NCBI RefSeq assembly: GCF_020905335.1
Contig: NZ_JAJJMN010000002.1
Span: 806,001 to 870,000, forward strand
Source: Flavobacterium lipolyticum
Lineage (GTDB): Bacteria; Bacteroidota; Bacteroidia; Flavobacteriales; Flavobacteriaceae
DNA length: 64,000 bases
Direction: 5' to 3'
Part shown: positions 1-64,000 of the stretch, piece after piece
How the letters are laid out: each line of letters starts with the position of its first letter
Numbering within the stretch: the stretch's first letter is position 1
Notes under the pieces: model-generated
Told to the model about the DNA's origin: nothing
Databases searched by the model: none
What the model saw: only the letters and a program-made list of their open reading frames with translations
Program-made: the position numbers and the translations under genes

Positions 1-66
1 CATCATTTGCATAAAAAACACAAAAAGTAAGTCCGTTTACTTTTATCAAACTTAATTTCCAAAGCC

Positions 67-216
67 ATGAAAAGACATAAAAAAAATGCCGGTTACTTTA
101 AAATTTTTAAACAAGCTACTAAAGAGCGAAGACAAAAAAACAAAATCATACTTACGATACAAGTCATTTTTATAACCATTATAACTATTATGGTGTATCA
201 AAGAATTATGACATAG
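67..216 (+). CDS. possible small single-pass membrane protein (49 aa)
   Basis: A 49-codon frame from ATG to TAG. The first ~26 residues are strongly basic (many Lys and Arg) and the rest is a hydrophobic Ile/Thr-rich stretch long enough for one membrane helix, so a short basic cytosolic tail followed by an anchor is plausible. I see no family match. It could be the last small gene of an operon beginning left of the window. The amino-acid pattern is the only support, and chance is possible in AT-rich DNA. Confidence 0.4.
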   Translation: MKRHKKNAGYFKIFKQATKERRQKNKIILTIQVIFITIITIMVYQRIMT

Positions 217-363
217 AAATGTATTGCAAAAAAACGAATCAGCTTATACAACGCTCTTCACCTTCAGGCAAATAAGTCCAAAATAGTAATCACACCAAAC
301 TTATCACTCCCTGAATAAAGCGACACAGAATAAAATCCGGAGAATGCTGATACGTTTTTTTGC

Positions 364-1551
364 CTATCGAATCAATTTTAAAAATGCACTATACACATCA
401 TCTTTAATTGAGGTTCGCAAATAGACTTCGTTTTCGTCTTTGGTTTTATATTCAAACTGAATCAAAGCCGCATCAGAATAATAAAAAAAGTAATCATCGC
501 CCAAAAATTCAAGATTTGAAATAGGTCTCGTTGATAATTTGTATTCAAATGCTACCTCACCATTGGTAATGTCCAATTGAAAGAGCTTACTTTTACGAGT
601 GTATCCCCAAATATTATCACTTTCTTCGACCATATACTCCACATTATCGGCTTTAAAATCCCTTTTCCAAATTTGAGTTCCTGTTTTTGAATCTACAGCA
701 TATATCGAAGAAACTTCGGGGCCTTGTGCGGCAAAATATAGCTTCTTGTCTTTGCAAAATATACGCTCCTTAATATTGTTCTGAGTTTCCTCCAATTTAA
801 ACTGCCACAGAACCTCTAGTTTATCAGGATTTAGAGCAAAAACTACATTTTTTTCATTTGCTGTAAAGATAGTTTCTCCATCTGTTACCAATTTTCCGCG
901 CATGGCTTCCTCAAAACTTTTTTGAATAAGAAGTTTTCCTGAATTAGCTTCAAAACTATAAACAGAAGTTCCGCTTTGAATAAAAACTTTGTTATTGAAT
1001 AAAAGAACCGGACTTTCATTATTTTCAGCATCTAGTTTATGATTCCATAGCAAACCGCCAGTTTTAATATCAAGTGCATAAAGATTCCCGTTTTGAGAGG
1101 TTACCAATAATTTTCCCTCATTTATAACCGGAATCTGATTTTTCAGGATGATCTGATCTGTGCTATTCCCCAGTCTTGATTTCCAAAAAACAGCACCAGT
1201 CTGATTATCAATCGCAAAAATTTCTCCGTTAATAAAAGGAACATACACTACTCCATCCTGCAATGTGACAGCATTTGCACACAACTCCGTAAAAGAATCT
1301 GTTGCTTTTACAGTCCAGTTAATTTTTTCGGACTCTAGATTAAAGGAAAAAAGAGAACCGTCATAATCGTAAATCAATATCGACTCTTTATCCAATGCAA
1401 CTTTCGCCAACGGTTTTAGCACTTTATGAGTAACTTTATCGCTAATATTGCCCGCAGCTTCCATTTTACCTGGTACTGAAACCGTTTGTACTTGTCCAAA
1501 AATATTGGTAACGGCACACACCAATAAAAGAGTTATTAGATTTTTTTTCAT
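364..1551 (-). CDS. secreted PQQ-like beta-propeller repeat protein
   Basis: A 395-residue protein with an N-terminal signal peptide ending near residue 20 (..TNIFGQ). It contains at least five propeller-type repeats in which a T-G/S-G turn is followed by a Trp strand: DNQTGAVFW, DIKTGGLLW and DSKTGTQIW are clear, with weaker ones near residues 78 and 246. This is the outer-strand signature of the PQQ/BamB-like beta-propeller fold. PQQ-binding or enzymatic residues are not evident, so a periplasmic or surface scaffold is likelier than a dehydrogenase. It is monocistronic and divergent from the serine hydrolase at 1912. The exact function is unknown. Confidence 0.8.
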   Translation of the reverse strand: MKKNLITLLLVCAVTNIFGQVQTVSVPGKMEAAGNISDKVTHKVLKPLAKVALDKESILIYDYDGSLFSFNLESEKINWTVKATDSFTELCANAVTLQDGVVYVPFINGEIFAIDNQTGAVFWKSRLGNSTDQIILKNQIPVINEGKLLVTSQNGNLYALDIKTGGLLWNHKLDAENNESPVLLFNNKVFIQSGTSVYSFEANSGKLLIQKSFEEAMRGKLVTDGETIFTANEKNVVFALNPDKLEVLWQFKLEETQNNIKERIFCKDKKLYFAAQGPEVSSIYAVDSKTGTQIWKRDFKADNVEYMVEESDNIWGYTRKSKLFQLDITNGEVAFEYKLSTRPISNLEFLGDDYFFYYSDAALIQFEYKTKDENEVYLRTSIKDDVYSAFLKLIR

Positions 1552-1911
1552 TTTTAGATTTGGGGTTAAATGAACTGATTTCTTTTTATCAAAACGAAAT
1601 TGCCTTTTAAGGGATTCCTAGCTTGATAAATGCTTAAAATTATTACGGTACTAATATAGAAACAATTTTCACCGATAGATCAATATTCAAGAAATAACAA
1701 CTAAAAAAACTTCTTAAGGAATTAAGGCTTTTTTTATAGTCCTTATAAACCTGCATACAAGCCATTTCTCCCATGGTTTAATGAAAATTTCAACTAAACG
1801 ACGACGAGAAATATTTTTAGTTTGTTTTTCAAATCAACCAAATCATTCTCTCTAATAATTCTTACATTCGCTCAGGGAAAAGTCTATTGATGCCCACTAA
1901 TAAACAATTTA
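1552..1911. other. 360 bp divergent intergenic region
   Basis: AT-rich spacer between two divergent genes. An A-tract/T-tract imperfect dyad near 1703-1737 might be a weak hairpin. I see no clear TAnnTTTG promoter, tandem repeat or credible small gene. It must hold the promoters of both flanking genes, but I cannot place them. Confidence 0.5.
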
Positions 1912-2967
1912 ATGAAACAAACTTTTACACTCTTCAGAATCCTCTTTTTAGTACTTTTTATTAGTGGCAACAATTACGCACAACACAAAGACGACTTTTC
2001 TTCAAAAATTGACAGTCTGATACAAACCACAAACCCAAGAAATTTTAACGGAGTGGTTGTTATTAAACAAAACGGAAAAATAAAATATGCAAAAGCACAT
2101 GGCTATTCAGATTTCAACAAGAAAACAGAACTGAAAATTTCCGATAAATTTTCAACCATGTCAATTGCCAAACAAATCACGGCTACACTTATCTTACAAG
2201 AAGTAGAAAAAGGAACAATCCATTTAGAAACCCCTATTCGTAAATATTTACCGGAATTAAAATATTCGTGGGCAGATACCATCACCGTTAATCAATTGCT
2301 CAACAATACTTCGGGATTAAGCAGTGAAGATATAGACAAACCTCTTAAATTTACTCCGGGAGTCGCTTTTAATTATTCTAATATTGGCTATTATGTAGCA
2401 GGACAAGTTTTGGAAAAACAAAGTCATAAAAGTTTTGAAGAGCTAGTAACTGCTTTGTTTAAAAAGTGCGGAATGACCAACAGTTACTACCCCAATGAGA
2501 CAAACAATACATTTTTAACAAAAGGGCACTCCATAAAAAAAGAAGGTAGTATCAGGCTGAACGAACAATTAAATTTTGATATTCATAATTATTTTGGCAG
2601 TCATTTAATTGTTTCGGTTCCTGACTTAGCAAAATGGAATGAATGTCTGCACTCCGGTCAACTATTAAAACCCGCTACTTACAAAATGATGATCGCTTAT
2701 TCAATCACCAATACCCATCCGCTTTTTGGTGATAAACCAATTGGCTATGGTTATGGATTGCGAATAAATGATAAAACCAATATTATGGAAATCGGACATA
2801 CAGGTTTTCATCCTACTGAAGGATATACAGCGGTCAATTTATACTATCCAAAAACCAAAACCAGCGTTATTGTTATGGAAAATCAAGCATTTGAAAATTT
2901 TAGTATTGCTTATTATTTTGAACAGGAAATTAGGAAAATCGTTAGAGAAAGTAATCTGTTGAATTAA
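1912..2967 (+). CDS. serine hydrolase, class C beta-lactamase/penicillin-binding fold
   Basis: A 351-residue protein with a signal peptide (cleavage near ..NNYAQ, residue 24). It carries the three landmarks of the serine beta-lactamase/DD-peptidase superfamily: SxxK at Ser84-Lys87 (SIAK), YxN at Tyr155-Asn157 (YSN), and an H-T-G box near residue 295 (IGHTG). Members act as esterases, D-aminopeptidases or peptidoglycan hydrolases; the substrate cannot be read from sequence. The export signal places it in the periplasm or outside. It is followed 22 bp later by another secreted hydrolase on the same strand, so the two are probably co-transcribed. Confidence 0.88.
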   Translation: MKQTFTLFRILFLVLFISGNNYAQHKDDFSSKIDSLIQTTNPRNFNGVVVIKQNGKIKYAKAHGYSDFNKKTELKISDKFSTMSIAKQITATLILQEVEKGTIHLETPIRKYLPELKYSWADTITVNQLLNNTSGLSSEDIDKPLKFTPGVAFNYSNIGYYVAGQVLEKQSHKSFEELVTALFKKCGMTNSYYPNETNNTFLTKGHSIKKEGSIRLNEQLNFDIHNYFGSHLIVSVPDLAKWNECLHSGQLLKPATYKMMIAYSITNTHPLFGDKPIGYGYGLRINDKTNIMEIGHTGFHPTEGYTAVNLYYPKTKTSVIVMENQAFENFSIAYYFEQEIRKIVRESNLLN

Positions 2968-2989
2968 AACTCAAATTTATAAAAGCCAT

Positions 2990-3829
2990 ATGCATAAACG
3001 AAATTCAAAACAAATTATCACCGTACTTTTTTTGACTTTAAGTCTAAACTTCGCCTTTGCGCAAAAAAAAGAGTTCCGGAAAACCACCGTTGACATTCTA
3101 ACTTTCGTAAATAACCGAAAAGTATTAAACAGTTTAAATACCGATAGCTTTCTTAAAAGAATTTTTACTAAAGACAACATACAAATTCCTTATAGATTTC
3201 TAACGCCAAAGGATAATAACAATCACCAAAAATACCCTTTAGTCATTACTTTCCACAACTCTACCCGAATTGGAAATGATAATGAAAACCAGCTTGAACC
3301 ATTTGCAAAAATTTGGCTGAGACCTGAAATTTATACTAAATATCAATGTTATGTAATCGCACCACAATTCAGCGAGCGTTCTTCAAATTATGAAAAGAAT
3401 AGTGATGGAATTCCAATTTCAAAACCTTCTGCAGCTGTTTTTGCCTTACTCGAATTAATTCAAAATATTGAAAAAGAATACCCAAACATCGATAAAAACA
3501 AGATTTACTTAATTGGATATTCTATGGGTGGATCGACTGCGCAAAATCTACTCAATATCGCTCCAAACCAATTTGCCGCTATGGTTTCCGTAGCAGCAGT
3601 TCCTGATTTTTCAAATCTTAAAAAATTAAGTAAGAAGAACATTTGGCTTATTCATGGAGAAAAAGACGATGACAATCCTTATATCGGTAGTGTGGAATTG
3701 TTTACAAAATTATCTTCAAACAAGAATTTGACTTTTACCACTTTCAATAATTTAAATCATAACAACATTGTGATTCCGTTTTTACTAACCGAAGAGATTC
3801 CAAAATGGCTGTTTGAAAAGCACAAGTAA
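2990..3829 (+). CDS. secreted alpha/beta hydrolase (PHB-depolymerase/dienelactone-hydrolase-like)
   Basis: A 279-residue protein with a signal peptide (..FAFAQ, residue ~25). It has the nucleophile elbow GYSMGG with Ser near residue 177, an acid-containing segment HGEKDDDNP and a late His region (NLNHNN), which together make a canonical Ser-Asp-His triad. The layout (ITFHNS, IAPQF, GYSMGGS) resembles the phospholipase/carboxylesterase or esterase-depolymerase group. It sits 22 bp after the serine hydrolase at 1912, which suggests a two-gene operon of exported hydrolases. The substrate is unknown. Confidence 0.82.
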   Translation: MHKRNSKQIITVLFLTLSLNFAFAQKKEFRKTTVDILTFVNNRKVLNSLNTDSFLKRIFTKDNIQIPYRFLTPKDNNNHQKYPLVITFHNSTRIGNDNENQLEPFAKIWLRPEIYTKYQCYVIAPQFSERSSNYEKNSDGIPISKPSAAVFALLELIQNIEKEYPNIDKNKIYLIGYSMGGSTAQNLLNIAPNQFAAMVSVAAVPDFSNLKKLSKKNIWLIHGEKDDDNPYIGSVELFTKLSSNKNLTFTTFNNLNHNNIVIPFLLTEEIPKWLFEKHK

Positions 3830-3900
3830 ATCGTATTTTGATGGATTTAGAACTTAATATCCTTGAATCAAATGTCTGCGCAGACTGTTGATAAAGCATT

Positions 3901-5016
3901 TTATTTGTTTTTCTCCATCCATTCAATGATTTTTAAGGCAACGCCATTTGAGGATTGAAAATTTTGTCCTGTAATAATACGGCCGTCTTGTTCCACATAA
4001 GATTCATTTCTCTTTGAAAATTTAAAATCCCCTCCTCTGTCTTCTATAGTCTTCTGAATTAAAAATGGAAAATGTTTAAAATATTCGCCATCTTGTTTTT
4101 CGAAAGAGTCAGGATAACCGCTTATTTTTTTTCCTTCCACTAAGAATTTACCATTTCTGGTTTTCAGGTTAACAATACCGGCTGTTCCGTGACATACCGA
4201 AGAAATAATGCCATTATTATCTTCGTACACTTGCATCGCGATACGTTGAATATCTGAACTTTCAGGAACATCATACATAGCACTTCCACCGCCGATATAA
4301 TGAACGGCTTTATAGTTTTTATAATCAATTTCTTTAGGGCTTACGGTATGTTTTATGGCGTACATAAAATCCTGATCGTATAAATATTGCTTTTGTAAAT
4401 TATCGGAGGTATTGATATAAGCTAAAGGAATACTACCACCCTTTGGACTCACAAAATCAACTGTATAACCGGCATGTATAAAAGTATCATAAGCATTTAC
4501 GATCTCCGCGAAACTATTGCCTGTTGCAATGGTAGAATTTCCATAATAATGTGCGTTAGAAACAATAAATAAAATCCTTTTTCCAGATTTATTACTTGTT
4601 TTACTGCTGGCCGCTTTGCTAATTATTTTCCATTCACCCTGAATTTTCTTCAGCAAAAACATATCCATAAATTCTTGTTTTTTTTCTGCAATGATAATTT
4701 CAGCCTTTGCAATAGCAATATCATTAAAAAACTCCAGAGAAATAACTCTGCCCACACGACCGTTAAATTCTCCTTTCTTACCTTTTTGAAACCAGCTAAC
4801 ATATTCCGAGGCCGGAACGATCCATAAAGGTTTGTCTTTGTGACTCAAAAAAAGACTGGCCTCAGAATAAAAAGCCTTACTAATACTGTCAGGCTCATTA
4901 TAAGATGTACCCTCGATATAGTTTTGAATGCAATTCTGAATTAAAGACTGTTCTGATTGTGAAAAAGATAAATTGGATACTAATGCAAATAAGATTGCAA
5001 GAAAGATTCTCTTCAT
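3901..5016 (-). CDS. secreted SnoaL/NTF2-like domain fused to a DJ-1/PfpI domain
   Basis: A 371-residue protein if started at the Met opening a good signal peptide (MKRIFLAILFALVSNLSFSQ). A longer frame begins 16 codons earlier, but its extension is not signal-like. Residues ~25-135 look like a SnoaL/NTF2-like fold. From KRILFIVSNAHYYG onward it is a DJ-1/PfpI-type class I amidotransferase-like domain, with the nucleophile-elbow Cys near residue 273 (SSVCHGTAG). DJ-1 relatives include glyoxalase/deglycase and chaperone proteins; the activity here is open. It is convergent with the hydrolase at 2990. The export signal plus the two-domain fusion is uncommon. Confidence 0.75.
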   Translation of the reverse strand: MKRIFLAILFALVSNLSFSQSEQSLIQNCIQNYIEGTSYNEPDSISKAFYSEASLFLSHKDKPLWIVPASEYVSWFQKGKKGEFNGRVGRVISLEFFNDIAIAKAEIIIAEKKQEFMDMFLLKKIQGEWKIISKAASSKTSNKSGKRILFIVSNAHYYGNSTIATGNSFAEIVNAYDTFIHAGYTVDFVSPKGGSIPLAYINTSDNLQKQYLYDQDFMYAIKHTVSPKEIDYKNYKAVHYIGGGSAMYDVPESSDIQRIAMQVYEDNNGIISSVCHGTAGIVNLKTRNGKFLVEGKKISGYPDSFEKQDGEYFKHFPFLIQKTIEDRGGDFKFSKRNESYVEQDGRIITGQNFQSSNGVALKIIEWMEKNK

Positions 5017-5165
5017 AAACTTGGATTTAATGGTTTTAAAAATATTGCTCAAAACTATACTCATTGCATTCTAAAACGTTCCGGATTTATAATAACGGAC
5101 TCCAATTTTATACTTTTAGGAGTAGAAATGATTCTTTTTGGTAAATAGCTTCAAAAAAGTCAGGC

Positions 5166-5198
5166 ATAAAAAAAACTCCTTAATTTCTTAAGGAGTTT
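5166..5198 (-). terminator. Rho-independent terminator of deoD
   Basis: Eleven-base inverted repeat AAACTCCTTAA / TTAAGGAGTTT with a 4-base loop. Read on the minus strand it is followed by a run of eight T residues. It lies 86 bp after the deoD stop codon. Confidence 0.8.
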
Positions 5199-5283
5199 CT
5201 TGATGGGAAATGAAGGATTAAAACAAAACCTATATATTAAGCTATTTCAACCCAATTCAATTCTTTTATCTTTTTGGATCTGT

Positions 5284-5988
5284 TTAGGCTAACTGCAATG
5301 CGAATTCTATCATTTCTTTAAAAGAATTTTGTCTGTCATCTGCTGATAAAGCCTCCTTTTTAAGGATATGATCCGATACCGTTAAAATAGCCAAAGCCTT
5401 TTTTCTATATTTAGCAGCTATAGAATACAAAGCAGCTGTTTCCATATCAACAGCCAAAACGCCGTAAGTTTTCCAATTTAAAAAAGGATCCCCTAAATGA
5501 CTTTCAGTATAGAAAAAATCAGATGTCAATATTGACCCCGTATGCGCTTTTATCTTATTTTGTTCTGCAATTTCATTGGCCTTTTTTAATAATTCAAAAT
5601 TCGCCGTTGGAGCAAAATCATTGCCGTTAAATTTAAATTTATTCATCCCGGAATCTGTGCACGCACTCATGGCTAAAACAATATCCATCATATTTACATC
5701 ATCCTGGATAGAACCACAAGACCCCACTCTCACCAACGTCTCTACACCATACTCTTCTATTAATTCCGTAATATAGATTGAAATGGAAGGCATCCCCATA
5801 CCTGTGCCCTGTACACTAATTCTCTTACCATTATAAAAACCGGTATATCCTAACATTCCTCTAACCTCATTATAGCATATAACGTCTGTTAAAAACGTTT
5901 CCGCAATCAGCTTTGCTCTTTTTGGATCACCAGGAAGTAAAACGAAATCTGCTATATCACCCTTTTTTGCGTTATTATGTGCACTCAT
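5284..5988 (-). CDS. deoD: purine-nucleoside phosphorylase (DeoD type)
   Basis: A 234-residue cytosolic enzyme, the usual DeoD length, that cleaves purine (deoxy)nucleosides with phosphate in nucleoside salvage. Family landmarks seen: LLPGDPKRA near residue 18 (phosphate binding), [15 protein letters not shown], the VDMETAA motif that contacts ribose, and TVSDH with the catalytic Asp late in the chain. It is monocistronic with its own terminator. The start at MSAHNN fits the family N-terminus. Confidence 0.95.
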
Positions 5989-6177
5989 ATTATTATTTTT
6001 TAGATTTATAAACTATATTTCTCTCCTCTAATTTACTTGATTTGGATACTATTTCAAGCATAATTCTATAACGGATTTTAATGACAGTCAACGTGATATG
6101 AATAAAAACTAATTTGGAGTTGTTCTTGCTTTCGCTTCATAAATCCCTGACAACACCTTAATAGAGGTCCCATAAAA

Positions 6178-6210
6178 CAAAAAACCTCCAAAATCAAAGA
6201 TTTTGAAGGT
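6178..6210 (-). terminator. terminator after tRNA-Val copy 1
   Basis: Minus-strand hairpin with stem CCTTCAAAATC / ATTTTGGAGG, then a T-run, beginning about 12 bases after the tRNA 3' end. The same element recurs after the second tRNA-Val. Confidence 0.75.
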
Positions 6211-6221
6211 GTCTTAAAAAG

Positions 6222-6299
6222 TGGTGGGCGATGAGGGGTTCGAACCCCCGACCCCCTCGGTGTAAACGAGGTGCTCTGAACCAGCTGAGCTAATCGCCC
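6222..6299 (-). tRNA. tRNA-Val (anticodon UAC), copy 1
   Basis: A 75-base cloverleaf plus encoded CCA. The acceptor stem GGGCGAT pairs with ATCGCCC, the anticodon loop TTTACAC carries UAC, and the T-arm contains GGTTCGAACC. It is identical over all 78 bases to the copy at 7965-8042. Confidence 0.97.
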
Positions 6300-6337
6300 T
6301 ATTTTATTAGGTCGCTATCCTTTCGTGATTGCGAGTG

Positions 6338-6367
6338 CAAATATACAGCTAGATTTTGTATTTGCAA
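6338..6367 (-). promoter_or_regulatory. promoter of tRNA-Val copy 1
   Basis: On the minus strand: TTG, 19 bases, then TATATTTG, a full match to the Bacteroidota TTG / TAnnTTTG consensus. The -7 element ends 38 bases before the mature tRNA 5' end. The second tRNA copy has the same spacing. Confidence 0.8.
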
Positions 6368-6434
6368 GCATTTTTCGAAAAAAAATTAACTATTTTTAAC
6401 TTAACACACCTACCCGCTTCATAGTCAATACCTT

Positions 6435-6998
6435 TTATAAACTATTTTTTATTCGTTCTGTTATTTCGTCAATTGCTCCTAGCCCATCAAAAGTCAAAAC
6501 TTTAATTTTAGACTTCATATATTCGATTGCAGGCCGGGTTAAAGTTTCAAAAACTTTAATTCTCTTCAGATGGATTTCAACATCTTTATCGTCTTTTCGA
6601 TTAGACGTTTCAGCTCTTTTTTGTGCTCTTTTTAAAAGTTCTTCTTTTGGAACTTCTATATTGATTACCTTACCTATTTCCATATTCTTGGATGCAATGA
6701 GTTCCATCAAATCATTAACCTGAGGTTCAGTCCTCGGATAACCATCCAAAATAATTCCCTTAGCCGAACTGTTTTCATCCAGAATTTTACTAAAAAGATC
6801 TTTCATAATGGAATCAGGCACTAAGTCTCCTTTTTCCTCATATTGAGACATTATTTTTCCGATCTCTGTTTTATTCTGTTTTTCCAGACGGCATCGGTCT
6901 CCGGTTGAAATATGCTTAAACTTAAGTTCTTCTTTTAGAATTTCACATTGAGTACCTTTTCCTGAATACGGAGGCCCCATTATTACTAATATTTCCAT
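6435..6998 (-). CDS. adenylate kinase-like nucleoside monophosphate kinase (probable paralogue)
   Basis: A 187-residue P-loop kinase. The P-loop is GPPYSGKGTQ at residues 8-17, the NMP-binding region has STGD followed by a shortened Arg segment, DGYPRT occupies the place of the usual DGFPRT, and the lid is short (RAETSNRKDD). Adenylate kinases interconvert ATP, AMP and ADP. The variant motifs, the isolated position and the location between duplicated tRNA genes suggest a secondary copy rather than the housekeeping adk, which flavobacteria usually carry elsewhere (inference). It could phosphorylate another nucleotide. Confidence 0.8.
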   Translation of the reverse strand: MEILVIMGPPYSGKGTQCEILKEELKFKHISTGDRCRLEKQNKTEIGKIMSQYEEKGDLVPDSIMKDLFSKILDENSSAKGIILDGYPRTEPQVNDLMELIASKNMEIGKVINIEVPKEELLKRAQKRAETSNRKDDKDVEIHLKRIKVFETLTRPAIEYMKSKIKVLTFDGLGAIDEITERIKNSL

Positions 6999-7258
6999 TT
7001 ATGTGGTGTTTTTATTCTTCTTTATTATCTTCAAAAATTTGAATGAGTTATTTTGTTTTTATTTGCATGACATTACAAATTTACAGGAAATGCAAATTAA
7101 TTACTTTAAAGACCTTCTCGATAAAGAACCAAACTAAGTCTATATTCACTTTATAGCAAAATAATACCTACTATTTTGTTTAAACAATATAACTAATTTC
7201 AGCTTTAAAAACACTATTTTAATTAATTTAGTCGTAAACTTAAAATAACTATCTGTAA

Positions 7259-7759
7259 ATGGAATTAACTATTAGAAATTATACTATTGCTCAAAAATCT
7301 GAAAAATTTGACATTCTAGTACCATGTGATAGTTCAGTTGAACTAAAGTTTTCCTACGTAGATTTCGAAACTAAAGAAACCCCTAAAAAAAAACTAACAG
7401 TAAAGTTCGCCCTCAATCAATCTAACGATGAATTAAGTGAGTTTAATTTCGTTAACTTCAAGAACACTGATCTTATTTTCTTTAGATATACCTATCAATG
7501 GGGAATTATAGATTTCAAAACAAAACAACTAAAAAGAAATATCATTGACAAGTCTTTGGATTTTCCTTTTTTTTACTTGCATGATAATTGTATCCTGGTA
7601 ATTGATGATTCTTTTGCGGAAACCATAACTTTTGATGGGGAAACAATTGACAAGATCAGTAATGAACAGCCTCATGAAATGAACGAACATGAAGATTATT
7701 TTGAATTTGACATTATTGGAATTGAGAAAAGAAAACTAAGTAAATTCCATAAAAGATAG
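7259..7759 (+). CDS. protein of unknown function (166 aa)
   Basis: A soluble protein with no signal peptide or membrane segment, rich in Asp, Glu, Phe and Lys, with alternating beta-like stretches. Its N-terminus is MELTIRNYTIAQ. I do not recognise a family. It stands alone between the adenylate-kinase-like gene and the second tRNA-Val, on the opposite strand to both, in very AT-rich surroundings. This looks like accessory cargo between the duplicated tRNAs. Confidence 0.6.
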   Translation: MELTIRNYTIAQKSEKFDILVPCDSSVELKFSYVDFETKETPKKKLTVKFALNQSNDELSEFNFVNFKNTDLIFFRYTYQWGIIDFKTKQLKRNIIDKSLDFPFFYLHDNCILVIDDSFAETITFDGETIDKISNEQPHEMNEHEDYFEFDIIGIEKRKLSKFHKR

Positions 7760-7924
7760 ACTATCGATAAAATTCTTAGTTTCTCTAAAGTCGTATATAG
7801 ATTTTTTCTTGTTCAGATTATCTAATCTTTTTGCTTAATCCCCAACTTTTGAACCTGATCCAGAATTTGTTCTTACTTTCACTAAACAAAACATATACTA
7901 CAAACTCCATAAATCTACAAAATA

Positions 7925-7957
7925 AAAAACCTCCAAAATCAATTGACTTTGGAGGTG
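7925..7957 (-). terminator. terminator after tRNA-Val copy 2
   Basis: Minus-strand hairpin ACCTCCAAAG / TTTTGGAGGT around TCAATTGA, followed by a T-run. It is homologous to the terminator following tRNA copy 1. Confidence 0.75.
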
Positions 7958-7964
7958 GTATTAT

Positions 7965-8042
7965 TGGTGGGCGATGAGGGGTTCGAACCCCCGACCCCCT
8001 CGGTGTAAACGAGGTGCTCTGAACCAGCTGAGCTAATCGCCC
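7965..8042 (-). tRNA. tRNA-Val (anticodon UAC), copy 2
   Basis: Same 78 bases including CCA as the copy at 6222-6299, with UAC anticodon and a complete cloverleaf. The flanks are related but diverged, so the duplication is not brand new although the tRNA itself has stayed identical. Confidence 0.97.
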
Positions 8043-8079
8043 TATTTTACTAGGTTGCTATCGTTTGTGATTGCGAGTG

Positions 8080-8109
8080 CAAACTTACGACTAGATTTTG
8101 TATTTACAA
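8080..8109 (-). promoter_or_regulatory. promoter of tRNA-Val copy 2
   Basis: Minus strand: TTG, 19 bases, TAAGTTTG. Its position relative to the tRNA equals that of copy 1, but several bases differ. The consensus positions are kept, which suggests both tRNA copies are expressed. Confidence 0.75.
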
Positions 8110-8253
8110 GCTTATTTTGAAGAAAAATTACATCATTTTGCGAAATATTTTTTAGTAATCTATTTATCAATCTTTTAAAACAGAAATATTTTTTACCATT
8201 TTTTACCATTTAGTTAAAAAATGAAATCTCAAAGCCTAATTTCGAATATTCTT

Positions 8254-8283
8254 TTGTATTCACTCGCTATAATCATACATTTG
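8254..8283 (+). promoter_or_regulatory. promoter of the ABC exporter gene
   Basis: TTG (8254-8256), 19 bases, TACATTTG (8276-8283): a full consensus match. It ends 23 bases before the ATG at 8307 and supports that start. Confidence 0.75.
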
Positions 8284-8306
8284 CATACCTTAAATAGTAT
8301 ACTCAA

Positions 8307-10097
8307 ATGCCTAGATATCAAGAAAACGATTTACCTAAAGCTAAATTAGACTCTAATTCACTTCAAAAAGCACTACGAATTTTTAAATACGGTAAAAATC
8401 ACAAATGGAAATTCTTTCTGGGATTGATTTTTCTCTTATTAACCAGCGCCACTGCCCTTGCCTTTCCCAAATTAATGGGTATGCTCGTGGATTGCGTTAC
8501 CAATAAAAATCTCAACAGAGCCAACGAAATTGCGGTTGGACTTATGGTCATCCTTACACTGCAAGCTATTTTCTCTTTTTTCAGAATTTCGCTTTTTGTA
8601 AATTTTACTGAAAATTCACTTTCAAACATTCGTTTTGCTTTGTATGAAAACTTAGTAAAACTACCCATGTCATTTTATTCTCAAAAACGTGTTGGAGAAC
8701 TAAACAGCCGAATCAGTGCTGATATTTCACAACTACAGGATACTTTCACTACGACCATCGCTGAATTTTTACGTCAGTTGATCCTAATTATTGGTGGATT
8801 TGTTATCCTAGGTAACATCAGTCCAAAGTTAACTTTAATGATGTTGGCTATTGTACCTGTGGTCGCTGTAGCGGCAGTTGTTTTTGGAAGATTCATTCGC
8901 AAGTACGGAAAGAAAACGCAGGATAAAGTAGCCGAAAGCCAGGTAATTGTTGAAGAAACGCTGCAAGGAATAAGCAATGTAAAAGCTTTTGCCAACGAAT
9001 GGTACGAAATTCAGCGTTATAAAAATAAAATCAAAGAAATTGTAAAAATCGCTATAAAAGGCGGTCAATACAGAGGTTACTTCGCTTCTTTTATCATTCT
9101 TTGTCTTTTTGGCTGTGTCGTTGCTGTGGTTTGGTACGGAATCACCTTAACCATTAAAGGTGAAGTGGAAGGCGTAGGAGATTTGATTTCTTTTGTACTT
9201 TACACCACATTTATTGGTGCTTCTTTTGGCGGAATTGCCGAAATGTATGCGCAGATTCAAAAAGCAGTTGGCGCAACGGAACGTGTTTTTGAATTACTGG
9301 AAGAAACTCCGGAGGATATCAATGCCAAAACCAGAACTACCCCAATTGAAAAAATCAAAGGAAATCTTTCCTTCAAAAATGTTGCTTTCAGTTATCCTTC
9401 CAGAAAAGAAGTTGAGGTACTAAAAGAGGTGAATTTCACTGCCGAATTTGGTCAGAAAATTGCGATTGTAGGCCCTAGCGGTGCCGGAAAATCAACCATC
9501 TCTTCGCTCCTTTTACGCTTTTACGACAGAACATCTGGTGACATTACTGTTGATGGAAAAAGCATCTATGACTACGATTTAGAAGAGCTTCGCGGAAACA
9601 TGAGTATCGTTCCTCAGGATGTCATACTGTTTGGCGGAACCATTAGAGAAAACATTGCTTACGGAAAGCCGGATGCTACCAATGAAGAAATTATCGCCGC
9701 GGCAAAACAAGCCAATGCTTTTAATTTTGTAGAAGGTTTCCCTGAAAAATTTGAAACCCTGGTAGGAGAACGTGGCGTAAAATTATCAGGTGGACAGCGT
9801 CAGCGCATTGCAATCGCAAGAGCATTACTTAAAAACCCAAGTATTTTAATATTAGATGAAGCAACATCATCTTTAGATAGTGAGAGTGAAAAACTGGTTC
9901 AGGAAGCATTGGAAGTTTTAATGGAAGGAAGAACAAGCATCATCATCGCACACCGACTTTCGACTATTAGAAACGCCGATAAAATTTTGGTTTTAGATCA
10001 TGGAAAAATTACCGAAGAAGGTACACATCAGGAATTGATCAATCTGGAGAATGGAACTTATAAAAACTTAAGCAACCTTCAATTCAGCAACTCCTAA
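8307..10097 (+). CDS. ABC exporter, fused permease and ATPase (MsbA-like)
   Basis: A 596-residue half-transporter expected to work as a homodimer in the inner membrane. The N-terminal ~320 residues hold the six-helix type IV exporter domain, with the first helix at FFLGLIFLLLTSATALAF. The C-terminal ATPase has Walker A GPSGAGKST near residue 389, signature LSGGQRQRIA near 492, Walker B ILILDEATSS near 513 and a switch His in IAHRLST. Family members flip lipids or lipid A or export drugs; substrate is not determinable. A porin gene follows after 40 bp, probably co-transcribed. Confidence 0.92.
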   Translation: MPRYQENDLPKAKLDSNSLQKALRIFKYGKNHKWKFFLGLIFLLLTSATALAFPKLMGMLVDCVTNKNLNRANEIAVGLMVILTLQAIFSFFRISLFVNFTENSLSNIRFALYENLVKLPMSFYSQKRVGELNSRISADISQLQDTFTTTIAEFLRQLILIIGGFVILGNISPKLTLMMLAIVPVVAVAAVVFGRFIRKYGKKTQDKVAESQVIVEETLQGISNVKAFANEWYEIQRYKNKIKEIVKIAIKGGQYRGYFASFIILCLFGCVVAVVWYGITLTIKGEVEGVGDLISFVLYTTFIGASFGGIAEMYAQIQKAVGATERVFELLEETPEDINAKTRTTPIEKIKGNLSFKNVAFSYPSRKEVEVLKEVNFTAEFGQKIAIVGPSGAGKSTISSLLLRFYDRTSGDITVDGKSIYDYDLEELRGNMSIVPQDVILFGGTIRENIAYGKPDATNEEIIAAAKQANAFNFVEGFPEKFETLVGERGVKLSGGQRQRIAIARALLKNPSILILDEATSSLDSESEKLVQEALEVLMEGRTSIIIAHRLSTIRNADKILVLDHGKITEEGTHQELINLENGTYKNLSNLQFSNS

Positions 10098-10137
10098 TTA
10101 GAATGTAAGCAGTATTAACTAACCTTAAACCAAAGAA

Positions 10138-11445
10138 ATGCCACATTTAAGAATCGCTTTAATTTTATTATTTATTGTTGCAAATACGATCAATGTTCTT
10201 GCTCAGGAAAAACCTTTTAATGTGGTTAATATTTCCAAAGACGGATCACAATACATCAAATTTGGAATGAACCTTCAGGTTTGGGGAAGATATTCCGAAT
10301 TGAACGAAGGAAGTAAAATTGGCACAAATGAAGTTAGTGATACCTACGATATCGTCATCAGACGTTTGCGTTTGCAGGCAATGGGAATGCTGACGGAGAA
10401 TATTTTCTTTCATCTTCAACTGGGACAGAACAATATTAATTTCACACAAAACAATGGACCTTCAAATGCACCGCTTTCAGTTATGGATGCTTTAGGAGAA
10501 TATCATTTTAGTAAAAAACTTCATATTGGCGGTGGATTAACAGCCTGGGGAGCCGGAACAACTCGTTATTCAGCGAATAGTTCTTCCTCACATCTTACTC
10601 TGGATACGCCCATGTACCAGCAGTTTACTAATATTTCATCGACATTCGGAAACCGAAATCTAAGTATTTACGCTAAAGGTGATCTGGGCAAATTTAATTA
10701 TCGTGCCGCTATTACCAATCCATACCGAAGTACAACTGACAATCTGGGCATTAATTCTTCGGTAAGCACACAAACACCAAAAGCACAATATGCAGGAATC
10801 TTAACTTATTCTTTCTTCGATAAAGAATCTCTTGAAGATGCCTACCACAAAGGAACGTATTTAGGAACAAAGAAAATCTTTAATATCGCACTAGGCTATA
10901 TGACTCAAGCCAAAGCCATGTGGCGCTTAACTCCTGATGCGGCTATCGCATACGACGATATGAGAATACTGGGTTTTGATGTTTTTTACGACAGTCCAAT
11001 TAACAGTAAAGGTGCTGCTATAACTGCTTACGCGGCTTTTAACAATAATAATTACGGAAAAAATTACATCCAGTCTGTTAACACACCCAATCCCGCTATA
11101 GGCGATAATTCTCTGATAAACGGTTCAGGTGCCGGATTTATCGGTGTAGGAACCGGAAATATTTATTACGCTCAGTTAGGATATCTTTTTGGAAAATCAG
11201 ATAACGAATCCAAAAAAGGTCGTTTCCAGCCGTATGCTGCCACACAAATTGCAGACTTGGAAGCATTAGACAGTCCAATGGCTATGTATGAGTTAGGTGT
11301 AAATTATTACACTACCGGTACTTTGGGACCAAAATTCAGTTTAAACTATCAAAACAGAGCGGTTTACGACAAAAACCTTACAGGTGCTTACAAACAAAGT
11401 GACCGATTAGGAATGGTCGTTTTACAATGCCAGGTTTCATTTTAA
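10138..11445 (+). CDS. outer-membrane porin-like beta-barrel protein
   Basis: A 435-residue protein with a signal peptide (..NTINVLAQ, cleavage near residue 22). The remainder alternates polar and aromatic residues as in a transmembrane barrel and ends in a C-terminal Phe (..VVLQCQVSF), typical of outer-membrane proteins recognised by the BAM complex. Features such as FGMNLQVWGRY and the conserved RRLRLQ strand resemble the phosphate-selective OprO/OprP-like porins. It lies 40 bp after the ABC exporter and may share its transcript. The solute is unknown. Confidence 0.8.
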   Translation: MPHLRIALILLFIVANTINVLAQEKPFNVVNISKDGSQYIKFGMNLQVWGRYSELNEGSKIGTNEVSDTYDIVIRRLRLQAMGMLTENIFFHLQLGQNNINFTQNNGPSNAPLSVMDALGEYHFSKKLHIGGGLTAWGAGTTRYSANSSSSHLTLDTPMYQQFTNISSTFGNRNLSIYAKGDLGKFNYRAAITNPYRSTTDNLGINSSVSTQTPKAQYAGILTYSFFDKESLEDAYHKGTYLGTKKIFNIALGYMTQAKAMWRLTPDAAIAYDDMRILGFDVFYDSPINSKGAAITAYAAFNNNNYGKNYIQSVNTPNPAIGDNSLINGSGAGFIGVGTGNIYYAQLGYLFGKSDNESKKGRFQPYAATQIADLEALDSPMAMYELGVNYYTTGTLGPKFSLNYQNRAVYDKNLTGAYKQSDRLGMVVLQCQVSF

Positions 11446-11512
11446 TTCAATACCCAAATCTGACCGGATTTAAAAACCGTCGGATTTAATAGATAAATAA
11501 GACAAAATCAAT

Positions 11513-11559
11513 AAAAAATCCCAAATTCCAATTGTTGCGATTGGGATTTGGGATTTTTT
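11513..11559. terminator. bidirectional terminator between porin and proline dehydrogenase genes
   Basis: Near-perfect hairpin (AATCCCAAATTCCAAT with ATTGGGATTTGGGATT, 7-base loop) flanked by A6 and T6, so it works on both strands for the two convergent genes. Confidence 0.85.
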
Positions 11560-11583
11560 ATTGTATTGGAATTTTACTTTAAT

Positions 11584-12753
11584 TTATTTTCCTTTTCTTC
11601 TTTTACGTTCCGCTTTAATCATAGACAATTCGCGGCTGGTTTGACCTGCAACTGAAGTATTCTCTTCTGCACGACGAATCAGGTAAGGCATAACATCTTT
11701 GACTGGTCCGAATGGTAAATATTTCGCAACATTATAGCCGTTCTCTGCTAAATTGTAACTGATATTATCACTCATTCCGTACAATTGTCCAAACCAGATT
11801 TTAGTATCGTTTTTCGCAATTCCTTTTTCCTGCATGATCTCCATCAGTTTATAAGAACTCAATTCATTGTGAGTTCCTGCAAAAATGGACATGCTTTCCA
11901 AATGCTCTGCCATATAACGTATAGCAGCATCATAATTAATATCTGTAGCTTCTTTAGAAACGCAAATTGGGGAAACGTAATTTTTCTCTTCCGCACGTTT
12001 GTTTTCTTTCTCCATATAAGCACCACGAACGATCTTCATTCCTATAAAGAAACCTTCGCTCTTAGCCACTTCATGCAGTTTTTTCAAATAATCCAAACGA
12101 TCCCAACGGTACATTTGCAAAGTATTGAAAACAATCGCTTTTTCTTTATTGTATTTACGCATCATGTCGGTAACCAAATCATCGGCCGCATCCTGCATCC
12201 AGCTTTCTTCTCCGTCAATTAGCAAAGCCACATCTTTTCTGTGAGCTTCAGCACAAACATGATCAAAACGGGCTACTACTCTATCCCACTCTGCTTGTTC
12301 TGCTGGAGAAAGCGTTTGTTTCTCTCCTAATTTTTCATATAATTCGAAACGTCCAAAACCGGTTGGCTTAAATACTGCAAACGGAATCGCCAGACGTTCT
12401 TTTGCAAATTCAATGGTTTTTAGTGTCATTTCTAAAGCAGCATCAAACTGCTCTTCTTCTTCTTTTCCTTCAACTGAATAATCCAACACTGATGAAACAC
12501 CTTTAGTAAACATTTTGTCTACCACTGTAATACAATCGTCTTCGTTTACACCACCACAAAAATGGTCAAAAACGGTTGCACGAATCAATCCCTCTACCGG
12601 AAGATGCGCTTTAATAGCAAAATTAGTAACAGCGGTTCCTATCCTCACCAAAGGCTGGCTGTCGATCATTTTAAAAAGAAAATAAGCTCTGTCAAGTTCC
12701 GTATCACTTTTTAGCGAAAATGCAACCTGAGTGTTATCAAATATTTTTTCCAT
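11584..12753 (-). CDS. proline dehydrogenase
   Basis: A 389-residue FAD-dependent (beta-alpha)8 enzyme that oxidises proline to pyrroline-5-carboxylate. Seen: a C-terminal Arg-rich segment YLIRRAEENTSV matching the substrate-binding YxRRxxEN motif, and RGAYMEKE (family RGAY/LxxE strand). This is the monofunctional form, without the PutA dehydrogenase half. The frame opens 42 codons earlier, but I chose MEKIFDNT at 12753 because a full promoter lies just upstream (12772-12803) and the extension is not protein-like. Confidence 0.93.
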   Translation of the reverse strand: MEKIFDNTQVAFSLKSDTELDRAYFLFKMIDSQPLVRIGTAVTNFAIKAHLPVEGLIRATVFDHFCGGVNEDDCITVVDKMFTKGVSSVLDYSVEGKEEEEQFDAALEMTLKTIEFAKERLAIPFAVFKPTGFGRFELYEKLGEKQTLSPAEQAEWDRVVARFDHVCAEAHRKDVALLIDGEESWMQDAADDLVTDMMRKYNKEKAIVFNTLQMYRWDRLDYLKKLHEVAKSEGFFIGMKIVRGAYMEKENKRAEEKNYVSPICVSKEATDINYDAAIRYMAEHLESMSIFAGTHNELSSYKLMEIMQEKGIAKNDTKIWFGQLYGMSDNISYNLAENGYNVAKYLPFGPVKDVMPYLIRRAEENTSVAGQTSRELSMIKAERKRRKGK

Positions 12754-12771
12754 TAAGGTCAGTTTTTTATG

Positions 12772-12803
12772 CAAATATAGATAGAGTTTTGAATATTTGT
12801 CAA
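12772..12803 (-). promoter_or_regulatory. promoter of the proline dehydrogenase gene
   Basis: Minus strand: TTG, 21 bases, TATATTTG, ending 19 bases before the ATG at 12753. It fixes the translation start downstream of the longer reading frame. Confidence 0.7.
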
Positions 12804-13025
12804 TAATCACTACCCAATTTTTCAATATCATTAACAACATTGTTATATTTTTACAGCTTGCAACACAAGAGTTTGCCACATAACAATCTTTTTGAAAGAA
12901 AATTACAGATAAACACCTTGAAACCTTATATAGAATGATTCGTTTTAATACAAATTAGAACAAAACTTTGAATATTATTTAGTTAAAAATGCCTTATTTT
13001 GCGGTTTCAATTCAACGACAGAGAT

Positions 13026-14093
13026 ATGCAATCTATTCAGGCCAATAATTATCTGGTGCATTTTAACCAAAATGCATACGAAGCTTTAAACCATCACTTA
13101 AAAGAAAGTAAATATTCAAACGTGTTTATTATAGTTGATAATCAAACCAATGAGCATTGTTTACCGAAGTTTTTACCTTTATTGGAAACTGATCTGACCA
13201 TTGAGATCATTGAATTTGAAGCAGGAGAAATCAATAAAAATATTGAAACCTGTATTGAAGTATGGAAAGTCCTGACAGAACTTGGTGCCGACAGAAAATC
13301 ACTTGTTATTAATCTTGGTGGTGGTGTTGTAACTGATTTAGGAGGCTTTGTTGCTTCGACTTTTAAGCGCGGAGTAGATTTTATCAATATCCCTACTACC
13401 TTATTATCTATGGTTGATGCTTCTGTTGGAGGAAAAACCGGAGTAGATTTAGGAAATTTAAAAAACCAAATTGGTGTAATTAACGTACCTCAAATGGTAT
13501 TAATTGACACACAATATCTTGAAACGCTACCGCAAAACGAAATGCGTTCCGGTCTTGCCGAAATGCTAAAACACGGGTTGATTTACGATTCCGCCTACTG
13601 GAAGCGGTTTTTAGATTTAAATTCAATTGATTACGCTGATTTTGACGAATTGATTTACCGTTCTGTAGAGATAAAAAATGACATTGTTGTTCAGGATCCA
13701 ACCGAAAAGAACATTCGTAAAGCCCTTAATTTTGGACACACCTTAGGGCATGCCATAGAAGGTTACTTTTTAGAAAGTGAAACAAAAACGACACTATTAC
13801 ACGGTGAAGCCATTGCGATTGGAATGATATTGGAAAGTTATATTTCACTGCACAAAAACTTAATTTCAGCAGCAGAATATGCCGAAATTAAAACCGCAAT
13901 TAAGAGTATTTACGAAGACGTAAAAATCGAAGAAAACGACATCGATCCGATCCTCGAATTGCTGATTCACGACAAAAAAAATGAGTACGGATTAATTCAA
14001 TTTGCCTTAATCGAAGGAATCGGAAAAATAAAAATTAACCAATCGGTTGAAAATAAATTGATTCTAGACGCGTTTCAGGATTATAAATCTTAA
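13026..14093 (+). CDS. aroB: 3-dehydroquinate synthase
   Basis: A 355-residue enzyme that converts DAHP to 3-dehydroquinate, the second step of the shikimate pathway; it needs NAD and a divalent metal. Seen: NLGGGVVTDLGGFVA (nucleotide binding), IPTTLLSMVDASVGGKTG, and metal ligands in RSGLAEMLKHG and NFGHTLGHAIE, plus a later LLHGEAIAIGM. The ATG at 13026 is used rather than a TTG nine codons earlier, which would overlap the likely -7 region. It is divergent from the proline dehydrogenase gene. Confidence 0.96.
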   Translation: MQSIQANNYLVHFNQNAYEALNHHLKESKYSNVFIIVDNQTNEHCLPKFLPLLETDLTIEIIEFEAGEINKNIETCIEVWKVLTELGADRKSLVINLGGGVVTDLGGFVASTFKRGVDFINIPTTLLSMVDASVGGKTGVDLGNLKNQIGVINVPQMVLIDTQYLETLPQNEMRSGLAEMLKHGLIYDSAYWKRFLDLNSIDYADFDELIYRSVEIKNDIVVQDPTEKNIRKALNFGHTLGHAIEGYFLESETKTTLLHGEAIAIGMILESYISLHKNLISAAEYAEIKTAIKSIYEDVKIEENDIDPILELLIHDKKNEYGLIQFALIEGIGKIKINQSVENKLILDAFQDYKS

Positions 14094-14113
14094 ACTTTTT
14101 TTAATAAAAAAGC

Positions 14114-14146
14114 TTTGCTTTAGGTATATATTATTTTTTACATTTG
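14114..14146 (+). promoter_or_regulatory. promoter upstream of the arginine decarboxylase operon
   Basis: TTTG (14114-14117), then 21 bases, then TACATTTG (14139-14146). Transcription should start near 14152, giving a leader of about 240 nt before the decarboxylase ATG at 14392. Confidence 0.6.
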
Positions 14147-14151
14147 CCACG

Positions 14152-14331
14152 ATGAAAACGAACAGTAAACAAAGACATTTTAACTCTTACAGAAACCGCC
14201 TCAACAGTTCTTTACTAAGAATGTTGAACCGTTTTTATAATAGTAAAAGTCCATTTTGTTTTGATGTCTTTTTGTGCTCGAAAGCAGAACACGAAAAGCT
14301 GGAAATTATATTTGCTAATATTAGGGTTTGA
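14152..14331 (+). CDS. possible 59-residue leader ORF before arginine decarboxylase
   Basis: ATG five bases after a consensus -7 element, 59 codons, then TGA 60 bp before the decarboxylase gene. The predicted peptide is basic at the N-terminus (MKTNSKQRHFNSYRNRLN) with no signal or recognised domain. If translated it would be essentially leaderless. It may be a true small protein, a regulatory leader peptide (it contains several Arg codons), or chance within an untranslated leader. Confidence 0.3.
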   Translation: MKTNSKQRHFNSYRNRLNSSLLRMLNRFYNSKSPFCFDVFLCSKAEHEKLEIIFANIRV

Positions 14332-14391
14332 ATTTTAGATTGAATTTTCGTCATCTAAATTAAATATCACATCCTAAATATTAAAAAATAA

Positions 14392-15795
14392 ATGAATACA
14401 AAATATTCTGACCTTATCAATCAAACTTACTATTTCCCTCAGGAAGAATTCAAATTAAACAAAGACAATCTACAATTTCACAACATCGATTTGATGAAAT
14501 TGGTAGAGCAATACGGAACTCCTTTAAAGTTTACTTATCTACCTCAGATCTCAGAGAACATTAATAAGGCAAAAGCCTGGTTCAGAAAATCAATGGAGAA
14601 AAATAAGTACGATGCCAAGTACTACTACTGTTATTGCACAAAAAGCTCTCATTTTGAATACATTATGAATGAAGCTTTCAAGAATAACATTCATATTGAA
14701 ACCTCTTCGGCTTTTGACGTAAATATTGTTGAGAATTTATTAGAAAATGGTAAAATCAACAAAAGTACTTATGTAATCTGTAATGGATTTAAAAGAGACG
14801 AATACATTAGTAATATTGCGAGATTGATCAATAACGGGCATAAAAACACAATTCCGATTATTGACAACTACGAAGAGTTAGATTTACTTCAGGCTGAAAT
14901 CAAAGGAAAATTCAAAATTGGAATTCGTATTGCTGCCGAAGAAGAGCCTAAATTTGAGTTCTATACTTCAAGATTAGGAATTGGATACAAAAACATCGTT
15001 TCGTTCTATAAAAAACAAATTCAGGAGAATGACAAACTGGAGTTAAAAATGCTTCACTTTTTCATCAATACCGGAATAAACGATACCTCCTATTATTGGA
15101 ATGAGTTGGTAAAATGTATCAAAGTATACATTGCCCTTAAAAAGGAATGCCCTACCCTAGACGGATTAAACATTGGAGGTGGTTTCCCGATTAAAAACTC
15201 TCTTGCATTCGAATACGATTATCAATATATGATTGATGAAATTATCAATCAGATTAAAATTGCATGTGACGAAGCCGAAGTAGATGTACCCAACATCTTT
15301 ACAGAATTTGGATCATTTACGGTAGGTGAAAGCGGTGGCGCGATCTATCAGATTTTGTATCAAAAACAACAAAATGACAGAGAGAAATGGAACATGATTG
15401 ATTCGTCATTCATTACCACTTTGCCGGATACTTGGGCAATAAACAAACGTTTTATCATGTTGGCGGTAAACCGCTGGAATGATACTTACGAGCGGGTTTT
15501 ATTAGGTGGCCTGACTTGTGATAGTGACGATTATTACAACTCAGAGCAAAATATGAACGCTATTTATTTACCTAAATACAACAAAGAAAAGCCACTATAC
15601 ATTGGTTTCTTTAATACTGGTGCGTATCAGGAAACTATTGGAGGATATGGCGGTTTACACCACTGTCTGATTCCGCAGCCTAAACATATATTAATAGATC
15701 GCGATGAAAATGGCATTTTAGCTACAGAAGTTTTCTCTGAACAACAAACTTCTGACGATGTGTTAAAGATTTTAGGATATACAAAAAAGGTTTAA
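14392..15795 (+). CDS. speA: arginine decarboxylase (alanine-racemase-fold, PLP-dependent)
   Basis: A 467-residue enzyme, shorter than the ~630-residue enterobacterial SpeA, of the short type seen in Bacteroidota. It makes agmatine from arginine, the first step of polyamine synthesis. Seen: the PLP lysine near residue 84 (YCYCTKSSH), the glycine-rich phosphate loop GLNIGGGFP, and a C-terminal substrate segment GLTCDSDDYY with the Cys-Asp pair typical of this decarboxylase fold. It starts a likely operon with the deoxyhypusine-synthase-like gene (107 bp gap). A related amino-acid decarboxylase specificity cannot be excluded. Confidence 0.88.
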   Translation: MNTKYSDLINQTYYFPQEEFKLNKDNLQFHNIDLMKLVEQYGTPLKFTYLPQISENINKAKAWFRKSMEKNKYDAKYYYCYCTKSSHFEYIMNEAFKNNIHIETSSAFDVNIVENLLENGKINKSTYVICNGFKRDEYISNIARLINNGHKNTIPIIDNYEELDLLQAEIKGKFKIGIRIAAEEEPKFEFYTSRLGIGYKNIVSFYKKQIQENDKLELKMLHFFINTGINDTSYYWNELVKCIKVYIALKKECPTLDGLNIGGGFPIKNSLAFEYDYQYMIDEIINQIKIACDEAEVDVPNIFTEFGSFTVGESGGAIYQILYQKQQNDREKWNMIDSSFITTLPDTWAINKRFIMLAVNRWNDTYERVLLGGLTCDSDDYYNSEQNMNAIYLPKYNKEKPLYIGFFNTGAYQETIGGYGGLHHCLIPQPKHILIDRDENGILATEVFSEQQTSDDVLKILGYTKKV

Positions 15796-15902
15796 AAAAA
15801 AATACTGCTAAATAAATGTTAATAAATATAAAATTATTAATTTGCAGTATCAACTAAAAGGTTAAACTTTTAATTCAAAAAAAAATAAAAAAACAAGAAC
15901 AA

Positions 15903-16871
15903 ATGAAAGGACCAATCAGTCAGTTTATTGAAAAACATTATTTACACTTCAACTCTGCCGCTTTAGTAGATGCTGCAAAAGCATACGAACAACAATTGGC
16001 TAATGGAGCTAAAATGATGGTAAGTATGGCTGGCGCTATGAGTACAGCAGAAATTGGTAAAATTTTTGCCGAAATTATTAGACAAGATAAAGTACAAATT
16101 ATTTCTTGTACTGGAGCCAATCTAGAAGAAGACATCATGAATTTAGTAGCACACTCTCACTACGAAAGAGTGCCAAACTATCGTGATTTAACACCGGAAG
16201 ACGAATGGGCTTTATTGGAAAGAGGATTAAACCGTGTTACTGATACTTGTATTCCTGAGCATGAAGCATTCCGTCGTTTGCAAAAACACATCTACAAAAT
16301 CTGGAAAGAGGCTGATGATAAAGGAGAACGTTATTTTCCACATGAATTCATGTATAAAATGCTTTTATCAGGCGTTTTAGAAGAATATTACGAAATTGAT
16401 TTAAAAGACAGCTGGATGTATGCCGCTGCTGAGAAAAATTTACCTATCATAGTTCCGGGATGGGAAGACAGTACAATGGGAAATATCTTTGCTTCCTATG
16501 TAATTAAAGGTGATTTAAAAGCCTCTACCATGAAATCAGGAATTGAATACATGACTTTCCTTGCAGATTGGTATCCAAAAAACAGCGCTAACGGAATTGG
16601 ATTCTTCCAAATTGGTGGTGGTATTGCAGGAGATTTCCCTATTTGCGTAGTGCCAATGTTGTACCAGGATATGGAAATGCACGATGTTCCTTTCTGGAGT
16701 TATTTCTGCCAAATCTCAGATTCAACAACCAGTTATGGTTCGTACTCGGGAGCAGTTCCGAACGAGAAAATTACATGGGGGAAACTTGACATCAAAACCC
16801 CTAAATTTATTATAGAGTCGGATGCTACAATTGTGGCTCCATTAATTTTTGCTTATTTATTAGATCTATAA
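15903..16871 (+). CDS. deoxyhypusine-synthase-like protein (probable polyamine aminobutyltransferase)
   Basis: A 322-residue NAD-dependent enzyme of the deoxyhypusine synthase family. The catalytic Lys of the family lies in NEKITWGKL (near residue 295). The NAD-binding stretches MVSMAGAMSTAEIG and SCTGANLEEDIMN are present. Bacteria lack eIF5A, the eukaryotic substrate, and some bacterial homologues have been reported to make homospermidine from putrescine and spermidine. That fits its place after arginine decarboxylase. It is followed 7 bp later by the acidic protein gene, so these are co-transcribed. Confidence 0.85.
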   Translation: MKGPISQFIEKHYLHFNSAALVDAAKAYEQQLANGAKMMVSMAGAMSTAEIGKIFAEIIRQDKVQIISCTGANLEEDIMNLVAHSHYERVPNYRDLTPEDEWALLERGLNRVTDTCIPEHEAFRRLQKHIYKIWKEADDKGERYFPHEFMYKMLLSGVLEEYYEIDLKDSWMYAAAEKNLPIIVPGWEDSTMGNIFASYVIKGDLKASTMKSGIEYMTFLADWYPKNSANGIGFFQIGGGIAGDFPICVVPMLYQDMEMHDVPFWSYFCQISDSTTSYGSYSGAVPNEKITWGKLDIKTPKFIIESDATIVAPLIFAYLLDL

Positions 16872-16878
16872 GATATAT

Positions 16879-17283
16879 ATGAAAAGAGTTATAGTAGACT
16901 ACGCTAAACTTACCAACGAAATTTTAAACCTTTTGGTAGAAAAATTTCCTGATGGTTATGATGATTCGGATGTAATCCGTTTTAGAAATGCTAAAAACGA
17001 ATTAGTTGAAGCTGTTGAAGTTCGTACTGAAGACACTATTTATTTGGTAAAAATTAGTACTAAACTTGCTGACAGAATCGAAAATTATGATGAAGACGAT
17101 GATATCGACGTAGACGTAGATACAATCGAACCTGTAAAAGGTCTTGATCTTGATGACGATATTGACGACGACGACGATGATGACAATCAGGACAAACCAG
17201 ATGTTGACAATGGAGATGACGACGATGACGACGAAGACAAAGAAGATATTGCTGACGACGAAGATGATGAAGACGAAGATTAA
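16879..17283 (+). CDS. small highly acidic protein with Asp/Glu-rich tail
   Basis: A 134-residue protein. The first ~70 residues look folded (MKRVIVDYAKLTNEILNLL.., including a YLVKIS strand), while the last ~65 are almost entirely Asp and Glu with a few Asn and Lys, giving an extreme negative charge. No signal peptide. It is translationally close to the deoxyhypusine-synthase-like gene (7 bp) and ends in a strong terminator. A role in binding polyamines, cations or a basic partner is tempting given the operon, but is only inference; the N-terminal part matches nothing I recognise. Confidence 0.8.
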   Translation: MKRVIVDYAKLTNEILNLLVEKFPDGYDDSDVIRFRNAKNELVEAVEVRTEDTIYLVKISTKLADRIENYDEDDDIDVDVDTIEPVKGLDLDDDIDDDDDDDNQDKPDVDNGDDDDDDEDKEDIADDEDDEDED

Positions 17284-17305
17284 GCAATCTTTTTCAAGAT
17301 AATTT

Positions 17306-17335
17306 AAAGGAACTCTATTGGAGTTCCTTTTTTTT
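17306..17335 (+). terminator. terminator of the polyamine operon
   Basis: Stem AAAGGAACTC / GAGTTCCTTT, 5-base loop, followed by a T-run to 17336; it begins 23 bases after the acidic-protein stop codon. Confidence 0.9.
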
Positions 17336-17378
17336 ATGACTACATAAGTCCTCTGTTTAAAAAATAAGAAAAATACTA

Positions 17379-17386
17379 TATATTTG
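17379..17386 (+). promoter_or_regulatory. -7 element before recQ
   Basis: TATATTTG, 33 bases before the recQ ATG. A clear -33 TTG at the usual distance is not seen. Confidence 0.5.
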
Positions 17387-17419
17387 CTTTTTTGCTTTTC
17401 TTCCTAATCAATCAACGCC

Positions 17420-19528
17420 ATGACTTCAGAAATTCTACATGCCAAACTAAAGGAAAATTTCGGATTTGAAAAATTCAGACCCAATCAGGAAACAATAATT
17501 ACTACGATACTTTCCGGTCAGGACACTTTAGCTATTATGCCAACCGGCGGAGGAAAGTCAATCTGTTTTCAGCTGCCCGCTTTAGTTTTACCCGGAATCA
17601 CAATTGTGATTTCTCCACTAATTGCTTTGATGAAAGATCAGGTCGACAGTCTAAAAACAAATGGTATTAATGCCTGCTACATCAACAGCAGTCAATCCAG
17701 TCAGGAACAACAATTTTACATAGACAATTTAAAATCAAACACTTTCAAGCTTGTTTACATTGCGCCCGAGAGCTTGTCATATTTGGACGTAGCTTTCAAC
17801 GAGTTGACAATCAGTTTAATTGCAATTGATGAAGCGCATTGTATTTCTTCCTGGGGACACGACTTTCGTCCGGCTTATACTAATTTAGGATATTTAAAGA
17901 GCCGCTTCCCTTCTACTCCGGTTCTCGCTTTAACCGCTACAGCCGATAAAGCAACCCGAACTGATATAATCAAACAGTTAAAACTTAGAAATCCAAAAAC
18001 GTTCGTAGCCTCGTTCGACCGAAAAAATCTAAGCCTCGAAGTGCGCCCGGCTTTAGACCGCGTCAAACAAATTGTTGATTTTATTGAAAAGAAACCCAAT
18101 GAATCCGGAATTGTTTATTGCTTAAGCAGAAAAACAACCGAAGAACTGGCGGATAAACTAAAGAAGAATGGAATTACTGCAAAGGCCTATCATGCCGGGC
18201 TTGACAATAAAATCCGAGCTAAAACTCAGGATGATTTTATAAATGACGATTGCCAGGTGGTTTGTGCCACGATTGCCTTTGGAATGGGAATCGATAAATC
18301 CAATGTTCGATGGGTTATACATTACAATTTACCCAAAAATATTGAAGGTTATTATCAGGAAATCGGTCGTGCGGGCCGGGATGGGTTACCTGCTGAAACC
18401 GTAATGTTCGAAAGTTACGCCGATGTAATACAATTACAAAAATTTGCCTCCGAAGGATTAAACTCCGATGTGCAATTGGCAAAATTAGAAAGAATGAAAC
18501 AATACGCGGATGCTTTAAGCTGCCGTCGAAAAATTCTGCTTTCGTATTTCGGCGAACTGGTAAAAGAAAATTGTGGTAACTGTGACATCTGCAAAAATCC
18601 GCCCACCTTTTTTGATGGAACTATTTTAGCGCAAAAAGCGCTGTCTGCAATCGCCCGTTTAAAAGAATCTGAGCCGTTAGCTGTAATTGTTGATTTTTTA
18701 AGAGGCTCGAGAAATGCGTATATCTACGAAAAAAACTATCAAAGTCTAAAAACGTACGGAATTGGATCCGACATTTCCTGGTACGATTGGAATCAATACT
18801 TAATTCAGTTGATCAACTTAGGATATCTCGAAATTGCCTTTCATCAGCACAATAAAATTTTACTAACGTCTTTTGCGAAAAAAGTTTTGTTTGAAGGAGA
18901 AAAAGTAAAACTAAATACAGTCGTTAAAAAGGTAATTGATAAAAATGAAGTAAAAGAAGCCAATACAAAAACGGCCAAAAATTCTCTTTTCGAAACGCTA
19001 CGAAAACTACGCTACGAAATTGCTCAGGAAGAAGAAGTTCCGGCTTACGTAATTTTCAGTGATGCTGCTCTGAGACAAATGGAAACCTTACGACCAATGA
19101 GTGATGAAGAATTCCTTGCTATCGATGGTGTCGGAAATGCAAAACTCGAAAGATATGGTTCTGAATTTATAAAGGCTATCATTCAATTTCAGAAAGCCAA
19201 AAAGACAAACACAAAAGTAAAAAAAGAAAGCAACACGTATAAGACTACTTTAGAACTTTTTAGAAATGGCGAAACTGTCACAGAAATTGCAGGAAAAAGA
19301 AACTTAGGCTATACCACAATTATATCACACTTAGCCAAACTATATCTTGACGGTGAGGAAATCGATTTAAGTTCGTTTGTAACAAATGAAGAAGTCAAAC
19401 AATTGCACAAAGCTCAAATCGAACTGGAATATCCTTCTGCTCTAAAACCCTACTTTGATTATTTTGAGGAGAAAATGAGTTATGATAAAATTCGTTTAGG
19501 ACTTGCAATTGTGGAACGAAACAAGTAA
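17420..19528 (+). CDS. recQ: ATP-dependent DNA helicase RecQ
   Basis: A 702-residue superfamily 2 3'-5' helicase for recombination and fork repair. Seen in order: the Q-motif region GFEKFRPNQ, Walker A PTGGGKS near residue 42, DEAHCISSWGHDFRP (motif II plus the aromatic-rich loop), motif VI QEIGRAGRDG, the RQC zinc-binding cysteines (CRRKILLSYFG, then NCGNCDIC), a winged helix, an HRDC domain near 515-585, and a C-terminal helix-turn-helix-like tail. The order and length fit full RecQ. Confidence 0.95.
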   Translation: MTSEILHAKLKENFGFEKFRPNQETIITTILSGQDTLAIMPTGGGKSICFQLPALVLPGITIVISPLIALMKDQVDSLKTNGINACYINSSQSSQEQQFYIDNLKSNTFKLVYIAPESLSYLDVAFNELTISLIAIDEAHCISSWGHDFRPAYTNLGYLKSRFPSTPVLALTATADKATRTDIIKQLKLRNPKTFVASFDRKNLSLEVRPALDRVKQIVDFIEKKPNESGIVYCLSRKTTEELADKLKKNGITAKAYHAGLDNKIRAKTQDDFINDDCQVVCATIAFGMGIDKSNVRWVIHYNLPKNIEGYYQEIGRAGRDGLPAETVMFESYADVIQLQKFASEGLNSDVQLAKLERMKQYADALSCRRKILLSYFGELVKENCGNCDICKNPPTFFDGTILAQKALSAIARLKESEPLAVIVDFLRGSRNAYIYEKNYQSLKTYGIGSDISWYDWNQYLIQLINLGYLEIAFHQHNKILLTSFAKKVLFEGEKVKLNTVVKKVIDKNEVKEANTKTAKNSLFETLRKLRYEIAQEEEVPAYVIFSDAALRQMETLRPMSDEEFLAIDGVGNAKLERYGSEFIKAIIQFQKAKKTNTKVKKESNTYKTTLELFRNGETVTEIAGKRNLGYTTIISHLAKLYLDGEEIDLSSFVTNEEVKQLHKAQIELEYPSALKPYFDYFEEKMSYDKIRLGLAIVERNK

Positions 19529-19540
19529 GACTTGCTTTTT

Positions 19541-19707
19541 TTTGTCATTTCGACTGAAGGGAGAAATCACATGCGGGATTCGACAAAGATTGAGATTCTA
19601 GGAGCGGAGTTTCTTGTGTGATTTCTCCCTTCGGTCGAAATGACAAATAGTGTAGAAATTCAGTTTGGACTCAGCACATGTGATTTCTTACTTCGCCGAG
19701 ATGACAT
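19541..19707. repeat. intergenic inverted-repeat element (31 bp arms) plus a degenerate third arm
   Basis: Arms at 19541-19571 and 19617-19647 are inverted copies differing at one base (core TCGACTGAAGGGAGAAATCA against its complement), enclosing 45 bp. A third, degraded copy of the right arm lies at 19679-19707 (TGTGATTTCTTACTTCG). It is a REP/MITE-like element that fills the 348 bp gap between recQ and the DinB-like gene together with the terminator at 19821. No coding potential is apparent. Confidence 0.8.
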
Positions 19708-19820
19708 AAAAACAAAAATTCGTGAATTGCTTCGCCTGTTCGCTATCGCTTGGGTCGTGGCGACAAAAATTTATCACCTCTTTCATCACAAAGAGAAAAA
19801 AGTAGCTTAACTAAAAAATA

Positions 19821-19856
19821 AAAAAATCCTGCGAAATTTACTCCACAGGATTTTTT
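19821..19856 (-). terminator. terminator of the ppc/DinB-like transcript
   Basis: AAAAAATCCTG pairs with CAGGATTTTTT across a 14-base loop; on the minus strand it ends in a T-run. It lies 20 bases after the DinB-like stop. Confidence 0.8.
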
Positions 19857-19876
19857 GTTTTATACTGGAAAGAATT

Positions 19877-20392
19877 TTACAAATATCGTTCTTCAAAAAC
19901 TTTCTGATGGTGTTTTTGATGTCCAATTATTACGAATCCCAGAGCACGTACAGAAATCTGAAGATTAGAAGCTGTCCCAATTCTCTTAAGCTGCTCTTCT
20001 GACAAACTCTTAAAAAACAACAAATTAGAATGTCTTAAAGCAGAGAGTTCCGTTAATAAACTCTGAATACTTCTGCTATTTGAATCTGTACTAATCGCAT
20101 AGTCATTCTCTTCAAAACTTGGTAAAGCCGTTTTATCATTTCGCGAGAATCGCAAAGCACGGTAAGCAAAAATTCTCTCACAATCCATAATGTGCTGAAT
20201 AATATCCTTAATCGTCCATTTTCCTTCTGCGTAACGATAATCAAATTTATCCATCGGGATATTTTGCACAAATCTGATAAACTCATGCAATGAAATTTCT
20301 AATTCTTCAAATAAATTTACGTCTCCGGCTTCTTTGATGTAATTGGCAAATCCGCCAGAATATTCATTTTCTGTTAATAAAGCTGTGTTCAT
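19877..20392 (-). CDS. DinB family protein
   Basis: A 171-residue four-helix-bundle protein of the DinB/YfiT type, cytosolic. The metal-site pattern is visible: IQHIMDCERIFAYRALRF (first His) and a late GHQKHHQKVF (two more His). Members are putative metal-dependent thiol-transferases or hydrolases, and few have known substrates. It begins 12 bp after the PEP carboxylase stop, so it is the second gene of that operon, and it is followed by a terminator. Confidence 0.85.
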   Translation of the reverse strand: MNTALLTENEYSGGFANYIKEAGDVNLFEELEISLHEFIRFVQNIPMDKFDYRYAEGKWTIKDIIQHIMDCERIFAYRALRFSRNDKTALPSFEENDYAISTDSNSRSIQSLLTELSALRHSNLLFFKSLSEEQLKRIGTASNLQISVRALGFVIIGHQKHHQKVFEERYL

Positions 20393-20404
20393 TTTTTATA
20401 ATTT

Positions 20405-22990
20405 TTAAGCTGAGTTTCTACTCGCATTTGTATTTCCGAAAAGTGATCTTGTTACTATTTTTTCATACACTTTAACCAAGTCTTCATCTACCACACTCTC
20501 CTTATTTAATTCGTTAATTCTTAACAAAGCATATTGCTGTATTGTCAACAATGGCAATACAATACGCTCTCTTATCTGAATCGATGCTATACCATCAGGG
20601 TAATTTTCCATAAGCGTTTTATGCCCTGCAATTTTCAACAAAAGACGTTTGGTTTCTGAAAATTCATTGTAGATAATTTGCCAGAATTCACCAAATTCAG
20701 GGTCATTTTTCATATAAGCAGTTAGCGGTAAAAACGATTTCGCCAATGACATCATACTATTCTCTAACAATGTTTTGAAAAACAAGGAATCGTGATACAA
20801 ATTTTGAACTTTGTCCCACTGTCCACTTTCTTCAAAATATTTCAAAGCTGAACCAACCCCAAAAAATCCCGGTACATTTTGCTTTAACTGACTCCAGGAT
20901 CCCACAAAAGGAATCGCTCTCAAATCAGCGAAATCAAGTGATTCGGATTTACTTCTTTTAGACGGTCGGCTTCCGATATTGGTTTTTGAGTAATATTTTA
21001 GCGTACTCATTTTCTCCAGATACGGAATAAACTTTGGGTGATTCTTGAAACTCAGGTATTTTTCATATCCTAAATCAGCCAATTGTGTCAAAATTTCAGT
21101 TTCTTCAACACTCAGCTCATTCTTTTCTTTACTAAAAACCTGATTGGTCACTCCGGCACTTAATAAGTTCTCAATATTATAACGACAGGAATCTAAAGTT
21201 CCAAAATTGGAACTAATCGTTTGTCCCTGAATTGTAATTTGAATTTCGTTATTCTCGATTTTTGGTCCTAAAGAGGCATAAAATTTATGCGTTTTTCCAC
21301 CACCACGAGCAGGAGGCCCACCGCGACCATCAAAAAATATTGCTTGTATACCGTATTTTCTTGAAATTTCTGTCAATGAAATTTTAGCCTGATAAATACT
21401 CCAGTTCGCCATTAAATACCCCCCATCTTTCGTTCCGTCAGAGAAACCTAACATAATGGTTTGTTTGTTTTCTCTCGCTTCAAGATGTTTTGAATATTCT
21501 GAATTAGTATACAATTGCTCCATAATCTGATGTGCATTTTGTAAATCATCAACAGATTCAAAAAGCGGAATAATATCTACCGTCGGATTCTCCCAATTGT
21601 TCAGACGAATCATCGCAAAAGTTTCCATAACATTCAAAGCGCTTTCGTTATTACTGATAATGTAACGATTGGCTCCAGATTCACCATTTGCCTGCTGTAT
21701 GGTTTTAATGGCCTGAACAGATTCTAATGTTGATCTTGTAATTTCATTTTCAAAGTCAGCAGGATTCAAGTCCCCTTTTACTTTCGATAAAACCCCTAAT
21801 TTCTCCTCTTCAGACAAATCAAAGTAATTTTTCGGAAATATCTCTGAACCCGAATTCAGATAAAAATCCACCACATCTTTAAATACAGCATTGTGAATTT
21901 TACTGTTCTGACGGATATCCAACGTAGCAAAGTGAAAACCAAATAGATTAATTTTTACTAAAAAAGCTTCCAGTTCATCTAAATAAAGGGATTGATGCTT
22001 CTCTATAATTATGGTTCTGATTTTGTTTAATTGCGATAATAATTCTTCCAGAGTGATATAAATCTCGCCTTTAGAATAAAAAACAGAACGGTAAAGTTTA
22101 TGTTCAAGTTCAGAAACCAAAGTATCTACTCCTGAGAAAGTTAACTTTCTTTTTAAATTCCTCATTTCTATATAATAACACTTCAGAATTGAGGTACGCA
22201 AACGCTCGGCTACTTTTAAAGTAATATCGGTCGTAACGAAAGGATTTCCGTCGCGATCACCTCCCGGCCAGAAACCCAATTTTATCAATTGATTCTGAAT
22301 AGAACTCCCCTGAAGGATATTTTTTTGCAAATAGTGAACAATTTCTCCTGAAGTAGCGTAGAACACATTTTCTAAATACCAGATCAAACTCACCGCTTCA
22401 TCATAAGGATTTGGCTTTTCGTTCTGAATAAAAGGTGTTTTTCCAAGCTGCGCCAGCAATTGTTTGATTTTTAATAAATCATTTGAACGAATAGCATCTT
22501 TCAAATCATTTATAATACCTAAAACAGGCCCTGGGTAAAACTGCGTTGGATGCGCTGTTAAAACAGTTCTGACATTAAAGTTTTCTAAAAACTCAATCAA
22601 CTCCTCATTCTTCTCCTTTGCATCTGATTTTTCTTTAATGTCACGCAACGAACCACGCCCTTCCATATTATTAACTTCCGGAAAAGCAGCATCTTCAATG
22701 GCATCAAACAATACAATCTGACGTTCGATATACTGAATAAATCGGAACATTAAATCGATTTTGTCTTTTTCTGAAGCATCATTCAGGAATTTATTAGAGA
22801 AGAAATTAACAATTTCTTTAGGAGTTTCCTGCTTTTTGAATCCTGTCTCACAAGTATCTGTAAACAAAGGAAGTAAAACTCCTGTATTATCAATTGAATC
22901 AAAAGGTAATGTTATAAATACACTATTGTAAATATGGTATTTTGAAAGAACGTCCTGATTGAAACGTTCGATTTTTGGTAACGTGTACAT
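20405..22990 (-). CDS. ppc: phosphoenolpyruvate carboxylase
   Basis: An 861-residue anaplerotic enzyme that converts PEP and bicarbonate to oxaloacetate and phosphate, feeding the TCA cycle. Seen: the catalytic His region LTAHPTQFYPG near residue 140, GFWPGGDRDGNPFV, the GFSDGTKDGG segment, and FFDGRGGPPARGGG (the essential glycine-rich Arg loop). The C-terminus ends with the family-like RSLFGNTNASRNSA; classic enzymes end in NTG, so the tail is slightly different. It leads the operon with the DinB-like gene. Confidence 0.95.
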   Translation of the reverse strand: MYTLPKIERFNQDVLSKYHIYNSVFITLPFDSIDNTGVLLPLFTDTCETGFKKQETPKEIVNFFSNKFLNDASEKDKIDLMFRFIQYIERQIVLFDAIEDAAFPEVNNMEGRGSLRDIKEKSDAKEKNEELIEFLENFNVRTVLTAHPTQFYPGPVLGIINDLKDAIRSNDLLKIKQLLAQLGKTPFIQNEKPNPYDEAVSLIWYLENVFYATSGEIVHYLQKNILQGSSIQNQLIKLGFWPGGDRDGNPFVTTDITLKVAERLRTSILKCYYIEMRNLKRKLTFSGVDTLVSELEHKLYRSVFYSKGEIYITLEELLSQLNKIRTIIIEKHQSLYLDELEAFLVKINLFGFHFATLDIRQNSKIHNAVFKDVVDFYLNSGSEIFPKNYFDLSEEEKLGVLSKVKGDLNPADFENEITRSTLESVQAIKTIQQANGESGANRYIISNNESALNVMETFAMIRLNNWENPTVDIIPLFESVDDLQNAHQIMEQLYTNSEYSKHLEARENKQTIMLGFSDGTKDGGYLMANWSIYQAKISLTEISRKYGIQAIFFDGRGGPPARGGGKTHKFYASLGPKIENNEIQITIQGQTISSNFGTLDSCRYNIENLLSAGVTNQVFSKEKNELSVEETEILTQLADLGYEKYLSFKNHPKFIPYLEKMSTLKYYSKTNIGSRPSKRSKSESLDFADLRAIPFVGSWSQLKQNVPGFFGVGSALKYFEESGQWDKVQNLYHDSLFFKTLLENSMMSLAKSFLPLTAYMKNDPEFGEFWQIIYNEFSETKRLLLKIAGHKTLMENYPDGIASIQIRERIVLPLLTIQQYALLRINELNKESVVDEDLVKVYEKIVTRSLFGNTNASRNSA

Positions 22991-23024
22991 AATTTATGGG
23001 TAGTTGGTTGGTTAATTGGTCATA

Positions 23025-23052
23025 AAAAAACCCCAAGAATAAACTTGAGGTT
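23025..23052 (-). terminator. terminator of the Lrp/AsnC gene
   Basis: Minus strand: CCTCAAG, 6-base loop, CTTGGGG, then seven T residues; it separates the regulator from ppc. Confidence 0.85.
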
Positions 23053-23080
23053 ATATTTAGATATAGCATTCAAGAAAATA

Positions 23081-23560
23081 TTACATATTTTTAAAAATAG
23101 TATGCATCAAACGCTTCTTATCGTTTATACTTTCTTCTAATGAAATCATAGTTTCTGTTCTGTAAACACCGTCAATATCATCAATCATAAAGATAACTTC
23201 TTTCGCATGTTTAGTATCTTTTGCTCTAATTTTGCAAAAAATATTGAATTTTCCTGTCGTTACAGAAGCTACTGTTACGAATGGAATTTGATTGATTCGC
23301 TCTAATACAAATTTAGTTTGAGACGTATTATTAAGGAACACACCCACATAAGCAATAAATGAATACCCCAACTTATCATAGTCTAAGGCTAATGAAGATC
23401 CCATTATTATCCCTGCGTCCTCCATCTTTTTTACTCTAACATGCACTGTACCAGCAGATATCAATAGTTTTTTAGCAATGTCAGTAAACGGAACTCTCGT
23501 ATTGTCTATTAACATATCTAAAATCTGGTGATCTACTTCATCTAAACGAAATTTACTCAT
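23081..23560 (-). CDS. Lrp/AsnC family transcriptional regulator
   Basis: A 159-residue DNA-binding regulator. The N-terminal winged helix is LDEVDHQILDMLIDNTRVPFTDIAKKL..GTVHVRVKKMEDAGII, and the C-terminal RAM/AsnC ligand domain runs from about residue 65. Lrp-type proteins form octamers and respond to amino acids. It is monocistronic, with its own terminator. Targets cannot be read from sequence; the closest candidates are the flanking metabolic genes, but that is speculation. Confidence 0.92.
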   Translation of the reverse strand: MSKFRLDEVDHQILDMLIDNTRVPFTDIAKKLLISAGTVHVRVKKMEDAGIIMGSSLALDYDKLGYSFIAYVGVFLNNTSQTKFVLERINQIPFVTVASVTTGKFNIFCKIRAKDTKHAKEVIFMIDDIDGVYRTETMISLEESINDKKRLMHTIFKNM

Positions 23561-23637
23561 AATTCTTTAATTAATATTACTAATTGCTATTACAAAGTAT
23601 AAAAATATGTATAAAAAACAACAAATTCACAAAAAAT

Positions 23638-24792
23638 CTAACTTTTTATCAACCCGTTAACAAATTTAACATTTTTATCTAAACAAAAATCTGCTTTTTG
23701 ATTCAATTTCGGAAAACTACCAAAGTCATCAGAGTAACCAGCACCTTTTGCATCGTATTCATAATGTCCAAAATAATTTTCCAAATCGCCTACTTCAACT
23801 ATGTAAGCATTGAAATGAATCTTATTTTCAATCAATTCCTCTTTGTATTGTGCGACAAAATTCGTAATAATTTCGATACCATCATAATTTATTTTGATAT
23901 TTTTCCACATAAAATCATAAAAAACCACTTTATTTTGTGAAATATTCAAATAATCATTAATTCTATTATCAACTAAATCGTTTTCGCTAATCAATTGAAA
24001 ACTCGAAACAAGTGAAAAGAATAAAAACTTTCGAGTGATTTCGCGCTCGTAATCATCAGGAAAATGACCTGCCTCAAACAAGATCGTCGGGACTCCCAAA
24101 TGCTGAAATGTATCCCCTATACAATTGATATTAAATGAGTCATCAAAACGTCCGACCTGCCCGGGAATATATTGCTGTAAAACATCATTGATTCCGGCAA
24201 TAACATTAATAGCCTTTAAACGATTCTCATTAACTTCTCTCTCTTCATTATAAGAAGGAGCCAAAAACGAAAGCGTTGCCGGTTTTCCGGTTTCACCAGC
24301 CCCAAAAATAGTACGCTGATCATGCAGGTTAAAACAGAAATGCGGTTTAAAAGCCTCAAATACCGATCTTAAAATATTGCTTTCTGGCTGCGTTAGATTT
24401 TGCGAATCACGATTTAAATCCACTTTATTAGCGTTCTCACGTGTATACAGTCTTGCTCCGTCAGGATTCAGCATTGGAATACTGTAAAAAGTAAAGTTTT
24501 TTAACATCTTCTGCGCAAACTCAGAACCGCTGTTTAACACATTTATAAAATCAAATAGCGCTTTTGTAGTCGTACTTTCATTTCCATGCATTTGAGACCA
24601 AAGATAAATACGTGTTGGACCGCTCCCAATTTGATAACTATAAACGGGTTCTCCTAAAACCGATTTACCAATAATCTTTACTTGATTGTTTGTATTTAAT
24701 TGCTCTAATAAAGGCTGAATATGATCTAAAGTCAGATAACGTCCTTCTATGGTTTGTTCTTTATGCTGGTGAAATAATTCTTCTAAATTCAT
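23638..24792 (-). CDS. M14 family zinc carboxypeptidase
   Basis: A 384-residue metallopeptidase. Zinc ligands H-x-x-E occur in SQMHGNESTT near residue 70 and a third His in FNLHDQRT near 158, with the catalytic Glu in ILFEAGHFPDD near 242. The NPDGARLYTR stretch contains the Arg and Asn/Asp of the carboxypeptidase substrate pocket. No signal peptide, so it is probably cytosolic. Its promoter region is covered by a repeated palindrome shared with the divergent XRE regulator, which suggests direct control by that regulator. Confidence 0.9.
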   Translation of the reverse strand: MNLEELFHQHKEQTIEGRYLTLDHIQPLLEQLNTNNQVKIIGKSVLGEPVYSYQIGSGPTRIYLWSQMHGNESTTTKALFDFINVLNSGSEFAQKMLKNFTFYSIPMLNPDGARLYTRENANKVDLNRDSQNLTQPESNILRSVFEAFKPHFCFNLHDQRTIFGAGETGKPATLSFLAPSYNEEREVNENRLKAINVIAGINDVLQQYIPGQVGRFDDSFNINCIGDTFQHLGVPTILFEAGHFPDDYEREITRKFLFFSLVSSFQLISENDLVDNRINDYLNISQNKVVFYDFMWKNIKINYDGIEIITNFVAQYKEELIENKIHFNAYIVEVGDLENYFGHYEYDAKGAGYSDDFGSFPKLNQKADFCLDKNVKFVNGLIKS

Positions 24793-24806
24793 CGTGTTTT
24801 GATTAG

Positions 24807-24844
24807 TTTACAAAAGTAAACATCTTTATTTTTACAATTGTAAA
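24807..24844. promoter_or_regulatory. two TTTAC-N4-GTAAA palindromes overlapping the M14 peptidase promoter
   Basis: TTTACAAAAGTAAA (24807-24820) and the perfect palindrome TTTACAATTGTAAA (24831-24844). The minus-strand -7 candidate TACTTTTG (24811-24818) of the peptidase gene lies inside the first. A third palindrome of the same form covers the start codon of the divergent XRE gene (25099-25112), and TTGTAAAC half-sites occur at 24871-24878 and 25071-25078. Together these explain much of the 312 bp gap. They are likely operator sites of the XRE protein. Confidence 0.65.
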
Positions 24845-25042
24845 TGATTTGTAAACAAATTAATTTAGAATTGTAAACAGTTTTCTCTCTATTTCCAAAC
24901 CCCCTCTCACTTCACCAATAAACATTAGTCGCAACTTTAATTCCATAAAATCAATTCTTTATTTTTCAATTAATTAACAGCAATCACTTAAAGCAATAAA
25001 TATGCTATTTCAAGGCTTAATTAAAGATTTTTGACTCTTAAA

Positions 25043-25073
25043 TTGTTTTGCGTACTGCTTTTGATTACATTTG
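25043..25073 (+). promoter_or_regulatory. promoter of the XRE regulator gene
   Basis: TTG (25043-25045), 20 bases, TACATTTG (25066-25073), 31 bases before the ATG. A TTGTAAAC half-site overlaps the end of the -7 element. Confidence 0.7.
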
Positions 25074-25098
25074 TAAACAGCAAATTTCCAAACAGTAA

Positions 25099-25112
25099 TT
25101 TACAATGGTAAA
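25099..25112. promoter_or_regulatory. TTTAC-N4-GTAAA palindrome over the XRE start codon
   Basis: TTTACAATGGTAAA contains the ATG at 25105. It has the same half-sites and spacing as the two upstream palindromes, and its location suits autorepression. Confidence 0.55.
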
Positions 25113-25566
25113 CATCGACGATTTTGTAAAACGGCTTGAAATTATACTAGACTATTACGCCTTAAATGCTTCCTCTTTCGCAGATCGAATTGGAGTTCAG
25201 CGTTCCAGTATGTCTCACCTGCTTTCCGGCAGAAACAAACCCAGCTTAGATTTTGTACTCAAGATTTTGGAGGTTTTTCCTGAAATTGATTTATACTGGA
25301 TTTTAAATGGTACGGGGAATTTTCCAAAAACAGAAGACAGTTCCGATCTAAAGAAAAATGAATCAGTGCCTGAATTTACAAAATCTCTTTCCTCTATTCC
25401 ATTAGACAAAAATGCTGCTTCAGGAAATTCTTTATCAGAAAATATAAAAACGAAAAATGCATCCTCTGCAGAAATTAAAAACCAAAATTTAAATGCTGCA
25501 GAAAATGAAATTGAAAAGATAGTGGTATTTTATAAAAACGGAACTTTCAAGACTTACGTTCCTTAG
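25105..25566 (+). CDS. XRE-family helix-turn-helix regulator
   Basis: A 153-residue protein. The Cro/C1-type helix-turn-helix is at residues ~8-62 (ASSFADRIGVQRSSMSHLL then GRNKPSLDFVLKILE), followed by a conserved DLYWILNGTG segment. The middle (~75-130) is low-complexity and probably disordered, and the tail ends IVVFYKNGTFKTYVP. No phage genes are near. It is divergent from the M14 peptidase, and shared palindromes in between suggest autoregulation and control of the peptidase. Confidence 0.85.
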   Translation: MVNIDDFVKRLEIILDYYALNASSFADRIGVQRSSMSHLLSGRNKPSLDFVLKILEVFPEIDLYWILNGTGNFPKTEDSSDLKKNESVPEFTKSLSSIPLDKNAASGNSLSENIKTKNASSAEIKNQNLNAAENEIEKIVVFYKNGTFKTYVP

Positions 25567-25651
25567 TTTGAAATTTTTGAGTATTTGAAAATCTTTAAAA
25601 TTATTTTTCATTTAAACCGATTCTCGCGCAATGGGATCTACAGCAAAAAAA

Positions 25652-26203
25652 TCAGCTCCAAAATCCGTTTTCAGGAATTTTACCCAAAACTCCTTCATAG
25701 TGTTTTTTCAACACACTCAAATCACAATCATAATCCCCCGTTGGAAGAAATGGCTTTCCTAAATTAACCTCTTTTTTCCCCCAGTCAAAAGCGACAGGAA
25801 TAATGGGCACATTTGCCTTAAGAGCAATATAATAGAAACCACTTTTTAATTCTTTAACACCTTTACGAGTTCCTTCGGGAGCTACAGCCAGGCGAAAAAC
25901 CTCTTTACGGTCAAAAATTACAGCAATCGATTCCACTTTATTCAATCCGCCGGTACGATCTATTGGTTCTCCTCCCACATTTCTGAAATAATATCCAAAC
26001 GGAAAGCGGAATAATTCTTTCTTTCCCACCCAATTCATCTCCAAGCCAGAAATTCCACGGGTAAAAATTCCTAAGTAAAAATCATGATTGCTTGTATGCG
26101 GCATCACCATCATCACACATTTTTTTACTTCAGCATTTTCGATTCCTACTATTTTCCAGCCCATTAGCTTAAAAAAAATGAATTTGTACAATCGCTTTTT
26201 CAT
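25652..26203 (-). CDS. 1-acyl-glycerol-3-phosphate acyltransferase-like protein
   Basis: A 183-residue PlsC-type acyltransferase. The HX4D catalytic motif is in PHTSNHDFYLG near residue 36 and the phosphate-binding EGTR near residue 109 (VAPEGTRKG), with IPVAFD later. It is shorter than typical PlsC (~240) and lacks a long N-terminal membrane anchor, as in the short glycerol-acyltransferase group in Bacteroidota. It would act at the inner face of the membrane in phospholipid or related lipid acylation. The exact acyl acceptor is open. Confidence 0.85.
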   Translation of the reverse strand: MKKRLYKFIFFKLMGWKIVGIENAEVKKCVMMVMPHTSNHDFYLGIFTRGISGLEMNWVGKKELFRFPFGYYFRNVGGEPIDRTGGLNKVESIAVIFDRKEVFRLAVAPEGTRKGVKELKSGFYYIALKANVPIIPVAFDWGKKEVNLGKPFLPTGDYDCDLSVLKKHYEGVLGKIPENGFWS

Positions 26204-26266
26204 TAATTACTTTTTTACTGCAAAATAAAAGATTTAAAGTGGTATTTTTGAGTAAAAGCATTTAAA

Positions 26267-26932
26267 ATGATCCAAAAATTGTTCAGTTATATTGTTCCTA
26301 TAAAAATATTCAAAAAAAAATCACAAAGAAGCAAAATCATCGAAGTTACCTGGGCCAACGGCGAACTGGTTCTTGATTCTGAAAATACAAATTACTCTTA
26401 CGGAAGCCTGCAGCGCATCTTAAGATATGGTCTTCGAAATATTGGATACGATACTATTCTTAAAATGGATCATATTTTATTATTGGGAGTTGCCGGTGGA
26501 AGCGTAGTTAAAACTTTGGTGGACGAAATTCAGTATAAAGGTAAAATTACCGGAGTAGAAATTGATCCCGAAATGATTAAAATAGCCAACGAGTATTTCA
26601 ACCTGAATGAAATCAAACAACTGGAGGTGGTAATTGATGACGCATTTGAGTATGTTTTAAAAACAAAAAATAAATATAATTTAATTATTATTGATATTTT
26701 TGAAGATATCAAAATGCCAAATTTTTTATTCGAACGTTTTTTTAGCGAACGTATCTGTTTATTGTTGCAAAATCACGGATTTGTTTTATTTAATACCATG
26801 ATTTTAGATGAGGCGCATAATGTTCGAAACCGAAAATACATTTCTGAAATTGACCCCAAACTGTTTGCTTCAAAAATGCTCCCACGAGTTGAAGCTCACA
26901 ATGAATTAATAATTATCGAAAAAGTAGTTTAA
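26267..26932 (+). CDS. spermidine-synthase-like SAM-binding protein
   Basis: A 221-residue Rossmann-fold protein of the spermidine synthase/methyltransferase group. The SAM loop is LLGVAGGSVVKTL near residue 73, the acidic strand end is GVEIDPEMIKIA, and DDAFEYVL matches the next motif. The short N-terminal beta domain fits polyamine aminopropyltransferase relatives. Catalytic Asp residues of true spermidine synthases are not convincingly placed, so it may be a diverged paralogue. An M23 peptidase gene follows 4 bp later, starting a four-gene run. Confidence 0.75.
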   Translation: MIQKLFSYIVPIKIFKKKSQRSKIIEVTWANGELVLDSENTNYSYGSLQRILRYGLRNIGYDTILKMDHILLLGVAGGSVVKTLVDEIQYKGKITGVEIDPEMIKIANEYFNLNEIKQLEVVIDDAFEYVLKTKNKYNLIIIDIFEDIKMPNFLFERFFSERICLLLQNHGFVLFNTMILDEAHNVRNRKYISEIDPKLFASKMLPRVEAHNELIIIEKVV

Positions 26933-26936
26933 ATTT

Positions 26937-27614
26937 ATGAAACCTCTTGCCTCTATTTTAAAAGCCTTACCTCCCACTAAAATAATAGATTCCACCATTG
27001 ATATTTCAAAATACATCCCTTTAGATTTATCCGTAACCAATCAGGAACTTGCTGATTTTAAACCTACCTGTACCCAAGAATTTGAGGATTTTATTTCAGA
27101 CTACTTAGAAAAAAATGATGCCGAAGTAGCCTTTGGCGGTTATATTGAAGGAAGAACTCTTTATCAACGCAGTACCATTTTTAAAAATAATTCTATTCCG
27201 GAACGCAACATTCATATAGGATTAGACTTATGGACAAAAGCAGACACAACAGTTTTGGCACCACTCGATGGAAAAGTACACAGCTTTAAAAACAATATAG
27301 GTCTCGGCGATTATGGTCCGACCATTATTTTAGAGCATCGGGTAGAAAATGAGAAATTTTATACTTTATACGGACATTTATCGTTAGAAAGTATAGAAAA
27401 CCTCAGTGTTGGGACATTTTTTAGTAAAGGTCAAAAGATTGGAACCTTGGGAAGTTCGTCTGTTAACGGGGACTATCCTCCACACGTACACTTTCAGATT
27501 ATTCGAAACATCGAAAACTATTCCGGCGATTATCCGGGAGTATGTAATACCAACGATTTGAACTTTTACATTGAAAATTGCCCTGATCCCAACTTATTAT
27601 TAAAAATTACTTAA
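26937..27614 (+). CDS. M23 family (LytM-type) peptidase, no signal peptide
   Basis: A 225-residue protein. LytM zinc-site motifs are HIGLDLW near residue 93 (H-x3-D), GHLS, and HVHFQ near residue 185. Active M23 enzymes cut peptidoglycan crosslinks or glycine bridges, and the full set of His/Asp ligands argues for an active enzyme. Unusually there is no N-terminal export signal, although most members are exported. It is tightly spaced with neighbours on both sides (4 and 6 bp), so it is in an operon with the spermidine-synthase-like gene and a lipoprotein. Confidence 0.85.
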   Translation: MKPLASILKALPPTKIIDSTIDISKYIPLDLSVTNQELADFKPTCTQEFEDFISDYLEKNDAEVAFGGYIEGRTLYQRSTIFKNNSIPERNIHIGLDLWTKADTTVLAPLDGKVHSFKNNIGLGDYGPTIILEHRVENEKFYTLYGHLSLESIENLSVGTFFSKGQKIGTLGSSSVNGDYPPHVHFQIIRNIENYSGDYPGVCNTNDLNFYIENCPDPNLLLKIT

Positions 27615-27620
27615 ATAGTT

Positions 27621-28097
27621 ATGAAGAAAGCAGGATTGATTATATGTTTGTTGTTGTTGATGGGATGTAAATCGAAAACCATCCACAGAGATACTGAAGA
27701 TTTAAAGATCAAAAAAGTCAATGCTGCCGAAATAAATTCCAATCAGCAGAAAAAAGCGTATGAATTAGGAAAAAGAGTACTGGAAACCTGCAATTCTTCA
27801 AAATTCAAACCTTTTAACGAGACTGAAGTCACTAAATCGGTAATGGAGAATACAACCGAAGAACGTCTGACCAAAACCTGTCAAAGGTTCAGACAATACT
27901 ATGGAAGTTTCATCGATTTAAAACTGGACGGTGTTTACAGAACCAGGCAAGAGGTTATTTATCGCTATCATGCCCTGTACACCAAAAAAGTAGCCAATAA
28001 AGAATTGCGCATTTTTGTAAACGAAGATAATCTGATCTCAGCTATAAAATCAATGGATTGGGACGAAAAATTTGACTCCAAAATAACAGAACAATAA
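27621..28097 (+). CDS. predicted lipoprotein of unknown function
   Basis: A 158-residue protein with a lipoprotein signal: a hydrophobic stretch then LLLMGC, with the lipid-modified Cys at residue 16. The mature part is charged and helical with no family I recognise. It lies 6 bp after the M23 peptidase gene, so an envelope role linked to it is possible. Confidence 0.75.
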   Translation: MKKAGLIICLLLLMGCKSKTIHRDTEDLKIKKVNAAEINSNQQKKAYELGKRVLETCNSSKFKPFNETEVTKSVMENTTEERLTKTCQRFRQYYGSFIDLKLDGVYRTRQEVIYRYHALYTKKVANKELRIFVNEDNLISAIKSMDWDEKFDSKITEQ

Positions 28098-28108
28098 AGT
28101 AAAAACCT

Positions 28109-28636
28109 ATGAATTTAAAACTGCCTCTTTTAATCGTATTGTTAATCTCCAGTTTCGTAAATGCACAGCAAACCATAAGTGTAAAAGGCTCTAAACCATT
28201 TCCGGCAACAACCAGTTATACTTTTATCTGTGAAAGATATGTATTTACGGGCGAAACAGAAGTTCAGATTGCAAAAACAGATAAAGGAGGGGTCTTAAAA
28301 CTATCAATAGGAATTTCTAATGATAAAACTCAAATCTCAGGAGGCGTATACGTTGACCTTGTTAACGGAGATGTAATTGCTTGTGTGGACAAAAACATCA
28401 AAGAAACTCTTGACGGAAAAACTACCGCTTATTACTATTTCACCCCTGCTGAAATGGTAAAACTAAAAAAAACAGATATTAAAGCCATCCGATTTATCAT
28501 TAAAGGGAACAATACGGCCGCTTTTGGTGATCAGACCGGTTACTTTACCGCTTTAAACAGAATGGCGTACTTTTCGACAGCATTCGATAAATCTAAAAAA
28601 ACTTTTGACACTGCAGCCGCAATCAGCATTTTATAA
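28109..28636 (+). CDS. secreted protein of unknown function (175 aa)
   Basis: A signal peptide ends near residue 20 (..SSFVNAQ). The remainder is beta-rich with no recognised domain and has no T9SS sorting tail. It lies 11 bp after the lipoprotein gene as the last member of the run begun at 26267. Confidence 0.7.
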   Translation: MNLKLPLLIVLLISSFVNAQQTISVKGSKPFPATTSYTFICERYVFTGETEVQIAKTDKGGVLKLSIGISNDKTQISGGVYVDLVNGDVIACVDKNIKETLDGKTTAYYYFTPAEMVKLKKTDIKAIRFIIKGNNTAAFGDQTGYFTALNRMAYFSTAFDKSKKTFDTAAAISIL

Positions 28637-28861
28637 GTTTTCATGCTAACTGTTTTAACACAGGGAAATATCACTTCTACATCCATAAAAAAGACATTTC
28701 ATTTCACCTAAAAGCACATATTCTTCCCTACGAAGAAATACTTTCCTTTTTTTACACTCTTTTTTGGCCTGAAATTATGAGAACATTTTTTTACTAATTA
28801 AACTCAACAGGTTTATATTAGTATAATAATTTCTTATATTTATAATCTAAATACCACTTTC

Positions 28862-29341
28862 ATGAATTCGAATGAAGTTTTAATTACAAAATTCTATACT
28901 GCTTTTGCCAATGCCGATGCTAAAACAATGAGCGAATGTTACCATCCAAAAATTCATTTTATCGATCCTGCCTTTGGTTTACTAAAAGAAGAGCAGGTTT
29001 CTAAAATGTGGGAAATGTTGATTTCGAAAAGTAAAGGCAACATTAAAATCGAATTTTCAGATATTAAAACCGATGATTCTTCGGGCAGTGCAAAATGGAT
29101 TGCAACTTATAATTTTAGCAAAACCAACAGAACGGTAATCAATCGGATTTCCGCTGAATTTACTTTTCAGGATGGTCTGATTATTAAACATACAGACAGT
29201 TTCGATGTTTGGAAATGGTCGAAACAGGCTTTCGGTTTTACCGGATATTTAATGGGCTGGACAGGATTTTTTCAAGGCAAAATTCAGGAACAGGCACTCT
29301 TATCTCTAAAAAAATTTCAGGCAAACCAGACAGGTTCTTAA
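28862..29341 (+). CDS. SnoaL/NTF2-like family protein
   Basis: A 159-residue cytosolic protein with the NTF2-like cone fold pattern: an N-terminal helix followed by SECYHPKIHFIDPAFG, and later ISAEFTFQDGLIIKHTDSFD near residues 95-120. Family members are small isomerases, dehydratases or ligand-binding proteins; no substrate can be inferred. It is monocistronic and ends in a hairpin shared with the convergent aminotransferase gene. Confidence 0.85.
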   Translation: MNSNEVLITKFYTAFANADAKTMSECYHPKIHFIDPAFGLLKEEQVSKMWEMLISKSKGNIKIEFSDIKTDDSSGSAKWIATYNFSKTNRTVINRISAEFTFQDGLIIKHTDSFDVWKWSKQAFGFTGYLMGWTGFFQGKIQEQALLSLKKFQANQTGS

Positions 29342-29350
29342 AACCTGTCT
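29328..29350. terminator. hairpin between convergent genes, containing a stop codon
   Basis: Nine-base stem AGACAGGTT / AACCTGTCT with a 5-base loop; the NTF2-like stop codon lies in the loop. The T-tracts are weak, so efficiency is uncertain. Confidence 0.5.
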
Positions 29351-29363
29351 GCTTTATTTAGTT

Positions 29364-30851
29364 TTACGATTTGAACCATCCGGCCACTAAATCGTCTTCA
29401 AACGAACCGGCGTTCTTGTGAATAAATTCATTTGTATCTTTATTATAGGAATAATCCAAAGCCCACTCCTCGTGATTTTTCGCCAAATCTTTAATGCTTT
29501 CACAAACAAAAGCAATTTCTTTATCGGTAGTAGTCGGATGAATTGACATTCTGATCCATCCCGGTTTTTTAATTAAATCTCCAATCGTAATTTCATTCAC
29601 TAGCTTATTGGATGTTTCCTGATCTACGTGCAATAGAAAATGCCCATACGTTCCCGCACAACTGCATCCTCCTCTGGTTTGAATTCCAAATCTGTCATTC
29701 AATAATTTCACTCCTAAATTGAAATGAAGATTTTCAATAAAAAACGAAACAACCCCTAAACGGTTCTTATGTTGGCCTGCCAGAATTTTAATGTTGGAAA
29801 CAGTATCCAATTCATTAAAAACATACTCTACAATCTCATGTTCACGTTGCAGAATATTCTCGATTCCCATTTCTTCTTTCAGCTCAATTGCCAGCGCCGT
29901 TTTAATTACCTGAAGAAAACCCGGAGTACCACCATCTTCACGATCCTCAATGTTGTCGATATATTTATGTTCGCCCCATGGATTGGTCCAGCTTACTGTA
30001 CCTCCTCCTGGACAATCGGGAATCATATTGTTGTATAGTTTTTTATTAAAAATTAAAACCCCTGAAGTTCCGGGACCTCCTAAAAATTTGTGTGGAGAAA
30101 AGAAAATTGCATCCAGGTATGCTTCCGGGTCTTCGGGATGCATATCGATTTCTACATAAGGTCCTGAACAGGCAAAATCAACAAAACAAACACCATTGTG
30201 CTTGTGCATCAATTTTGCAGCTTCGTGAAACGGTGTTTTTAAACCTGTAACATTCGAACAGGAGGTAATAGAAGCAATTTTAATAGTTCTTTCACTGTAT
30301 TTCTCCAATAGTTGCTCTAAATTATCCAGACAAAAAAGTCCTTTTTCACAAGATGGAATAATTTCAACATCTGCAATGGTTTCCAGCCAGGAGGTCTGAT
30401 TGGAATGGTGTTCCATATGAGAAATAAAAACAACAGGGCGCTTTTCAGCTGGAACAACAGTGCAATCTTTCAGGTTCTCCGGAATTTTTAAACCCAGAAT
30501 TCGCTGAAATTTATTGACAACACCCGTCATTCCGGTTCCATCTGTGATCAAAACATCATCATTGCTCGCATTGGTATGACGCTTGATGATCGATCTGGCA
30601 TGATGATAAGCTTTTGTCATGGCAGTACCTGACACAGTAGTTTCTGTATGTGTATTGGCTACAAAAGGCCCAAATTCGTTAAGAATTTTCTCTTCAATAG
30701 GTCGATATAACCTTCCGCTGGCAGTCCAATCGGTATAAATAATCTGCTTTTTGCCAAACGGAGAAGAAAACTCCTGATTAATTCCTACAATATTCTTTCT
30801 AAAATCCTGAAAATAGGTTTCTAAAGTGATGGTACTATTTTTGCTGTTCAT
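29364..30851 (-). CDS. class V aminotransferase (cysteine-desulfurase-like)
   Basis: A 495-residue PLP enzyme. The PLP lysine is in FFSPHKFLGGPGTSG near residue 255, and a CSCAG segment near 400 holds candidate active Cys residues in RGGCSCAGTYGH. It resembles the SufS/CsdA/isopenicillin-epimerase group but is about 90 residues longer than SufS. It may be a desulfurase, selenocysteine lyase or another aminotransferase. I start at 30851 because a -7 element ends 21 bases upstream; the frame opens 20 codons earlier. Confidence 0.85.
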   Translation of the reverse strand: MNSKNSTITLETYFQDFRKNIVGINQEFSSPFGKKQIIYTDWTASGRLYRPIEEKILNEFGPFVANTHTETTVSGTAMTKAYHHARSIIKRHTNASNDDVLITDGTGMTGVVNKFQRILGLKIPENLKDCTVVPAEKRPVVFISHMEHHSNQTSWLETIADVEIIPSCEKGLFCLDNLEQLLEKYSERTIKIASITSCSNVTGLKTPFHEAAKLMHKHNGVCFVDFACSGPYVEIDMHPEDPEAYLDAIFFSPHKFLGGPGTSGVLIFNKKLYNNMIPDCPGGGTVSWTNPWGEHKYIDNIEDREDGGTPGFLQVIKTALAIELKEEMGIENILQREHEIVEYVFNELDTVSNIKILAGQHKNRLGVVSFFIENLHFNLGVKLLNDRFGIQTRGGCSCAGTYGHFLLHVDQETSNKLVNEITIGDLIKKPGWIRMSIHPTTTDKEIAFVCESIKDLAKNHEEWALDYSYNKDTNEFIHKNAGSFEDDLVAGWFKS

Positions 30852-30872
30852 TAGTGTGCCTGAATTTAATTG

Positions 30873-30880
30873 CAAATATA
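30873..30880 (-). promoter_or_regulatory. -7 element of the class V aminotransferase gene
   Basis: Minus strand TATATTTG, 21 bases before the ATG at 30851. It supports that start over the longer frame. Confidence 0.55.
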
Positions 30881-31031
30881 TTGCTTTTTTATACAATTGC
30901 GAATTTATCAATTATAAAGTTCAAACACCAAAAAACTATTTAATATCTTTATTTTAACTGTCTTTTTACTTATAATTTATCACAATATTCTATCGGATTA
31001 ATAGGGCATTAAATCTTGAACAATACTATTT

Positions 31032-31565
31032 ATGGAGAATTTATCAGTTGCCACTTTTGGTGGAGGATGTTTTTGGTGCATTGAAGCTGTAATTCAGCGT
31101 TTAAAAGGAGTCGAATCCTTAAAATCAGGATTTTCGGGAGGTTTTATTAAAAACCCGCCCTACCGTGAAGTATGTACCGGAAGAACCGGTCATGCAGAAG
31201 TCATACAAGTTGCTTTTAATCCTGACATAATTTCATACCATGACCTGATCTTCATATTTATGACTAGTCATGATCCTACCACCCTGAACCGTCAGGGTGC
31301 GGACAGCGGAACACAATACCGCTCGATTGTTTTATATCATAACGAAGAACAGAAAGTGATTACCGAAAAAGTTTTGGAAGAAGTAAAAGCCTTTTATGAA
31401 GACCCGATTGTAACGCAGCTCGTTCCTTTTGAAGTTTTTTACGAAGCTGAAACAGACCATCAAAATTATTACAACAACAATCAGGAAGCACGTTACTGCC
31501 AGATCGTAATTGATCCTAAAGTTCATAAATTAAAAAAAATGTACGCCGACAAATTAAGGGAGTAA
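31032..31565 (+). CDS. msrA: peptide-methionine (S)-S-oxide reductase
   Basis: A 177-residue cytosolic repair enzyme that reduces the S-sulfoxide of methionine in oxidised proteins. The catalytic motif GCFWC is at residues ~12-16, with FSGG, TGHAE and SQYRS-like segments (GTQYRSI) and the C-terminal DHQNYYNNN. There is no fused MsrB domain and no signal peptide. selO follows 81 bp later on the same strand, so the two may be co-transcribed oxidative-stress genes. Confidence 0.95.
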   Translation: MENLSVATFGGGCFWCIEAVIQRLKGVESLKSGFSGGFIKNPPYREVCTGRTGHAEVIQVAFNPDIISYHDLIFIFMTSHDPTTLNRQGADSGTQYRSIVLYHNEEQKVITEKVLEEVKAFYEDPIVTQLVPFEVFYEAETDHQNYYNNNQEARYCQIVIDPKVHKLKKMYADKLRE

Positions 31566-31646
31566 ACAAGCATTTTTACCACATCTTAAAATAACACACT
31601 ACCAACAGAACTCGTTCTAATTTGGAGTCAGAGAAAGATTATTCTA

Positions 31647-33215
31647 ATGAAAAATTTAAAAATAAACAACCGATTTACTGCTGAATTGCCTGCAGATCCA
31701 AATGAAACCAACGAAGTTCGTCAAGTTTCTAATGCGCTTTTCTCGTATGTAAATCCAACAAAACCATCCAATCCTAAACTCATTCATACTTCACAGGAAG
31801 TAGCAGAATCGGTTGGAATTTCGCTTGATGAAATTAAGTCCGAATCCTTTTTGAATGTTTTTTCAGGGAAAGAAGTATTGCCTGAAACTCGTCCGTTTGC
31901 TATGTGCTATGCCGGACATCAGTTTGGAAACTGGGCAGGACAATTGGGTGACGGCCGTGCCATTAATTTAACTGAAGTGACACATAATGATGAATCTTTT
32001 ATGCTTCAATTAAAAGGTGCCGGAAGAACTCCGTACTCCCGAACTGCTGACGGCCTGGCTGTTTTGCGTTCGTCTGTAAGAGAGTATTTATGTGCCGAAG
32101 CCATGCATCATTTAGGAGTTCCCACTACCCGATCGTTATCCCTTATGCTGTCCGGAGATCAAGTTTTACGTGATATGTTATACAATGGAAATGCCGCTTA
32201 TGAAAAAGGTGCAATTGTTTGTCGCGTCGCTCCTTCCTTTATTCGTTTTGGAAGTTTTGAGATGCTGACCGCCCGAAATGAGCTTCAAAGTTTAAAACAG
32301 TTTGTAACGTACAACATTAAATACTACTTCCCGGAAATAAAAGGAGAGCCTAAAGAGCAATACCTACAATTTTTTAAAACAGTAGCTGATAAAACCCGCG
32401 AAATGATTCTGCATTGGCAGCGCGTGGGTTTTGTACACGGAGTAATGAATACCGACAACATGTCAATTCACGGAATTACGATTGATTATGGTCCTTATGG
32501 CTGGCTGGAAAATTACGACCCAAACTGGACTCCAAACACCACCGACAGCCAATACCGAAGATATCGTTTTGGAAATCAACCGCAGATTGCGCAATGGAAT
32601 TTGTACCAATTGGCCAATGCCATTTTCCCTTTAATCAATGAAGCAGAACCTCTAGAAAAAATTCTGGAGTCTTTTATGATTGATTTTGAATCTGATTATA
32701 AGAATATGTTTTTAAGCAAATTAGGCTTGCTTATTTCAACCGAAACTGATAATGCGTTAGTTGACGGTTTGGAAACCGTTTTACAACTCTCTGAAACAGA
32801 CATGACGATCTTTTTCCGAAATTTAAGCAGTGTACAAAAATCCGATTCTCCTGAAAAAGCTATCGAAAGAATTCAGGATTCGTTTTATATTCCGGAACAG
32901 ATCTCAGGAACAATTTTAGAATCATGGCAAAAATGGTTTACTCTTTATCTCGAAAGACTTCGTACAGAAGAGCGTTCGGATAAAGACCGTTCGGAAAAAA
33001 TGAATACTATAAATCCAAAGTACGTGCTGCGAAATTATATGGCGCAATTGGCTATTGATGCCGCAGATCAGGAAGATTATTCCTTAATTGATGAATTGTA
33101 CACACTTTTACAAAAACCATACGACGAACAACCGGAATTTCAAAAATGGTTTGCCAAGCGTCCGGATTGGGCACGATCTAAGGTTGGGTGTTCCATGCTT
33201 TCCTGTAGTTCTTAG
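31647..33215 (+). CDS. selO: protein adenylyltransferase SelO (YdiU)
   Basis: A 522-residue pseudokinase-fold enzyme that transfers AMP to Ser/Thr/Tyr of redox proteins. Seen: MCYAGHQFGNWAGQLGDGRA, QLKGAGRTPYSRTADG (nucleotide loop), AVLRSSVREYL and HGVMNTDNMSIHG with the catalytic-loop Asp and Asn. The C-terminus ends GCSMLSCSS, matching the conserved redox-active Cys tail (a selenocysteine in animal SelO). Its last 24 codons occur twice more downstream as fragments (33470-33541 and 33936-34007). Confidence 0.95.
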   Translation: MKNLKINNRFTAELPADPNETNEVRQVSNALFSYVNPTKPSNPKLIHTSQEVAESVGISLDEIKSESFLNVFSGKEVLPETRPFAMCYAGHQFGNWAGQLGDGRAINLTEVTHNDESFMLQLKGAGRTPYSRTADGLAVLRSSVREYLCAEAMHHLGVPTTRSLSLMLSGDQVLRDMLYNGNAAYEKGAIVCRVAPSFIRFGSFEMLTARNELQSLKQFVTYNIKYYFPEIKGEPKEQYLQFFKTVADKTREMILHWQRVGFVHGVMNTDNMSIHGITIDYGPYGWLENYDPNWTPNTTDSQYRRYRFGNQPQIAQWNLYQLANAIFPLINEAEPLEKILESFMIDFESDYKNMFLSKLGLLISTETDNALVDGLETVLQLSETDMTIFFRNLSSVQKSDSPEKAIERIQDSFYIPEQISGTILESWQKWFTLYLERLRTEERSDKDRSEKMNTINPKYVLRNYMAQLAIDAADQEDYSLIDELYTLLQKPYDEQPEFQKWFAKRPDWARSKVGCSMLSCSS

Positions 33216-33223
33216 TTTTTTTT

Positions 33224-33340
33224 GCCACGAATTCACGAATTTTAGGTTTTATAAACTTAAACCGTTGGGTGAAATTGTATATAATTTAATTTTAAGCAAC
33301 GGGTTAAACTTAATGAAGTTTTAATTCGTGAATTCGTGGC
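33224..33340. repeat. 117 bp inverted-repeat element between convergent genes
   Basis: Perfect 18-base arms GCCACGAATTCACGAATT (33224-33241) and the complement (33323-33340). Inner segments AACCGTTG and CAACGGGTT also pair, so the element can fold into one long hairpin. Related sequence is present in the two later units, with the right arm shortened. It may act as a bidirectional terminator or be a MITE-like repeat. Confidence 0.8.
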
Positions 33341-33347
33341 TATAAAC

Positions 33348-33469
33348 TTATTTCGAAATAATACAATCCACAATCATGCTTGCATGCACACGAGAATTTT
33401 CGATAAACCATTTGTGCGTATGCATGCCTCCAAAAGTTACCCCCTGCTAAGAATAAATCTTTCACATTA
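33348..33469 (-). pseudogene. 3' fragment of the YpdA-like gene, copy 1
   Basis: About 120 bp matching the end of the reductase gene at 34282-34400, including the stop codon and the segment encoding its C-terminal tail (NSRVHASMIVDYITSK-like). One extra C in a run of cytosines shifts the frame upstream, so it is not functional. It has no start. Confidence 0.85.
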
Positions 33470-33541
33470 AAATGGTTTTCCAAACGTCCGGACTGGGCCC
33501 GCCCAAAAGTTGGATGTTCTATGCTTTCCTGTAGTTCTTAG
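33470..33541 (+). pseudogene. selO: 3' fragment of selO, copy 1
   Basis: 24 codons including the stop that encode KWFSKRPDWARPKVGC followed by the same SMLSCSS tail as true selO, with a few substitutions. It is in frame but has no start. The reading frame is preserved compared with the gene at 31647. Confidence 0.85.
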
Positions 33542-33617
33542 TTTTTTTAGCCACGAATTCACGAATTTTAGTTTTTATAAACTTAAGCCGTTGGGTGAAA
33601 TTGCATAAAATTTAATT

Positions 33618-33759
33618 TTAACACATAGAAACATAGATAGTAACACCTCAAAAAAGAAGGCAAAGTAGAAATATCTTTCTTTCACATAATATAATATGTG
33701 CTTTTTAACTAGTGAAACGCCTTTTTTAAGTCTAAAAAGCCTATGCCTCTATGTATTAA
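33618..33759. mobile_element. 142 bp MITE-like insert with 12 bp terminal inverted repeats, copy 1
   Basis: Begins TTAACACATAGA and ends TCTATGTATTAA (one mismatch to a perfect inverted repeat). It has no coding capacity. It lies in the spacer of repeat unit 2 and is absent from the spacer after the true selO, so it inserted between the first and second amplification. Confidence 0.65.
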
Positions 33760-33814
33760 AACAATTTCACGCAACGGGTTAAACTTAATGAAGTTTTAAT
33801 TCGTGCCTAGAAAC

Positions 33815-33935
33815 TTATTTCGAAGTAATATAATCCACAATCATACTAGCATGCACACGAGAATTTTCAATAAACCATTTGTGCGTATGCATTCCTCCAA
33901 AAGTTACCCCTGCTAAGAATAAATCTTCAACATTA
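33815..33935 (-). pseudogene. 3' fragment of the YpdA-like gene, copy 2
   Basis: A second copy of the reductase 3' end, from its stop codon through the segment corresponding to the MHTHKWFIENSRVHASM region. It is joined at 33935 to another selO fragment. It has no start and no own promoter that I can see. Confidence 0.85.
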
Positions 33936-34007
33936 AAATGGTTTGCCAAAGGTCCGGACTGGGCCCGCTCAAAAGTTGGGTGTTCCATGCTTTCCTGTAG
34001 TTCTTAG
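33936..34007 (+). pseudogene. selO: 3' fragment of selO, copy 2
   Basis: 24 codons with stop encoding KWFAKGPDWARSKVGC then SMLSCSS. It is closer to true selO than copy 1 and has no start codon. Confidence 0.85.
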
Positions 34008-34084
34008 TTTTTTTTTGCCACGAATTCACGAATTTTAGTTTTTATAAACTTAAACCGTTGGGTGAAATTGTATATAATTTAATT

Positions 34085-34226
34085 TTAACACATAGAAAAA
34101 TAAATAGTAACACCTCAAAAAAGAAGGCAAAGTAGAAATATCTTTCTTTCACATAGTACAATATGTGCTTTTTAACTAGTGAAACGCCTTTTTTAAATCT
34201 ACAAAGCCTATGCCTCTATGTGTTAA
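34085..34226. mobile_element. 142 bp MITE-like insert with perfect 12 bp terminal inverted repeats, copy 2
   Basis: TTAACACATAGA at the left and TCTATGTGTTAA at the right, perfect inverted repeats. Same length as, and closely similar to, the copy at 33618-33759; it was probably copied together with its unit rather than inserted separately. Confidence 0.65.
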
Positions 34227-34281
34227 AACAATTCCACGCAACGGGTTAAACTTAATGAAGTTTTAATTCGTGGCTAGAAAC

Positions 34282-35247
34282 TTATTTCGAAGTAATGTAA
34301 TCCACAATCATGCTCGCATGCACACGAGAATTTTCGATAAACCATTTGTGCGTATGCATTCCTCCGCAAATTACACCCGCTAAGAATAAACCTTCCACAT
34401 TGGTTTCCATAGTTTCGGGGTTGTATGTAGGGGTTTTTAATTCATCTTCTGATAATTGTATTCCCATATTTTCCAGAAAAGCCAAATCAGGTTTGTATCC
34501 GGTTAGCGCCAGTACAAAATCATTTTCAATAGTAATTTTCCCCATAGGAGTTTCTATTTCTACTTCAGCCCCCCTGATTTCAGTAATATTTGATTCGAAA
34601 TAAGCTTTAATGCTGCCTTCCGCAATTCGGTTTTCAATATCGGGTTTTGCCCAATATTTTACCCGACTGTTGATTTCCTTTTTCCGAATGACCATGGTTA
34701 CATTGGCTCCTTTTCTCCAACATTCCAAAGCCGCATCTACTGAAGAATTGTTTGCTCCTACCACCAAAACATTCCTGAAAGCATATTCATGGGCTTCCTT
34801 ATAATAATGACGGACTTTAGGCAATTCTTCTCCTTTCACTTCCATTTCAATCGGAATATCATAAAAACCGGTTGCAATTATCACATTGGCGGCTTCATAA
34901 AGTGCTTTATCGGTTGTAATTTTAAAAGTAGTATTTAAGAGTTTTTCTACCTGAAGTACTCTTTCAAATAAATGAATGGAAAAATTAAAATACCGATGAA
35001 TATTACGATAATACTCCAATGCTTCCTGACGACCAGGTTTTGGGGCAAGACAACTGAACGGTATGTTTCCTATTTCAAGTCTTTCCGCAGTGGAGAAAAA
35101 AGTCATATACAAAGGATAGTTGAATATACTATTGACTATAGCTCCTTTTTCAATTATCAAATAACGCAAACCTTTCTTTTGGGATTCAATTGCACAAGCC
35201 AGACCAATTGGTCCGCCCCCTACAATAATCAAATCATATGTATTCAT
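34282..35247 (-). CDS. YpdA-type FAD/NADPH oxidoreductase (putative bacillithiol-disulfide reductase)
   Basis: A 321-residue two-dinucleotide-domain flavoprotein. The FAD loop is LIIVGGGPIGLACA near residue 6 and the NADPH loop VLVVGANNSSVDAAL near residue 165, with a C-terminal GLFLAGVICGG FAD contact. It lacks the CxxC of thioredoxin reductase, which fits the YpdA/Bdr family that reduces bacillithiol disulfide. Whether this organism makes bacillithiol cannot be judged here. It starts 5 bp after the CYTH gene stop, so it is the second gene of that operon. Confidence 0.85.
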   Translation of the reverse strand: MNTYDLIIVGGGPIGLACAIESQKKGLRYLIIEKGAIVNSIFNYPLYMTFFSTAERLEIGNIPFSCLAPKPGRQEALEYYRNIHRYFNFSIHLFERVLQVEKLLNTTFKITTDKALYEAANVIIATGFYDIPIEMEVKGEELPKVRHYYKEAHEYAFRNVLVVGANNSSVDAALECWRKGANVTMVIRKKEINSRVKYWAKPDIENRIAEGSIKAYFESNITEIRGAEVEIETPMGKITIENDFVLALTGYKPDLAFLENMGIQLSEDELKTPTYNPETMETNVEGLFLAGVICGGMHTHKWFIENSRVHASMIVDYITSK

Positions 35248-35252
35248 GTTTT

Positions 35253-35726
35253 TTACTTCTCCCGCTCTTTAAAAGGATTCTTACTCAAATAAGCGTTATA
35301 ATATCTTGGGTCATTTGTTACTTCTTCACCCAGCCAATCCGGCTTCTCGAAAATTTCTGTTTCCGATTCCAACTCTACTTCTGCCATCACCAGTCCTTCA
35401 TTTTCACCGTAAAATTCGTCTACTTCAAAAATATGTTTTCCTAATTTTATTTCGTAACGTGTTTTCTCGATTTTTCCTTTTTCACATAACTTAAGCAATT
35501 CCAATGCTTCATCAAGCGGAATTTCATTCTCCCATTCAAAGCGGGACATTCCGCCCTGCTGACTGACTCCTTTTATGGTAATAAAACCTCTTTCGCCTTT
35601 GATACGCACACGAACTGTTCTTTCCGGAACTGCACTTAAATATCCTTGGGCAATTTTATTGTGCGTAAAAGCCTGTTCTTTAAAATCAGCTGATTTTACC
35701 AGAAACTTTCTTTCTATTTCGACCAT
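35253..35726 (-). CDS. CYTH domain protein (triphosphate tunnel metalloenzyme)
   Basis: A 157-residue cytosolic protein with the signature EIERKFLV at residues 3-10 and alternating charged strands (RVRIKGERGFITIKG, FEWENEIP, EVDEFYGENEGLVMAEVELE) that line the triphosphate tunnel. Family members are inorganic triphosphatases, class IV adenylate cyclases or thiamine triphosphatases; short bacterial proteins like this are most often triphosphatases. It heads an operon with the YpdA-type reductase gene. Confidence 0.9.
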   Translation of the reverse strand: MVEIERKFLVKSADFKEQAFTHNKIAQGYLSAVPERTVRVRIKGERGFITIKGVSQQGGMSRFEWENEIPLDEALELLKLCEKGKIEKTRYEIKLGKHIFEVDEFYGENEGLVMAEVELESETEIFEKPDWLGEEVTNDPRYYNAYLSKNPFKEREK

Positions 35727-35898
35727 TTTGATGTCTGAATTTAATTTTTATGCAAGTTACTCAATTTAATTTGGCCTAAGAATTGAAATCACAAGAATCA
35801 TTGGTAGACATTAAATTTCATTTTTGTAATATGCTCACAATAAGAATAATAACTTTAAAATAACTGATTTTTAATAGGTTATGTATTTATTTTTTTGT

Positions 35899-35906
35899 TA
35901 AATTTG
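35899..35906 (+). promoter_or_regulatory. -7 element before the OmpA-like gene
   Basis: TAAATTTG, 23 bases before the ATG at 35930; no good TTG at the expected -33 distance. Confidence 0.45.
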
Positions 35907-35929
35907 ATAGAATCTTAACTTCATCACCT

Positions 35930-36841
35930 ATGTCTAAAAAAGCACTTTATCTGTTAGGCATTGTAATAACCATTATTTTAGGTACCTTTTTGTATTTGAA
36001 ATTTTGCTGCAATTGCACTATGAAAACACCTGCAATTGATACCGGAAAAGTATCAAAAGTAGTGGCTCCGGACGAAACTATTGTCCCTTTTATTCTAAAT
36101 GGTTCCGGAATTGATTATCACACCAATGATAATATCAAGTTCCTTAAAAACAGTTCTACAGCACTTTTGCCTGTGGGTGATTCGGTATCGATTGGAGTTC
36201 AAAACCTTAAAACATTCCTGATCGCTAATCCAAAGCAAAAAATTACCCTAACAGGTTATGCTACTTCAGATGAAACCAATACGACCACTTTTGAAAATCT
36301 AGGCCTCGCACGGGCTAATGACATTAAAAAATATTTTGTGTCGCAAGGTTTACCTGATGCGCAGTTAAACACAAAAGGTGAAGTGATTGATAAATGGCAA
36401 ACGAAAAAAGATACACTTTTTGGACCTGTCAAATATGCTTTTGAAGCTCCGGAAGCCGCTCCGGCTGTAACCGATGAATGGATTATTCTGAAAGAGAAAA
36501 TCAATGGTGATCCACTTATTTTACATTTCAGTACCAATAAATCCAGTGATAAGTTAACTCCTGCAGAAAAAGAAAAAGTTGCCGATCTAGTGAAATATAT
36601 GGAACATGTGAAAGAAGCGGTAATTGTGGCTGTTGGGCATAGTGATAATGTTGGAAACCGTGATTCTAATGTGGCTCTTGGTCAAAAACGAGCTGAGTTT
36701 ACTAAAAATTATTTGTCGAAAAATGGTGTTGACGGAAATCGGATAACAGCAGAATCAAAAGGTCCTGACGAGCCTATTGGTGAGAACACCACTGCCGAAG
36801 GTAGGGCAAACAACAGAAGAACAGTAATAACAATTAAATAA
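35930..36841 (+). CDS. membrane-anchored protein with two OmpA-like domains
   Basis: A 303-residue protein with a single N-terminal hydrophobic segment (residues ~5-25, followed by FCCNCTMKT) and two OmpA-type peptidoglycan-binding modules. The first is around residues 65-140 (LTGYATSDETN..LGLARANDIKKYF) and the second around 195-300 (VAVGHSDNVGNRDSN..LGQKRAEFTKNYL..NNRRTVI). It probably tethers the envelope to the cell wall. The Cys-rich stretch after the helix could be a lipid or metal site, but no classic lipobox is clear. A small HhH-domain gene follows after 19 bp. Confidence 0.82.
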   Translation: MSKKALYLLGIVITIILGTFLYLKFCCNCTMKTPAIDTGKVSKVVAPDETIVPFILNGSGIDYHTNDNIKFLKNSSTALLPVGDSVSIGVQNLKTFLIANPKQKITLTGYATSDETNTTTFENLGLARANDIKKYFVSQGLPDAQLNTKGEVIDKWQTKKDTLFGPVKYAFEAPEAAPAVTDEWIILKEKINGDPLILHFSTNKSSDKLTPAEKEKVADLVKYMEHVKEAVIVAVGHSDNVGNRDSNVALGQKRAEFTKNYLSKNGVDGNRITAESKGPDEPIGENTTAEGRANNRRTVITIK

Positions 36842-36860
36842 TCAATCAAAATATACGATC

Positions 36861-37412
36861 ATGAATATACCTTGTATCTTAATACCGGCTCTAGTGGGAT
36901 TAATCTGTGGAATATTAGGTTACTTACTGGGAAAAATGAATTCTAAAGGTGACGATTCACTTGCTTTGTCACTACAGGCCGATTTGGATGCCTGCAAAGC
37001 CAATACACGAAACCTGAATGCTAAAATTTCTTCTCTGGAAGCTGAATTGGCCGCAAAAGCTAAAGTTAATAACGCTCCACAATCTTTCGCAGCAACAGCG
37101 ATACCTGCAATACCTTTTGACAGTGCATTAGCAGCGACCGCTTACGGCAAAAAAATTAAAGAAAATGATTTAAAAATAGTCGAAGGTATCGGGCCAAAAA
37201 TTGAAGCGTTATTTAACGCTGCTGGAATTAAAACATGGCACGAACTGTCAGAAGCTTCAATCGAAAAATTACAATCCATTCTGGATGGCGGAGGTGAAAA
37301 TTATGCTATTCACAATCCAAACACCTGGGCCAGACAGGCATTACTCGCTTACCAGAGCAAATGGCAGGAATTAAAAGACTGGCAGGACAGTCTAAAAGGC
37401 GGAAAAGAATAA
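36861..37412 (+). CDS. membrane-anchored helix-hairpin-helix-like protein
   Basis: A 183-residue protein. Residues ~1-25 are a hydrophobic anchor with Gly zipper-like spacing (GLICGILGYLLGKMN), then a coiled-coil stretch (~30-70), and a C-terminal helix-hairpin-helix-type domain beginning LKIVEGIGPKIEALFNAAGI near residue 108. Such domains bind nucleic acid or mediate protein contacts. It is 19 bp after the OmpA-like gene, an envelope pair. The function is unknown. Confidence 0.7.
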   Translation: MNIPCILIPALVGLICGILGYLLGKMNSKGDDSLALSLQADLDACKANTRNLNAKISSLEAELAAKAKVNNAPQSFAATAIPAIPFDSALAATAYGKKIKENDLKIVEGIGPKIEALFNAAGIKTWHELSEASIEKLQSILDGGGENYAIHNPNTWARQALLAYQSKWQELKDWQDSLKGGKE

Positions 37413-37433
37413 AACCGAAATCAATATAACCCT

Positions 37434-37461
37434 AAAAACTGGCTTTAAGCCAGTTTTTTTT
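37434..37461. terminator. bidirectional terminator between HhH-like gene and menC
   Basis: Hairpin from AAAACTGGC and GCCAGTTTT with a T-run on the plus strand and A-run on the other side; it overlaps the menC stop codon region. Confidence 0.75.
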
Positions 37462-38506
37462 ATAAGCTGCTGAGAAAATCGAAATCCCAGTCTTTTGTTT
37501 TACTGTACCATAACTGCCCCCCCACAACTTCAAGCGGACAATCAAAATTATTCGTGTAAAGTGCTCCGGTTCCAAGACCCTGAGGCATTTTTGAGTTTTG
37601 CAAAAATGTCCATTGTGCGATCGCATTAAGACCTATGTTACTTTCCAATGCTGAAGTAATCCACCATCCTATTTGATATTTATCGGCCAAATCTATCCAT
37701 TCTTTTGTGCCTTTGAAGCCACCAACAAAACTAGGTTTTAGAATAATGTATTGTGGTTGTATTTTTTGCAGTAAAGCCTCCTTTTCTTCCAATGAAAAAA
37801 TACCAATCAATTCTTCATCGAGAGCAATCGGAAACGGTGTGGTTTTACACAAATCGGCCATTGCGGCAATGTTTCCTTTCTTTATAGGCTGTTCAATGCT
37901 ATGCAACTGATATTTATTCAATTGATTCAATTTACCTAATGCTTCATTTAAAGCAAAAGCGCCATTAGCATCCACCCTGATTTCAATTTGCTCTGCTGAA
38001 AAATGACTGCGAATAAAAGCCAATAACTCCAATTCCTTTTCGAAATTGATCGCTCCTATTTTCAATTTTATACAATTAAAACCGGTGGCTAATTTCTCTT
38101 CGATTTGTTCTTTCATAAAGGAAGATTCCCCCATCCAAACCAGACCATTTATCACAATTGACTCTACATTACTGGTAAAATCGGACGGAAACAAAACAAA
38201 AGGATCTTCACTTTTAAAGGATAAAAATGCCATTTCAACACCAAATTGTATCGATGGAAATTCTAACAAAGCATCCCAAAGCGCCTTTTCTCCTAAATGA
38301 ATATTATCACACGTCCACTGCAGTTTTTCTTCATAATCTTCGCGATCATCCGCACTCAAACCACGAAGTATTCCACACTCTCCTATTCCTTTTTTACCGT
38401 TCTCTTCCAGAACAATAAACCAGGTTTCCTTCTCGGTCATAACCCCTCTTGAAGTCCCGGAAGGCCTTTTAAAATCAAGCATGTATTTATGGAAGGTTGC
38501 TTTCAT
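37460..38506 (-). CDS. menC: o-succinylbenzoate synthase (enolase superfamily)
   Basis: A 348-residue muconate-lactonising-type enzyme that dehydrates SHCHC to o-succinylbenzoate in menaquinone synthesis. Seen: KLKIG with the catalytic Lys, metal ligands in VDANGA, SIEQP and ALDEEL, and the second Lys in ILKPS. The order and spacing match the family. menA and menB lie 2.5-4 kb away on the same strand and menD at 58412, which supports this over a dipeptide epimerase. Confidence 0.88.
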   Translation of the reverse strand: MKATFHKYMLDFKRPSGTSRGVMTEKETWFIVLEENGKKGIGECGILRGLSADDREDYEEKLQWTCDNIHLGEKALWDALLEFPSIQFGVEMAFLSFKSEDPFVLFPSDFTSNVESIVINGLVWMGESSFMKEQIEEKLATGFNCIKLKIGAINFEKELELLAFIRSHFSAEQIEIRVDANGAFALNEALGKLNQLNKYQLHSIEQPIKKGNIAAMADLCKTTPFPIALDEELIGIFSLEEKEALLQKIQPQYIILKPSFVGGFKGTKEWIDLADKYQIGWWITSALESNIGLNAIAQWTFLQNSKMPQGLGTGALYTNNFDCPLEVVGGQLWYSKTKDWDFDFLSSL

Positions 38507-38527
38507 ATAATAAATAGATGGTAAAAA

Positions 38528-38572
38528 AATAAGCCTGAATAAGTAGGTGTCATACCATTAAACAGGCTTATT
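38528..38572 (-). terminator. terminator of the TPR-like protein gene
   Basis: AATAAGCCTG pairs with CAGGCTTATT; on the minus strand a T-run follows. It begins 19 bp after the stop at 38591. Confidence 0.75.
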
Positions 38573-38590
38573 ATTGGTTTTATGTTTTTT

Positions 38591-39793
38591 TTAATTGTAC
38601 AGTTTCAATATTTTTTCAAAATCTTTTGAGGGTAATCCTGCTTTTTGAAAAATTACGAAATCCTGTTTTGTTTTCTCTATCCAGCTTAAACTGTCTGTTA
38701 CGTTTTGCGACTGGTATTTTTTATAAATGGCTTTCGCTTCGCTATAATCATCACTAATCAGATAAACGTGCGCCAGATTTAATTTGACAAGCAACTCCGT
38801 ATCGTCCAACTTTTCACCTTCTTTCAGAAATTTAATGGCTTTAGCGTATTGTTTGGTCAAAATATAGCAATATCCTATCGAACTGTAATCCAAAGCCGTT
38901 GCTTTTCCGTCGTTAATAATAGTATTCAGTTTCGGAATTGCTTCGTTGTATTTATGAAGTCTGACTAAAGCAGCCACTTGTGTTCTTAGGTCGTTATAAA
39001 CATTTTTAGAAATATCAGCATCTTTATAACAGCTATTTCCAAAATCCTTATAAACTTTACTCTTTTCAATTGGCAGTAACTTTTGAAACTCCGTATAACG
39101 ATATTGTTTCATGATTTTATCGAGTATGCAAACACAAAAATCATCAGAATTCGCCATTTTCTGAGCCATTGTGGAGGTTTTACAAAGGCTTATAATTTCA
39201 TTTTTATTGTCCTGATTCCATCCACGATTTAATTTTGTGTCTACCCACGGCACCACTTCCAAAACTATTTTTTGATTTAAAAGCCAGTTTTTGCTGTGAA
39301 AACCAAACCAAAGTGTATTTACATTCTGACCCAGACAGGACGATTTATCCAGCGATAATCGTTTAGCGTCTTTGCTTAAGGGATCTTTCTGATCGTAACA
39401 GGCTTTATCCGTTTTACCATCAGTGATATACTTTTTTGCTGTTTCGTTGGAGGTAAACAGAGCATACGTACAGGTATCATCTCCTGAAATTTTAGACATC
39501 AGAAAAACTGCTCCGGCCGATCCCTGACTGATTCCGGTTGGATCCGGAATTGATTTTAGAACGGAGACCAGACTGTTTGCCATTTCCTGATTTTCATCCA
39601 GAAGTGTGATTCGGTATACAATTTCTGTTGTTCCTACGGGTAAATCTTCTGTTTTAAGCATAATTCGGTCACGGGCAGAAACTATAATTTCTTTTGTAGT
39701 AGCACGTTCTTTATCCCAATAACCGTCTTTTTGCGCAAAAATGCTGCACGAAGTTGTAATTAAAAGAAACAGGGCAATTTTTTTTAAAATCAT
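38591..39793 (-). CDS. secreted TPR-containing protein of unknown function
   Basis: A 400-residue protein with a signal peptide (..SCSIFAQ, ~20 residues). Residues ~265-400 contain tetratricopeptide-like repeats (ALDYSSIGYCYILTKQYAKA and LNLAHVYLISDDYSEA). The N-terminal half is a beta-rich domain with several cysteines that matches nothing I recognise. It probably serves as a periplasmic or surface scaffold. It lies between menC and the DUF2199 gene, separated by short gaps. Confidence 0.75.
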   Translation of the reverse strand: MILKKIALFLLITTSCSIFAQKDGYWDKERATTKEIIVSARDRIMLKTEDLPVGTTEIVYRITLLDENQEMANSLVSVLKSIPDPTGISQGSAGAVFLMSKISGDDTCTYALFTSNETAKKYITDGKTDKACYDQKDPLSKDAKRLSLDKSSCLGQNVNTLWFGFHSKNWLLNQKIVLEVVPWVDTKLNRGWNQDNKNEIISLCKTSTMAQKMANSDDFCVCILDKIMKQYRYTEFQKLLPIEKSKVYKDFGNSCYKDADISKNVYNDLRTQVAALVRLHKYNEAIPKLNTIINDGKATALDYSSIGYCYILTKQYAKAIKFLKEGEKLDDTELLVKLNLAHVYLISDDYSEAKAIYKKYQSQNVTDSLSWIEKTKQDFVIFQKAGLPSKDFEKILKLYN

Positions 39794-39827
39794 TGTAGAA
39801 AATTTATTTTAAGATCACTTACAAAAT

Positions 39828-40343
39828 TCAGACCTTATTATTTAATATTCTGTAAATTCTTTTCTCCGCTTCAGCTTTTGTAATACCGTTATAAAAATCT
39901 TTCACAAAAGGATGATCGAAATCCTGGTGTGGAAAAATCTCAGGTCTTTCATTACCAGGTTTAGTCACTACTGTTGTCGGAATACTGTTCGAAAATTCGT
40001 AATCCGGAATGTAATTGGAAAGCCATCCGAAATACTGCGCCTCGTGATTTTCATCTTCGCCATTTTCCAGATAGTCTTCAAAACTTTTTTCACTAAGTGA
40101 AACCCAGAAGCCATACTCTAAATCTTCGCAATGATCGTTCACTTGCTGAACCAAAACCACTCTTATAAAGCGATTGATATGATCTTCATGTTTAATGACA
40201 CAAAAATCCTGGTCAATAACTGCAATTTCTTCTTTTTCCTGTTCCGAAAGCTTGTTGTAAGCAGAAGGTGAACTGTAAGCAATTGCAGGCCAGCTTTCAT
40301 GCTCTTCGCCACAGCATTCACAAATAAATTTAATATCTGACAT
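39828..40343 (-). CDS. DUF2199-like protein
   Basis: A 171-residue soluble protein with a zinc-ribbon-like start (FICECCGEEHESWPAIAY, CxCC-type) and the acidic patterns of the DUF2199 family. I start at MSDIKF rather than nine codons earlier, which would add an unconserved tail. Its start lies inside or next to the stop of the metallo-beta-lactamase-like gene (40348), so the two are co-transcribed. The role is unknown. Confidence 0.75.
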   Translation of the reverse strand: MSDIKFICECCGEEHESWPAIAYSSPSAYNKLSEQEKEEIAVIDQDFCVIKHEDHINRFIRVVLVQQVNDHCEDLEYGFWVSLSEKSFEDYLENGEDENHEAQYFGWLSNYIPDYEFSNSIPTTVVTKPGNERPEIFPHQDFDHPFVKDFYNGITKAEAEKRIYRILNNKV

Positions 40344-40347
40344 TTTA

Positions 40348-41025
40348 TTACAGTTCAATTGACTCGCCAATTTCCAAAAGCATCAGATCTTTTCCTTTAT
40401 CGAAGAACTTGCGAATAGCGTCTTCATGATCTATTTTAATGTAACCAAAAGTATCAAAATGATATCCAAGGATCTTATCGCATTCTACAAAATCTGAGGC
40501 TATGATGGCATCTTCAACATCCATTGTAAAATTATTACCGATTGGAAGAATGGCCAGATCCAATTTGGTTCTCATTGGAATCAGTTTCATATCCATAGTC
40601 AGTGCAGTATCGCCGGCAATGTAAATGTTTTTATGTTCGCCTTCGATTACAAACCCACCCGGATTTCCACCATAACTTCCATCAGGGAAAGAGCTTGAAT
40701 GAATCGCATTGACATATTTCACTTTTCCAAAATCAAATTGCCAGCTTCCACCGTGATTCATCGGGTGTGAACTGAAACCTAATTTAGCATAATAACCTGC
40801 AATTTCAGCATTTGAAACGATCGCTGCTTTGGTACGATTGGCAATAGCTTCAACATCCAGAATATGATCACCATGCGCATGAGTAAGTAAAATATAATCT
40901 GCTTCTAAGCTGTTGATATCAACTCCTGCTGCTTGTGGATTTCCTGTAATAAAAGGATCTACAATAATTTGTTTTCCACCCACTTCAATACCTAAAGACG
41001 CATGTCCGTAAAATGTTATTTTCAT
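40348..41025 (-). CDS. metal-dependent hydrolase, metallo-beta-lactamase fold (UPF0173-like)
   Basis: A 225-residue cytosolic protein with the zinc-binding THAHGDH near residue 50, a later His in PMNHGGS, and GDTALTMDM. This is the small MBL-fold family often annotated UPF0173. The substrate is unknown; a lactonase-like or phosphodiesterase-like activity is possible. It is 30 bp from menA and overlaps the DUF2199 gene region, so it is in an operon with the men genes. Confidence 0.88.
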   Translation of the reverse strand: MKITFYGHASLGIEVGGKQIIVDPFITGNPQAAGVDINSLEADYILLTHAHGDHILDVEAIANRTKAAIVSNAEIAGYYAKLGFSSHPMNHGGSWQFDFGKVKYVNAIHSSSFPDGSYGGNPGGFVIEGEHKNIYIAGDTALTMDMKLIPMRTKLDLAILPIGNNFTMDVEDAIIASDFVECDKILGYHFDTFGYIKIDHEDAIRKFFDKGKDLMLLEIGESIEL

Positions 41026-41055
41026 TTTAATTCATTTTTAAAATTGAACTTTGTT

Positions 41056-42018
41056 TTATCTTCCCCCTAAAAAGAGGTTTACAATAATGTCTGAAATCAA
41101 TGAAATCATACATACCGTCAGTAATATTGAAAGTAAAAAGGTGCTTAGTGCCAGTTTCTTCAATTCGGGATCTAACAACTTTGGATTTTGGTTTTTATAA
41201 ACGGTAATTAAATGCTTAGTTAAAGGAACAAAAGCCAATAAAAACAAATACTGATCGAAGTTATAATCACTCAAAAAGGCAAAAGTAACCACTAAAAGCA
41301 TAGCCGTAATAATCAAAGTGAAATGATAAATTTTAGCTTTTGCACCACCAATCTGAACTACAATCGTATTTTTTCCTGATTTGCGATCTGATTCTTCATC
41401 ACGCATATTGTTCAGGTTTAAAACTCCAACACTTAATAAACCGATTGAAATGGCCGGTAAGATCAAAAGCGGATCGACTTCTTTTGAATACAAAAAGTTT
41501 ACTCCCAATGTACTAACCAATCCAAAGAAAATAAAAACGAACAAATCTCCAAATCCTCTGTATCCGTAAGCTGAATTTCCAACGGTATAACGAATTGCCG
41601 AAACAATTGCTGCTATTCCAAGCAATAAGAAAAAGATGGAATATCCAAAATTACTTTCTCCAAAAGCAAAATAGATCAATACAATTGCAGACAACAAGGT
41701 CAGAAATGAAGTAATTATAATGGCTTTTTTCATGGCCTGAGGTGTAATAACACCACTCTGAATAGCTCTTTGTGGTCCAACCCTGTCCGCATTGTCAGTA
41801 CCTTTTACACCATCGCCGTAATCATTTGCAAAATTGGATAAAACCTGCAATCCAAGCGTCGTTAATAGTGCAAAACCAAAAATTTTCCAACTGAATACCT
41901 CTGTTGGTGTATTAATGGTTTCCGTTGGGTTTGATAAGGCATATATACTTCCTACTATGATTCCGGAAACTGATAAAGGCAATGTACGCAAACGAGCGGC
42001 TTCAATCCAATGTTTCAT
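41056..42018 (-). CDS. menA: 1,4-dihydroxy-2-naphthoate polyprenyltransferase
   Basis: A 320-residue inner-membrane prenyltransferase that attaches the isoprenoid tail to DHNA to give demethylmenaquinone. Eight or nine hydrophobic segments are visible. The two Asp-rich motifs are NDYGDGVKGTDN near residue 65 and NNMRDEESDRKSG near residue 205. It is upstream of and close to the MBL-fold gene, and menB lies 187 bp further upstream. Confidence 0.93.
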   Translation of the reverse strand: MKHWIEAARLRTLPLSVSGIIVGSIYALSNPTETINTPTEVFSWKIFGFALLTTLGLQVLSNFANDYGDGVKGTDNADRVGPQRAIQSGVITPQAMKKAIIITSFLTLLSAIVLIYFAFGESNFGYSIFFLLLGIAAIVSAIRYTVGNSAYGYRGFGDLFVFIFFGLVSTLGVNFLYSKEVDPLLILPAISIGLLSVGVLNLNNMRDEESDRKSGKNTIVVQIGGAKAKIYHFTLIITAMLLVVTFAFLSDYNFDQYLFLLAFVPLTKHLITVYKNQNPKLLDPELKKLALSTFLLSILLTVCMISLISDIIVNLFLGGR

Positions 42019-42025
42019 TCTGTTT

Positions 42026-42197
42026 TTATTTTAGATTTTAGATTTTAGACTTTAGACTTTAGATTGTTGCATTCTTAATTTGAATTGCAATACTCTAAAG
42101 TCTATCCTCTAAATTGTATTATATAATTAGGATTTAATCTCAAATTTAGCTCCCAGTTTCAGATTCAAAAATCTAAAATCTGCAATCTAAAATCTCA
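42026..42197. repeat. imperfect inverted repeat built from TTTTAGA heptads
   Basis: At 42026-42066 a run of TTTTAGA/TTTAGAC units, and at 42169-42197 the inverted counterpart (ATCTAAAATCTGCAATCTAAA). An inner pair (ACTTTAGATTG versus CTCTAAAGTCTATC) is also present. It fills the menA-menB gap and can form a long hairpin. Confidence 0.7.
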
Positions 42198-42204
42198 GAT
42201 AGTC

Positions 42205-43038
42205 TTATGGCAACCATTTATTCTCACCGAAGTTTGGCTTTCTTTTCTCTAAAAAGGCATTTCTTCCTTCTTTTGCTTCTTCGGTCATGTACGCTAAACG
42301 TGTTGCTTCTCCGGCAAAAACCTGCTGACCTACCATACCGTCGTCTGTTAAGTTCATTGCAAATTTTAGCATCTTGATAGAAGTTGGAGATTTTTGTAAA
42401 ATTTCCTGTGCCCACTCGTAAGCAGTATCTTCAAGCTCATCATGTGGAATTACAGCATTCACCATCCCCATATCCATAGCTTCCTGAGCAGAATAATTTC
42501 TACCTAAAAAGAAAATTTCACGCGCTTTTTTCTGTCCGACCATTTTAGCCAGATACGCAGATCCGTAGCCACCGTCAAAACTGGTTACATCGGCATCCGT
42601 TTGTTTGAATATGGCATGCTCTTTACTCGCCAAAGTCATGTCACAAACGACATGCAAACTGTGTCCACCGCCAACTGCCCAACCCGGAACAACTGCAATA
42701 ACCACTTTTGGCATAAAACGGATTAAACGCTGCACTTCAAGAATATTTAAGCGATGTTGTCCGTCTTCACCCACATAACCCTGATGCCCACGCGCGTTTT
42801 GATCGCCTCCGCTGCAAAAAGAATATACTCCGTCTTTGGTTGAAGGTCCTTCTGCAGACAGTAAAACCACTCCTATCGAAGTATCTTCCTGCGCATCGTA
42901 AAAAGCCTGGTACAATTCTGAAGTTGTTTTTGGACGAAATGCATTTCTAACGTTTGGTCTGTTAAAAGCAATTCTCGCAACTCCATTACATTTTTTATAA
43001 GTTATATCTTCAAATTCTCTGGCTGTAATCCAATCCAT
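42205..43038 (-). CDS. menB: 1,4-dihydroxy-2-naphthoyl-CoA synthase
   Basis: A 277-residue crotonase-fold enzyme that cyclises o-succinylbenzoyl-CoA. Seen: the oxyanion-hole segment SGGDQNARG with the bulky insert typical of MenB, PGWAVGGGHSLHVVCD, and FDGGYGSAYL near residue 155 with the active Asp. It is the first of the menB-menA-MBL run on this strand. Confidence 0.95.
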   Translation of the reverse strand: MDWITAREFEDITYKKCNGVARIAFNRPNVRNAFRPKTTSELYQAFYDAQEDTSIGVVLLSAEGPSTKDGVYSFCSGGDQNARGHQGYVGEDGQHRLNILEVQRLIRFMPKVVIAVVPGWAVGGGHSLHVVCDMTLASKEHAIFKQTDADVTSFDGGYGSAYLAKMVGQKKAREIFFLGRNYSAQEAMDMGMVNAVIPHDELEDTAYEWAQEILQKSPTSIKMLKFAMNLTDDGMVGQQVFAGEATRLAYMTEEAKEGRNAFLEKRKPNFGENKWLP

Positions 43039-43966
43039 TTCTGTTTGTTTTGTTTTTAATAATTGATAGTGTAAAAATAAAGCATTTTTATATTTTTACC
43101 TACCGCTATTTGTTTTTAGTCGTAACTAAAATCTGTTGTAATGTTAACAATTGGTATAATCTTACAAATAATAATAATTTTAACAGTAGTTTCAAAAAAT
43201 AATATTTAATTTTACAACCTAGAAATCAATGAGATACATTTTATTTCATTGACTAGAAGATTGATTTTCTTTCACTGATTTATTAACCTAAAAAATGATT
43301 TTTTTGAGAAAATTTAAAAATTTTGTCGCTCATTATTTTACGGTTTTTATTCATATGCCGTTGATCAATGAGCAAATGATTTATTCATTTGTTGAAACTT
43401 CAAAAAGGAGATAGTAACACCTAAGGTTAAAAGCTGGAATTGTTTAAGAATTAGTATCAGATTGATTACGAAAAGAGGAAAAATACTAACTAAAACTTTC
43501 TACAAGTTATTTTATCAAACTAAATGGGTCGAGCCGTGAAATTGAGTTTTTGCTTTTAATATGAATTTATAAATTGTTTAAAGACATACTTATTTCAGAA
43601 AATAGTTTCTAAAATTTTTAAAGCTGCTATTTTTTGAATAGATTCGAGTTTATTTTATTTCTGTTTTTTTTTAATTACAATTTTTTTTAAAACTAGAATA
43701 AAAAGGAAAAGGCTACTTGTAATGAGTAGCCTTTTCTGTTATGAAACTACCAAACTAGAGTAGAATCATCGCTCAAATCAAAAGTTGAGAATCTTAGATA
43801 ATAATTAAAAAACTTAACTCTACTTAAAAGTCCTTCCTTATTTTTTTGACTTTACTCATTTTTTTTAGATACAATCTGCAATAATAGAACTCTATCTAAA
43901 AATACGGGAATTGCCAAATATTGTATAAGAAAAAACAAATAAAATATCTCTCCATTGAAAACCTTA
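43039..43966. other. 928 bp AT-rich intergenic region
   Basis: Upstream of menB and downstream of the protease array. Apart from a strong hairpin at 43707-43735, I see no coding sequence of convincing length, tRNA, repeat or promoter consensus. It may hold the menB promoter at its left end. Confidence 0.5.
43707..43735 (-). terminator. hairpin terminator downstream of the protease array
   Basis: AAAAGGCTACT pairs with AGTAGCCTTTT across 7 bases; T-rich on both sides. It is 230 bp beyond the last protease stop, and there is no gene on the plus strand to its left, so the minus strand is the likelier user. Confidence 0.5.
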
Positions 43967-45772
43967 CTATTCTTTAATAAATGGCTTGCTGCTATTTTTT
44001 ATTCTAATGATGTATAATCCATTTGGGAGAGTGCTAACATCAATTTGTCCGGTTTGGGTTCTGCCAGTCAGTATTTGCTGGCCTGTTAAATTATAAATTG
44101 CATATTCTTCATTTTCCATATTCGAAATAGTTAAAATATCCTTTACAGGATTAGGATATAGAATGATATCTTGGGATTTTTCTACCTCTTTTTCCAAAGT
44201 ATCTCTCTTGCTTCTGCCTGTTTTACCGGGTCTTAAATCTTTCACTGTAATGTTAAGATCTGTATTAATACCAGCATCCGTTGATCTTTGAGTAGTATAC
44301 AAATTAGGAAAAACTTTTCGAATTCTATTTCTCATTGCTATAACCTGGCCCGGAGTAAACATAAAACGGCAATTACTATAATCCATAATATTCTCTATCA
44401 ACCTTCTCTGTCCTCCACATTGAAGAGGGGCAATACAATCTTTATAGGACCATAAGTATGTTGCTTCTGAGGCAGGAGTATCACTAATTTTATCATTTGG
44501 CCCTGTACAACCACCCGCAAAAGTGTGATCTAGTCCAAAATAATGCCCCAATTCGTGGGCAAGTGTTACTATTATTAATGGATTACTATCGTATTTGCTA
44601 TAAGCAATAACTGTAAGAGCTGCTACTAATTCATTGTTACTATTATCAATCCAGATACCACTAGTTCCAAAGAGAAAAACATTTGCCTGATTTCTTAATT
44701 TAGGCACATATTTAATAAATATTTCATTTTTGTTAATACTCTTTATATCAATTCCATCTGCATTTTTATTTGCCATTGCAGCTCCTGAAGCTATCTTGTC
44801 TCGGTCATAAATCTCTTTTGATCCTTTACGGACAGTAATATCAATATCTTTGAACACAATTCTGGCATTAGCCATTTTGGCACCCGCCGCCACTGCTGCA
44901 GGTGGTAAAGTCTTACCCGTTTTATCGGTATAGGCTTTATTAGCCCAATTAAATTGCTGTCTTACCAAATCTTCGTAATAAGAAGCTGTATTGTTATCTT
45001 CCGGGGCTTCCAGAATTTCTGCATTTACTTTTTTGATGATAAAATAAGGATACTCTTTTTCTATTATTCTCTTCAAGTTGTCATTCCTTTCCACCGCGGG
45101 AACCCGTACGTCTATCAAAGTAGCATCTTTCACCGTAATTTTTACCACTACAGGCTGGTTTTCTAACTGTATCAGTTTATCCTCATCTATTTCCAAAGAA
45201 CAGGAAGAACTTACAAGGCTGAAAGCCCTAAGCCAGTTCCAGGCCCAGCCTCCACAATTCACCGTAACTGTATTCGATGATTTAGCACCCAGTGTTTTTA
45301 TATCATCAGAAGAAATCTTACCAATCTGCTGGCCATAATCAAAGTATTCGTAATTCATTTCTTTTGTTGTTTTAGAAAACACATTTGGGGAACTTTGAGT
45401 GATTTCCACATTATAGATCGGTCTGGTTACAAATGTCTTCTCATCGTTTGTCAATAGCTGCAACCCTCCTGCTCTCTTACTGTCGTAAGCATGCACCTCG
45501 ATTTTGATATAACCTCCGGGTTTATCTATGGTTCCCTTAATACCGCTTAGGTAGTTGTTGCGACGGTTGTAAAGTCCTTTATAATATACGGTCAGTAAAT
45601 CAGACTCAATGCTATTGTCTGTTTTCGGATTTGCAGACCAAAATTCCTTCTCTCCAACTACCTTTATATTATTATCCGGATAGCTGACAACACCACTGCC
45701 TTCTGATTTTTGGGCATACATAAAACCCGAAAAACAAAATATAAAACTCAAAATAATATATTCTTTTTTCAT
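43967..45772 (-). CDS. secreted M43-type metzincin protease with T9SS sorting domain, array member 1
   Basis: A 601-residue protein. A signal peptide ends near GFMYAQ (residue 21), then a unique N-terminal region (~22-315), a metzincin zinc site HELGHYFGLDH near residue 405, a disulfide-rich GGC..ISDTP loop, the Met-turn NIMDY near 460, and a T9SS type A domain from YPNPVKDILTIS to the end. The pattern with DTP and FTPGQ fits peptidase family M43 (pappalysin/cytophagalysin). It keeps the Gly of HExxHxxGxxH. A dibasic RSKRD linker precedes the sorting domain and could be cleaved during export. Confidence 0.9.
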   Translation of the reverse strand: MKKEYIILSFIFCFSGFMYAQKSEGSGVVSYPDNNIKVVGEKEFWSANPKTDNSIESDLLTVYYKGLYNRRNNYLSGIKGTIDKPGGYIKIEVHAYDSKRAGGLQLLTNDEKTFVTRPIYNVEITQSSPNVFSKTTKEMNYEYFDYGQQIGKISSDDIKTLGAKSSNTVTVNCGGWAWNWLRAFSLVSSSCSLEIDEDKLIQLENQPVVVKITVKDATLIDVRVPAVERNDNLKRIIEKEYPYFIIKKVNAEILEAPEDNNTASYYEDLVRQQFNWANKAYTDKTGKTLPPAAVAAGAKMANARIVFKDIDITVRKGSKEIYDRDKIASGAAMANKNADGIDIKSINKNEIFIKYVPKLRNQANVFLFGTSGIWIDNSNNELVAALTVIAYSKYDSNPLIIVTLAHELGHYFGLDHTFAGGCTGPNDKISDTPASEATYLWSYKDCIAPLQCGGQRRLIENIMDYSNCRFMFTPGQVIAMRNRIRKVFPNLYTTQRSTDAGINTDLNITVKDLRPGKTGRSKRDTLEKEVEKSQDIILYPNPVKDILTISNMENEEYAIYNLTGQQILTGRTQTGQIDVSTLPNGLYIIRIKNSSKPFIKE

Positions 45773-45944
45773 AATGTCTCTTGTTAAATTTTAAAATCCA
45801 ACAGAATTGAATGAAATTTTCACCAGTAAAGGGAAATGAATCGAGAGTTTAAGTACGATTATACTTATTGCGTACAAAAAACACTTCGAATACTAAATTA
45901 TTAAGACAGGTCGTTAAAAAAACGATAACAATCTCTTCATCAAA

Positions 45945-47759
45945 CTATTCTTTAATAAATTGCTTGCTGCTATTTTTTATTTTAATGATGTATAATCCTT
46001 TTGGGAGAGTGCTAACATTAATTTGCCCGGTTTGGGTTCTGCCAGTCAGTATTTGCTGGCCTGTTAAATTATAAATTGCATATTCTTCGCTGCCTATATT
46101 AGAAATATTTAAAATATCCTTTACAGGATTAGGATATAAAAAGATGTCTCGTGATTTTCCTACTTCTTTTTCCGAAGCATCTCTCTTGCTTCTGCCTGTT
46201 TTACCCGATCTTAAATCTTTCACCGTAATATTAAGATCTGTATTGATAGCAGCATCCGTTGATCTTTGAGTAGTATATAAATTGGGGAAATCATTTCTAA
46301 TTGAATTTCTCATTACTTTAACCTGACCCGGGGTGAACATAAACGAGCAATAACTGTAATCCATGACATTTTCTATTAACCTTCTTTGCCCATCACATTG
46401 AACAGGAGCAATACAATCTTTATAATCGGGCACATCACCCTTTATGATTTCAGCTCGAGGTGTATCACTAATTTTATCATTTGGACCGGTACATCCACCC
46501 TCAAAAGGATGAAGCAACTTAAAATAATGCCCAAGCTCGTGTGCAAGTGTACTTGTTTTCAGCAATAATTCCTTATTATTCGCATCGAAGTTATAACACA
46601 AAACTGTAAAAACAAGAAAAAATTTTCCATTTTTCATATCATGAAGATCGAAGGTATATCCTGTAGATTGGCTTGTTGTGCTAATTAATTTATGTACATA
46701 TTTAATAAAAATTTCATCCATATTAACATTCCTTATATCAATTCCACCAACATTCTTCTTTTGTACGTCAGCTATTGAAATATTACTTAAGTCATAGTTC
46801 TTTTTTAATCCCTTTCGGATAGTAATATCGATATCTTTGAACACGATTCTGGGATTAGCCATTTTGGCACCCGCCGCCACTGCTGCAGGTGGTAGAGTCT
46901 TACCCGTTTTATCGGTATAGGCTTTATTGGCCCAATTAAATTGCTGTCTTACCATGTCTTCGTAATAAGAGACCGTGTTATTATCTTCCGGGGCTTCCAG
47001 AACCTCTACATTTACTTTTTTGATGATAAAATAAGGATACTCTTTTTCTATTATTCTCTTCAAATTGTCATTCCTTTCCACCGCGGGAACCCGTACGTCC
47101 ATCAAAGTAGCATCTTTCATCGCAATTTTTACCACTACAGGCTGGTTTTCTAACTGTATCAGTTTATCCTCATCTATTTCCAAAGAACAGGAAGAACTTA
47201 CAAGGCTGAAAGCCCTAAGCCAGTTCCAGGCCCAGCCTCCACAATTCACTGTAACTGTATTCGATGCTTTAGCACCCAGTGTTTTTATATCATCAGAAGA
47301 AATCTTACCAATCTGCTGGCCATAATCAAAGTATTGGTAATTCATCTCTTTTGTTGTTTTAGAAAACACATTTGGGGAACTTTGAGTGATTTCTACATTA
47401 TAGATCGGTCTGGTTACAAATGTCTTATCATCGTTTGTCAATAGCTGCAACCCTCCTGCTCTCTTGCTGTCGTAAGCATGCACCTCGATTTTGATATAAC
47501 CTCCGGGTTTATCTATGGTTCCCTTAATACCGCTTAGGTAGTTGTTGTGACGGTTGTAAAGTCCTTTGTAATATACGGTCAGTAAATCAGACTCACTGCT
47601 ATTGTCTGTTTTCGGATTTGCAGACCAAAATTCCTTCTCTCCAACTACCTTTATATTATTATCCGGATAGCTGACAACACCACTGCCTTCTGATTTTTGG
47701 GCATACATAAACCCCGAAAAACAAAATATAAAACTCAAAATAGTATATTCTTTTTTCAT
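45945..47759 (-). CDS. secreted M43-type protease with T9SS sorting domain, array member 2
   Basis: 604 residues, the same architecture as member 1 and almost identical to it through residue ~315 and over the last ~130. The middle (~318-450) is different: the zinc site is HELGHYFKLLH, with Lys in place of the conserved Gly, followed by PFEGGC. The Met-turn is NVMDY. Zinc ligands and catalytic Glu are intact. It is 172 bp upstream of member 1 with a conserved spacer. Confidence 0.88.
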   Translation of the reverse strand: MKKEYTILSFIFCFSGFMYAQKSEGSGVVSYPDNNIKVVGEKEFWSANPKTDNSSESDLLTVYYKGLYNRHNNYLSGIKGTIDKPGGYIKIEVHAYDSKRAGGLQLLTNDDKTFVTRPIYNVEITQSSPNVFSKTTKEMNYQYFDYGQQIGKISSDDIKTLGAKASNTVTVNCGGWAWNWLRAFSLVSSSCSLEIDEDKLIQLENQPVVVKIAMKDATLMDVRVPAVERNDNLKRIIEKEYPYFIIKKVNVEVLEAPEDNNTVSYYEDMVRQQFNWANKAYTDKTGKTLPPAAVAAGAKMANPRIVFKDIDITIRKGLKKNYDLSNISIADVQKKNVGGIDIRNVNMDEIFIKYVHKLISTTSQSTGYTFDLHDMKNGKFFLVFTVLCYNFDANNKELLLKTSTLAHELGHYFKLLHPFEGGCTGPNDKISDTPRAEIIKGDVPDYKDCIAPVQCDGQRRLIENVMDYSYCSFMFTPGQVKVMRNSIRNDFPNLYTTQRSTDAAINTDLNITVKDLRSGKTGRSKRDASEKEVGKSRDIFLYPNPVKDILNISNIGSEEYAIYNLTGQQILTGRTQTGQINVSTLPKGLYIIKIKNSSKQFIKE

Positions 47760-47945
47760 AATGTCTCTTGTTAAATGTCTCTTGTTAGATTTTAAAATCC
47801 GGCAAAATTGAACGAAATTTTCACCAGTAAGGGGAAATGAATCGAGAGTTTAAGTACGATTATACTTATTGCGTACAAAAAACACTTCGAATACTAAATT
47901 ATTAAGACAGATCGTTAAAAAAACGATAACAATCTCTCCATCAAA

Positions 47946-49739
47946 CTATTCTTTAATAAATTGCTTGCTGCTATTTTTTATTTTAATGATGTATAATCCT
48001 TTTGGGAGAGTGCTAACATTAATTTCTCCGGTTTGAGTTCCCCCAGCCAGGATTTGCTGCCCTGTTAAGTTATAAATTACATATTCTTCGCTGCTTATAT
48101 TCGAAATAGTTAAAATATCCTTTACAGGATTAGGATATAGAATGATATCTTGGGATTTTTCAGCTTCTTTTTCCGAAGCATCTCTCTTGCTTCTGCCTGT
48201 TTTACCCGATCTTAAATCTTTCACCGTAATATTAAGATCTATATTAATACCAGCATCCGTTGATTTCACAATGGTATATAAGTCTGGGTATTCATTTCTA
48301 ATTGTATTTCTCATTACCTTGACCTGACCTGGTGTAAACATAAACCGACATTGACTATAATCCATTATATTTTCTATTAACCTCCTGTGTCCTCCACATT
48401 GAAGAGGGGCGATACAATCTTTATAAACCGGTGTAGTTGCAACTTCTTCCGCAGGAGGAGTATCACTAATATGGTCATTAGTTTTACTAACACAACCTCC
48501 CAAAAAAGTATGCTCTAGCATAAAATAATGCCCCAACTCATGCGAAACTATATTTGTACTCTCAAAAGCCGGAGGATTATTAGGTAAGGTATATCTTAAA
48601 ACGAGAAAAGCCAAGTCTATATTATTTTTCTCATCAAAACCTTGAAAAGTATGTCCTCCCAAAGCTGTTCCTAAGTCAAATAATTCAGGAACATATTTGA
48701 TGAATATTTCACGTTTAGTAGGCTCTTTTAAATTAATATCACGATCTCTTTCATTTTCTATATTCTGATTAAAATATCTTTTCTTTGATCCTTTACGGAT
48801 AGTAATATCGATATCTTTGAACACGATTCTGGCATTAGCCATTTTGGCACCCGCAGCCACTGCTGCAGGTGGTAGAGTCTTACCCGTTTTATCGGTATAG
48901 GCTTTATTGGCCCAATTAAATTGCCGTCTTACCATGTCTTCGTAATAAGAGGCCGTATTATTGTCTTGTGGATCTTCCAGAACCTCTACATTTACTTTTT
49001 TAATTATATAGTATGAATACTCTTTTTCTATAATCCCCTTCAGATTTTCATTGTCTGCCACCGCGGGAACCCGTACGTCCATCAAAGTAGCATCTTTCAT
49101 CGCAATTTTTACCACTACAGGCTGGTTTTCTAACTGTATCAATTTATCCTCATCTATTTCCAAAGAACAGGAAGAACTTACAAGGCTGAAAGCCCTGAGC
49201 CAGTTCCAGGCCCAGCCTCCACAATTCACTGTAACTGTATTCGATGCTTTAGCACCCAGTGTTTTTATATCATCAGAAGAAATCTTACCAATCTGCTGGC
49301 CATAATCAAAGTATTGGTAATTCATCTCTTTTGTTGTTTTAGAAAACACATTTGGGGAACTTTGAGTGATTTCTACATTATAGATCGGTCTGGTTACAAA
49401 TGTCTTATCATCGTTTGTCAATAGCTGCAACCCTCCTGCTCTCTTGCTGTCGTAAGCATGCACCTCGATTTTGATGTAACCTCCGGGTTTATCTATGGTT
49501 CCCTTAATACCGCTTAGGTAGTTGTTGCGACGGTTGTAAAGTCCTTTGTAATATACGGTCAATAAATCGGACTCACTGTTATTGTCTGTTTTGGGATTTG
49601 CAGACCAAAATACCTTCTCTCCAACTACCTTTATATTATTATCCGGATAGCTGACAACACCACTGCCTTCTGATTTTTGGGCATACATAAAACCCGAAAA
49701 ACAAAATATAAAACTCAAAATACTATATTCTTTTTTCAT
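47946..49739 (-). CDS. secreted M43-type protease with T9SS sorting domain, array member 3
   Basis: 597 residues, the same architecture. The zinc site is HELGHYFMLEH (Met replaces the conserved Gly), the next loop is FLGGCVSKTNDH, and the Met-turn is NIMDY. The conserved N-terminal region is slightly changed near residues 240-260 (VADNENLKGIIEKEYSYY). The sorting domain has AGGTQTGEIN where the others have TGRTQTG. It is 186 bp upstream of member 2. Confidence 0.88.
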   Translation of the reverse strand: MKKEYSILSFIFCFSGFMYAQKSEGSGVVSYPDNNIKVVGEKVFWSANPKTDNNSESDLLTVYYKGLYNRRNNYLSGIKGTIDKPGGYIKIEVHAYDSKRAGGLQLLTNDDKTFVTRPIYNVEITQSSPNVFSKTTKEMNYQYFDYGQQIGKISSDDIKTLGAKASNTVTVNCGGWAWNWLRAFSLVSSSCSLEIDEDKLIQLENQPVVVKIAMKDATLMDVRVPAVADNENLKGIIEKEYSYYIIKKVNVEVLEDPQDNNTASYYEDMVRRQFNWANKAYTDKTGKTLPPAAVAAGAKMANARIVFKDIDITIRKGSKKRYFNQNIENERDRDINLKEPTKREIFIKYVPELFDLGTALGGHTFQGFDEKNNIDLAFLVLRYTLPNNPPAFESTNIVSHELGHYFMLEHTFLGGCVSKTNDHISDTPPAEEVATTPVYKDCIAPLQCGGHRRLIENIMDYSQCRFMFTPGQVKVMRNTIRNEYPDLYTIVKSTDAGINIDLNITVKDLRSGKTGRSKRDASEKEAEKSQDIILYPNPVKDILTISNISSEEYVIYNLTGQQILAGGTQTGEINVSTLPKGLYIIKIKNSSKQFIKE

Positions 49740-49913
49740 AACTGTCTCTTGTTAGATTTTAAAATCCGTAAGAATTGAACGAAATTTTCACCAGTAAAGG
49801 GAAATGAATCGAGAGTTTAAGTATGATCATACCTATTGCATACAAAAAAATGCTTCGAATACTCAATTATTAAGACAGGTCGTTAAAAAAACGATAACAA
49901 CCTCTCCATCAAA

Positions 49914-51698
49914 CTATTCTTTAATAAATTGCTTGCTGCTATTTTTTATTCTAATGATGTATAATCCATTTGGGAGAGTGCTAATATTAATTTGTCCGGT
50001 TTGGGTTCTGCCAGTCAGTATTTGCTGCCCTGTTAAGTTATAAATTGCATATTCTTCATTTTCCATATTCGAAATAGTTAAAATATCCTTTACCGGATTA
50101 GGGTATAAAACAATGTCTCGCGATTTTTCTGCTTCTTTTTCCAACGTATCTCTCTTGTTTCTGCCTGTTTTACCCGATCTTAAATCTTTCACTGTAATGT
50201 TAAGATCTGTATTGATAGCAACGTCTGTTGATTTCTCAATGGTATATAAATCAGGGTAATCATTTCTAATTGTAGCTCTCATTACTCTAACTTGACCTGG
50301 AGTGAACATAAACTGGCAATCGGTATAATCCATCATATTCTCTACTAACCTCCTATGTCCACCACATTGAACAGGGGCAACAATGCAACTTACACCTATA
50401 TAGTTCATATCTTCTGTAGGAGGCGTATCGCTAATTTTATCATTTAAACCATCACAACCTCCTTCAAAAGTATGTTTCAGTCCAAAATAATGTCCCAGCT
50501 CGTGAGCTGCTACTCCTTTTTTAAAAATTATATCATTACTACCGTAGTAGTAATCCAAAACAATAAAAGCTACTTTTAGTTCGTTCTTTTTAGTACGTCC
50601 CCTAATTGTAACTCCTGCTTCAGAACCTGTGCCACTATTTATTCCATGAACATATTTAATGAATACTTCATTTTTATTTGTGTTATTGCCATCAATCTCA
50701 CCGTCTTTTCCTTTTATTAACTCATTTATGTCATAAATTTGCTTTAATCCTTTTCTGATGGTAATATTTATATCTTTGAATACAATTCTAGTATTAGCCA
50801 TTTTGGCACCTGCCGCCACTGCTGCAGTTGGTAAAGTTTTGCCGGTTTTGTCTGTGTATACCTTATTGACCCAATTAAATTGCTGTCTTACCAAATTTTC
50901 ATAATAAGAAGCTGTATTATTATCTTGCGGGGCTTCCAGAACCTCTACATTTACTTTTTTGATGATAAAATAAGGATACTCTTTTTCTATTATTCTCTTC
51001 AAATTGTCATTCCTTTCCACCGCGGGGACCCGTACGTCCATCAAAGTAGCATCTTTCATCGCAATTTTTACCACTACAGGCTGGTTTTCTAACTGTATCA
51101 GTTTATCCTCATCTATTTCCAAAGAACAGGAAGAACTTACAAGGCTAAAAGCCCTAAGCCAGTTCCAGGCCCAGCCTCCACAATTCACTGTAACTGTATT
51201 CGATGATTTAGCACCCAGTGTTTTTATATCATCAGAAGAAATCTTACCAATCTGCTGGCCATAATCAAAGTATTGGTAATTCATCTCTTTCGTTGTTTTA
51301 GAAAACACATTTGGGGAACTTTGAGTGATTTCCACATTATAGATCGGTCTGGTTACAAATGTCTTCTCATCGTTTGTCAATAGCTGCAACCCTCCTGCTC
51401 TCTTACTGTCGTAAGCATGCACCTCGATTTTGATGTGACCTCCGGGTTTATCTATGGTTCCCTTAATACCGCTTAGGTAGTTGTTGCGACGGTTGTAAAG
51501 TCCTTTGTAATATACGGTCAGTAAATCAGACTCAATGCTATTGTCTGTTTTGGGATTTGCAGACCAAAATACCTTCTCTCCAACTACCTTTATATTATTA
51601 TCCGGATAGCTGACAACACCACTGCCTTCTGATTTTTGGGCATACATAAACCCCGAAAAACAAAATATAAAACTCAAAATAGTATATTCTTTTTTCAT
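49914..51698 (-). CDS. secreted M43-type protease with T9SS sorting domain, array member 4
   Basis: 594 residues, the shortest. The zinc site HELGHYFGLKH keeps the Gly, with GGCDGLNDK next, and the Met-turn NMMDY. The segment between zinc site and Met-turn differs by a shifted Cys (VSCIVAPVQC). It is 174 bp upstream of member 3. Confidence 0.88.
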   Translation of the reverse strand: MKKEYTILSFIFCFSGFMYAQKSEGSGVVSYPDNNIKVVGEKVFWSANPKTDNSIESDLLTVYYKGLYNRRNNYLSGIKGTIDKPGGHIKIEVHAYDSKRAGGLQLLTNDEKTFVTRPIYNVEITQSSPNVFSKTTKEMNYQYFDYGQQIGKISSDDIKTLGAKSSNTVTVNCGGWAWNWLRAFSLVSSSCSLEIDEDKLIQLENQPVVVKIAMKDATLMDVRVPAVERNDNLKRIIEKEYPYFIIKKVNVEVLEAPQDNNTASYYENLVRQQFNWVNKVYTDKTGKTLPTAAVAAGAKMANTRIVFKDINITIRKGLKQIYDINELIKGKDGEIDGNNTNKNEVFIKYVHGINSGTGSEAGVTIRGRTKKNELKVAFIVLDYYYGSNDIIFKKGVAAHELGHYFGLKHTFEGGCDGLNDKISDTPPTEDMNYIGVSCIVAPVQCGGHRRLVENMMDYTDCQFMFTPGQVRVMRATIRNDYPDLYTIEKSTDVAINTDLNITVKDLRSGKTGRNKRDTLEKEAEKSRDIVLYPNPVKDILTISNMENEEYAIYNLTGQQILTGRTQTGQINISTLPNGLYIIRIKNSSKQFIKE

Positions 51699-51885
51699 AA
51701 TGTCTCTTGTTAAATGTCTCTTGTTAGATTTTAAAATCCGGCAAAATTGAACGAAATTTTCACCAGTAAGGGGAAATGAATCGAGAGTTTAAGTACGATC
51801 ATACTTAATTGCATACAAAAAATACTTCGAATACTAAATTATTAAGACAGGTCGTTAAAAAAACGATAACAATCTCTCCATCAAA

Positions 51886-53709
51886 CTATTCTTTAATAAA
51901 TTGCTTGCTGCTATTTTTTATTCTAATGATGTATAATCCTTTTGGGAGAGTGCTAACATCAATTTGTCCGGTTTGGGTTCTGCCAGTCAGTATTTGCTGG
52001 CCTGTTAAATTATAAATTGCATATTCTTCATTTTCCATATTCGAAATAGTTAAAATATCCTTTACAGGATTAGGATATAGAATGATATCTTGGGATTTTT
52101 CTACCTCTTTTTCCAAAGTATCTCTCTTGCTTCTGCCTGTTTTACCGGGTCTTAAATCTTCCACTGTAATGTTAAGATCTGTATTGATAGCAGCGTCTGT
52201 TGATTTCTGAGTGGTATATAAATTTGAAAAATCCTTTTTGATCGCATTTCTCATTACTTTGACCTGACCTGGGGTGAACATAAACGTGCAGTTGCTATAA
52301 TCCATAATATTCTCTATCAACCTTCTGTGCCCACCACATTGAACAGGAGCAATACAATTTTCATAAAATCTCGTTTTTGGTTCTTCGGCAGGTGGAGTAT
52401 CACTAATTTTATCATTTTTACCGGTACAACCACCTTCAAAAGTATGTATAAGGCTAAAATAATGTCCCAACTCGTGTGCAGCTGTTGTCTTTTTTATCGA
52501 TAGTTCATTAACATCATCTTTATAGTCATAAGCCAAAACAATAAAAGCTAGTAATAGTTTTTCATTGCCATCACGCCCGACAACAGTTACTCCTGAAAAA
52601 ACCGACTTTTCTGAGATTAATTCAGGTACATATTTGATGACTATTTTTTCTTTACTATCATTACTTACAAGATCTCTTATATTAATTCCATCAGCGTTTA
52701 ATTTTTGTATTTCAGGTATTGAATTTATCTTATCTTGATTATAGATCTTCTTTGATCCTTTCCGGATAGTTATATCAATATCTCTGAATACGATTCTGGC
52801 ATTAGCCATTTTCGCACCTGTCGCCACTGCTGCAGGCGGTAAAGTCTTACCTGTTTTATCGTTATAGGCTTTATTAGCCCAATTAACCTGTAGTCTAACC
52901 AAATCTTCATAATATTGGGCCGTATTATTATCTGCCGGGGCTTCCAGAATTTCTACATTTACTTTTTTGATGATAAAATAAGGATACTCTTTTTCTATTA
53001 TTCTCTTCAAGTTGTCATTCCTTTCCACCGCGGGAACCCGTACGTCTATCAAAGTAGCATCTTTCACCGTAATTTTTACCACTACAGGCTGGTTTTCTAA
53101 CTGTATCAGTTTATCCTCATCTATTTCCAAAGAACAGGAAGAACTTACAAGGCTGAAAGCCCTAAGCCAGTTCCAGGCCCAGCCTCCACAATTCACTGTA
53201 ACTGTATTCGATGCTTTAGCACCCAGTGTTTTTATATCATCAGAAGAAATCTTACCAATCTGCTGGCCATAATCAAAGTATTGGTAATTCATCTCTTTTG
53301 TTGTTTTAGAAAACACATTTGGCGAACTTTGAGTGATTTCCACATTATAAATCGGTCTGGTTACAAATGTCTTCTCATCGTTTGTCAATAGCTGCAACCC
53401 TCCTGCTCTCTTACTGTCGTAAGCATGCACCTCGATTTTGATGTAACCACCAGGTTTATCTATGGTTCCCTTAATACCGCTTAGGTAGTTGTTGCGACGG
53501 TTGTAAAGTCCTTTGTAATATGTGGTCAGTAAATCAGACTCACTGCTATTGTCTGTTTTGGGATTAGCAGACCAAAATACCTTCTCTCCAACTACCTTTA
53601 TATTATTATCCGGATAGCTGACAACACCACTGCCTTCTGATTTTTGGGCATACATAAAACCCGAAAAACAAAATACAAAACCTAAAATAATTTTTCTTTT
53701 CTCTCTCAT
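51886..53709 (-). CDS. secreted M43-type protease with T9SS sorting domain, array member 5
   Basis: 607 residues. The zinc site is HELGHYFSLIH (Ser replaces the conserved Gly) and the Met-turn NIMDY. Its first codons differ (MREKRKIILGFVFCF) although the rest of the signal peptide is identical, and it has the longest variable segment. It is the first protease of the array and lies 86 bp after the S74-like gene. The others may read from its promoter or their own; the spacers show no clear TAnnTTTG. Confidence 0.88.
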   Translation of the reverse strand: MREKRKIILGFVFCFSGFMYAQKSEGSGVVSYPDNNIKVVGEKVFWSANPKTDNSSESDLLTTYYKGLYNRRNNYLSGIKGTIDKPGGYIKIEVHAYDSKRAGGLQLLTNDEKTFVTRPIYNVEITQSSPNVFSKTTKEMNYQYFDYGQQIGKISSDDIKTLGAKASNTVTVNCGGWAWNWLRAFSLVSSSCSLEIDEDKLIQLENQPVVVKITVKDATLIDVRVPAVERNDNLKRIIEKEYPYFIIKKVNVEILEAPADNNTAQYYEDLVRLQVNWANKAYNDKTGKTLPPAAVATGAKMANARIVFRDIDITIRKGSKKIYNQDKINSIPEIQKLNADGINIRDLVSNDSKEKIVIKYVPELISEKSVFSGVTVVGRDGNEKLLLAFIVLAYDYKDDVNELSIKKTTAAHELGHYFSLIHTFEGGCTGKNDKISDTPPAEEPKTRFYENCIAPVQCGGHRRLIENIMDYSNCTFMFTPGQVKVMRNAIKKDFSNLYTTQKSTDAAINTDLNITVEDLRPGKTGRSKRDTLEKEVEKSQDIILYPNPVKDILTISNMENEEYAIYNLTGQQILTGRTQTGQIDVSTLPKGLYIIRIKNSSKQFIKE

Positions 53710-53795
53710 AATTTTATCTAATTAACTCCTAAAATCGCTAACAAATAGTCGTTGTCTTTATATCCTAAATAACAACTGAATCAGTATATTATCAA

Positions 53796-54821
53796 TTATT
53801 TACGATAATTACTTTCTTTTTCAAGTGCTTCTATCTTTTTATTCAATATTTCAATTTTCTCATTTTGATTCCTGATGTTTTTATTTTGGTCAATGATATG
53901 AAGAAGCAACTCTTCAACATTTTGTAAAAGGCCTTCATTAAAAGTATGTATTTTATATCCTTTTTCATTTACCTCTTTCTCAGAGACTATACCAGGAAGA
54001 TGTTTGTTTTCTTTAACATAATTTTCCAAAGCCATTAAATCCATTTTCTTATAATCACTCTCAAAAACAACATCCTTCCAATGTGGTTTAGGAATAATAT
54101 TTAAATCTGATGTCAAAATTTGTTTTTCAACAATAAGGGAGCAGTCCGCTTTAAGATCGTCAGTTAATCCGGGATTAGCTTCTATATTTTTAGAGCTGCC
54201 AATGTAGGTCATTCCACCCACTGTTAAGGCTGCGCCGTTTACCGGATTACCTGCGTTTATTGCAAGCTGTGCCAGATCATTTGCTCCTCCATAATCCATA
54301 ATGACATACTTCCCATTGATCGTAATAGCATCATTATCGTCCCCTAGCTGTATTTTATTACCTAAGTTGGAGGAAATATTCAAGCCATTTTCGTCCCCAT
54401 AACTAATAAGTTGTGTTTTGTAATCATCCACCAGCACCTTAAAATTGTCATGTTGACCATTTGGGTTAGTACTGGCAACCGTTAAGTTTCCCTGAGAGTA
54501 AATATCTCCTTTTACCCATAAATCGGCCTTGTTATAAGCGCTCCAGGTTAATGACATCCCCATATACTCGGTAGATTGATCATTATCATGCCACCATCTA
54601 AAACCTTCTACTCCTTTTAGACCACTACTAGGTCCATTGTTGTCTTTATCTACCAGTAAATCAAATATCGATGCAGCATAATAATACGGATATGTATCAC
54701 TAGAATAAGGTAATGGAATAAAAGTTTGAGCAAAACCGGAACCTGTAAAAAATAAAAAGGTAAATAAATTAAAAAAGTAATCTTTCCTTTTTAATTGATT
54801 TTGAAATTTAGTTGTTTTCAT
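53796..54821 (-). CDS. secreted protein with S74-like/coiled-coil C-terminal domain
   Basis: A 341-residue protein with a signal-like start (hydrophobic to ..TGSGFAQ, residue ~32). The middle is beta-rich and glycine-rich (ADLWVKGDIYSQGNLTVAS and later GGMTYIGSS). The C-terminal ~100 residues (WKDVVFESDYKKMDLMAL.. then a coiled coil of IDQNKNIRNQNEKI) match the domain often annotated tail-fibre or S74-like in Bacteroidota. No T9SS domain is present. Its position just upstream of the protease array suggests a functional link, unproven. It is not evidence of a prophage. Confidence 0.75.
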   Translation of the reverse strand: MKTTKFQNQLKRKDYFFNLFTFLFFTGSGFAQTFIPLPYSSDTYPYYYAASIFDLLVDKDNNGPSSGLKGVEGFRWWHDNDQSTEYMGMSLTWSAYNKADLWVKGDIYSQGNLTVASTNPNGQHDNFKVLVDDYKTQLISYGDENGLNISSNLGNKIQLGDDNDAITINGKYVIMDYGGANDLAQLAINAGNPVNGAALTVGGMTYIGSSKNIEANPGLTDDLKADCSLIVEKQILTSDLNIIPKPHWKDVVFESDYKKMDLMALENYVKENKHLPGIVSEKEVNEKGYKIHTFNEGLLQNVEELLLHIIDQNKNIRNQNEKIEILNKKIEALEKESNYRK

Positions 54822-54978
54822 AATATTTATTTTTTTGTTATTAGCAATGGTTAAAAACTACAGTAAAATATGTCGCTTTCTACGGTATGAAGAAAAATCA
54901 GCTTTAAGATGTTTTTTATTATTTCGACAGTACTTTAGTGAGGAACAGAGTCCAACTAGTATTGTTTAGGAATACTAT

Positions 54979-55065
54979 TTAAACTGGTCCCAGGATTTGT
55001 TTTTCAACAAAAAGGGAACAATCATCTTTAAGGTCTTTATAATCTATATTTTTCTTTAAAGCTTG
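54979..55065 (-). pseudogene. remnant of a second S74-like protein gene
   Basis: On the minus strand 28 codons read QALKKNIDYKDLKDDCSL, then FVEKQILGPV and a stop. They match the DDLKADCSLIVEKQIL segment of the intact gene at 53796-54821. There is no start, an in-frame stop lies directly upstream, and the rest of the gene is missing. It is a decayed copy from a former duplication. Confidence 0.7.
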
Positions 55066-55454
55066 TCACTACATATATAAGGTTACCATTAATTATGTTA
55101 TATATTAACAAGCAAAACGCATTACATCTAAACCGACTGTTGAATTTTAATCGATTAAATTATGTAAGTAAATTTATGTTAAATAAACAAAACACCATTG
55201 CAAAATAAATAAGTGCAAGGATTGATGTAATAAATGGCTGTATATAAACAACAACTTTAACTTTAGTCTTTTTCTTGTAAAAAACCAAAAACTATATTCG
55301 AATTCGATTTTATTTGAAACTTAAATAATTCATTTTTTAATCGTCCTTCGACATTCTTCTATTGAATCTTTGCATAAATTGTCTCTTATGATGAAAACTA
55401 TTTTTTCTTCATACTCTACTCTGTCTGCTTTTTCCAGAAAGTAAAACTTAAAAA

Positions 55455-55494
55455 AAAATCCAAATTTCAATACTAGTATTGAAATTTGGATTTT
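55455..55494. terminator. perfect 40 bp palindrome, terminator of the CvfB-like gene
   Basis: Twenty-base arms (AAAATCCAAATTTCAATACT and its complement) with no loop. It lies 22 bp after the stop at 55517; the AAAA/TTTT ends let it work on both strands. Confidence 0.85.
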
Positions 55495-55516
55495 AGAATT
55501 TAATGAATCGGAATTT

Positions 55517-56371
55517 TTACTCTTTTACCAGATAAATCCCGTCTTCTTTAATTTCGATAAGTTTTTCTTTATACAAAGCTCCAACAGCCTTTTTAAACGT
55601 TTTTTTACTCATTTTCAGTACCGTTTTGATATCTTCCGGATGCGAATTGTCATTTAAACGTAAAAAACCTCGATTGGCTCTTAATTCGTCCAGAATCTTT
55701 TCTGCATTAGGCTCAATACTTTGATATCCTTGTACTTGTAATGCAACGTCGATTTTATTATCAGGACGGATATTTTTAATGTAACCGCGCATTCTGTCCC
55801 CGGTTCTGATGGCGTCATCATACACCTCGTCTTTGTACAGCAATCCTTTGTGTTTCTCGTTAATGATCACATTGATTCCTATTTCGGTGATATGAGACAC
55901 AATTAATTCTACTTCCTCCCCTTTTTCAACGGTCAGATGCTCATTGCTCAAAAACTGATTGGTTTTACTTGAAGCTACCAGACGATTTGTTTTTTCGTCC
56001 ATGTACAAATACACCAGGTAACGTTTTCCCTTCTCCATAGGACGGGCCTGTTCTTTGAACGGAACAAGAATATCCTTTTCCATTCCCCAATCCATGAAAG
56101 CACCTACGTTATTAATGTAATTTACTCTTAACAGCGCAAATTCATTCAACAGGATGTAAGGCTCTAAAGTGGTCGCCACCGGACGCTGTTCGTGGTCCAA
56201 ATAAACAAAAACGATTAATTCTTCACCAATTTCAAACTCGTTCGGAACGTATTTGTTGGGTAATAAAATATCGTGAATTCCTTCAGGGTCTTTTTCAGGA
56301 TTTCCTAAAAACAAGCCAACTTTGGTATCACGAAGTATAGTAAGGGTATTGTATTTTCCTATTTCAATCAT
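55517..56371 (-). CDS. S1-domain RNA-binding protein (CvfB/YitL-like)
   Basis: A 284-residue protein with three S1-like OB folds in tandem (residues ~1-60, 70-140 and 150-215, the last with GDRMRGYIKNIRPDNKIDVAL) and a C-terminal winged-helix domain (~220-284, NSHPEDIKTVLKMSKKTFKKAVGAL). This is the CvfB order and length. Family members bind RNA and affect virulence-factor or stress gene expression in Gram-positives. It has a promoter-like TACATTTG at 56415-56422 on the same strand. Confidence 0.9.
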   Translation of the reverse strand: MIEIGKYNTLTILRDTKVGLFLGNPEKDPEGIHDILLPNKYVPNEFEIGEELIVFVYLDHEQRPVATTLEPYILLNEFALLRVNYINNVGAFMDWGMEKDILVPFKEQARPMEKGKRYLVYLYMDEKTNRLVASSKTNQFLSNEHLTVEKGEEVELIVSHITEIGINVIINEKHKGLLYKDEVYDDAIRTGDRMRGYIKNIRPDNKIDVALQVQGYQSIEPNAEKILDELRANRGFLRLNDNSHPEDIKTVLKMSKKTFKKAVGALYKEKLIEIKEDGIYLVKE

Positions 56372-56414
56372 ATGCTAAAAATTCTAAGCTGTTAAACAGC
56401 TAAGTTTCGAGCTG

Positions 56415-56422
56415 CAAATGTA
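56415..56422 (-). promoter_or_regulatory. -7 element of the CvfB-like gene
   Basis: Minus strand TACATTTG, 43 bases before the ATG at 56371. No TTG at the standard distance. Confidence 0.45.
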
Positions 56423-56504
56423 CGAAGTTTGAAAATGGTAATCCTAAAAATGTTTCTAATTAAAAAAAGGCAGTTGCATCTTATTCTAATTTATTCCTTT
56501 TGGT

Positions 56505-56512
56505 TACATTTG
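56505..56512 (+). promoter_or_regulatory. -7 element of the M28 peptidase gene
   Basis: TACATTTG, 25 bases before the ATG at 56538. The next TTG upstream is too far (28 bases) for a standard -33. Confidence 0.5.
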
Positions 56513-56537
56513 AGAACCTATAATTAATCCAAAACCA

Positions 56538-57887
56538 ATGAAAAAGACCATTTTCTATTCTATTTTTACCTTCTTATTTTTTACTCATATTTCTACTTCA
56601 CAGATTACAGAAGATCCTGAAATCAAAAAAATGATTGGTGAAATCAAAGCCGAAAATCTGGAAGCTACGATTCATAAATTAGTTTCGTTCGGTACCAGAC
56701 ACACCCTCAGCGACACTAAAAATAAAACCAAAGGCATTGGTGCGGCGCAACAATGGGTGAAATCTGAGTTTGATAAATTTGCTTTGGAATCTGGCGGAAG
56801 ACTTACTTCTAAAATCGATTATTTTGACGTAAAAGCTGATGGGAAACGAATTGCCAAAGACAGTCAGCTTGGAAACGTTATGGCAACTTTAAAAGGTACC
56901 GATCCAAACGACAATCGTGTTCTTATCATCAGCGGACATCTGGATTCCAGGGTTTCGGATGTGATGAATGTCAAATCTGATGCTCCCGGTGCCAATGATG
57001 ACGGTTCCGGTGTTGCGGCCGTCATCGAACTGGCCAAAGTAATGAGTAAAAGATCATTTCCTGCTACCATCATTTTCGTTGCCGTAACCGGTGAAGAACA
57101 AGGGCTTTATGGTGCCCGACATCTGGCTGAATTAGCCAAAGCAGCCAACTGGAATATTGTAGCGATGCTCAATAACGATATGATTGGAAATAGTCTTTCC
57201 AGCGGTACAAATTTAAGAGATAACACTCAAATCAGAGTATTTAGTGAGACCATTCCATTTACAGAAACTGAAGAAGAAGCCAAGATGCGCAAAGCAACAA
57301 ACCGCGATAACGATAGTCCGTCACGATTATTGGCACGTTACATTAAAACAGCTACAGAGCAGTATGTAGATCAATTAAAAGTGAAATTAGTATATAGAAA
57401 CGATCGTTTTCTTCGTGGCGGAGATCATACTCCTTTCAGTCAAAACGGCTTTACTGCTGTTCGTTTCTGCGAAATGAATGAAAATTTCAATCATCAGCAT
57501 CAGGATTTAAGAACTGAAAATGGTATCCAATACGGTGATCTTCCGGAATTCATGGATTTTGACTATTTGAGAAAAAATACTTGTTCGAACCTGGCAACAC
57601 TGGCTAATTTAGCCTGGTCACCAAAAGCACCTTTAAACGTGGGGATCGAAGTAAAAGAACTTTCCAATTCTTCTACTTTAGTCTGGACTGCACCTGAAGG
57701 ACAAGCTCCTTTTGGTTACCAGATTTTAATGAGAGAAACTTCATCGTCTCATTGGGAGAAAACTTTTTTTGTGAAAGAAACCAAGGCCGAAATTCCCTAT
57801 TCTAAAGACAATTACTTTTTTGCCATACAAAGTGTTGATGCTTTAGGACATGCAAGTTTACCGGTATTTCCGGTTCCGATTCGTTAA
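56538..57887 (+). CDS. secreted M28 family aminopeptidase with C-terminal fibronectin III-like domain
   Basis: A 449-residue protein with a signal peptide (..FTHISTSQ, residue ~23). Zinc ligands of M28 are seen in order: ISGHLDSR near residue 133, GANDDGSG near 153 (bridging Asp), TGEEQGLYG (catalytic Glu), NNDMIGN, and DHTPF near 297. The last ~90 residues form a fibronectin III-like domain. It acts outside the inner membrane on peptide N-termini. A strong terminator follows. Confidence 0.92.
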   Translation: MKKTIFYSIFTFLFFTHISTSQITEDPEIKKMIGEIKAENLEATIHKLVSFGTRHTLSDTKNKTKGIGAAQQWVKSEFDKFALESGGRLTSKIDYFDVKADGKRIAKDSQLGNVMATLKGTDPNDNRVLIISGHLDSRVSDVMNVKSDAPGANDDGSGVAAVIELAKVMSKRSFPATIIFVAVTGEEQGLYGARHLAELAKAANWNIVAMLNNDMIGNSLSSGTNLRDNTQIRVFSETIPFTETEEEAKMRKATNRDNDSPSRLLARYIKTATEQYVDQLKVKLVYRNDRFLRGGDHTPFSQNGFTAVRFCEMNENFNHQHQDLRTENGIQYGDLPEFMDFDYLRKNTCSNLATLANLAWSPKAPLNVGIEVKELSNSSTLVWTAPEGQAPFGYQILMRETSSSHWEKTFFVKETKAEIPYSKDNYFFAIQSVDALGHASLPVFPVPIR

Positions 57888-57912
57888 ATTCTCTTACTAT
57901 TATAAAACAAAG

Positions 57913-57948
57913 AAGACGCAAAGAAAAAAAATAATCTTTGCGTCTTTT
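57913..57948 (+). terminator. terminator of the M28 peptidase gene
   Basis: AAGACGCAAAGA pairs with TCTTTGCGTCTT (12 bases) with a 10-base A-rich loop and a short T-run. Confidence 0.85.
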
Positions 57949-57958
57949 GTAATTTATA

Positions 57959-58218
57959 AGGCTGAAAGCCTGAAAGTACAAGCATAGTGTAATGCACTAT
58001 GTATAAATTAAACAAGAAATATTGTCCTGAAAGGGCAAAAGCAAACAGATCGGAGCATACATTTTAATAAAAGCAGCTCATTTTCCTTTAGAATATCATC
58101 CGGAATACGATAGATTGTCTTTCTTTGAATTTGGGCTTTTGCCCTTTCAGGGCTAAAACAATCGCCTTCATAATTCATAGTGCTTCTCACTATGCTCTGG
58201 CTAAAGCTCTTTCAGAGC
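57959..58218. repeat. structured intergenic repeat, copy 1 (260 bp)
   Basis: Starts with AGGCTGAAAGCCT (a small hairpin) and ends AGCTCTTTCAGAGC (another). Inside are CCTGAAAGGGCAAAAGCAA and its inverted counterpart TTTTGCCCTTTCAGGG, and a CATAGTG / CACTATG pair. The same layout occurs at 62101-62365. No coding sequence. It fills most of the gap between the M28 gene and menD. Confidence 0.85.
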
Positions 58219-58411
58219 AATAGTTTTGGAATAACTAATTCTGTAGCTTACAAGTTTTGGACAAATCTTTTTTCATAGAAAATTCTTGATGATTCACAAA
58301 ACTTTGAGGTATTACAAAAATAACCCTATCATCTTTAAATATTTTTTTGAATTAAGAGAACAATCGTTATTCAAACTACTCCACAACTTTCCGTATTGCC
58401 CTATTTTCAAC

Positions 58412-60076
58412 TTAAGCCAACTCTTTAAAATACTGCTTTAAAACAATATCATTCTCCAAAGTTGGCGTGAATACTTCCAAAATACAAGGAGCGTTGTTTG
58501 TAGCATAAAGCGACTTAATACCTCCCGTTAAAGATTCTTCATCTGTGGCTGTAAAATAAGGCATCTTATACATTTTGGCCAAATGTTCGGCTGTCAAATG
58601 ATGTGACGTTTCGAAATAGGTATTAAAAACCGGTTTTTCTTCATGGCCTGGAAGAATCCTAAAAATTCCTCCTCCTCCATTATTGATTAGAATAATTTTG
58701 AAGTTTTCAGGTATGTACGAATTCCACAAAGCATTGCTATCGTAAAGAAAGCTAATATCTCCGGTAATAAAAACGGTTTCTTTATCGTTTCCTACTGCTG
58801 CACCAATTGCTGTTGAGGTACTTCCGTCAATACCACTAGTTCCGCGGTTACAATAAACTTCGATTGAAGGATCAATCTCAATTAACTGTGCATATCGAAT
58901 GGCTGAACTATTGCTAATTTGCAACTGACTGTTTTTAGGAAGTGACCCGATTACTTTTTCAAATACTTTAAAATCTGAGAAGGTAATTTTACGCAGATAT
59001 TCTTCTTTTCTGATTTTTCTTAAATCGTAAATTTGATCAATTTTAGAAAAATAATCACTTGCTGTAAATTCTGTCTTTGGAAGCAGCACTTTGAAAAAAG
59101 CATCAGGTTCCATTACAAAATGCTTCGTTAAAGCACTAAAGGTATCATAAGCACGTAAAGTATCAATATGCCAGTGATGTTCGGGTTTGTATTTTCGCAA
59201 AAAGGCTTTAATACGTTTGGATACAATCATACCTCCAAAAGTGATTAACACCTCTGGCTCAAGATCTTTAAAATCAACATCATCAAATGGCGTAATTAAA
59301 GTATCGATACTGTTAATAAAACTTGGATGATGCAAATTTGAGGTAGTCTCTGTCAGTACTACAATTGAGGGATCTTTGGCGAAGTTTTCCAAAATTTCTT
59401 TATCGACAGAATTCGCTTCATTTATTCCTCCAATAAGAATTAATTTTCTTTTTGAAGTATTCCAGACAGAAACAACTTCTGCTTCGTTTTCTATAGTTGT
59501 TGTTCCGACAATTTCCTCTAAATGGGTAATTGCTGGTGCTACAGAAAGTTCGGAAACAGTTTCGTATAAGGGCTCTTCAAAAGGAGCATTAATATGAACA
59601 GGGCCTTTTTGAAGTATCGCTGCTTCTATGGCTTCGTTGATCTTTAAATCGTTTTCTACTGAAGCTTCTTCAGTCAGATTGGCATTATATACTGAATGGT
59701 TCTGAAAAACATTCTCCTGACGAATGGTTTGCCCGTCTCCAATATCAATCTTACTTTGCGGGCGATCTGCCGAAATAACAATAAGTGGAATCTGACTGTA
59801 AAATGCCTCGGCTACAGCCGGATAATAGTTTAACAAGGCAGAGCCTGAAGTACAAACAACTGCGGTAGGCATTTTGGTTTGCTGTGCAATTCCTAATGCA
59901 AAAAAGGCAGCGCAGCGTTCGTCGGCAATACTATAACAGTTAAAATTAGGGTTTTGAGCAAATCCGATCGTTAGAGGAGCATTTCTTGATCCCGGAGAAA
60001 TAATAATATTAGTGATTCCTTTGCCTGAACAAATTTCGATAATGCTTTGTGCAAGCGCTATTTTGGGGTAAATCAT
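58412..60076 (-). CDS. menD: SEPHCHC synthase
   Basis: A 554-residue thiamine-diphosphate enzyme that joins isochorismate and 2-oxoglutarate, the committed menaquinone step. Seen: the N-terminal pyrimidine domain with SPGSRNAPLT and ERCAAFFALG (catalytic Glu), and the C-terminal ThDP motif GDISFLYDSNALW then INNGGGGIF. It is the fourth men gene in this window, but is separated from menC, menA and menB by 15 kb. Confidence 0.95.
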   Translation of the reverse strand: MIYPKIALAQSIIEICSGKGITNIIISPGSRNAPLTIGFAQNPNFNCYSIADERCAAFFALGIAQQTKMPTAVVCTSGSALLNYYPAVAEAFYSQIPLIVISADRPQSKIDIGDGQTIRQENVFQNHSVYNANLTEEASVENDLKINEAIEAAILQKGPVHINAPFEEPLYETVSELSVAPAITHLEEIVGTTTIENEAEVVSVWNTSKRKLILIGGINEANSVDKEILENFAKDPSIVVLTETTSNLHHPSFINSIDTLITPFDDVDFKDLEPEVLITFGGMIVSKRIKAFLRKYKPEHHWHIDTLRAYDTFSALTKHFVMEPDAFFKVLLPKTEFTASDYFSKIDQIYDLRKIRKEEYLRKITFSDFKVFEKVIGSLPKNSQLQISNSSAIRYAQLIEIDPSIEVYCNRGTSGIDGSTSTAIGAAVGNDKETVFITGDISFLYDSNALWNSYIPENFKIILINNGGGGIFRILPGHEEKPVFNTYFETSHHLTAEHLAKMYKMPYFTATDEESLTGGIKSLYATNNAPCILEVFTPTLENDIVLKQYFKELA

Positions 60077-60213
60077 TCTTATGGTGTATTACTTTTTGAA
60101 AAGAGACTTACAGTTATAAAACTCTTTTTTTAACCTCACAAAGTTACAAACTTCGCATTGGATTTAACTTATAAATAGGAAGATATTAAAAAGGAGTTTC
60201 CCGAAAAAGGGAA

Positions 60214-60221
60214 TATATTTG
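60214..60221 (+). promoter_or_regulatory. -7 element of the thioredoxin-like gene
   Basis: TATATTTG, 35 bases before the ATG at 60257. Confidence 0.45.
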
Positions 60222-60256
60222 TAAAACTGATTGTTTCTATCCAAAACAAACCGATT

Positions 60257-61267
60257 ATGCGTTTCTTATATCTATTCTTTCTTTTTATATCCCTACAGAC
60301 TACATCGGCTCAAAATCAATTTATTCCTGATGACATGCCTTATAAGACCGCTCTGAACAATGCCAAAGCACAAGGAAAACCGGTTTTTCTAATGCTTTAT
60401 GCCGATTGGTGTCCGCATTGTAATCTGATGAAAAAAGAAGTTTTTAGTGATCCTGCTGTGATCGATTTTCTAAAAAAGAATTATGTGTGTGTCTGGAAAA
60501 ATATTGAAAAAGAAGAAGGAACTGCACTTAAGAATAAATTCAATACAAAATCGTTACCTTCCTTTTTGTTTATAGACCCTGCCACCGAAACCCTTTTATA
60601 TGCTTTAAAAGGCGAATTAAAAAAAGAGGTTTTTATGACGGAAGTAAATAATGCCTTAAATCCGAAACTGCAATTGCCCTATCTGGAAAAAGAGTTTCTC
60701 GCTGATCCTTCTAATGTCGACAAATTTTTCAACTATCTGAACACGCTGAAAAAAGGAAAAGACCGTACTGACTTATCAATTCCAACACATATTTATCTCA
60801 ATACACAATCTGACGCGCAATTAATTAGCGAAACCAACTGGCGAGTGATTGCCAATGGGGTTACCGATATCAAATCGAGGGAATTTCAGTATGTATTAAG
60901 TCATAACAAGGAATTTGCTGCTGTGGCCTCGCAAAGTCGTATCGATCGTAAGACTGAAAGTATAATCACAGAATCACTTCGTCCGTATGTTGATAATTTA
61001 GACACTACCAACTATTACAAACAAAGAGAAATTGCAAAATCGATACGCTTGCAAAAAGTAGATTCGCTGGTTTTTAAATTTGACTTAACTCTGGCAGAAC
61101 GAACCGAAAAATGGCAATTTTACAAGAAAGTTACACTCGAAAGCACCCAAAAGTTAGTCTGGAATGATGCCAGTTCTCTGAAAGATATCGGACAAACTTA
61201 TTTAAAGCATATTTCGGATACCGAGAGTTTAAAAAAATCAATCGTATGGATAAAAACATGCTATTGA
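60257..61267 (+). CDS. secreted thioredoxin-fold protein, probably frameshifted near its 3' end
   Basis: A 336-residue protein as read, with signal peptide (..TTSAQ, residue ~18), a thioredoxin-like domain at ~25-135 with redox motif WCPHC (residues ~51-55), and a helical tail. The frame stops at 61265, but removing one A from the A-run before CATGCT (61251-61255) continues it for 56 codons to TAA at 61434-61436, with a credible helical sequence. A base error or a real recent frameshift explains this. The thioredoxin domain itself is intact. Confidence 0.8.
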   Translation: MRFLYLFFLFISLQTTSAQNQFIPDDMPYKTALNNAKAQGKPVFLMLYADWCPHCNLMKKEVFSDPAVIDFLKKNYVCVWKNIEKEEGTALKNKFNTKSLPSFLFIDPATETLLYALKGELKKEVFMTEVNNALNPKLQLPYLEKEFLADPSNVDKFFNYLNTLKKGKDRTDLSIPTHIYLNTQSDAQLISETNWRVIANGVTDIKSREFQYVLSHNKEFAAVASQSRIDRKTESIITESLRPYVDNLDTTNYYKQREIAKSIRLQKVDSLVFKFDLTLAERTEKWQFYKKVTLESTQKLVWNDASSLKDIGQTYLKHISDTESLKKSIVWIKTCY

Positions 61268-61436
61268 ACTGAATGATTCTTACGATGGAAATCTACTTTT
61301 GGCAAGGCTTTACCAAAAAATAAAAGATAAGAAACTGGCCTTGCAATATGCTAAGGATGCTAAAGAAATCTCCAAAGAAATGAATTGGAACCCCAAAGAA
61401 GTTGACGCTTTACTGAAAGAGCTAAACGCTAAATAA
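61268..61436 (+). pseudogene. displaced C-terminal part of the thioredoxin-like protein
   Basis: In the +1-shifted frame this stretch encodes ELNDSYDGNLLLARLYQKI then a helical, Lys-rich end. It has no own start or ribosome-binding site, and continues the preceding gene after a one-base correction. Confidence 0.75.
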
Positions 61437-61521
61437 TATTTTTTAGGAATCATCAGGCTGTCTCTTTAAAATAATTGCCAAGCAGTCGCACTCAAAAAAC
61501 ATCGCATATACCCAAAAAACT

Positions 61522-62019
61522 ATGAGCCTAAACCTTAGACCGGCAACAACAAATGATTTAGAAAAGATTCTAAATATTGTAAACCATTCGATTCTGCACA
61601 CCACCGCAAATTATAGTTATGAAATTCAGACTCTTGACGTTCAAACGAAATGGTTTGAAGATAAAAAAGCTAAAAATCTGCCCATAGTGATTGCCGAATT
61701 AGATGGCGAAGTAGTAGGATTTGGGAGTTACGGACAATTCCGTGAGAAAATCGGGTATCAATATACCGTAGAACATTCTGTATATGTAGTGGATACTGTT
61801 ATTGGAAAAGGCATTGGATCTCAGTTACTGTCAGAGCTCATTCGTCTGGCTAAAGAACAGGGGTATCACGTTATGATTGGGGCAATTGATGCCGATAATG
61901 CCGGGAGTATTGCTTTTCACGAAAAATTTGGATTTGTCGCCACCGGAACCCTTCGCGAGGTAGGATATAAATTTGATCACTGGCTCGATTTGGTTTTTAT
62001 GCAGTTAATATTGAAATAA
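61522..62019 (+). CDS. GNAT acetyltransferase (phosphinothricin-acetyltransferase-like)
   Basis: A 165-residue GNAT enzyme. The acetyl-CoA motif is VIGKGIGSQLL (R/Q-x-x-G-x-G/A form) near residue 95, and the family pattern LRPATTNDLEKILNIVN.. and AIDADNAGSIAFHEKFGF are typical of the PAT/YncA group that acetylates amino acids or their analogues (phosphinothricin, methionine sulfone). The natural substrate is unknown. Confidence 0.9.
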   Translation: MSLNLRPATTNDLEKILNIVNHSILHTTANYSYEIQTLDVQTKWFEDKKAKNLPIVIAELDGEVVGFGSYGQFREKIGYQYTVEHSVYVVDTVIGKGIGSQLLSELIRLAKEQGYHVMIGAIDADNAGSIAFHEKFGFVATGTLREVGYKFDHWLDLVFMQLILK

Positions 62020-62043
62020 ACAGCTTTAGAAATACAAAATAAG

Positions 62044-62070
62044 AAACCCGCTAAAAAAATAGCGGGTTTT
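62044..62070 (+). terminator. terminator of the GNAT gene
   Basis: AAACCCGCTA pairs with TAGCGGGTTT across a 6-base A loop, then T. Confidence 0.85.
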
Positions 62071-62100
62071 ATTATTGATCTAACAAAAGCTAAAAAGAAA

Positions 62101-62365
62101 AGGGCTGAAAGCCCAAAAAGCAACAGCATAGTGCGTAGTACTATGAGTTAGATTAGGGGTGGGAATTGCCCTGAAAGGGCAAAAGCAATCTTCATTCCCT
62201 ATAAATCTCAATAAAAACCGTTCACAACTCTTAGAGAATCTCACACAAAATATACAGAATGCATTTCTTTGCAATCAGGCTTTTGCCCTTTCAGGGCGTA
62301 ACCCATAATTGCCATCATTATTCATAGTGCTATGCACCATGCTATTGCTATAGCTCTTTCAGAGC
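62101..62365. repeat. structured intergenic repeat, copy 2 (265 bp)
   Basis: Same architecture as 57959-58218: AGGGCTGAAAGCCC, a GCATAGTG.. segment, CCCTGAAAGGGCAAAAGCAA, its inverse TTTTGCCCTTTCAGGG, a CATAGTGC / GCACCATG pair and a closing AGCTCTTTCAGAGC. The spacers between the motifs are diverged, so structure is conserved more than sequence. It occupies most of the gap before the glutathione peroxidase terminator. Confidence 0.85.
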
Positions 62366-62475
62366 AAATGTTAATCTCATAAATCAGTTTTACAAAATCA
62401 TCTCTTTCCTTTTTTATAATGTAACAAAATGAGTCAGAACAATGTTCTTTGTCCTCCATCTATAAACAAAAAAAA

Positions 62476-62512
62476 TCCACAAAATTAAAAAGTAAAATTT
62501 CAATTTTGTGGA
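62476..62512 (-). terminator. terminator of the glutathione peroxidase gene
   Basis: TCCACAAAATT pairs with AATTTTGTGGA, followed on the minus strand by a T-run. It starts 23 bp after the stop. Confidence 0.85.
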
Positions 62513-62534
62513 CTAGATTTATTGTTTTCTTTTT

Positions 62535-63122
62535 TTAACCCTTGATCCAGTTGATAACTTCCGGATCTGTTGGCAATGTTCTTGGTTTAATCACTTTTAC
62601 CAACTCCCCTTTTTCGTTAATCAGGTATTTTTGAAAGTTCCATTCTACTTCAGAATCCTTCAACCCGTTTTTGGATTTTTGTGTTAAGAATTTGTATACT
62701 TCACACATATCACTTCCTTTTACAGAAACTTTATCCATCATTGGAAAAGTTACACCATAATTTTGCTGGCAGAATGTCTCAATCTCTTTATTTGTTCCAG
62801 GCTCCTGCTCGGCAAAATTATTAGCAGGAAAACCCACAATTACGAATCCTTTATCTTTATACTCTTTGTAAATTGCTTCAAGATCTTTGTATTGAGGAGT
62901 TAAACCGCATTTTGATGCCGTGTTAACAATCATCACTTTTTTCCCTTTTAGCGAAGCAAAATCAAAAGTGTCTCCTGATAAATCTTCTACCTTAAATTGA
63001 TAAATGGTTTCTTTTGTCATAGGTTTATCCGTTTTAGATAATTTCTCTTTACTGGTTTGTGCCTGAATTTTAGTACCGAACAAAAGGACAATACTACAAG
63101 CTATAAATGCTACTTTTTTCAT
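62535..63122 (-). CDS. exported glutathione peroxidase-family thiol peroxidase
   Basis: A 195-residue protein with a signal peptide (..GTKIQAQ, residue ~22). The peroxidatic Cys is in NTASKCGLTPQY near residue 73, with a FPANNFAEQEPG block (conserved Gln region) and the EWNFQKYLIN block with the Trp and Asn of the catalytic tetrad. It reduces hydroperoxides, probably with thioredoxin as donor. The export signal suggests periplasmic function. Confidence 0.93.
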   Translation of the reverse strand: MKKVAFIACSIVLLFGTKIQAQTSKEKLSKTDKPMTKETIYQFKVEDLSGDTFDFASLKGKKVMIVNTASKCGLTPQYKDLEAIYKEYKDKGFVIVGFPANNFAEQEPGTNKEIETFCQQNYGVTFPMMDKVSVKGSDMCEVYKFLTQKSKNGLKDSEVEWNFQKYLINEKGELVKVIKPRTLPTDPEVINWIKG

Positions 63123-63204
63123 TGTTTATTTTTTTATAAAATTAGTTAAATTCTCTTCTCAAAATCACTTTAAAATCTTTATTTTTTGCTAAACATACGT
63201 TAAA

Positions 63205-63244
63205 TAAAAAAATGAAGCCTAACGTTAATCAGACGTTAGGCTTC
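63205..63244 (-). terminator. terminator on the minus strand
   Basis: GAAGCCTAACGT pairs with ACGTTAGGCTTC across 7 bases; on the minus strand a T-run follows. It has no T-run on the plus strand, so it implies a leftward transcript from the region of the small gene at 63457-63606. Confidence 0.8.
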
Positions 63245-63456
63245 CCCCCATACAAACAAATCAAACCATGAATTAATTGTTATTCCCCTTTTATATCGTT
63301 ATATTAAAAATAGTTGATGCCCCGGTTTTAGTGTGCTCATATTTCAAAATTCCAATCCCTCAGGCGTATCTTTTTTAACGGCTTTTATCTTTTATTCTGG
63401 GCAAGAGTTGGACTACCTTCATTTTTTCTGGAAGTCCGAAGACATCAACTGATCTA

Positions 63457-63606
63457 CTAATTCCTAAATAATGTATTATCGTTTATTACAAACTCTGAAT
63501 TCTTATGAACAAGTCCTTTACGAAAATCACTTTTACTGAATCCCGCCAGCGACAAAACTGTAGTCAAACCAATAATCAATATTTTCAGTTTATTTAAGCT
63601 ATTCAT
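63457..63606 (-). CDS. possible small exported peptide (49 aa)
   Basis: 49 codons starting MNSLNKLKILIIGLTTVL, a good signal peptide or membrane-helix pattern, followed by a short polar tail ending TLFRN. It is followed by a minus-strand terminator 213 bp downstream. No homologue recognised. Confidence 0.45.
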   Translation of the reverse strand: MNSLNKLKILIIGLTTVLSLAGFSKSDFRKGLVHKNSEFVINDNTLFRN

Positions 63607-63960
63607 GACAAATAAATTTTTATTTATTGAGATTTACTTTACGATTTACTCTTTCTAAATATTAATTTTCATTACTAACTTTAAAAGCAAAAACGCCATT
63701 AAAAAATTCAAAACTTATTCATTTTCAAGTTTTTGCTATTTTCGACACTATAAATTCGATGTTATAATAGCATTTACGCAATTGGATTGCTTTTGGTTTT
63801 AAAAAAATCAAAAAAAAATGATATTTTTTTCAAACCCCTTACTTTCCTAGGTTTAAGACTACTAAAAAAATTAAAATATTCACGAAAAAATAAATTATCT
63901 TTATCTCAGGTTAGACATAATGTCCCTTAAAATTTTGTTCCAACTTAAAATACCACACCT

Positions 63961-64000
63961 ATGAGTCAAGAAGAATTATTAGTTTTAATTTACAAGAAAG
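63961..64000 (+). CDS. start of a gene cut by the window edge
   Basis: An ATG followed by 12 codons (SQEELLVLIYKK) that run off the window. Too short to assign. Confidence 0.5.
   Translation, partial: MSQEELLVLIYKK

Follow-up and report, generated by a model that had tools for sequence, protein, structure and literature searches.

Five tandem metalloprotease genes in Flavobacterium lipolyticum (G1 to G5) combine largely uniform ends with a catalytic domain that has diverged strongly and shows signs of positive selection at a minority of its sites. We think that these genes probably form a protease arsenal under diversifying selection, in which the members differ in cleavage specificity while their ends are kept uniform by conversion. 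The surroundings of an active site are usually the most constrained part of an enzyme, whereas here residues near the cleft change fastest and the parts needed for secretion are uniform.

The array consists of five complete open reading frames (ORFs) on the minus strand, at positions 43967-53709 of the window (the whole stretch of 64,000 nucleotides that was analysed). G5 (51886..53709, 607 amino acids) is the first gene, followed by G4 (49914..51698, 594 amino acids), G3 (47946..49739, 597 amino acids), G2 (45945..47759, 604 amino acids) and the last gene, G1 (43967..45772, 601 amino acids). The 5′ flank and initial residues of G5 are unlike those of G1-G4 in an upstream alignment. A consensus scan placed a terminator-like hairpin downstream of G1 (43706..43736, minus strand), which is a weak call because the region contains 6 hairpins against 6.4 expected, and listed no minus-strand hairpins of this kind between the array genes. 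The first-pass annotation had described five adjacent M43 protease genes of 594-607 codons with T9SS sorting domains. This description is borne out by the ORFs and by the Pfam matches of G1 and G5, the two copies that were scanned; G2-G4 were assigned by ORF and alignment. Peptidase_M43 (PF05572; cut-off of 23 bits) scored 69.9 and 73 bits (E-values of 2.9e-19 in G1 and 3.4e-20 in G5), Por_Secre_tail (PF18962) was above its curated cut-off in both copies (E-value of 1.2e-13 in G1), and the sorting domain TIGR04183 (cut-off of 23 bits) reached 45.2 bits in the single copy scanned. Export of G1-G5 by the T9SS is thus predicted from their sequences, with signal peptides judged by eye only.

Seven family members could be compared, namely G1-G5, a sixth copy located elsewhere in the same genome, and a copy in F. 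poyangense. The zinc ligands (HExxH and the third His), the catalytic Glu, and the Met and Tyr of the Met-turn are invariant in all seven, and the enzymes therefore do not look decayed. The zinc motif HELGHYFSLIH occupies G5 residues 412-422 (52444..52476, minus strand), where the family pattern is HExxHxxGxxH, and the Met-turn MDYSNCT, with the invariant Met469 and Tyr471, residues 469-475 (52285..52305, minus strand). The strong variation that the first-pass annotation had placed around the zinc site thus applies to the surrounding residues, but not to the catalytic residues themselves. At position 419, where Gly is usual, G1-G5 carry G, K, M, G and S, the sixth copy S and F. poyangense R (Gly in 2 of 7); position 475, in the same order, is R, S, R, Q, T, R and Q. 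The varied metzincin Gly does not exclude M43 membership, since mirolysin, which is the best sequence match of the array proteases, itself carries Asp there (PMC6949598).

Mean pairwise amino-acid identity among G1-G5 is 0.956 over alignment columns 1-240, 0.873 over columns 241-317, 0.448 over columns 318-460, 0.754 over columns 461-514 and 0.875 from column 515 to the end. The earlier description of constant ends around a variable core was confirmed by these values, except that the C-terminal part is similar and not near-identical throughout (synonymous divergence, pS, of 0.00-0.24 between pairs from column 521 to the end). Likewise, amino-acid identity is indeed low in the variable block that had been delimited at residues 318-450, but at the DNA level the block is wider. 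Change-points divided the array into a part with a pS of 0.07 up to residue ~232, a part with a pS of 0.47 at residues ~233-505, corresponding to the catalytic domain, and a part with a pS of 0.17 beyond. Since pS rises at about residue 233 and drops only at about 505, the diverging unit is the whole catalytic domain; amino-acid hypervariability is concentrated within part of it.

The ends of the divergent block vary by pair, with left breakpoints at 233-316 and right breakpoints at 482-560 (G5 residues, ten pairs). Such pair-specific tract ends are as expected under gene conversion. The suggestion that conversion maintains the ends came through this comparison intact, as synonymous divergence is strongly non-uniform and the block ends are specific to pairs. 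G1 and G5 lie at opposite ends of the array and nonetheless have 90 consecutive variable sites in common in their C-terminal part (0 of 2000 permutations), while their cores differ (pS 0.46, pN 0.31). Tree tests, like the codon models below, were run on gap-free columns (257 of 280 core columns). The maximum-likelihood tree of the core was rejected by the N-terminal and by the C-terminal region (AU p-values of 0.006 each), and two C-terminal trees were rejected by the core (AU p-values of 0.02 and 0.01). The N-terminal trees were not rejected by the core, of which the tree is nearly star-like (AU p-values of 0.43-0.45), the core tree passed the SH test on the N-terminal region (p-value of 0.078), and neither end rejected a core tree in which the sixth copy is sister to that of F. 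poyangense (AU p-values of 0.073 and 0.055).

By profile, sequence and fold, the array proteases share their catalytic domain with the pappalysins mirolysin, ulilysin and cytophagalysin (PMC6949598, PMC11674741). The catalytic domain of G5 was modelled as residues 240-515 (52165..52992, minus strand), approximately the block of high synonymous divergence, and the model is of medium quality (pTM 0.61, mean pLDDT 55). Its top four Foldseek matches were ulilysin (best E-value of 1.7e-7), which suggests a metzincin fold. A full-length structure prediction from six sequences was set aside (mean pLDDT 31.5). In the catalytic-domain model, the predicted upper-rim strand of the cleft, at G5 residues 373-379 (52573..52593, minus strand; model residues 134-140 of 276), falls inside the hypervariable stretch 366-379; the mapping is based on the strand order of the medium-quality model, and the role of the strand in substrate binding is taken from mirolysin (PMC6949598). 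The array family differs from the pappalysins in its N-terminal region of ~215 residues, which has no relative among solved structures, in the variable metzincin Gly position, and in the S1′ Asp, which seems absent in 6 of 7 members, the alignment being uncertain. This Asp is described as conserved in pappalysins, with a preference for basic residues, and as setting specificity in mirolysin, where it is Asp289 (PMC6949598). At the nearest position in the array family, 473, G1-G5 carry N, Y, Q, D and N, while the sixth copy and F. poyangense both have N, in a segment that is two residues shorter than that of mirolysin, so that the equivalence is uncertain.

Codon models argue for positive selection in the catalytic domain. 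The comparison of M8 with M8a gave a 2dlnL of 43.7, with an omega of 3.4 at 16% of sites, as against at most 4.2 in null simulations (20 completed of 24 queued), and the value was still 18.6 (p-value of 8e-6) when columns within 5 of a gap were left out. Active diversification, as read into the locus at first sight, is thus supported against a simulated null. It should be noted that the tests were run with our own implementation and naive empirical Bayes posteriors, and that they may be inflated owing to the use of seven sequences with long branches and to possible recombination inside the core. Most of the core is constrained, as judged by its mean omega of 0.27. Selected sites with a posterior of at least 0.95 numbered 24, and 17 of these lie in residues 366-408 (39 of 257 codons), which include the predicted rim strand. 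Segments mapped to the cleft interface of promirolysin hold 13 of the 24 sites, compared to 67 of the 257 codons (p-value of 0.002), and the other 11 fall outside. From this placement we infer that selection acts on cleavage specificity. It seems unlikely that G1-G5 are merely old paralogues with drifted cores, in which conversion ceased once the catalytic domains had diverged, the loops relaxed and the diversity was never selected. Such drift would fit the observations that conversion tracts stop where identity drops, that the most variable 30-codon window has a pN/pS of about 1.0, not clearly above 1, and that the N-terminal trees are acceptable to the core. However, the preference for an omega above 1 over neutrality and the retention of the catalytic residues speak against it. 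A rather doubtful alternative, although compatible with conversion of the ends, is that inhibitors of a host, prey or competitor bind the cleft rim and that the enzymes change to escape these with their substrates much unchanged. The selected sites are indeed enriched on segments touching the promirolysin pro-segment, where cleft-binding inhibitors would sit, but the variation near the S1′ end at position 473 fits a change in specificity, with the reservation about Asp289 given above.

The other loci of the family bear on the origin of the diversity. Upstream of the array lies a gene for a protein of 341 amino acids (53796..54821, minus strand), which has a signal-like start by eye, had no family match, and was labelled fibre-like by us. 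Related genes also stand in front of the sixth copy and of that in F. poyangense, and the N-terminal half of the protein is common to a different locus. At the sister locus with the sixth copy, two strains have different N-terminal fibre heads and different sequences over ~440 bp upstream, flanked on either side by DNA that matches at 96-98%. F. poyangense, the only other species found with the family, has a single copy at the same chromosomal place, between a fibre-like gene and menB; this could be a collapsed array if the assembly is from short reads (the genome collection covered contigs of at least 3,000 bases). Its core is about equally distant from all five array cores (pS 0.57-0.65). 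One-to-one conservation of the cores is thus absent from F. poyangense, and the idea of diversification survives this comparison as well. Beyond F. poyangense and the present genome, the only genome among those searched in which the family was seen is a second one of F. lipolyticum, which is fragmented, making two species altogether. The contigs of this second genome break off around the array, at about window positions 55323 and 43177; the gene of the sixth copy there is interrupted after residue 121 and resumes at ~539 (549 in G5 numbering). It is possible, though we would not expect it, that the constant ends act as homology handles for the import, from other strains or species, of whole catalytic domains and of fibre heads. 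This would be compatible with a diversifying arsenal and concerns where its diversity came from. Consistent with such exchange, core pS within the array (0.46-0.64) is close to that between the array and F. poyangense, the N-terminal block (columns 81-215 or 103-213) has a pS of only 0.21-0.22 between species compared to a minimum of 0.56 across all 135-codon windows in seven flanking genes, and the fibre head at the sister locus differs between two strains as described. However, the low N-terminal pS could reflect synonymous constraint instead, no donor core was found in the genomes searched (two of the searches used an N-terminal profile), and a core swap between strains was not seen, as the array of the second strain is unassembled. 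We are more sceptical of a two-part locus in which constant protease ends and a constant fibre part both serve as handles, and in which catalytic domains and fibre heads would move between loci, strains and species, so that every strain combines a fibre head and a set of secreted protease specificities of its own. We consider it highly improbable that the variation is programmed, be it by a diversity-generating retroelement or by a site-specific recombinase. The adjoining constant and variable segments are reminiscent of such systems, but the differences include indels and are dispersed over the whole domain, and a scan that covered nine neighbouring ORFs (37460-60076) gave matches to menaquinone-pathway and other families, with no reverse transcriptase or recombinase among these nine. 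A further 32 ORFs of at least 150 amino acids lie within the first 37.4 kb of the window. On the strength of this limited scan and of the PADLOC scan, in which the proteins scanned gave one match (E-value of 0.039), we set aside explanations by a defence system, by a retroelement of this kind and by recombinase switching. The N-terminal region had no plasmid match, full-length alignment to viral contigs revealed no relative, and PHROGs matches of the proteins scanned were only to families of unknown function (E-values of 0.0019 or weaker).

A protease arsenal under diversifying selection would account for a place that holds one gene between a fibre-like gene and menB in F. poyangense and five here. 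Recombination, by gene conversion or unequal crossing-over, has homogenised the N-terminal region, the spacers and the C-terminal sorting region, whereas the catalytic domains differ among the five copies about as much as they do between species. With the catalytic residues fixed, the excess of amino-acid change at a minority of sites, enriched in the cleft segments and the adjacent loop, may alter the choice of substrates or the sensitivity to inhibitors. The enzymes would act extracellularly, with proteins of an antagonist, host or prey that itself changes as their targets, and the linked fibre-like protein, with its head swapped between strains at the sister locus, may belong to the same system. 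The array can be viewed as a natural experiment in the evolution of protease specificity, with five ready-made variants of one scaffold, and, if the arsenal is real, cleavage profiles would point towards the antagonist or prey.

The first-pass annotation knew of no named system of this form. Among the literature matches listed, none described such an array in its title or at the beginning of its abstract (subscription papers were largely outside the scope), nor did passages of PMC5808330; partial precedents do exist, as tandem secreted proteases are already known from the staphylococcal spl operon and shared sorting ends from the KLIKK proteases of Tannerella. The spl operon of Staphylococcus aureus likewise encodes up to 6 homologous secreted proteases, with complementary or allele-dependent substrate specificities, but these are serine proteases and not metalloproteases, and the abstracts on spl mention neither homogenised ends nor a linked fibre gene (PMC12783888). 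The KLIKK proteases of Tannerella forsythia are described as belonging to several catalytic families, each with its own N-terminal profragment and a KLIKK end (PMC4404884). In contrast, G1-G5 all align as a single M43 family, are most constant in their N-terminal region and finish in FIKE in 5 of 5 cases, without KLIKK. As in the array, the KLIKK proteases are clustered and secreted and combine a nearly identical C-terminal sorting domain with differing catalytic domains, and one of them, mirolysin, is a pappalysin like G1-G5 (PMC4404884).

The five protease genes G1 to G5, of which G5 is the first and G1 the last, form a tandem array on the minus strand at 43967-53709 of the window, which covers bases 806001-870000 of contig C2 of the 5.77-Mb genome. 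Their starts are signal-peptide-like when read by eye, and each encoded protein combines an M43 catalytic domain with a T9SS type A sorting domain, as assigned by domain scans of G1 and G5 and by alignment for G2-G4. Directly upstream of the array lies a gene that we refer to as fibre-like (53796-54821), for which a family-profile scan returned no match. Among the Pfam-scanned neighbours, one flank contains genes for a menD-like TPP enzyme, an M28 peptidase and a CvfB-like protein, and the opposite flank contains menB-, menA- and menC-like genes (the names menA, menB and menD being inferred from Pfam families). The setting of the array is one of menaquinone-pathway and other chromosomal genes. 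In F. poyangense, the nearest named relative found, the gene order around the locus is conserved and the position of the array is taken by a single protease gene, flanked by the fibre-like gene and menB. A sixth copy of the family, with its own fibre-like gene, is located elsewhere in the genome (contig C1, 2835369-2837144).

Synonymous divergence among G1-G5 was 0.07 to the left of alignment column 233, 0.47 in columns 233-514 and 0.17 to the right, and the high-divergence columns (G5 residues 233-505) coincide with the catalytic domain. The limits of this divergent block are specific to individual gene pairs, its start ranging from column 233 to 316 and its end from column 491 to 569 (G5 residues 482-560). 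Uniform synonymous divergence along the genes, which the first-pass annotation had named as an argument against conversion and active diversification, was thus not observed. The spacers upstream of G1-G4 are nearly identical, and the flank and start of G5 are different. In permutations that ignore uneven conservation along the gene, no more than 7 of 2000 reached the longest shared run in any of the 10 within-array pairs. G1 and G5, at opposite ends of the array, share a C-terminal stretch of 90 consecutive variable sites (0 of 2000); none of the 11 pairs with the sixth copy or F. poyangense fell below 43 of 2000. Because of the uneven conservation that this test ignores, more weight should be given to the pair-specific tract ends and to tree tests. 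The maximum-likelihood tree of the core was rejected by the N-terminal and by the C-terminal region (AU p-value of 0.006 each), and two C-terminal trees were rejected by the core (p-values of 0.02 and 0.01). N-terminal trees were not rejected by the core (p-values of 0.43-0.45), the SH test on the N-terminal region left the core tree unrejected (p-value of 0.078), and a constrained core tree was not rejected by either end (AU p-values of 0.073 and 0.055). Altogether, there is strong support for the view that the ends have been homogenised by recombination.

Within the array, the cores differ by a synonymous divergence (pS) of 0.46-0.64, and those of G1-G5 differ from the F. poyangense core by 0.57-0.65, compared to whole-gene values of 0.62-0.83 between the two species for eight neighbouring genes, including the fibre gene. 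This comparison suggests that the cores either were imported or do not postdate the species split by much. In the N-terminal block, pS relative to F. poyangense was 0.22 for G1-G5 (columns 103-213) and 0.21 for the sixth copy (columns 81-215), which is below the 0.56 of the lowest 135-codon window in seven neighbouring genes. These low values could reflect interspecies exchange or synonymous constraint. At window positions 53065-53469 (G5 columns 81-215), the between-species synonymous divergence is well below half that of neighbouring genes.

Codon models in our own implementation were applied to seven sequences (G1-G5, the sixth copy and F. poyangense), using the 257 codons of the core that are free of gaps. 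M8 was favoured over M8a with a 2dlnL of 45.9, or 43.7 when the analysis was repeated with fewer classes, and omega was 3.4-3.5 at 16% of sites. The signal persisted when columns within five positions of a gap were dropped (182 codons left; 2dlnL 18.6, p-value of 8e-6), and the 20 completed out of 24 null simulations gave values of at most 4.2. Since mean omega is low (0.27 in the core, 0.32 in the N-terminal and 0.195 in the C-terminal region), the selection signal is confined to a minority of sites. The naive M8 posterior was at least 0.95 at 24 core sites, and 17 of these are contained in residues 366-408 (39 of the 257 codons).

A structural model of the catalytic domain (medium quality; mean pLDDT 55, pTM 0.61) had ulilysin, a pappalysin, as its best structural match (E 1.7e-7). 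Strands 373-379 and 385-393 of the model are the final two ahead of the active-site helix, and by strand order residues 373-379 are predicted to correspond to beta7 of mirolysin, which is described as the upper rim of the cleft and binds substrate (PMC6949598). Interface segments of promirolysin were transferred by sequence alignment and, in the case of the rim, by strand order, and in this post hoc mapping, drawn up after the selected sites were known, 13 of the 24 sites fell within the segments, compared to 67 of all 257 codons (Fisher p-value of 0.002) or 46 of the 158 variable codons (p-value of 0.005). The other 11 are located outside, several of them in the loop that connects the last strand to the active-site helix. 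His412, Glu413, His416, His422, Met469 and Tyr471 are invariant in all seven family members. In the order G1-G5, sixth copy and F. poyangense, the metzincin Gly position is occupied by G, K, M, G, S, S and R. Position 473, close to the S1' Asp of mirolysin, has N, Y, Q, D, N, N and N in these proteins and is absent from the selected sites. Within the limits of these models and mappings, the data support positive selection in the catalytic domain, concentrated near the cleft.

Judged from sequence, the diversification of the catalytic domain would likely give rise to differing substrate or inhibitor specificities. Cassette exchange and escape from inhibitors are not mutually exclusive, and both could occur together with conversion of the ends. 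It seems doubtful that the N-terminal region is a classical pro-segment docking in the cleft, because this region is constant and its variation does not track the cleft; the region, of about 215 residues, had no relative among solved structures. As related kinds are already known, namely the spl operon and the KLIKK proteases, we regard the array as a variant within known kinds.

The family is narrowly distributed in the genome sets searched, which overlap and each sample a larger group. No match beyond the own genome was found for the protease family in 198 of 198 genus genomes (E 1e-60) and 295 of 295 relatives (1e-25), or for the N-terminal profile in 396 of 396 family genomes (1e-6). In a 398-genome genus set, matches came only from the own genome and from G374, a second, fragmented genome of the same species (1e-30; N-terminal profile 1e-6). 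Of 144 candidate stretches in a genome-contig collection, 4 were confirmed, with F. poyangense giving the only full-length match. A 98-codon open reading frame near C1:3686469 (2967-3263 of the extracted locus L046) consists of N- and C-terminal pieces without a core, and is likely a deletion remnant of the family that retained the start and the very end. Two open reading frames before it (L046 74-934 and 1336-2355) resemble each other by eye, and a family scan of one of them gave no significant match.

The fibre-like genes exchange parts between loci and differ by large segments between strains, as indicated by their shared or replaced heads. The strain comparison covers the sides of the sixth-copy locus and its fibre-like gene, the array and the sixth-copy core being unassembled in G374. 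Both sides of that locus match at 98-99%, and the head (columns 1-150) of the fibre-like gene (L045 5985-7250 and L042 2554-3831 in the two strains) differs with a pS of 0.43-0.60 and a pN of 0.20-0.54, compared to a pS of 0.00-0.11 beyond the head. About 440 bp upstream of this gene show no match between the two genomes. A third locus carries a fibre-like gene ahead of genes for a GDPD-domain and a T9SS-tagged protein, and the first half of this gene is nearly identical to that of the fibre-like gene in the window (pS 0.05-0.18 in columns 1-150; window 54355-54843 and L056 5498-6688). The second halves of these two genes differ. Lastly, a perfect 40-base palindrome without spacer is present at window positions 55455-55494, between the fibre-like and CvfB-like genes, and contig C14 of G374 contains a 45-base stretch that is 84% like the corresponding part of the window.
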